DNA from: a virus
DNA: 20,279 nt
Reading direction: 5' to 3' (one strand)
IMG/VR virus record: IMGVR_UViG_3300032249_000050
Coordinates: 1-20,279 of that record
Shown here: piece after piece, positions 1 through 20,279 of the stretch
Layout of the letters: every line of letters starts with the position of its first letter
Position numbering within the stretch: position 1 is the first letter of the stretch
The notes under the pieces: generated by a model
The model's input: the letters and a program-made list of their open reading frames with translations, nothing else
Databases searched by the model: none
What the model was told of the DNA's origin: nothing
Made by a program: the position numbers and the translations under genes

Positions 1-2
1 CA

Positions 3-1007
3 CAAGCTATAACGGCGGGCGGTGGTTCTGCACAAGCCAGAAGATCAGTATTTACTGCAAACTCAGAAAATTTTGCTACATATCTACAATACAATGCCGC
101 CACAAACGGTGTTTACATAGGTGCTACTTCTACAGCAAATACATTTGTTGTTTCAAACGCTGGCGGAAGTGCGATGTTAACTGTAGATGGCTCTGGTAAC
201 GGAACTTTTAACGGAACAATTACTGGAAATGGTGCAACAATAACTGCAATCAACGCCTCTAATATCTCAAGCGGGACTATTGCAAACGCAAGAACTACAG
301 GCGCTACAGCCAACGGCGCTTCTACCTTAGTTCTTAGAGATGCCAACGGAGATTTTAGTGCAAGAACAATTACTGCTAACTTAACTGGAACCGCCTCTAG
401 TGCGACAACAGCTACAAATCAATCAGGCGGTACTGTAAGTGCTACAACTGGTAGTTTTTCTGGATTGCTTACAGGAGCATCTTCAGCATCTACAGACGTT
501 AATACTGCAAACGATACTGGATCTTTTTCTGCTAGAGGAAATGCATCAACCATTGCGTCAATGTCATTCCATAGAACAGGCGCTTATGCTATTAATATGG
601 GTCTTGGTACAGACAATGTGTTCCGTATTGGTGGTTGGTCAGCATCTAACAACTGCTTTCAATTAACTGGTGCTGGTGCTGGAACATTTTTAAGCACTTG
701 CACAGCAACTCAATTTACCGCAAACTCGGATGAGCGTTTAAAAGAAAACTGGACAGATGTAGCCCCTGACTTTATATCTAAACTGGCGCAGGTTAAACAC
801 GGTGTATTTAGTCGTACAGATAGTGGCAATCGTGAGCCTGGTGTTGGTGCGCAGTCCTTTATGACTGTATTACCAGAAGCCGTAGTTGAGGGTGCTGATG
901 GGTATTTATCGGTTAATTATGGCGGCGCAGCATTAGTTGCGGCTATTGAACTAGCAAAAGTTGTTGAAGAATTACGCGCAGAAATAGCTGAATTAAAGGC
1001 TAAATAA
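3..1007 (+). CDS. Tail fibre/spike protein with C-terminal S74 self-cleaving chaperone (5' end missing)
   Basis: The reading frame is open from base 3 without a start, so the gene enters from the left edge; 334 codons are visible. The visible N-terminal part is low-complexity, rich in Ala, Thr, Gly and Asn, as in beta-structured trimeric fibres, and holds one copy of a repeat module (codons 83-118) that also occurs in the second fibre at 2003. From about codon 240 it becomes an intramolecular chaperone of peptidase S74 (endosialidase type): the signature SDERLKEN places Ser242 and Lys247 five residues apart, the spacing of the catalytic Ser-Lys dyad in that family, and the last 20 residues form a short coiled coil (VVEELRAEIAELKAK). 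By family knowledge the chaperone folds the trimer and then cuts itself off just before the serine. The stop overlaps the next start (TAATG), so the two genes are translationally coupled. Receptor specificity cannot be read. Confidence 0.88.
   Translation, partial: QAITAGGGSAQARRSVFTANSENFATYLQYNAATNGVYIGATSTANTFVVSNAGGSAMLTVDGSGNGTFNGTITGNGATITAINASNISSGTIANARTTGATANGASTLVLRDANGDFSARTITANLTGTASSATTATNQSGGTVSATTGSFSGLLTGASSASTDVNTANDTGSFSARGNASTIASMSFHRTGAYAINMGLGTDNVFRIGGWSASNNCFQLTGAGAGTFLSTCTATQFTANSDERLKENWTDVAPDFISKLAQVKHGVFSRTDSGNREPGVGAQSFMTVLPEAVVEGADGYLSVNYGGAALVAAIELAKVVEELRAEIAELKAK
249..356 (+). repeat. Fibre repeat module, copy in first fibre gene
   Basis: Thirty-six codons beginning INASNISSGTIANARTTG and ending LVLRDANGDF. 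The same module is found twice in full and once in divergent form at 2582-3025. Codon third positions differ widely between copies while the residues hardly change, so these are old repeats held by selection on the protein, not a recent DNA duplication. Confidence 0.85.
726..743 (+). other. Predicted S74 autocleavage site (Ser-Lys dyad)
   Basis: The codons encode SDERLK. In the S74 family cleavage occurs before this serine and the lysine five residues on completes the dyad. Both residues are intact, so the chaperone is predicted to be released from the mature fibre. Confidence 0.7.
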
Positions 1008-1993
1008 TGACCTTTGGTTTCTCGCCCTATGCTGGCGCGCCGTTTGCTGATACTGGTGAGGCTAGTGAAGGTATTTCAGTACAACTAACTAGCGTATCTG
1101 CTGTAGGTCGGGTAGGAACCGTTAATGTTAGAACTGACCAGATTATTGCGGTAACAGGCGTAAGTGCAATTGGTCGTACTGGTACGGTAGTGGTTGAGGC
1201 GGCTTCTAATACCGCTGTAACAGGTGTAAAGTCGGTTGGACAGATTGGCACAGTAGACGTTAAAGCCGATAGCAATCTAAACCTGACTGGAGTAAAGGCT
1301 GTTGGACGGGTTGGTACGGTTGATGCTCAAGCTAGTGCGGTAGTTGACGTAACAGGTGTTAAGGCAGTTGGCAGGGTCGGAAACGTAACCGTAACTGCTA
1401 GTGCGGTAGTTAATCTGACAGGCGTATCCGCTGTAGGGCGCATAGGTAATGTAAATGTTGAAGCTGGTGTAATAGTCAATCTAACAGGTGTACAAGCTGT
1501 TGGGCGGATTGGTAACGTAAATATTACTGCTGGGGCTACAGTCCTAGTTACTGGGGTTTATGCGGTAGGGCGCCTTGGAAACGTAACAGTTACGGGTAGT
1601 GTTGTAGTCAATTTGACTGGCGTAAAAGCCATAGGCAGGATTGGCAATGTAGAGATTTCTGGCAGTGCTGTAGTCTTTGTTACTGGCACCCAGGCGATAG
1701 GCAGAATAGGTAATGTCACGGTATTTGGTAATGCAACAGTAAACGTGACAGGAGTCAAAGCAGTTGTTAAACTAAAGGTTGTAAACGTTTGGGGTAATAT
1801 TGATACGGATCAAACCCCAAATTGGCAGAATATTGTGCCTAGTGTTGGATCTGGTTGGAGTGAAATTAACCCAGTTCAAGTAGCAAATTGGCAGGAAATT
1901 AACCCAGGAGCTGGTTCTGGATGGACTGAAATAAACCCAAGCCAAACGCCTAATTGGACAAAAGTATTAGTGCCTTCGGGCTTTGATGATTAA
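1007..1993 (+). CDS. Tandem 22-residue repeat virion protein (fibre-associated, function unknown)
   Basis: This 328-residue protein has a 24-residue head, eleven consecutive 22-residue repeats (residues 25-266; consensus LTGVKAVGRIGNVTV plus a variable seven residues), and a 62-residue tail in which tryptophans occur at 273, 284, 295, 306 and 317, exactly 11 apart. Alternating Val/Thr/Ile and Gly positions suggest a beta-solenoid or beta-prism rod. I recall similar loosely conserved repeats from aquatic phage structural proteins but know no assigned function. Its position between two fibre genes suggests a fibre shaft, a fibre tip, or a decoration protein. It starts inside the stop of the S74 fibre gene (TAATG), with AAAGG a few bases upstream. 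Only the last repeat departs strongly from consensus (KLKV in place of GRIGN), as if capping the stack. Confidence 0.75.
   Translation: MTFGFSPYAGAPFADTGEASEGISVQLTSVSAVGRVGTVNVRTDQIIAVTGVSAIGRTGTVVVEAASNTAVTGVKSVGQIGTVDVKADSNLNLTGVKAVGRVGTVDAQASAVVDVTGVKAVGRVGNVTVTASAVVNLTGVSAVGRIGNVNVEAGVIVNLTGVQAVGRIGNVNITAGATVLVTGVYAVGRLGNVTVTGSVVVNLTGVKAIGRIGNVEISGSAVVFVTGTQAIGRIGNVTVFGNATVNVTGVKAVVKLKVVNVWGNIDTDQTPNWQNIVPSVGSGWSEINPVQVANWQEINPGAGSGWTEINPSQTPNWTKVLVPSGFDD
1079..1804 (+). repeat. Eleven tandem 66-bp coding repeats (22 residues each)
   Basis: Each unit encodes [VI]x[LV]TGVxA[VI]GR[IV]GxV followed by seven to eight variable residues. All eleven are exactly 22 residues with no indels. The DNA copies differ at many third positions, so the length is kept by structure and not by recent slippage. 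The 113-residue protein at 7943-8284 ends with one further copy. Confidence 0.92.
1814..1975 (+). repeat. Tryptophan repeats with 11-residue period
   Basis: Five units of the type W[QST][NEK][IV]xP, with Trp at residues 273, 284, 295, 306 and 317 of the repeat protein. Odd units begin with NW and even units with GW, so the full period is again 22 residues, matching the repeats just upstream. Confidence 0.88.
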
Positions 1994-2002
1994 GGATAAA
2001 GT

Positions 2003-3184
2003 ATGGCAAGCACATTCTCACCAACACTACGCATAGAGCTAATCGGCGACGGCGATCAGTCGGGTATTTGGGGCCAAACCACTAATACAAACTTAGGCAC
2101 CCTTTTAGAACAGGCTATTACGGGCGTGGTAAGCATTACCATGGTAGACGCCAACTACACTTTATCTAATTTCAACGGGGTATCAGACGAAGCTAGAAAT
2201 GCAGTTTTAGTGGTAGGCGGTACAAATGCTGCAGTGCGGGATGTTATTGCTCCGCTGGTAGAAAAGCTCTATGTTGTTAAAAATAGTACAGTTGGTGGTT
2301 TTGCTATTAATATTCGTGCGGCTAGTGGGTCTTCAGTATCTGTTCCTAGTGGAGCTACTGTCTGGGTTTACTGCGATGGCACTAACTTTAACGCCATTAA
2401 TACCGAGTCTGTAGGCAACTTTGAGGTTAATGGTAATCTAACCGTTACAGGTAATACCAACGCCGTAGCTGCAACTTACACAGGTAACGTAGCTGCCTTA
2501 AATCTTTCTACTGCTAATCTTGCTGCTACAGGTAACGTATCTGCGGCAAACTTTACTGGTGCGGGCTTAACCATAACCAGCATTAATGCGTCTAATATCT
2601 CGGCAGGAACTATAGCTAACGCCAGAACTACGGGATCTGCCTCTAACGGGGCTAGTACTTTGGTTTTAAGAGATGCTAACGGTTCTTTTGCCGCTAACGT
2701 AGGAACTTTTACATCGGTATCAGGCAACGGTGCAGGTTTAACCGACATCAACGCTAGTAACATTTCTAGCGGAACTATTGCTAATGCCCGTACTACTGCA
2801 GCTACGGCTAACGGAGCGTCAACTATTGTTTTACGAGACTCTAATGGCTCTTTTGCTGGAAACGTAATTACTGGCACCACTGGTACATTTACTTCAATTT
2901 CAGGAAATGGTGTAGCTTTAACAGCTATTAATGCTTCAAATATTACGTCTGGTACTGTAGCTACAGCAAGACTAGGTTCTGGTACAGCTAATAGCACTAC
3001 GTTTTTAAGGGGCGACCAAACCTACGCAGTTCCATCTACTACGGCAACGTCTTTACAAACCACTAATTTTACGATTCAACAGGTTGGAAGTACCTTAGTA
3101 TTTCAATATAATGGGGCTAACGTGGCAACGCTAGATTCTTCTGGTAACTTCACAGCAGTGACTGTAATTGGTGGTACATCTTAA
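2003..3184 (+). CDS. Tail fibre protein with repeated shaft module
   Basis: A 393-residue fibre. The N-terminal 50 residues (SGIWGQTTNTNLGTLLEQAI) match a module I recognise from many aquatic phage fibres, likely the part that attaches to the particle. Residues 50-140 are a beta-rich domain. Residues 150-340 are a low-complexity shaft with module copies starting at residues 194, 249 and 309; the third is divergent. The C-terminus (LQTTNFTIQQVGSTLVFQYN onwards) is a short beta segment, and no S74 chaperone is present. The SD sequence AAGGAT (1992-1997) lies over the stop of the previous gene with a 5-base spacer, which supports this start. Sharing a module with the S74 fibre points to duplication or recombination between fibre genes. 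Whether both fibres are used together or in different capsid positions is unknown. Confidence 0.85.
   Translation: MASTFSPTLRIELIGDGDQSGIWGQTTNTNLGTLLEQAITGVVSITMVDANYTLSNFNGVSDEARNAVLVVGGTNAAVRDVIAPLVEKLYVVKNSTVGGFAINIRAASGSSVSVPSGATVWVYCDGTNFNAINTESVGNFEVNGNLTVTGNTNAVAATYTGNVAALNLSTANLAATGNVSAANFTGAGLTITSINASNISAGTIANARTTGSASNGASTLVLRDANGSFAANVGTFTSVSGNGAGLTDINASNISSGTIANARTTAATANGASTIVLRDSNGSFAGNVITGTTGTFTSISGNGVALTAINASNITSGTVATARLGSGTANSTTFLRGDQTYAVPSTTATSLQTTNFTIQQVGSTLVFQYNGANVATLDSSGNFTAVTVIGGTS
2582..3025 (+). repeat. Fibre repeat module, three copies in second fibre gene
   Basis: Units begin at 2582 (55 codons), 2747 (60 codons) and 2927 (33 codons, divergent, ending in FLRGDQTY). 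Each starts INASNI[ST] and the first two continue through TIANARTT and VLRD[AS]NGSF. The second copy carries a five-residue insertion (ITGTT) compared with the first. Confidence 0.85.
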
Positions 3185-3199
3185 TTTTAGGAGCAATAA

Positions 3200-3559
3200 A
3201 TGCCAATCTCAATTAGCAATACAACACTAACGTTTAACGATTCAACAACGCAGACAACAGCCGCAACAGGAACAGTAACCTCAGTTGCTACTGGTAACGG
3301 ACTATCAGGCGGCACAATTACTACAACTGGGACTTTAATCATTGGTTGCCCATCTGTTGGTTCTGTTGGGGCTTATACCTTAGCACGCACTACTACAGGT
3401 GTTGCGGCTGGTGGAACTATCGCAGGTTCAAGTATTAGATATTTTGAATTTATTGGTGGTGAGGGTAATGACACAGGAACTCCATCTGGTACATGGCGAA
3501 ATATGATGAATGGTGCATGGACTTCTGACTATCGTACAGTAGTTTGCAGAGTATCTTAA
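3200..3559 (+). CDS. Short fibre-like protein
   Basis: A 119-residue protein beginning MPISISNTTLTFNDSTTQTT, followed by a Thr/Gly-rich stretch (TGNGLSGGTITTTGTL) of the kind found in phage tail fibres. The C-terminus (GTPSGTWRNMMNGAWTSDYR, then VVCRVS) resembles the short closing domain of small phage tip proteins with a TWRxM motif. The SD AGGAG (3189-3193) is well placed 6 bases before the start. It follows the second fibre by 15 bases and is probably in the same transcript. It may be a separate fibre tip or a remnant of a longer fibre; the sequence does not decide. Confidence 0.65.
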   Translation: MPISISNTTLTFNDSTTQTTAATGTVTSVATGNGLSGGTITTTGTLIIGCPSVGSVGAYTLARTTTGVAAGGTIAGSSIRYFEFIGGEGNDTGTPSGTWRNMMNGAWTSDYRTVVCRVS

Positions 3560-3572
3560 TTAAGGAAAATTA

Positions 3573-3821
3573 ATGTTTACACTTGAATACGCTAAAGACC
3601 CAATTTGGGTAGATGCAACTGGCAATGCCATTACTTTAATTGTTAAATGGGCTGAGTTTAATGAAGAACACCCTTTTAATGCAACCAATTACGACACAGA
3701 ACAACACGGAGTTGATTTATTTAATCGTGCTAAAGTTGGTGAGTTTGGAGAGGTTGCGCCTTATGTAGCACCTATTAAACCAACGATTGACTTTGAGCCA
3801 ACCCTAACAAAAATTGAGTAA
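3573..3821 (+). CDS. Hypothetical protein, 82 residues
   Basis: The start is supported by the SD AAGGA (3562-3566), 6 bases upstream. The protein begins MFTLEYAKDPIW and has an acidic middle (KWAEFNEEHPFNATNYDTEQ) and a Pro-rich end. It has no signal peptide or membrane segment. I recall related small proteins beside phage fibre genes, without a known role. Its stop is immediately followed by the start of the next gene, with no gap, suggesting coupled translation. It could be a fibre assembly factor or a minor virion protein; this is a guess from position only. Confidence 0.6.
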   Translation: MFTLEYAKDPIWVDATGNAITLIVKWAEFNEEHPFNATNYDTEQHGVDLFNRAKVGEFGEVAPYVAPIKPTIDFEPTLTKIE

Positions 3822-4013
3822 ATGACAACATACGCACAAGGTAGAATATACCCACAAAGCGTTCCTGAGTTTCGTCACTTACAAAAGCAAGACGGAACAA
3901 TGGAAATGCAGGTGCGGTATATTAATTCGGTTCAAGGCTACACAGGCAAATGGCAAGCAGTATCCGTAGTTGAAGAAGAGAAAAATAATTTTAAATGCAA
4001 AGCGCCAACTTAA
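3822..4013 (+). CDS. Hypothetical protein, 63 residues
   Basis: The ATG directly follows the stop of the previous gene and has no visible SD, so it probably relies on re-initiating ribosomes. The protein has a conserved-looking core (QVRYINSVQGYTGKWQAV) and a charged Lys/Glu-rich end. I recognise this type as a small phage protein of unknown function near fibre genes. The last 8 bases of the gene, CAACTTAA including the stop, recur exactly at the end of the following oxygenase gene. Confidence 0.58.
   Translation: MTTYAQGRIYPQSVPEFRHLQKQDGTMEMQVRYINSVQGYTGKWQAVSVVEEEKNNFKCKAPT
4006..4013 (+). repeat. 8-bp direct repeat, left copy (CAACTTAA)
   Basis: It covers the final codons and stop of the 63-residue gene and lies directly before the oxygenase ATG. 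An identical copy at 4570-4577 ends the oxygenase gene. See the finding on cassette insertion. Confidence 0.55.
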
Positions 4014-4577
4014 ATGATTGTAATAGAAAATATTATTGAGAAACAATATCAAGATTTTATTGAGGAGCTGCTTTTTGGGGGTCAATTTCCTTGGAATCTT
4101 ATAAATGATATAACTTATGGTAATCAAAAATTAGATAGTAAAAATCAAACTCCAGGGTTAAATCATGTATTTTTTGATAGAGGTCAAGGAAATAATTATT
4201 ACCATTTAGTTTTACCAATATTACTTCAAGCATTAGGTAAGGCTAATTTAAAAATATTAGATGTAATTACAGTTAGAAGTTTTTTGCAGTTAGCCAGCCC
4301 TAATCGTAGAGAACACAATAACCCTCATGTAGATAAAGATTTCCCTCACTATGCTTTTTTGTATTATGTAAATAATTCTGATGGGGATACGTTCTTTTTT
4401 GAAGAAACAACAGAGCAAATACCCAAAAGTTCTGTTACAGAAAAAACTAAATTTGTTGTAAAAGAAAGATTTAGCCCAAAAAAAGGCACAATAGTTATTT
4501 TTGATGGTAAACAATATCATGCTAGTTCATCTCCATCAGAGGGAAAAAGATGTGTAATTAACTACAATGCAACTTAA
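4014..4577 (+). CDS. 2-oxoglutarate/Fe(II)-dependent oxygenase (prolyl-4-hydroxylase-like)
   Basis: A 187-residue double-stranded beta-helix oxygenase. The iron ligands are visible as HVD (His105, Asp107) and the distal His169 in KQYHAS; Arg179 ten residues later is placed to hold the 2-oxoglutarate carboxylate. The strand pattern DFPHYAFLYYVNNSDGDTFF and then GTIVIFDG is typical of the family. Family enzymes hydroxylate proteins, nucleobases or small molecules using O2 and 2-oxoglutarate; the substrate here cannot be told. Such genes are frequent in aquatic phages. Base composition is strikingly AT-rich: three 60-base lines (from 4021, 4201 and 4441) contain 17, 15 and 14 G+C, against 22 and 26 in lines at 4801 and 5281. 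It has no SD and starts directly at the previous stop. Composition and flanking repeats suggest a late arrival. Confidence 0.85.
   Translation: MIVIENIIEKQYQDFIEELLFGGQFPWNLINDITYGNQKLDSKNQTPGLNHVFFDRGQGNNYYHLVLPILLQALGKANLKILDVITVRSFLQLASPNRREHNNPHVDKDFPHYAFLYYVNNSDGDTFFFEETTEQIPKSSVTEKTKFVVKERFSPKKGTIVIFDGKQYHASSSPSEGKRCVINYNAT
4570..4577 (+). repeat. 8-bp direct repeat, right copy (CAACTTAA)
   Basis: Identical to 4006-4013. It ends the oxygenase gene and runs into the SD (AAGAGG) of the zinc-ribbon gene at 4587. Confidence 0.55.
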
Positions 4578-4586
4578 GAGGTACAC

Positions 4587-4796
4587 ATGATTAAAACTAT
4601 TCAAGACTCAATGGAAGACGGCGAATTTAAACCACGCCATACTATTGAAATCTACTGCCCTAACTGCAGTCGTGACGTAGACGAGACCGAGTTGGCTATG
4701 AAAGTATGCGGTGACTGTGGTTTTGATTTATCTGAGCCAGAACAACATGTATCTATCGTAGTAGCGCATCTGTTTTCTGGCGGCGGAGTAATGTAA
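4587..4796 (+). CDS. Small zinc-ribbon protein
   Basis: A 69-residue protein with two CxxC pairs, CPNC (Cys24, Cys27) and CGDC (Cys41, Cys44), separated by 13 residues, the pattern of a single zinc ribbon. The rest is acidic, with a hydrophobic beta-like end (HVSIVVAHLF). The SD AAGAGG (4575-4580) is well placed. Zinc ribbons of this size bind nucleic acid or protein; nothing here chooses between them. Its stop overlaps the strong SD of the holin gene, so it is co-translated with the lysis genes, but a role in lysis is not implied. Confidence 0.7.
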   Translation: MIKTIQDSMEDGEFKPRHTIEIYCPNCSRDVDETELAMKVCGDCGFDLSEPEQHVSIVVAHLFSGGGVM

Positions 4797-4801
4797 GGAG
4801 G
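4795..4801 (+). promoter_or_regulatory. Strong Shine-Dalgarno (AAGGAGG) of the holin gene
   Basis: The strongest ribosome site in the window. It overlaps the stop of the zinc-ribbon gene and lies four bases before the holin ATG. The weaker sites of neighbouring genes suggest the holin is translated at a high, independent rate. Confidence 0.6.
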
Positions 4802-4805
4802 CAAT

Positions 4806-5225
4806 ATGTTAGGACTAGGCACAATACTTGATGTAGGAATGAAGCTGGTTGATAAATTCTTCCCTGACCCAGAGCAAAAGGCTAAAGCTCAGTTAGAACT
4901 GTTGCAGATGCAACAAAATGGTGAGTTAGCCCAGATTAATGCCGATATTGCAGAGCAACAAGAACTAACTAAACGCCAGCAATCGGATATGCTTTCTGAT
5001 TCGTGGTTGTCTAAAAACATTCGCCCAATGACTTTGATTGCTATTCTGGCTGGGTATTTTACTTTTGCCATGATGTCGGCATTTGATATGGATACTAATA
5101 AAGCCTATGTAGAATTACTAGGTCAATGGGGTATGCTCATTATGTCTTTTTACTTTGGCGGGCGCACTTTAGAAAAGATTGTAGATATGCGCACTAAAGA
5201 AAAAGAATTTAAAGATGCAAGGTAA
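4806..5225 (+). CDS. Holin, GTA_holin_3TM type
   Basis: A 139-residue protein with an amphipathic N-terminus, a long Gln/Lys/Glu-rich coiled coil (about 22-62), and then two clear membrane segments (about 75-94 and 104-119) and a charged tail. The motif SDSWLSKNIRPMTLI before the first segment is characteristic of the holin family first described in gene transfer agents (Pfam GTA_holin_3TM). It would permeabilise the inner membrane and let the endolysin reach peptidoglycan. It overlaps the endolysin gene by 11 bases, the classical lysis-pair arrangement. Only two membrane helices are obvious; the third of the family name may be the N-terminal amphipathic stretch. An internal methionine at residue 62, just before the membrane part, could serve as a second start, but no evidence for one is seen. 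Confidence 0.87.
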   Translation: MLGLGTILDVGMKLVDKFFPDPEQKAKAQLELLQMQQNGELAQINADIAEQQELTKRQQSDMLSDSWLSKNIRPMTLIAILAGYFTFAMMSAFDMDTNKAYVELLGQWGMLIMSFYFGGRTLEKIVDMRTKEKEFKDAR

Positions 5226-5733
5226 TTTTGAAGCCTGCCTAGAGAAACTTCTTGCCCACGAGGGAGGATTTGTTCACCACAAAAAAGATCCAGGCGGCAT
5301 GACTAATTTAGGAGTTACTATACGGGTGTGGGAAGAATGGGTAGGGCATCCAGTATCTGAAAAAGAAATGCGTAAACTTACCCCTCTAATGGTTGCACCT
5401 TTATATAAGAGGAAATACTGGGATGCTTGCCGAGCTGATGAGCTTATATCTGGTCTTGACTATTGCGTTTTTGATGTCGCTGTTAACTCAGGCCCAGGTC
5501 GTGCCATTAAGTTTTTACAGTCGTGTGTTGGGGCTACTCCTGATGGCGGTTTCGGTAGCATTACTCTTGCATTAGTCAAAAAAGCCGAATCTGACCCAGC
5601 TGCCCTAATAGAACTGTATTGCGCAAAACGCCTAGAGTTCTTACAATCACTTAAGACCTTTGAAACTTTTGGTAAGGGCTGGTCGAGGCGCGTTGCCGAA
5701 ATCAAAGAAGAAGCACTTAAAATGTTAGGGTAA
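5215..5733 (+). CDS. Endolysin, GH108 muramidase
   Basis: A 172-residue lysin. The glycoside hydrolase 108 signature is clear: LLAHEGGFVHHKKDPGGMTN with the catalytic Glu16, followed by LGVT. The second half (SGLDYCVFDVAVNSGPGRAI, then LQSCVGATPDGGFG) matches the peptidoglycan-binding domain paired with GH108 (PG_binding_3). The length is usual for the family. It has no signal peptide, so export depends on the holin. The start lies inside the holin gene, in a -1 frame overlap of 11 bases. It cleaves the glycan strand (N-acetylmuramidase activity by family). No Rz/Rz1 spanin gene is visible next to it. Confidence 0.9.
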   Translation: MQGNFEACLEKLLAHEGGFVHHKKDPGGMTNLGVTIRVWEEWVGHPVSEKEMRKLTPLMVAPLYKRKYWDACRADELISGLDYCVFDVAVNSGPGRAIKFLQSCVGATPDGGFGSITLALVKKAESDPAALIELYCAKRLEFLQSLKTFETFGKGWSRRVAEIKEEALKMLG

Positions 5734-5738
5734 ACCCC

Positions 5739-7943
5739 ATGCCGTTACAGAAGTTACAGTTTCGTCCAGGTGTCAACAGAGAAGGTACTGACTACTCCAA
5801 TGAGGGTGGTTGGTATGCTTGTGACAAGGTACGGTTTCGTTCTGGTTATCCTGAGAAGATTGGTGGTTGGATCCGCTTATCCAATGACACGTTTTTGGGT
5901 GTTTGCCGTATTTTGTGGAACTGGATTACTTTGGACGGATCTAACCTTTTAGGGCTTGGAACTAACCTAAAATACTATATTGAAGAAGGTGGTGCGTATA
6001 ACGACATTACCCCCATAAGAGTTACATTTACTGCAGTCTCTAGCCCAAACACGGTTAACTGCATATCAACCACAAACGGTTCTAATGTAGTTACATTAAC
6101 TATTGCAAACTACGGCGGCCTGACTAACGACTTTGTAACCATTACTGGTGCCAATGCTATTGGTACGATTACAGCTGCGGATATTAACCAAGAGCATCAG
6201 ATTACATATATTGATACTGCTAGGTTTTCGTTTGTGGTTGCAAACACAGCTAACACCACCGTGACTGCTGGTGGTGGCAATACTATAAATGTAGCCTTTC
6301 AGGTTAATACTGGCTTAGATACATTCGTTGTAGGCACTGGCTGGGGTGCAGGCACATGGCCTACTTATATTCAAACTTCATTAACTAATCCGTTTACTTG
6401 TACAAGTCCTAGCACCACAGTTACAGTAACTCAGACTGCTCACGGCCTTGCTAATGGCAACGCAGTTTATTTCAACAGCATATCTGGTAACGTTTGCGGA
6501 CAAGCATCTACCCCATTTATTAAGGCGTTTCCGATTACTGTAGTGAACGCTAATGCTTACACCTTCTCAACGGTTATCGGTGGCAATACGTACACCACAT
6601 CAAATAACGGCCCAACTGGTGGAACCGTTGTAGTTTCAACCCCCGTAGCTCCATTCCGCGGCTGGGGCGCTGCCGCTGCTGTAGGTGTTGGTCAGCAGTT
6701 ACGTCTTTGGACTAATGACAACTTTGGCGAAGACTTGCTTATTGCTCCTCGTGGCGGCTCAATTTATTACTGGGATGCAACTCTTGGTGTTTCAGAACGA
6801 GCAGTTTTGTTAAATACAGTATCTACAAACGAAGGATTTGCAGGCCAGTTTGTACCGAATACAACCAATCAGATTATTGGCTCGTCAATTCAGCGTTTTG
6901 CTATCTGTTTTGGCGCAAACCCATATGATCCAGGCGATGCTAATACAACATTTGACCCGCTTTTAGTGCGTTGGTCTGACCAAGAAAACCCCTACGACTG
7001 GGTTCCAGCCGCTACAAACCAGTCAGGTGAATACCGCCTTAACATTGGCTCGTTCATTATGTGTGCTGAATCTACCCGTCAGGAGATTTTAGTTTGGTCC
7101 GACGCCGCTATTTATTCTATGCAGTACTTAGGACCACCCTACGTTTGGGGTTTCCAGTTGTTGCAAGACAACATTTCTGTTATGGGGCCTAACGCCACTA
7201 TTACGATTAACAACGTAACTTACTGGATGGGCGTAGATAAATTCTTCTCGTACACAGGCCGTGTAGAAACCCTGCCTTGCTCGCTGTGGAAGTATGTATT
7301 TGAAGACATTAATAAAGATCAAGCGTTCCAAGTATTTGCTGGATCAAACGAAGCCTATAGCGAGGTATGGTGGTTCTACTGCTCTGAAAACAGTAACACA
7401 ATTGACAAGTACATAATTTACAACTACCTTGAGCGGGTATGGTCGTACGGCACAATGATAAGAACTGCTTGGCTTGATTCCCCATTACGTCAATACCCAA
7501 TGGCTGCATACCCAACAGACAACCGTATCCTGTACCACGAAGCTAACGTAGATGATGTATCAGGGTTAACCCCAGTAGCAATTGAATCGTATATCCAATC
7601 ATCTGACTTTGACATTGGTGACGGGCACAACTTTGGCTTTGTATGGCGCATCCTGCCAGACATTACGTTTAACGGCTCAAATGTTAATGAACCCAAGGTA
7701 GTAATGACCGTTCGCCCACGCAGGAACTCTGGAGCACAATACGGCATTTCAGACTCACCTGACGTACAAAGCGACCAGAACTACACAAATCAACGCAATT
7801 ATGACGTGCAGTTATTTGACGGTCAGGTATATACCCGCCTTCGTGGACGCCAGATGGCATTTAGGATTACGTCTACAGACTTAGGCGTAGCTTGGCAGTT
7901 AGGTAGCCCACGGATTGACATTAGAAATGATGGTAGGCGTTAA
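5739..7943 (+). CDS. Tail hub/nozzle-like structural protein (DNA-stabilisation type)
   Basis: A 734-residue protein. The N-terminus (LQFRPGVNREGTDYSNEGGW and CDKVRFRSGYPEKIGGW) and the core (LRLWTNDNFGEDLLIAPRGG around 321-340, then IYYWD) are patterns I recognise from podovirus tail structural proteins, probably beta-propeller hubs comparable in role to T7 gp12 (794 residues) or P22 gp10 (472 residues). That placement is from memory and gene order. Two beta-rich inserts interrupt the core, at about 95-195 (ending in GGGNTINVAF) and about 215-303 (with an AHGLANGNAVYF motif). The SD AGGG (5727-5730) lies within the endolysin end. The stop overlaps the next start (TAATG). By analogy it would sit below the portal and adaptor and close the channel after packaging. 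Confidence 0.65.
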   Translation: MPLQKLQFRPGVNREGTDYSNEGGWYACDKVRFRSGYPEKIGGWIRLSNDTFLGVCRILWNWITLDGSNLLGLGTNLKYYIEEGGAYNDITPIRVTFTAVSSPNTVNCISTTNGSNVVTLTIANYGGLTNDFVTITGANAIGTITAADINQEHQITYIDTARFSFVVANTANTTVTAGGGNTINVAFQVNTGLDTFVVGTGWGAGTWPTYIQTSLTNPFTCTSPSTTVTVTQTAHGLANGNAVYFNSISGNVCGQASTPFIKAFPITVVNANAYTFSTVIGGNTYTTSNNGPTGGTVVVSTPVAPFRGWGAAAAVGVGQQLRLWTNDNFGEDLLIAPRGGSIYYWDATLGVSERAVLLNTVSTNEGFAGQFVPNTTNQIIGSSIQRFAICFGANPYDPGDANTTFDPLLVRWSDQENPYDWVPAATNQSGEYRLNIGSFIMCAESTRQEILVWSDAAIYSMQYLGPPYVWGFQLLQDNISVMGPNATITINNVTYWMGVDKFFSYTGRVETLPCSLWKYVFEDINKDQAFQVFAGSNEAYSEVWWFYCSENSNTIDKYIIYNYLERVWSYGTMIRTAWLDSPLRQYPMAAYPTDNRILYHEANVDDVSGLTPVAIESYIQSSDFDIGDGHNFGFVWRILPDITFNGSNVNEPKVVMTVRPRRNSGAQYGISDSPDVQSDQNYTNQRNYDVQLFDGQVYTRLRGRQMAFRITSTDLGVAWQLGSPRIDIRNDGRR

Positions 7944-8284
7944 TGGCTGTTACCCCACTCCGTCCTTCTAAAGCACCCAATTTACTGGTTGCGCCGATTG
8001 TTTATGACCAGCGTTATATTGACCAGCTTAATAACGCCCTGCGTTTATATTTCAACCAAATTGATAACTTTACCCAGAACGTTACTGTGCCCCCATCTGG
8101 CACTACAGCAAACAGACCAACCGAGCGGCTAGAAGTGGGGCAGTATTACTTTGATACAAGCCTTGGGTATCCGATCTATTGGAATGGTGTAGATTGGGTA
8201 AATGCCCTTGGATACCCTTTGATCTTCTTAACAGGCGTAAAAACAATAGGAATAGTTGGTACTGTAACGGTTACAACGGTATAA
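7943..8284 (+). CDS. Small virion protein ending in one copy of the 22-residue repeat
   Basis: A 113-residue protein. Residues 15-45 form an amphipathic helix (DQRYIDQLNNALRLYFNQID). Residues 55-85 carry a beta motif seen in many phage proteins (NRPTERLEVGQYYFDTSLGY followed by PIYWNG). The last 19 residues (from FLTGVKTIGIVGTVTV) match the repeat consensus of the protein at 1007-1993. It starts inside the stop of the nozzle gene (TAATG), so it is translated with it. It may attach to the nozzle and bind the repeat protein or its fibre through the shared repeat. The following 42-base gap has no clear terminator or promoter. Confidence 0.7.
   Translation: MAVTPLRPSKAPNLLVAPIVYDQRYIDQLNNALRLYFNQIDNFTQNVTVPPSGTTANRPTERLEVGQYYFDTSLGYPIYWNGVDWVNALGYPLIFLTGVKTIGIVGTVTVTTV
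8225..8281 (+). repeat. Single dispersed copy of the 22-residue repeat
   Basis: It encodes FLTGVKTIGIVGTVTVTTV, which aligns with the LTGVKAVGRIGNVTVT consensus of 1079-1804 about 6.4 kb away. It forms the C-terminus of the 113-residue protein. Confidence 0.75.
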
Positions 8285-8326
8285 CAACATGATAAACTTT
8301 AACATAATTAACCCCAAGGTACGCTT

Positions 8327-9871
8327 ATGAGCCTACATACCGCAGCAAAATACTTAGAATCCCAAGGCCGGGGGAACGACAAGATGCTCGTTCATATGAC
8401 TCCTAATGAAGTCAAGGGGTTACAAAGTCTAGCTATGGCTGCTGGGGGGTCTCTCTCAATTAACCCACAAACGGGTCTTGCAGAAGCAGGGTTTTTAGAG
8501 TCTATTCTCCCAATGCTCGCAGGTGCAGGCTTAATGATGATTCCAGGAGTTGGGCCTTTAGCTGCTGCTGGTATGGTTGGGGGTGCAACTGGTATTGCTA
8601 CTGGAAGCCTAGAAAAAGGCTTAATGGCTGGCCTTGGCGCATATGGTGGTGCTGGGTTAGCAGGTAGTTTATCTAGTGCTGGGGGTTCTGCGTTAGCTGA
8701 GGCGGGGGGTAAAGCTGCTACTGATTTAGGTACTGAAGCTGTTAGTAGCAACTTAAGTGGTCAAGTTATGGATGCTAGTAGAGGCATGATTGAACCAAAC
8801 ATAACAGAAATAGCGCAAAGCACCCTTACCCCACAAAATTTCCCTAACATGACGCCAGACCAGTTAACTAGTCTTCAGTCACAAGTACCCAATATGGCTA
8901 ATCCAATGGAAGGTGTACGCGCTGCTGGTATGGCTAATGCTACTACTGACTTAACTCCAACAGCAGCTATGGGTAAAGGTCTTAGTGCAATAACTAGCTC
9001 ACCCAGTGCAGCGGGTAGCTTCCTTAAAGACAACATACTTAGTATAGGTGCTGCTGCAGTTCCAGTTTTAGCACAAGATACCCAAGATACCCAAGGCTAC
9101 CAGCCAATGACAGAAGAAGAGGAAAGCAACTTAAAACGCATTTCTCCTAATTTCAGAGCTATGCAGCCCACTACACCAAATCCATATTATCAAGCTCAGT
9201 ATCCAATGTATGCTAGTGGTGGGCCTGTAGAGCGTATGAGTCAGATGAACACAGCTTTAAACCCGCAAGGTGGTCTATATCCACAGGGCATGATTGATAA
9301 GACTCAATACGCATTACCTACTCAACGCCCAACTAGTATGGAAGTAGTAGACGCTGGCGCTCAAAGAATGTTTGCGGAAGGCGGTATCACCCGTTATGCT
9401 CCTGGTGGGGTTGCTCACTTACCTGTAAAAGGTACATACCGTGATTCTGACTCAGCTACGGCAAATAAAGATGCTTACGAAGCTGCGATGATTCGCCTAA
9501 ATAAAATTCGCAAAGGTGCTAACTTATCTAGTGTCAACATGCCTAAGTCTAATGTTAAGGGTTTGGGTGACTTACCTGAACTTGCAGCGGGAGGTAGCCT
9601 AGGAGGATATTCAGATGGTGGTCGCATGCTTAAAGGGCTTGGTGATGGTATGTCTGACTCTATCCCTGCTACGATTGGTAACAAACAACCCGCTAGATTG
9701 GCTGATGGTGAATTTGTGGTTCCAGCCGATGTAGTCTCCCATTTAGGTAATGGCTCAACTGATGCGGGTGCTAAGAAGCTCTACAGCATGATGGACAAGA
9801 TTCGCAAAGCCCGTACAGGTACAAAGAAACAAGGCAAAAAGATTAACCCTAACAAATATTTACCTGCGTAG
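8327..9871 (+). CDS. Virion protein with hydrophobic glycine-rich domain and double-glycine motifs (probable internal protein)
   Basis: A 514-residue protein. The N-terminal 40 residues are helical. Residues 55-125 are hydrophobic and Gly/Ala-rich (FLESILPMLAGAGLMMIPGV onwards), able to enter membranes. Residues 125-290 are Thr/Ser/Pro/Gln-rich. From 295 a series of short [YFL]AxGG motifs appears (Gly pairs at 298, 352, 360, 422, 426 and 431). The C-terminus has a well-conserved-looking block (GLGDGMSDSIPATIGNKQPA, then LADGEFVVPADVV and GNGSTDAGAKKLY) ending in a Lys-rich tail. I recognise this block from tape-measure-like or internal proteins of many aquatic phages. The SD AAGG (8316-8319) is 7 bases before the start. 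By order it is likely packaged in the particle and may be ejected; enzymatic motifs are not seen. Confidence 0.68.
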   Translation: MSLHTAAKYLESQGRGNDKMLVHMTPNEVKGLQSLAMAAGGSLSINPQTGLAEAGFLESILPMLAGAGLMMIPGVGPLAAAGMVGGATGIATGSLEKGLMAGLGAYGGAGLAGSLSSAGGSALAEAGGKAATDLGTEAVSSNLSGQVMDASRGMIEPNITEIAQSTLTPQNFPNMTPDQLTSLQSQVPNMANPMEGVRAAGMANATTDLTPTAAMGKGLSAITSSPSAAGSFLKDNILSIGAAAVPVLAQDTQDTQGYQPMTEEEESNLKRISPNFRAMQPTTPNPYYQAQYPMYASGGPVERMSQMNTALNPQGGLYPQGMIDKTQYALPTQRPTSMEVVDAGAQRMFAEGGITRYAPGGVAHLPVKGTYRDSDSATANKDAYEAAMIRLNKIRKGANLSSVNMPKSNVKGLGDLPELAAGGSLGGYSDGGRMLKGLGDGMSDSIPATIGNKQPARLADGEFVVPADVVSHLGNGSTDAGAKKLYSMMDKIRKARTGTKKQGKKINPNKYLPA

Positions 9872-9880
9872 GAGAACAGC

Positions 9881-10543
9881 ATGGGCGGAATGGTTTCTGG
9901 AGCAGCACAAAAAATAGGTTCAACCTCCCCTAGTGGTGGTAAATCAAGCCCAGCTCCTCAAAATGCATATGGCTCATCTTATCAAGCTCCCGCGGCAAAC
10001 GTATATCAACCTTCTTATCTCGCCCCTCAACAAGGTATGGGTGGTGGTAAATCTAGTGGTTTAGGTTCTGGTGGTTATGGTGGTGTTCCTGCATTTAATC
10101 AACAGCCTATGGGTAATATAGGGCAAGCAGTTCAAAATTTAGTTGGTGGTAAGTCTAGCGATATGGGTCAAGGAGGCTATCAATCTGCCCCCTCGTTTAA
10201 CCCGTATCAACAGCAACAATTTAACCCGTATCAACAACAGCAATTTAGCCCGTACCAACAGCAACAAGGCGTTTCTGGGTTACAAGGTTTATATAACAGC
10301 ATGATGGGTCAACAACAGCAAATGCGGCAGCCAATGCAGCGGCAGCCAATGCAACAGTATCAAGATCCAGCTTTACAATATAGACCTAGCATGCAAAACG
10401 CACAGTCGGCTTTATCTAGAGTAAGACCTAGCGTACAAAGGCAAGGGCAAGATGCGCAAGCTGCACGTATTGCGGAGTTAGAAGCTCAATTAGCAAGTGG
10501 GGGCAATTATGGTAATCCGACTTATAGCTATGATGCTGGTTAA
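9881..10543 (+). CDS. Gln/Gly/Pro-rich low-complexity virion protein
   Basis: A 220-residue protein. The GGKSS motif recurs at residues 19, 55 and 89, the last two within a longer repeat (GGKSS[GD][LM]GxGGYxxxPxFN). Three perfect eight-residue units FNPYQQQQ (the third FSPYQQQQ) fill residues 106-129, followed by a Gln/Met-rich stretch. The last 40 residues contain a short helix (DAQAARIAELEAQLAS) and a Tyr/Gly end. The SD AGGAG overlaps the stop of the previous gene. Composition resembles intrinsically disordered, prion-like sequence. No enzymatic domain is seen. Its place between large internal-type proteins suggests a virion component or assembly factor. It is possibly a fast-evolving spacer gene. 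Confidence 0.62.
   Translation: MGGMVSGAAQKIGSTSPSGGKSSPAPQNAYGSSYQAPAANVYQPSYLAPQQGMGGGKSSGLGSGGYGGVPAFNQQPMGNIGQAVQNLVGGKSSDMGQGGYQSAPSFNPYQQQQFNPYQQQQFSPYQQQQGVSGLQGLYNSMMGQQQQMRQPMQRQPMQQYQDPALQYRPSMQNAQSALSRVRPSVQRQGQDAQAARIAELEAQLASGGNYGNPTYSYDAG
10196..10267 (+). repeat. Three tandem 24-bp repeats (FNPYQQQQ)
   Basis: Units at 10196-10219, 10220-10243 and 10244-10267 encode F[NS]PYQQQQ in frame. They differ at only a few synonymous positions plus one Asn-to-Ser change, so unlike the 66-bp repeats these are a fairly recent expansion, probably variable in number between relatives. Confidence 0.9.
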
Positions 10544-10566
10544 ACAATTAACAGGAGATTTACTAA

Positions 10567-10998
10567 ATGCTACAAAGCGCTCAGTCGTTCGAGGCTAAAA
10601 AAGTTGCAGCAGAGATTTTATTAAGAGAAGTAGGTTTACAGCCATGCGGGGACTTAGAAGCCTTGTTTTGGACTGACGAAGAGAATAATATTGAGTGGGT
10701 GATAGGTTACACAGCATTTATTGGTAAGACCTGTCAGATGCATATGGTAAATCTTAAGGGCGGGTATACCCCTAAAGGTTTGTTATTTGGTGCTTTTGAT
10801 TTCCCGTTTAATTACTGCGGGTTAGAAAAAGCCTTTGGAATTGTTAATAGTCTTAATACAAAGGCTATGGAGTACGACCAGAAGTTAGGGTTTAAAGAGG
10901 CTATCCGTTTTCCTGGGATGCATGCAGACGGTGGCGATATGGTTGTTTTTGAAATGGACAAAGCTGATTGCAGATGGATCAGGGAGCATAGAAAATGA
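10567..10998 (+). CDS. GNAT-like protein, acetyl-CoA loop apparently degenerate
   Basis: A 143-residue protein. The C-terminal half (FGIVNSLNTKAMEYDQKLGF followed by EAIRFPG) matches GNAT motif B, with the usual Asn, Ala, Tyr and LGF positions and a closing strand (DMVVFEM). The acyl-CoA pyrophosphate loop (Q/RxxGxG/A) expected before it is not clear; the nearest candidate is YTPKGLLFGAF around 67-77. The SD AGGAG (10553-10557) supports the start. The stop overlaps the next start by 4 bases (ATGA). T7 gp13 is a small protein of similar size that I recall as belonging to the acetyltransferase fold and that also precedes the internal virion genes, so a structural or assembly role is as likely as catalysis. 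Confidence 0.65.
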   Translation: MLQSAQSFEAKKVAAEILLREVGLQPCGDLEALFWTDEENNIEWVIGYTAFIGKTCQMHMVNLKGGYTPKGLLFGAFDFPFNYCGLEKAFGIVNSLNTKAMEYDQKLGFKEAIRFPGMHADGGDMVVFEMDKADCRWIREHRK

Positions 10999-13865
10999 AT
11001 TTACTTGGGATGAAACGGAAGCTGTTGCCACTTAGCGGACCTATGGGCGGCGGCGGTAAAGGCGGTGGTGGTTCTCCTGGCCCTCAACAGGTTACTAGTA
11101 CAACTACGTCTTCCAATATCCCTGAGTACGCTCGTCCTTATGTAGAGAACATGCTCCAGTCTGCACAAACGCAGATTTATAACGATGACATGACAAGTTT
11201 TAGGCCATATACGCCATATAGTTCAGATCCAAACAAATACTTTGCTGGTTTTTCTCCAATGCAACAAGAGGCACAGCAAGCTGCTTATAACTTGCAAACT
11301 CCAGGTCAATTTGGATTAGGTTCTGAATTGGCAGGGCAGGCTGGTATTCAGTCTTTGGGCGCGCAACAACAAGCAAATTTTTTAGGTAATCAAGCTTTAG
11401 GTTATGGGCAAGCTGGCTCTATGTATGGTGGTGCGGGTGCCGAACAAGCAATGCAAGCCGCTCAACGTGCGCAACAACAAGCTCAAATGTACGGACGCCA
11501 AGGTGCGGGTTATGGCGCCGCCGCCGCTGGTTTATCTCCAGAAGCACAACAGTATGGTCAACAAGCTGCTAATATTGGTATGGGTGGTTTAGGTTTTGGT
11601 GCTATGGGCGCTGGGTATGGCGGTCGCGGTGCGCAAGCTGCGGAACAAGGGTTTGGTGCAGGTGCACAGTTTGCACAACAAGCTACTGATCCAAGAGCCA
11701 TCCAAGCATATATGTCTCCCTATATGCAAAATGTGGTGGACTACCAAAAAACACAAGCTGCTCGTGATTATCAGATTGCTCAACAAGCCCGTCAAGCAGG
11801 TGCCGTTGCTAAAGGTGCCTTTGGTGGTAGCCGTCAAGCTATTGAAAATGCAGAAGCTCAGCGTAACTTAATGAGTCAGTTGCAAGGCATTGAGGGTATG
11901 GGCGCACAAAAGGCGTTTGAAGATGCACAACGGCAACAACAGTTTGGCGCTAACTTAGGGCTCCAAGGATTACAAGCAGGTTATGGCGGTCTTGGCATTG
12001 GTATGCAAGGTGCTCAAACAGGGCTACAAGGGCTTGGTACTGCAATGCAAGGCCAACAAGCAGGGTTAGCTGGTTTAGGTCAAGCTGGTAGTTTGCTTGG
12101 TCAGGGTATGCAAGGTGCTGGTGTTGGCTTGTCTGGTGTGGGCCAGCAGTTAGGCGCTGGCAATCTAGGACTTCAGGGTACTGCACAGGGTATTCAGGGT
12201 GCACAAGCTGGTATGCAAGGTGTTCAAGGCGCTACTCAAGCGGGACAGTATGGTTTAGCAGGCTTAGGTCAAGCTACTCAGGCAGGGTCTGCATTAGGTA
12301 ATTTAGGCGGTCAACAACTTGGTGCTCAACAAAATATTATTAATACTCAAAGTACGCTAGGCGGACAGCAGCAGGCAATGGAACAGCAGAAGATTAATCA
12401 AGCTATCCAAGACTTTGCTACACAGCAGCAGTATCCGTTCATGCAACTGGGTATGCTCAACAACTTACTCCGTGGCTTGCCAATGCAATCCATGAGCACT
12501 CAACAATATCAAGCTGCTCCTAGCATGCTAACCCAGGGTCTGGGCGCTGCAGGTACTCTAGCTGGCGCTTACAAAGCATTTGGCGCTAAAGAAGGCGGTG
12601 TTGTTAAGGGACTTAAGGCTGGCGGGGCAGTAGCTAAATACGCTGCAGGAGGCAATACAAGCAGTGAGGTTGTTAATAGCGTTCGCGGCAAGTTAGCCCA
12701 AATGGATGAAGCTCAGCTACAGCAAATAATGAAAACATCATCAAGCCAAGAAGTTCGTGAAATGGCTGCTGAAGTGTTGATGGAAAAGAAAATGGCTATG
12801 CAGGCTGAACAACAAGCCCCGCAAGTACCAATGAGTGAAGGTATTGCAGCATTACCTGCTCCTGCTATGGACCAAATGGCTGGTGGTGGCATTGTTGCCT
12901 TTGCTGAAGGTGATTTGGTTAACGAAGAAGAAGATTTAAAGTATCAAAACATGATCCAACGCCAGCGTGAAGCTGCGGGTATTACTGGTCCAGCTAATAC
13001 AAAGTTTAAAGAGTTTTTGGCTTCCCAAGTAGGTGCTTTGCCCGGAATGAAAGAGCAAGCTAAGGGTCAGATGATGATGGACTACTTCTCTAACTTTGGT
13101 ACACAACCCGGCGGTGCACTCTTTGCTGGCCTTAAAGCAGCTAAAGAAGTTGGTCCACAATTTAAAGCAACTGCTGATAAGCTCAATAAAGCCGAAATGG
13201 ACTTGATGAAGGGTCAAGCTGATCTCGAGCAGGCCGATCGCCTTGAGAAACTTGGTTTGGTTGATAAAGCAAATGCATTACGAGATAAATACGATGAGCG
13301 TGCAGCTGCTTATAAACGCACAATGGACGCTGCTAGGATTCAAGCTCAGGCATCTATGGCTTCCGCTGCCCGTGCTACTGATTTAGATAGAGATGCTGAC
13401 GCGTACTTTAATCTGTTAGTTGGTGAAGGTATGGATCCTAAAGATCCAAAAACCAAAGCACTTGCACGTCAAAAAGCCCGTGAAGGTGCAAACCCATACG
13501 CTCAAGGCAAGCTTGATCTCCAAACCGAAGCTGCTATTACTGCTCGTGAAAAAGATGATTCTCAGCTTAAAGCCTTACGTACGCAACTTGCCATAGCGGA
13601 CGACAAAGACAAACCAAAAATTATGGCGGATATGGAAACTCGTAGACAGCAGATCCGTGCAGAAATTACCAAGCCACCTGCTCCTGGGACTACCACTCCT
13701 CCCCCTGGTGCTCCTGCTCCTGGTGCCCCTGCAAATGCACGTCCTATGGTAGCTGCTCCCCCCGCTGCTGTTGACATGCTAAAAAACAACGACACACCTG
13801 AAATGCGTAAGAATTTTGATGCTATATTTGGGGCTGGAGCCGCTGCTAAAGCGCTAGGTAAATAA
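10995..13865 (+). CDS. Large Gly/Ala/Gln-rich internal virion protein with glycine heptads
   Basis: A 956-residue protein. After a Gly-rich start comes a conserved-looking segment (IPEYARPYVENMLQSAQ, then FAGFSPMQQ). Residues 110-230 are Gln/Ala/Gly-rich. Residues 239-310 hold a block seen in many phage proteins (YMSPYMQNVVDYQ and GAFGGSR at 274-280). Residues 318-443 are about 18 heptads of the type GxxxG[LM]Q. Double-glycine motifs lie at 534, 541 and 630-632. About 720-790 is coiled coil, and 893-917 a Pro-rich linker. The end (VDMLKNNDTPEMRKNFDAIF then GAGAA) is another recurring terminal motif. The SD AGGGAG (10981-10986) supports this ATG. By composition and place it resembles ejection proteins such as T7 gp14/gp15 or P22 gp20, which form a conduit across the envelope; this is inference, no homology was tested. 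Confidence 0.65.
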   Translation: MNLLGMKRKLLPLSGPMGGGGKGGGGSPGPQQVTSTTTSSNIPEYARPYVENMLQSAQTQIYNDDMTSFRPYTPYSSDPNKYFAGFSPMQQEAQQAAYNLQTPGQFGLGSELAGQAGIQSLGAQQQANFLGNQALGYGQAGSMYGGAGAEQAMQAAQRAQQQAQMYGRQGAGYGAAAAGLSPEAQQYGQQAANIGMGGLGFGAMGAGYGGRGAQAAEQGFGAGAQFAQQATDPRAIQAYMSPYMQNVVDYQKTQAARDYQIAQQARQAGAVAKGAFGGSRQAIENAEAQRNLMSQLQGIEGMGAQKAFEDAQRQQQFGANLGLQGLQAGYGGLGIGMQGAQTGLQGLGTAMQGQQAGLAGLGQAGSLLGQGMQGAGVGLSGVGQQLGAGNLGLQGTAQGIQGAQAGMQGVQGATQAGQYGLAGLGQATQAGSALGNLGGQQLGAQQNIINTQSTLGGQQQAMEQQKINQAIQDFATQQQYPFMQLGMLNNLLRGLPMQSMSTQQYQAAPSMLTQGLGAAGTLAGAYKAFGAKEGGVVKGLKAGGAVAKYAAGGNTSSEVVNSVRGKLAQMDEAQLQQIMKTSSSQEVREMAAEVLMEKKMAMQAEQQAPQVPMSEGIAALPAPAMDQMAGGGIVAFAEGDLVNEEEDLKYQNMIQRQREAAGITGPANTKFKEFLASQVGALPGMKEQAKGQMMMDYFSNFGTQPGGALFAGLKAAKEVGPQFKATADKLNKAEMDLMKGQADLEQADRLEKLGLVDKANALRDKYDERAAAYKRTMDAARIQAQASMASAARATDLDRDADAYFNLLVGEGMDPKDPKTKALARQKAREGANPYAQGKLDLQTEAAITAREKDDSQLKALRTQLAIADDKDKPKIMADMETRRQQIRAEITKPPAPGTTTPPPGAPAPGAPANARPMVAAPPAAVDMLKNNDTPEMRKNFDAIFGAGAAAKALGK
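11946..12323 (+). repeat. About 18 degenerate glycine-rich heptads
   Basis: Residues 318-443 divide without gaps into seven-residue units such as GANLGLQ, GLGIGMQ, GAQTGLQ, GLGTAMQ, GQQAGLA, GAQAGMQ and GLGQATQ. Position 1 is Gly in most, position 5 often Gly or Ala, position 6 Leu/Met/Ile and position 7 Gln. The result is a chain of GxxxG motifs, typical of tightly packed helices. Confidence 0.78.
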
Positions 13866-13877
13866 TAAGGGGTTTAA

Positions 13878-16800
13878 ATGGCAAACCCATTTGAGCAGTT
13901 TGTAAAGCGGGAGGAAGAAAATCCTTTTGCGCAGTACGCTACACCGCAGCCAGCAACGGATGAAAATCCGTTTGCTCAATTTACTACGCCCAACCAAGAG
14001 CCAGCGCAAACAGAACCTACAGTATTTCAAAGGGTTAAAGATATTGCCGCTGCACCTATTGAAGCAATTATGGGTAAAGACGCATTTAAAGAAAGTGCTC
14101 CAACTCCATCCCCATTAAAAGGTTCTGTAAAGAAAGGCTTTTTAAACGTAGAGCAATCTGTACTACAGAATCAACTTGCTAGCTTAATGGACTTACAAGC
14201 AGCAGATAAAGAAAAATACGGTGAAACTTATCAAGCTGCGCCAGCGGATCAATTAGAAAAAATTAGTGCTCGAGATAAAACTATTCAAGATAAGTTACGT
14301 AGTGTTGCAGACTTAGGACTGCAGCGTAAAGCTATTGAAAATAAAGAAGGTGTATTTGAGCTATCAAAAAGTTTAAAAGATTTGTACTCTACCAAAGAAT
14401 ATAAGGACAGCTCTTTCTTAGATGGTTTAGGAATGATTGGTAATAAGATTGTTGAGAACCCATCTGGCATTCCTGGTTGGATAGCTGGTGTTGGTATTGA
14501 AAGCCTCCCACAATCTATGGTTACAGTAGCGGCTGCATTGGCTGCTCGCATGAGTGGTATGGGTCCTAAAGGTGCGGCTATTGCTGGTGGTGGTTCTTCG
14601 TCTTTTATGGAGTTTGGTGGCCAGTATGCCGATCTACGTGCACAGGGTTTAAGCCACGAACAGGCTTGGGAAGAAGCTGGAGTTAAGTCTGCCATTATTG
14701 GTTTGTTTGATGCGGCTTCTTTTAACGCTGCTGGTAAGTCAGCAGGTACAGTTTTTAAGAACATAGAAAAAGGCGCTCTAAAAGAAACTGTTAAAGATGT
14801 AGGTAAAGGTGTTGGCGTACAGGCTCTTTACGGTGGCGCTGGTGAAGGCTTAGGTTCTTTTGCTATTAACCAAAAAGTAGACCCAGGTGCTGTGTTAGAG
14901 GAAATGGTTGGTGAAGTATTTGGTGCACCAGTAGAAGCTGTATCTACATATCAAAATAAAAAAGCTGAAGCAGCGGGGCAAGTGCCGCCAGTACCAACAG
15001 CACGTGAGTTGATGCAGCAGCAAGGATTTATTTCACCCAAACAACAAGCAGAGACAGAACAAACTACTGAAGAAAAACCTGAGCAGTCTGTGCTCGAAAC
15101 TTCTAAAGAGAAACTATCATCTCTTGTAGATGACGTAAAAGAAACATTAGCTAGCTATCTACCAAGCAAGACGCCTGAAGCCTACGGTGAGCCTGGAGAA
15201 GTTAGTATTGAGCAATTAACCTCACGGTACAGGGGCCTTGGTCTAACTCAGGAGCAAGCACAAGAATTAGCTGTTGCTGACTTTACCGAAGCTGGCTTAC
15301 CGATAGCCACCCCTACCCCCAGTGCTGAAACTGTATCTACCCCAATGGAGGTCCCAAGTGATCGAATTGAACCTATCGCCGGAACAATTGAGCCTGGCAT
15401 TCCAGCACCTCAAATTCAAACTGAACTACAACCAATTGCCCCCGGAACTCCTGGAATTAAACCTGGAGAATTGGGTGGAGCTCTCCCACCTGCTGGACCT
15501 GTTGGAAGCGGAGAAACAGCTCAGCCGAGTGCATTAGAACCAACGGCAGAAGAAGATTTACAAACACTTAATAAGCTAAAAAGAAGACTAGCTGATGCTG
15601 ACAGAGCGGAAAGAAGGTCAGAAGATACCTATCCTAATAGCCCAACAAAGTTAAAAGTACAAAAAATTAGGGCTGAAATGGATGCTTTCTTTAATGAAAG
15701 TGAGCCAAGAAGAGCTAAAAGAATTGCAGAGCTTACTGGTCAGTCAATACCTTCTACCGATACTACAGAAGTAATAACCCCAGAGGTTGCACCTGCGCTA
15801 GAAGCAGAACCTAAGGTAGTTACTAAAGGCAAAGCAGGTCGCCCTAAAGCCGTGCTAACTCCGGAAGAAACAGCTGCTAAGAAACAAGTTAGGGCTACAC
15901 AAGTTAAAGAGTGGAAAGCAACTAATAAAGAGTTGCTAGCTGCCAGAGATGTTCTTGACCTACCAGCGCCAACTAGAGATAACTTTGCTAGTCAGGATGC
16001 GTACCTTGATTCCAGCATGCAATTTAGGGCTAACCGCAACAAGGCTTTAGATTTATTAAACGGTTTGGCTACAGGTGCTCGTCGTGACACCGCTTTGGGT
16101 AAAACTGCCAAGGAGGGTTTAGCAAACCCATCTATTACGCCACAAGAACTTGCATCGGTAAAAGAACGTGAAGCATTACGCAAAGGTACAGCCCGTTCGG
16201 AGCAGTTACTTGAATCTACTAATGGTGAAGACAATCAGGAATTTACTAAGTTTAATAACGCTAGCCAAGCAATTAGCTGGATAGCCAAGAACGGCAATGC
16301 CTTTGAGAAGTTTTTAGCTAAGCGCCTGGAGCCATTCTTACGTAACGTTAAGCTAGTAGTCGTAACTGACCCTAACACCGATATGCCCGCATCTCGTAGA
16401 CAAGACTTTGTAGGTGCTAACGGCATGTACTTTGAGTCTAAGAAAGAGCGGGTAATTTACCTCGATGCCCAAGGCGGAATTAATAACACAGTATTCCTAC
16501 ACGAAGCCCTACACGGTGCAACCCTTGCACGTATTAACCGATACTTAGATGATATTGCTGAAGGTCGTGAGCCTAACCCTAAGTTAGCTGAAGCTGTAGA
16601 AGAACTCAATGCCATTATGAAACGGGCTGGTCGGTTCTATGAAGCGCTTAAAGCAGCTAATCTTACTGATGCTCGCACGGATGAGTTTGCACGGGTTAAT
16701 GCCTTTGGTGACTTAAAAGAGTTTGTGGCTTATGGTATGAGCTCCCCTGCTCTCCAAGAGTTTTTAATGCAGCTCCCAGGTATGTACGCAGGTGCTACTA

Positions 16801-19800
16801 CTCAAGCACCACAAGGCTTATTTACACGCTTTGTTCAATCCATCCGCAAAATATTTAACATGGGTCCAGAGCATGACTCGTCCATGCAAGACCTCATTAT
16901 TGTCACTGATAAGCTACTACGTGCACCTGATGCACAGGTAGTAACCGCAGACTCCGCCGCTGCTAAGAAGGCTAAGAAAGCCGCAGAAAAGGTGGATAAG
17001 GACTTAGAAGCTATCCAAGCCTCTAACGATGCGTTCAAGGTTACTGGCGGTGTAGGCAATGGGACTGTTGAGAGAGACTTTGGTAACTTTAAAGACCTAC
17101 TTGATGCACGCTTTGCGGATATGGGTAATGGCTTTATATCTAAGACGCTATACACCATGCAGACAGCCGACATACTGCGCTGGAAGGGTGATGAGATTCC
17201 TGCTTTACTAGAGGTAGATAAGCTGCAACAACAGATGTCAGCAATGCGTACCAATATGTTAGCTGCCTCTGCCGATAAAGCAGATCAGTTAGGTGCCTTT
17301 ATTCGTAAGAACGGTATGGAAACTTTGAGCGACGCTATGCACTTAGCTCGTCTTAAAGAAGTAAGCCCAACCAAGTACACAGACCGTGCCGATGCACTTA
17401 AAAACGACACTGACATTAAGTTCTATGAAGCTAAGATTGCAGACCCCAATACAGCCCCTGCTAGCGTAGTAGGGTACAAAGGACAATTGACGCAGCGCAA
17501 AAAAGATATTGATGCTGTATTTGCCGCTTGGGAAAAGCTAGGTAAGCAAAAGGGTGGGCATGACATTTATAAGATGGTTCGTCAGTTCTACATCGACAAC
17601 TACAACCTGACCCGTAACCTATTAGATGAGCAAATCAATGAGTTGCCGATTGAACCCGCCGCTAAAGCTAACTTAATGAAGTCCATCCGCCTAATGCATG
17701 AACAGGCGGCAGTTAGAGACGACGCTACAGGTAAGAAAACCAAAGCCCTACCCGAAGAATACTTTCCATTAATGCGTGAAGGTAAATACTGGCTGCGCAT
17801 CACAGGTGGCCCCAACGGGCGTGAGTTTTGGCTGTTTGAAAATGGCGTTGACCGTAACGTGTTTTTGCAAAAACGAGCCAAGAAACTAGGCTTAAGCGTT
17901 GATGATCCTAAAATTAGTGCAGGTGATGACGTTACTACCCTACGCAAAGACTACGCTGCTGGCAGTGAGTTACTTCAAGAAATGTTTGGCACGATTGATA
18001 GCTTGGCAGTAGACCCTAAGTTTGATTCTTCTAAATTCCCCGATGCTGCAACCGCAAATCAAGCGTTTAAAGAAGAGCTTAAAGACCAGTTGTATCAGAC
18101 TTATTTAATGACCATGCCGGAGCGTAGCTACCGTAAGCAGTTCCTGCACGCTGAGAAAGTTACTGGTTTTAGCGCAGATGTATTCCGCAACTTTAAAATA
18201 TCCGCTACCAAGATTGCAAATCAAGCAGCAAAGCTAAAGTATTCAACCAAGATTTTGAATCAAGTTGATGCAGCTAGAAGCAGCTTAGACGGCATGCCAG
18301 CTCTAGAGCGGGCTAAGATGGAATTGTTTGTAAACGAGATTAGTAAGCGGGCGCAAGAAGAAATTAACCCACCTGAACAGGGTGCTTTTGTAACTGGGGT
18401 TAACCAGTTTGCGTTTATTATGTTACTAACCAGCGCTGCTTCTGCCGCTACGCAGATGGCTTCCATTCCTATTATGGTTATGCCTAACTTACAGCAAAAG
18501 TACGGGTATAAAGACTCTTCCGTTAAGCTGGCTAAGTACATGAACTTCTTGAAGTCGGTTGGGGTTACTAAACTAGACCCTAACAACGGTGATGTAACAT
18601 GGACTGCTCCTTCTATTGGTTCTTCTAGTTGGGTTAAGGCTAGCCCTATATTGCAAAAAGCATTCCAAGCAGGGCTTGAGCGAGAAGTAATGACTGGCAC
18701 AAATACAGCCGTGCTTACCAACAAGAATAGAACGCCTGATAACTCTTACTCTAGCTTGCCAGGAGTAGCAGCAAGAACCTCATTTAACGCAATGAGTGCT
18801 ATGTTCAACGGTGCAGAGCGTCTCACCCGTGAGATGACTTTTATGATGACCTTTGAGCTTGAGTACGCTAAGAGCAAAAACTTTGACGAGGCAGTGCAAA
18901 AAGCAACTGACACCACGCACGAAACTTTAGGTAGGTATGACAGCTTCAACCGCCCACGCATTCTAAGAAACGCATTTGGTAAGACCGTTGGTCAGTTTAA
19001 GATGTACTCCGTTTATATGACTTCGTTCTTCATGCGCAATTTCTACAACTCTATTCGTATCAGCATACCTTTAGCAGAAAGAGCAGCGGCTATGCAGCGT
19101 ATGGCAGGGGTTTTAGTTATGGGTGGTATGTTCCACGGCTTAGTGGGTATGCCTTTGTACGGTGTAATTACCGATACAGTTGATGCCATGTTGGATCAGT
19201 TTGGTGACGAAGAAGAGAAAAAGCAACGACGTGCTAAGAACCCATTGACTTCTGACAACTCCAATTTACGGTTCCGCTATGAGTTTTTACCTGAGAATTT
19301 TGGGCATATTGAAATAACTGGATTAGATGGGCGTAAACATAGACTAAGTGAGTTACTTGAAAAAGGGCCTATTTCTGCGCTTACTGACATTAACATTGGT
19401 TCCCGTACCTCGTTTGATGGCATGTGGTTTAGAGATCCTAATCCCGGTAAAAATTGGACCGAAACAGCAATTAACATTGCAACCTCTAACTTGGGTCCGG
19501 GTGTATCCACAGGTTTAAATTTAGCCCGTGGTATTGATGATCTTAGCAAGGGTGAAATATTACGTGGGCTAGAAAAGCTTGTGCCCGCACTTTTTAGAAC
19601 TCCTATTACTGCATACCGTATTGGTACTGAAGGCGCCGAAACTACCAAGGGTGCAGACATGTTATCTCGTGATGAGCTTAACAACCGCAACATAATTGCC
19701 CAGGCTATTGGTTTTCCTCCTACTAGATTAGCTCGTATTCAAGAGCAAAGTTTTGAGTCACAAAAAGAAGTAAGGAAAGCCCAAGACCGCCGAGCAAAAA

Positions 19801-20054
19801 TATTGGATGGTTTGCATCGTGTTGCGTTTGACCCTGAGGGTAACAAGGCAGACTTGAAAGAAGTTTTTGAGGATATTAAAAACTACAACCGCAGATACCC
19901 AATTGATAAGTACTTAATTGACATTGATACAATCGAGCGTTCTTTAGAAACTTATGCCAATAAACGTGGCATGACATACCGTGGTCAGGTAATCGAAGAG
20001 AAACTTGCCCCATATCTAGGCCCACTCTATAGAGCTACGGTACCCCTAAAGTAA
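13878..20054 (+). CDS. Giant internal/ejected multidomain protein with HExxH metalloprotease-like site
   Basis: A 2058-residue protein. The N-terminus has three NPFxQ[FY] motifs (residues 3, 15, 30). Residues about 190-360 form a Gly/Ala-rich domain (from GWIAGVGIESLPQSMVTVAA). Then come disordered acidic and Pro-rich linkers (365-560), a charged coiled coil (565-625), and an AT-hook-like KAGRPKA (652-658). Residues 790-1030 look like a zincin: HEALH at 875-879 (His875, Glu876, His879) with a candidate third ligand Glu948 in KEFVAYG. The region 1030-1500 is largely helical. The C-terminus (1500-2050) has hydrophobic segments at 1511-1535 and 1743-1764 and resembles the LPD-type domains of phage polyvalent proteins, possibly LPD38; this is from memory. 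The SD AAGGGG (13867-13872) supports the start. Genes of this kind encode proteins injected with the DNA, but that is inference here. The gene ends immediately before the convergent terminator. Confidence 0.68.
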   Translation: MANPFEQFVKREEENPFAQYATPQPATDENPFAQFTTPNQEPAQTEPTVFQRVKDIAAAPIEAIMGKDAFKESAPTPSPLKGSVKKGFLNVEQSVLQNQLASLMDLQAADKEKYGETYQAAPADQLEKISARDKTIQDKLRSVADLGLQRKAIENKEGVFELSKSLKDLYSTKEYKDSSFLDGLGMIGNKIVENPSGIPGWIAGVGIESLPQSMVTVAAALAARMSGMGPKGAAIAGGGSSSFMEFGGQYADLRAQGLSHEQAWEEAGVKSAIIGLFDAASFNAAGKSAGTVFKNIEKGALKETVKDVGKGVGVQALYGGAGEGLGSFAINQKVDPGAVLEEMVGEVFGAPVEAVSTYQNKKAEAAGQVPPVPTARELMQQQGFISPKQQAETEQTTEEKPEQSVLETSKEKLSSLVDDVKETLASYLPSKTPEAYGEPGEVSIEQLTSRYRGLGLTQEQAQELAVADFTEAGLPIATPTPSAETVSTPMEVPSDRIEPIAGTIEPGIPAPQIQTELQPIAPGTPGIKPGELGGALPPAGPVGSGETAQPSALEPTAEEDLQTLNKLKRRLADADRAERRSEDTYPNSPTKLKVQKIRAEMDAFFNESEPRRAKRIAELTGQSIPSTDTTEVITPEVAPALEAEPKVVTKGKAGRPKAVLTPEETAAKKQVRATQVKEWKATNKELLAARDVLDLPAPTRDNFASQDAYLDSSMQFRANRNKALDLLNGLATGARRDTALGKTAKEGLANPSITPQELASVKEREALRKGTARSEQLLESTNGEDNQEFTKFNNASQAISWIAKNGNAFEKFLAKRLEPFLRNVKLVVVTDPNTDMPASRRQDFVGANGMYFESKKERVIYLDAQGGINNTVFLHEALHGATLARINRYLDDIAEGREPNPKLAEAVEELNAIMKRAGRFYEALKAANLTDARTDEFARVNAFGDLKEFVAYGMSSPALQEFLMQLPGMYAGATTQAPQGLFTRFVQSIRKIFNMGPEHDSSMQDLIIVTDKLLRAPDAQVVTADSAAAKKAKKAAEKVDKDLEAIQASNDAFKVTGGVGNGTVERDFGNFKDLLDARFADMGNGFISKTLYTMQTADILRWKGDEIPALLEVDKLQQQMSAMRTNMLAASADKADQLGAFIRKNGMETLSDAMHLARLKEVSPTKYTDRADALKNDTDIKFYEAKIADPNTAPASVVGYKGQLTQRKKDIDAVFAAWEKLGKQKGGHDIYKMVRQFYIDNYNLTRNLLDEQINELPIEPAAKANLMKSIRLMHEQAAVRDDATGKKTKALPEEYFPLMREGKYWLRITGGPNGREFWLFENGVDRNVFLQKRAKKLGLSVDDPKISAGDDVTTLRKDYAAGSELLQEMFGTIDSLAVDPKFDSSKFPDAATANQAFKEELKDQLYQTYLMTMPERSYRKQFLHAEKVTGFSADVFRNFKISATKIANQAAKLKYSTKILNQVDAARSSLDGMPALERAKMELFVNEISKRAQEEINPPEQGAFVTGVNQFAFIMLLTSAASAATQMASIPIMVMPNLQQKYGYKDSSVKLAKYMNFLKSVGVTKLDPNNGDVTWTAPSIGSSSWVKASPILQKAFQAGLEREVMTGTNTAVLTNKNRTPDNSYSSLPGVAARTSFNAMSAMFNGAERLTREMTFMMTFELEYAKSKNFDEAVQKATDTTHETLGRYDSFNRPRILRNAFGKTVGQFKMYSVYMTSFFMRNFYNSIRISIPLAERAAAMQRMAGVLVMGGMFHGLVGMPLYGVITDTVDAMLDQFGDEEEKKQRRAKNPLTSDNSNLRFRYEFLPENFGHIEITGLDGRKHRLSELLEKGPISALTDINIGSRTSFDGMWFRDPNPGKNWTETAINIATSNLGPGVSTGLNLARGIDDLSKGEILRGLEKLVPALFRTPITAYRIGTEGAETTKGADMLSRDELNNRNIIAQAIGFPPTRLARIQEQSFESQKEVRKAQDRRAKILDGLHRVAFDPEGNKADLKEVFEDIKNYNRRYPIDKYLIDIDTIERSLETYANKRGMTYRGQVIEEKLAPYLGPLYRATVPLK
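16500..16514 (+). other. HExxH zinc-binding motif in the giant protein
   Basis: Codons 875-879 encode HEALH, preceded by a hydrophobic strand and helix start (RVIYLDAQGGINNTVFL). Glu948 (codon at 16719-16721) in DLKEFVAYG, 69 residues after the second His, is the likely third ligand, giving a gluzincin-like order. Metal binding is predicted, not shown. Confidence 0.62.
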
Positions 20055-20076
20055 AAAATCCCCGCACTAGGCGGGG
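20053..20076 (-). terminator. Intrinsic terminator for leftward transcription
   Basis: Read on the - strand: a perfect 6-bp GC stem (CCCCGC / GCGGGG, bases 20060-20076) with a five-base loop, then A and six T residues (complement of 20053-20058). On the + strand the stem is followed by ACAAAG and not by T, so it is a poor terminator in that direction, unless the upstream A run allows partial function. It overlaps the stop codon of the giant gene. Confidence 0.78.
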
Positions 20077-20143
20077 ACAAAGAGTTGGAAGGAGCTAACT
20101 TCCGAGAAAAGCAGATGAGACGTCTGCCTGCCCAAAGTATAAG
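20077..20143 (-). other. Probable 3' untranslated region of the convergent gene
   Basis: No coding frame of note in these 67 bases. They hold weak hairpins, GCAGA/TCTGC (20111-20127), which includes the 8-bp palindrome AGACGTCT (20118-20125), and GGAAG/CTTCC around 20084-20104. None is followed by a T tract. No promoter or tRNA was seen. Confidence 0.4.
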
Positions 20144-20279
20144 TCATACCCGCCATACTCGCAAACCTTTAACACCTTCTTCAATAACTACCTTTATAAA
20201 GACCTCAATCTTTAGGCGATTAGTAGTCTGAAGAATTTGCTTCTTAGCTGTGACAACATCAAGGCAGGGTACAAAAAAC
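20144..20279 (-). CDS. 3' end of a convergent gene (hypothetical, truncated at window edge)
   Basis: On the - strand a frame is open from the right edge to TGA at 20146-20144, giving 44 residues (including VVTAKKQILQTTNRLKIEVF and ending KGLRVWRV). The peptide has alternating charged and beta-branched residues and no low-complexity artefacts, and it is followed after 67 bases by an intrinsic terminator in the same direction, both as expected of a real gene. The product is not identified. It runs head-on toward the virion operon, so it probably belongs to a different transcription unit. Confidence 0.58.
   Translation of the reverse strand, partial: FFVPCLDVVTAKKQILQTTNRLKIEVFIKVVIEEGVKGLRVWRV

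Follow-up and report, generated by a model that had tools for sequence, protein, structure and literature searches.

Gene context and family of the 956-residue protein

The window, i.e., the whole stretch of DNA analysed, was the virus record IMGVR_UViG_3300032249_000050, with a length of 20,279 bases. The gene order was GNAT–A–B–giant, in which A is the first member of an A–B–giant cassette following the GNAT gene (Table 1). The heptad array had the coordinates and the reading frame assigned to it in a preliminary description of this DNA.

Table 1. Features of the window surrounding the heptad array.
Feature	Coordinates	Strand	Remarks
GNAT-like acyltransferase, immediately upstream	10567..10998	+	phrog_4470, E 5.5e-20
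956-aa ORF	10995..13865	+	protein A (residues 1 to ~545) fused to partner B (~546–956)
N-arm, residues ~100–232	11292..11690	+	Gly/Ala/Gln-rich, length matched to the array
Conserved core of the proposed hairpin, residues 233–317 (YMSPYMQ ... helix, tip, helix)	11691..11945	+	alignments; AlphaFold2 helices 233–272 and 277–355
Tip loop GAFGGSR, residues 274–280	11814..11834	+	near-invariant in alignments; mirror point of insertions
Heptad array, residues 318–443	11946..12323	+	18 heptads, charge-free
Conserved helix after the array, residues ~444–493, with YP anchor	12324..12473	+	alignment, AlphaFold2, PHROG 4287 match
Partner module B, residues 546–956	12630..13862	+	separate downstream gene in other phages
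Giant protein, 2058 aa, downstream	13878..20054	+	DarB-like C-terminal half; phrog_10089, E 1.7e-52

Among the 169 loci whose flanks were long enough, 141 kept the 514-aa upstream protein; a DarB-like downstream protein was recognised in 35 of 135. The long tail (module B) was fused to A in 59 of 127 relatives, while A ended early in 68. Nearly all of the early-ending relatives (62/68) had a following ORF of more than 250 aa, and 58 of these 62 ORFs matched the tail profile. Since B is thus a separate downstream gene in relatives, the 956-aa protein unites in one chain what are neighbouring proteins elsewhere, and this fusion suggests that A and B work together.

The whole 956-aa protein matched no Pfam or PHROG family (PHROG at E 0.001), and residues 30–317 had no PHROG match. 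The segment at 12264–12629 (residues 424–545), in contrast, matched PHROG 4287, named 'DNA ejection protein', at E 4.6e-7, as did 22 of 30 relatives. These matches bear out the earlier view that the helical heptads belong to a probable ejection protein. When whole records were searched with PHROG 4287, two of nine matched, both of them short-array forms. HHalign comparison of the family profile gave probabilities of 99.7% for Pag-Yong1 UMO76004, 98.0% for gp18 of the Octadecabacter DB2 virus and 97.9% for CV-1-33 gene 42. The neighbours of gene 42 in CV-1-33 include P22-coat-like and SLT-domain proteins, and in DB2 a cell-wall hydrolase comes after gp18. The preliminary description had also named T7 gp14 and P22 gp7 as comparators, to which neither HHalign nor profile searches detected any sequence relation. 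HHalign probabilities were 0.1% for T7 gp14 and 2.6–3.2% for P22 gp7, the gp7 profile being shallow (Neff 1.15). A relation to PHROG 805 and T7 gp14 was found in none of nine genomes; PHROG 598 (P22 gp7) did not match in the window and matched in one of nine genomes, as a weak stretch with an internal stop. In tblastn searches against cultured phages, the 956-aa protein and relative L074 had no match and relative L031 had five weak ones. A search of genome contigs yielded two relatives, both MAGs.

Composition and periodicity of the heptad array

None of the 126 array residues was charged, as previously described, and the charge-free run was longer than the array (149 aa, starting at residue 314). 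The array consisted mainly of glycine (42 residues), glutamine (25), leucine (19) and alanine (18). A glycine content of 33% speaks against a stable helix. The repeat itself was looser than the eighteen GxxxG[LM]Q heptads first reported. The strict motif occurred in register in only 4 of the 18 heptads, and instead of a continuous GxxxG series, glycine occupied both positions in 8 and small-xxx-small held in 14.

The proposed period of seven was confirmed in relatives by autocorrelation. Across 46 relatives with long arrays, the ratio of observed to expected identity was 1.49, 1.65, 1.48, 1.70 and 1.47 at lags 7, 14, 21, 28 and 35; smaller peaks stood at lags 3, 11 and 18, and lag 2 formed a trough. 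The lag pattern of the pooled arrays (peaks at 3, 7, 11, 14, 18, 21 and 28) is helix-like. In the window array alone, lag-7 identity was modest (z 2.2; reached by 23 of 1000 shuffles), and the values at lag 14 (z 5.4; 0/1000) and lag 21 (z 2.8; 3/1000) were higher. The N-arm of the same protein had a lag-7 z of 3.2. A beta-type repeat of 14 residues was ruled out, since length steps are 7 and not 14, lag 2 is depleted and the helical lags peak.

The family heptad was L/M/I-Q-G-A/L/V-Q/G-x-G/A. Pooled over 35 in-register members, position a was L/M/I (40/17/11%), b was Q (57%), c was G (69%), d was A/L/V, e was Q/G, f was A/Q/L/T and g was G (55%) or A (23%). Charged residues made up 78 of the 4431 pooled residues, and Pro, Trp and Cys did not occur at the pooled positions. 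The preliminary description had denied the array hydrophobic a/d positions, whereas the pooled relatives have L/M/I and A/L/V at a 3/4 spacing and one residue away from the glycines. This composition indicates that hydrophobic residues at a/d line up next to a stripe of small residues, with the amide stripe on the other side of the helix. The three faces of the window array were sharp at 102.86 degrees per residue, i.e., 3.5 residues per turn (small 20, aliphatic 129 and amide 253 degrees), a sharpness that 0 of 500 shuffles reached for any stripe. The faces disappeared at 100 degrees per residue, and the difference fits a supercoiled helix.

Length steps among relatives

Scanning IMG/VR confirmed at least 593 relatives from 599 candidate stretches, of which 80 loci were listed; further scans added more. 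Array length was measured from the GGSR tip to the conserved YP motif. From an initial set of 178 members, 22 without the tip and 61 without the YP anchor were dropped. From an enlarged set of 250 unique members, we dropped 31 without the tip motif, 55 without the C-terminal anchor, one that was too short and nine duplicate cores, which left 154 measured arrays. Dropping a further 34 without N-side anchors left 120 doubly measured proteins. In long members the array exceeded the common short form by up to ~250 residues (~370 Å if helical), which is long for a tube confined to the periplasm.

Array length was 3 modulo 7 in 101 of 117 distinct proteins and in 21 of 32 distinct lengths. When more distant relatives were added, 117 of 154 arrays fell into this class. 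The rule held for 56 of 60 proteins with at least 60% flank identity to the window and for 39 of the remaining 60. Stepping by whole heptads is therefore characteristic of the window's clade rather than of the family at large. Five of the 16 exceptions differed by +11, which is also a near-whole number of helical turns, and the distant member L469 showed lags 18 and 11 in place of the heptad. Lengths of the N-region, the stretch bounded by the FSP and YMSP motifs on the N-terminal side of the tip, had only a weak modulo-7 preference (64/113 rows, 12/37 distinct lengths).

Length matching of two regions across the tip

Array length was strongly correlated with N-region length (rho 0.967, n=95; rho 0.963, n=120). 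Neither the stretch preceding FSP (rho −0.09) nor the part beyond YP (rho −0.02) followed it. The N-region was shorter than the array by a nearly constant amount, the difference being −54 to −48 (−51 ± 3) in 107 of 120 proteins and −51 in the window protein; in 5000 permutations, a mean of 19.4 and a maximum of 31 proteins fell in this range. For the 54 classifiable N-arms rich in Gly/Ala, the array measured 1.01 (±0.02) times the N-region plus 51.5 residues (r 0.989), and 51 of the 54 lay within three residues of the fit. Thirteen of the 120 proteins fell outside the length rule; L068, L050 and L055 deviated by about 25.

The match was also seen between relatives. In 47 disjoint pairs differing in array length, N-region and array shifted in the same sense in all 47, and in 40 the two shifts were equal to within two residues, compared with a permutation mean of 3.7 (maximum 12 in 5000) and 1/47 for a control region. 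Eight of nine pairs from the last two scans, on contigs that were new relative to the earlier sets as checked by eye against the locus list, agreed as well. None of these nine array changes was a multiple of 7; therefore, length matching holds more widely than the heptad rule. By this comparison of lengths, the array is only one of two arms, the other being a length-matched region upstream of the GAFGGSR loop that the preliminary description had missed.

Eight members had an N-region poor in Gly/Ala, and six of these were rich in Pro and aromatic residues and lacked the Gly/Ala helix pattern. In the six, the array was 2.02–2.12 times as long as the N-region. The slope was 2.17 ± 0.06, for six members that were picked after seeing the data and include at least two close pairs (L219/L225 and L056/L069). 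By textbook values, the rise per residue of an extended chain is 2.13–2.27 times that of a helix. Given the agreement of slope and rise ratio, the data are most simply read as a helical array and two arms that must be equal in physical span. Two members (L133 and L217) obeyed neither the 1:1 nor the ~2:1 rule.

Mirrored insertions

The positions of insertions were compared in pairs of relatives with matched changes and a flank identity of at least 0.75. Thirty pairs were eligible, and 19 remained after excluding 11 with multiple gaps. In these single-gap pairs, the paired gaps were nearly equidistant from the GAFGGSR tip (difference 8.1, SD 5.6). The SD was 23.9 with permuted partners (0/20,000 as small) and 26.4 under a parallel model. 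The distances of the gaps from the tip in the N-arm and in the array were correlated (rho 0.86). Single pairs illustrate the pattern: L216 and L221 differ by +7/+7 in the two arms and are otherwise near-identical past the first 40 residues, and matched changes of +36/+36 and +35/+35 separate L418 from L421 and L005 from L007.

Selection on the array

No tandem DNA repeat was detected by TRF at 11946–12323. Codon identity between window heptads was 134/325, against 137.6 expected from codon usage. Recent DNA slippage was thereby ruled out as the origin of the array. Relative to the nearest relative (L002), pN/pS was 0.10 in the array, 0.09 in residues 30–230 and 0.19 in residues 231–317. The low pN/pS and the codons diverged to expectation point to an old array maintained by selection at the protein level. 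They also serve as a warning that low-complexity Gly-rich segments can be under tight constraint.

Structure prediction

An AlphaFold2 monomer of residues 1–545 was of low confidence (pLDDT 58, pTM 0.28), with residues 378–432 below pLDDT 50. It contained predicted helices at 142–177, 185–231 and 233–272, the tip, and further helices at 277–355, 365–406 and 430–493. For the short form L070 (pLDDT 62, pTM 0.31), helices were predicted at 152–180, 182–236 and 245–309, and the array insertion point lay near the helix break at 237–244. The predicted monomers agree with a hairpin but are not proof of one. A fold search of the PDB returned no match at E ≤ 0.001, and VIA-align had nothing to align; in a viral library there were three matches at this threshold, unannotated or chaperone-named. 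A sequence search of solved structures with the family alignment found no match.

A proposed long hairpin in a probable DNA-ejection protein

Taken together, the length matching, the mirrored insertions and the roughly twofold array opposite Pro/aromatic arms argue for two arms of one long antiparallel hairpin. The covarying arm lengths and the mirrored insertions are what a pair of antiparallel helices linked by a short loop would leave in the alignments. The gene order, the match to PHROG 4287 and the ejected form of T7 gp14 point to a DNA-ejection protein of a podophage. We therefore assign the array, with a probability of about 0.7, to a podophage-type DNA-ejection protein in which it makes up one side of a very long antiparallel hairpin. 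The hairpin is well supported, and the ejection role is supported by family and context. The 956-aa protein of this freshwater phage probably helps to push viral DNA into bacteria.

In the proposed structure, the chain would run from the N-arm (~100–232) through a conserved helix to the GAFGGSR tip, and back through a second conserved helix into the heptad array. The array, presumably helical along its entire length, would have small, aliphatic and amide faces at 3.5 residues per turn, a geometry that would let the arms pack as a coiled coil without charge. The window arms would measure ~195–250 Å if fully helical. Because the arms would span an equal physical distance, they would lengthen together, by whole heptads in the window's clade. 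The protein would be carried in the virion and then ejected, and several copies could assemble into a tube or collar whose Gln face perhaps points toward the DNA. In the manner of T7 gp14 and the phiX174 H protein, such a tube or collar would prolong the short tail so that it crosses the envelope, and B and the giant downstream protein would supply periplasmic and inner-membrane parts. A glutamine-lined delivery tube located in the envelope is plausible, and a channel-lining role of the array is possible.

The same hairpin might instead work inside the capsid, as spokes or scaffold around the portal or core, with an arm length set by head or core geometry. Eight gp14 copies bridge portal and core in mature T7, according to PMC11784390, and the arms of long members would exceed the usual periplasm. 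Length matching is neutral as to location. Array length, however, was uncorrelated with the length of the neighbouring p514 (rho 0.03) or of the giant protein (rho 0.28, n 24, p 0.19) and only weakly correlated with that of the phrog_3287 virion protein (rho 0.23, p 0.03), and we consider a place in the capsid rather unlikely. The correlation with p220 was high (rho 0.82) and came from 11 loci only, so that the lengths of neighbouring genes gave no clear pattern overall.

Improbable in our view is an elongated tail-tip or fibre protein, with the hairpin in a trimeric surface structure, a reading suggested by relatives with a Peptidase S74 chaperone domain. DB2 gp18, which matches the family, carries the annotation tail spike/chaperone and the Pag-Yong1 relative the annotation S74, and Parlo gp78 and Skulduggery gp25 also come after a GNAT gene. 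Against this, neither the window protein nor 30 relatives contained an S74 or other Pfam domain, HHalign found no relation of the family to Parlo gp78 or Skulduggery gp25, and PHROG 4287 is named DNA ejection protein.

The preliminary description had suggested a membrane-embedded glycine-zipper channel, which would suit the small-xxx-small pattern of 14/18 heptads and the zero charge. The array failed as a transmembrane hydrophobic segment, its mean Kyte–Doolittle hydropathy (0.08; best 19-residue window 0.73) being too low for it to lie in a membrane, and 57% Gln at one heptad position is likewise at odds with a zipper. Membrane insertion of the array is thus unlikely, and a channel of this kind very improbable. 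A neutral low-complexity spacer shifting in length through replication slippage would account for the wide range of array lengths (101–368 in the 120 doubly measured proteins), but is scarcely credible given the changes matched and mirrored in two separate regions, the diverged inter-heptad codons and the pN/pS of 0.10 against L002.

On the reading as an ejection hairpin, we tentatively propose that freshwater phages may tune their DNA-delivery conduit in steps of ~10 Å, one heptad per arm at once, with the arms of the helical hairpin equal in physical length; a switch from a helical to an extended arm would halve the residue number. If true, arm length would be a readable ruler of the envelope or tail distance that each phage bridges. 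Envelope bridging by podophages is structurally known in few cases only. The family offers arms of naturally graded length (arrays of 101 to 368 residues in the 120 doubly measured proteins) with paired, mirrored changes, some of them between near-identical genes, and thereby argues from evolution for a hairpin where AlphaFold2 models the protein poorly. What sets the length of an ejection conduit becomes a directly testable question across phages differing in arm length.

Comparison with known systems

Searches of the open PMC literature brought up no account of such arms, nor of lengths matched in this way, in an ejection protein. PHROG 4287, with members such as Planktothrix phage Pag-Yong1 UMO76004, is the family matched by 22/30 relatives, and UMO76004 itself is matched by HHalign at 99.7%. 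The three named-phage members examined are nevertheless short (294–316 aa) and lack a long heptad array. P22 gp7 occupies the same place in its cassette and has a charge-free Gly/Ala/Gln/Asn run of its own (74 residues), but differs in sequence (HHalign 2.6–3.2%; no PHROG 598 match in the window).

In DNA-ejected T7, the extended channel is formed by six copies of gp14, each a pair of antiparallel helices connected through a short loop (PMC11784390). The gp14-like proteins that a review lists have ~196–240 aa and are followed by tunnel and inner-membrane proteins (PMC8954989). The protein studied here would resemble T7 gp14 in its hairpin of two antiparallel helices and in being the first ejection protein, before the tunnel and giant proteins. 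In contrast, T7 gp14 has 196 aa and no extendable arms, and no sequence relation to the window family was found.

The phiX174 H tube is built of hendecad and heptad helices, spans the cell wall and has Gln as its commonest inward residue, as stated in PMC7354561. Steps of +11 occur here in some relatives, and the window array has an amide face, which may or may not point inward in a putative oligomer. The H tube is a decamer of single helices from a tail-less ssDNA phage and has charged positions.

The arms of SMC/Rad50 and the dynein stalk are antiparallel coiled coils of equal length around a tip, of a charged, classical type, in cellular motors. Equal arms and a tip are shared with the hairpin proposed here, the arms of which are charge-poor and Gly-rich.

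Protein fusion and arm architecture in relatives

In the open reading frame encoding the 956-amino-acid protein, two proteins are naturally fused; in approximately half of the relatives, these two parts are encoded by separate neighbouring genes. The region upstream of the glycine-rich array, the N-arm, is formed by Pro/aromatic-rich repeats in the related loci L056, L069, L222, L390, L219 and L225, and the array in these same loci has twice as many residues as the N-arm. Two distant relatives, L458 and L469, had very long arrays, of 533 and 468 residues, respectively, measured as in the other relatives. The array of L469 showed periodicity at lags of 18 and 11, and its upstream arm, counted from LSPMQQ to the tip loop, was almost as long as the array (444 residues).

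Neighbouring genes and other features

No match was obtained for the 514-amino-acid upstream protein in searches of PHROG and Pfam.

Coordinates of the fused gene and of other features in the window
Feature	Position	Observation
66-bp repeat, about two copies	1407-1533	Within gene 1007-1993
187-aa protein	4014-4577	DNA endonuclease V family match (1.5e-39); 2OG-Fe(II) oxygenases also matched, weakly
514-aa protein	8327-9871	Of 169 related loci, 141 conserve this protein upstream
220-aa protein	9881-10543	Contains 24-bp repeats
24-bp repeat, three copies	10196-10267	In the 220-aa protein gene; units code for Pro/Tyr/Gln-rich sequence
956-aa protein	10995-13865	

Comparison with P22 gp7

P22 gp7 (L245:4370-5059) contains a 74-residue Gly/Ala/Gln/Asn stretch that lacks charged residues, as does the array of the window protein. 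The two proteins may be related at a distance beyond the reach of the profiles used here.

Follow-up and report, generated by a model that had tools for sequence, protein, structure and literature searches.

The window, by which we mean the whole stretch of DNA analyzed, is a 20,279-base IMG/VR virus record in its own right. An ORF listing with translation confirmed an ATG-initiated ORF for a giant protein of 2058 aa at 13878..20054 on the plus strand, as given in a preliminary description of this DNA; all features of this protein described below lie on the same strand. Directly 3' of the stop codon is a GC-rich, terminator-like inverted repeat (CCCCGC...GCGGGG; 20055-20080). Upstream of the giant gene, and also on the plus strand, are the genes for a 956-aa Gly/Ala/Gln-rich protein (10995..13865) and a 514-aa Gly-rich protein (8327..9871); among 83 relative loci, 65 have a homologue of the former and 60 of the latter. 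The 956-aa protein weakly matches a PHROG for "DNA ejection protein" (0.0064) and is probably a second ejection or virion protein, and the 514-aa protein is probably a further virion protein of the set. The giant gene together with these two Gly-rich genes appears to resemble the three-gene ejection sets of podoviruses. Based on homologues and gene order, the giant protein is probably packed in the head and then injected into the bacterium. Just upstream of the 956-aa gene lies a gene for a GNAT-like acyltransferase (10567..10998, plus strand; PHROG 4470, 5.5e-20), and Parlo and Atu_ph08 each have a similar gene close to that for the giant protein. Elsewhere in the window, a 2OG-Fe(II) oxygenase-like gene at 4014-4577 (Pfam, 25.5 bits versus a cut-off of 27) lies slightly upstream of the GH108 endolysin gene (5215-5733).

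In searches with the entire giant protein, Pfam returned only DinB_2 at 0.077, which we dismissed as a chance match, and recognized no second enzyme domain; a transglycosylase domain was matched by neither Pfam, PHROG nor NCBIfam. A single-sequence PDB search gave only EcoRI, and a relation to EcoRI was rejected at an E-value of about 2. A search of the genome-contig collection returned no confirmed relative. Residues 1294-2042 (17757..20003) form a C-terminal PLxRFG/tail-700 module that matched NCBIfam NF032893 ("tail-700, PLxRFG") at 5e-91, with 306 bits versus a curated cut-off of 100, and the DarB-like PHROG 10089 at 1.7e-52. The structural model of this module was of moderate quality (pLDDT 75.5), PDB Foldseek with this model gave no significant match, and sequence searches found no solved homologue of the module. 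N-terminal to it, residues 1096-1263 (17163..17666) form an LPD39-like region (large polyvalent protein associated domain 39), for which Pfam PF18858 scored below the cut-off in the window protein itself (18.7 of 27 bits) and matched 25 of 28 relatives, at best with 3.3e-16.

Further upstream, residues 787-1020 (16236..16937) constitute a zincin-like metallopeptidase domain based on profiles, alignments, an AlphaFold model and PHROG 2206. The preliminary description had pointed to HEALH at residues 875-879 (His875, Glu876, and His879; 16500..16514) and to Glu948 in KEFVAYG (16719..16721); both are present in the translation, and Glu948 is the predicted third metal ligand. HEALH is the single HExxH in the 2058-aa protein, for which 0.006 such motifs are expected from the composition (13 His and 157 Glu). 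A tblastn search with the zincin region recovered the DarB-like giant of Serratia phage Parlo at 2e-5; N4-like virion RNA polymerases and T7-like internal virion proteins also matched, at weak E-values. HExxH was in register in all nine aligned phage proteins, and the invariant columns of this alignment were only five, i.e., H875, E876, H879, E948, and one Leu, with the six most distant proteins sharing 20-24% identity with the window protein. A scan of IMG/VR with the zincin family identified 291 relatives, and H875, E876, H879, and E948 were invariant across a non-redundant alignment of 51 sequences. Because this quartet is conserved, and given the low expected number, we excluded a chance origin of HEALH.

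Because the pattern used in that scan contained HExxH, we repeated the recruitment with the C-terminal module alone, which gave 69 relatives with enough upstream sequence, a set that partly overlaps the zincin-recruited one. The zincin domain was present in 66 of these 69, and all 55 distinct aligned domains kept H, E, H, and E. This motif-free recruitment rules out that the conservation is an artefact of HExxH-based recruitment, and the conservation of HExxH among homologues, which the preliminary description had proposed as a check, held. These data support that residues 787-1020 are a real domain with a strictly constrained predicted catalytic quartet.

An AlphaFold2 model of residues 771-1040 based on 51 sequences (pLDDT 87.1, pTM 0.80) contains, in order, a helix, three strands, the HExxH helix (model residues 100-124), inserted helices, and the Glu helix (model residues 176-185), with Glu948 (model residue 178) near the start of the latter. 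This predicted order matches the MPTase core of Iyer et al. (PMC5512222). The convergence of His875, His879, and Glu948 anticipated in the preliminary description is borne out in this model at the level of zincin topology only. With the quartet invariant and a zincin topology modeled, the earlier proposal of a zincin-type site with a downstream Glu inside a large virion- or ejection-type protein is supported. PDB Foldseek of the model gave no significant match, with MATCAP and ZMPSTE24 appearing only at E-values of about 0.5-3. In a viral structure library, internal core proteins, N4-like virion RNA polymerases (vRNAPs), and polyvalent proteins matched with E-values down to 1.2e-9, including phage Ab05 core protein at 1.1e-7. 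In comparisons of the profile with PDB sequences, we found the internal virion protein 9sfn_G (3.1e-26), PhiM1 gp48 (8vb2_A; 5.1e-12), the virion RNA polymerase 11fw_A (4.5e-8), and gp10 (23sg_S; 3.5e-7). Because 9sfn_G has 1337 residues, which is the length of phiKMV gp37 (PMC8954989), we take it to be a phiKMV-like gp37. The window zincin also matched PHROG 2206 ("virion RNA polymerase") at 1.5e-20 over profile positions 2021-2259, and hhalign of the window zincin against the N4 vRNAP domain gave 97%.

An alternative is that the HExxH domain has no protease function and is either a structural relic or a different kind of HExxH metal enzyme. The N4 vRNAP authors cite HExxH domains of radical-SAM/alpha-ketoglutarate enzymes, and a term search of the N4 structure paper, which mentions the motif, returned no report of zinc or protease activity. 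However, Glu876 and Glu948 are as invariant as the histidines, which is the gluzincin pattern, whereas a relic would drift, and the viral structure matches include, weakly, M34 endopeptidase, SprT-like, and IrrE-like zincins (E-values of 0.04-0.4). We therefore regard a non-protease domain as highly improbable.

Since the zincin matches PHROG 2206 and the C-terminus has PLxRFG/DarB-like matches, both halves of the giant are of the polyvalent type. Judged by its sequence, the window protein belongs to the phage-type polyvalent proteins that contain a zincin-like MPTase, a class described by Iyer et al. (2017; PMC5512222), and we are highly confident that domain, homology, invariant active site, and family are jointly established for it. 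It has in common with the proteins of Iyer et al. the giant size, the MPTase HExxH with a downstream Glu, LPD39, PLxRFG C-terminal parts, and variable other domains; unlike those proteins, it is without a Pfam-recognizable second enzyme, and no domain was assigned to its N-terminal half. The preliminary description had regarded a protease at this place as a different strategy from the transglycosylase of T7. This reading fails because polyvalent proteins with a zincin are a known class, and zincin-like domains are in fact the commonest domain among them (PMC5512222); the window protein adds a member, not a strategy. These results confirm a predicted zincin-type enzyme domain in an uncultivated phage.

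Virion RNA polymerases of the N4 type and T7-like internal virion proteins also contain a domain of this zincin clade. The C1 HExxH domain of the N4-type virion RNA polymerase gp50 is homologous to the window zincin; unlike gp50, the window protein has no RNA polymerase domain, and its C-terminus is PLxRFG/tail-700 and, as far as shown, not N4 C2-type. The phiKMV/PhiM1-type gp16 equivalents (9sfn_G and 8vb2_A) have the same HExxH...E domain as the window protein but are shorter (1263-1337 aa) and have no C-terminal sequence match to it. The DarB-like/PLxRFG giants of podoviruses of the Bcep22, F116, and Parlo types share the C-terminal module and are mostly longer (2588-4844 aa among those examined); the annotation is methylase, helicase, or transglycosylase for several of them, and some have another HExxH or none. 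The Parlo giant also has this zincin, apparently, as judged by eye, alongside a transglycosylase-like N-terminus. T7 gp16 is the largest ejected protein of T7 and probably resembles the window giant in role, but it has an N-terminal transglycosylase, and no sequence relation to the window protein was seen; gp16 was rejected as the closest family, the nearest being the PLxRFG/DarB-like polyvalent family. A single, strictly conserved active site therefore connects ejection proteins of three kinds that had been studied separately.

In PhiM1 gp48, residues 268-528 were assigned as endolysin/exotransglycosidase-like (PMC11440229), and the HExxH...E zincin maps to residues 379-513 of this protein (8vb2_A) by profile. 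Several homologue records are labeled "internal virion protein with endolysin domain" or "lytic transglycosylase". The gp48 assignment and these database labels may be misassigned, and the PhiM1 domain as well as the "endolysin domain" records merit re-examination as zincins.

Comparison with relatives supports a modular organization. From about residue 700 onward, the window protein is 97-100% identical to its closest relative, L005, save for one block of 87%; over residues 1-400, identity is 22-30%, and a segment at about 560-660 differs as well. These comparisons argue that the N-terminal part has been swapped between close phages, while the zincin and the C-terminal part stayed fixed. By eye, the L005 protein (7653-13883) has a ParB-like segment (GHEGRHRAM) at about residues 530-620 that is missing there from the window protein; on the alignment, this difference is a cassette swap between otherwise nearly identical proteins. 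The corresponding part of the window protein (residues 361-780; 14958..16217) is partly low-complexity and differs among relatives, and a hydrophobic Gly/Ala-rich stretch precedes it (about residues 195-300; 14460..14777), as identified by sequence and composition. Relative L006 shares about 47-50% identity with the window protein over the common core and is longer by about 1000 residues; the added sequence includes a second HExxH and, as judged by eye, a HATPase-like stretch. Pfam over the relative set gave one HATPase match, and ART-PolyVal in one relative. Residues 652-663 of the window protein (15831..15866) form an AT-hook-like GRPK...TPE motif; a GRP...T(P)E motif precedes the zincin in 20 of 41 family proteins, by about 96-173 aa (mostly 135-142), and could possibly contact DNA.

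The N-terminus contains a tandem motif in three copies (13878..13982), i.e., ANPFEQF (residues 2-8), EENPFAQY (residues 13-20), and DENPFAQF (residues 28-35), and none of 100 shuffles reached its score in a self-repeat test. A significant tandem motif was present in the first 70 residues of 30 of the 41 family proteins compared with 13 of 201 internal control windows, although the 30 overstates independence because some of the 41 proteins are closely related. The repeat sequences vary by phage (ENPFxQY, FVPLEE, DGWETI, EWWQAAPL, YTPEELG, and others), while their position is constant. The first 30 residues of P1 DarB suffice to package a reporter (PMC9024508), and therefore a repeated packaging motif is a guess worth testing; the tandem motif would be a candidate multi-copy packaging or docking signal. 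Mass spectrometry of podovirus JC1 virions detected a DarB-like giant (PMC9144972), whose kinship to the C-terminal family of the window protein is taken from the family name.

We suggest the following sequence of events. The giant would be made as one chain and packed in the head with the two Gly-rich upstream proteins, probably via the N-terminal repeated motif, and would then be ejected into the host. His875, His879, and Glu948 would hold zinc, and Glu876 would activate water. After ejection, limited proteolysis at flexible linkers would separate the LPD39/PLxRFG part, the zincin, and the variable N-terminal part from one another, or would instead act on the partner ejection proteins, and the cut parts would be free to reach different places in the host. 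For the window protein, we infer packaging, injection, zinc, cleavage, and substrate alike, and we give about even chances to the proposal that processing by the zincin takes place after ejection and is directed at the injected polypeptide itself or at its partners. We are not aware of a conserved motif for cleavage within the linkers of the giant. The literature consulted describes no member of this zincin clade with demonstrated protease activity, metal, or cleavage site.

The timing of such cleavage is informed by two systems. P1 DdrB, which has an MPTase, is proteolytically processed before packaging (PMC5512222), in line with the alternative that the zincin trims itself or other internal proteins in the head, before or during packaging. 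In contrast, N4 vRNAP, which belongs to the same clade as the window zincin, is packaged unprocessed (PMC5512222), and the purified full-length protein showed no degradation (PMC12633501). Cutting before ejection is therefore unlikely, with in-head trimming improbable in our judgment, and we tentatively favor cutting after ejection.

The main rival to processing of the injected polypeptide is a host target: much as the preliminary description had suggested, the injected zincin would act in trans on an envelope, periplasmic, or defence protein of the host. This rival ranks first because the domain occurs in T7-like phages, where there is little cargo: self-release makes little sense in T7-like internal virion proteins without obvious cargo, and PhiM1 gp48 places the domain on an envelope-crossing ejectosome. 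However, no host target is known, and phages with widely differing hosts retain the domain, although defence targets are variable. We consider a host target possible but rather unlikely. Equally tentative is a broader reading in which the ejection machines of podophages would generally include a working zincin protease that cuts a host or ejectosome protein after ejection, with phages that lost this clade keeping another zincin. That reading would span N4-type polymerases, phiKMV/PhiM1-type gp16 equivalents, and PLxRFG giants, in some cases mis-annotated as endolysins or transglycosylases, and it too strikes us as doubtful. Coliphage N4 now offers a way to test the 2017 prediction that the HExxH domain of vRNAP has protease activity.

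Three of the 69 relatives recruited with the C-terminal module are without this zincin and instead carry HELGH, HEASH, or HETLGH ahead of that module; HExxxH is a variant of MPTases among polyvalent proteins according to Iyer et al. (PMC5512222). The presence of another HExxH or HExxxH in these relatives suggests, as a lead from three cases, that the putative activity itself, beyond the particular domain, is under selection. The HEASH of one relative, L153 (residue 1711 of its giant ORF), resembles the second HExxH of L006 (HELGH), which is located at about 12543-12557 (residue 1617 of the stop-to-stop frame) and is accompanied by the HATPase-like stretch. We note that, by eye, both motifs have a His six residues further on, a metzincin-like spacing.
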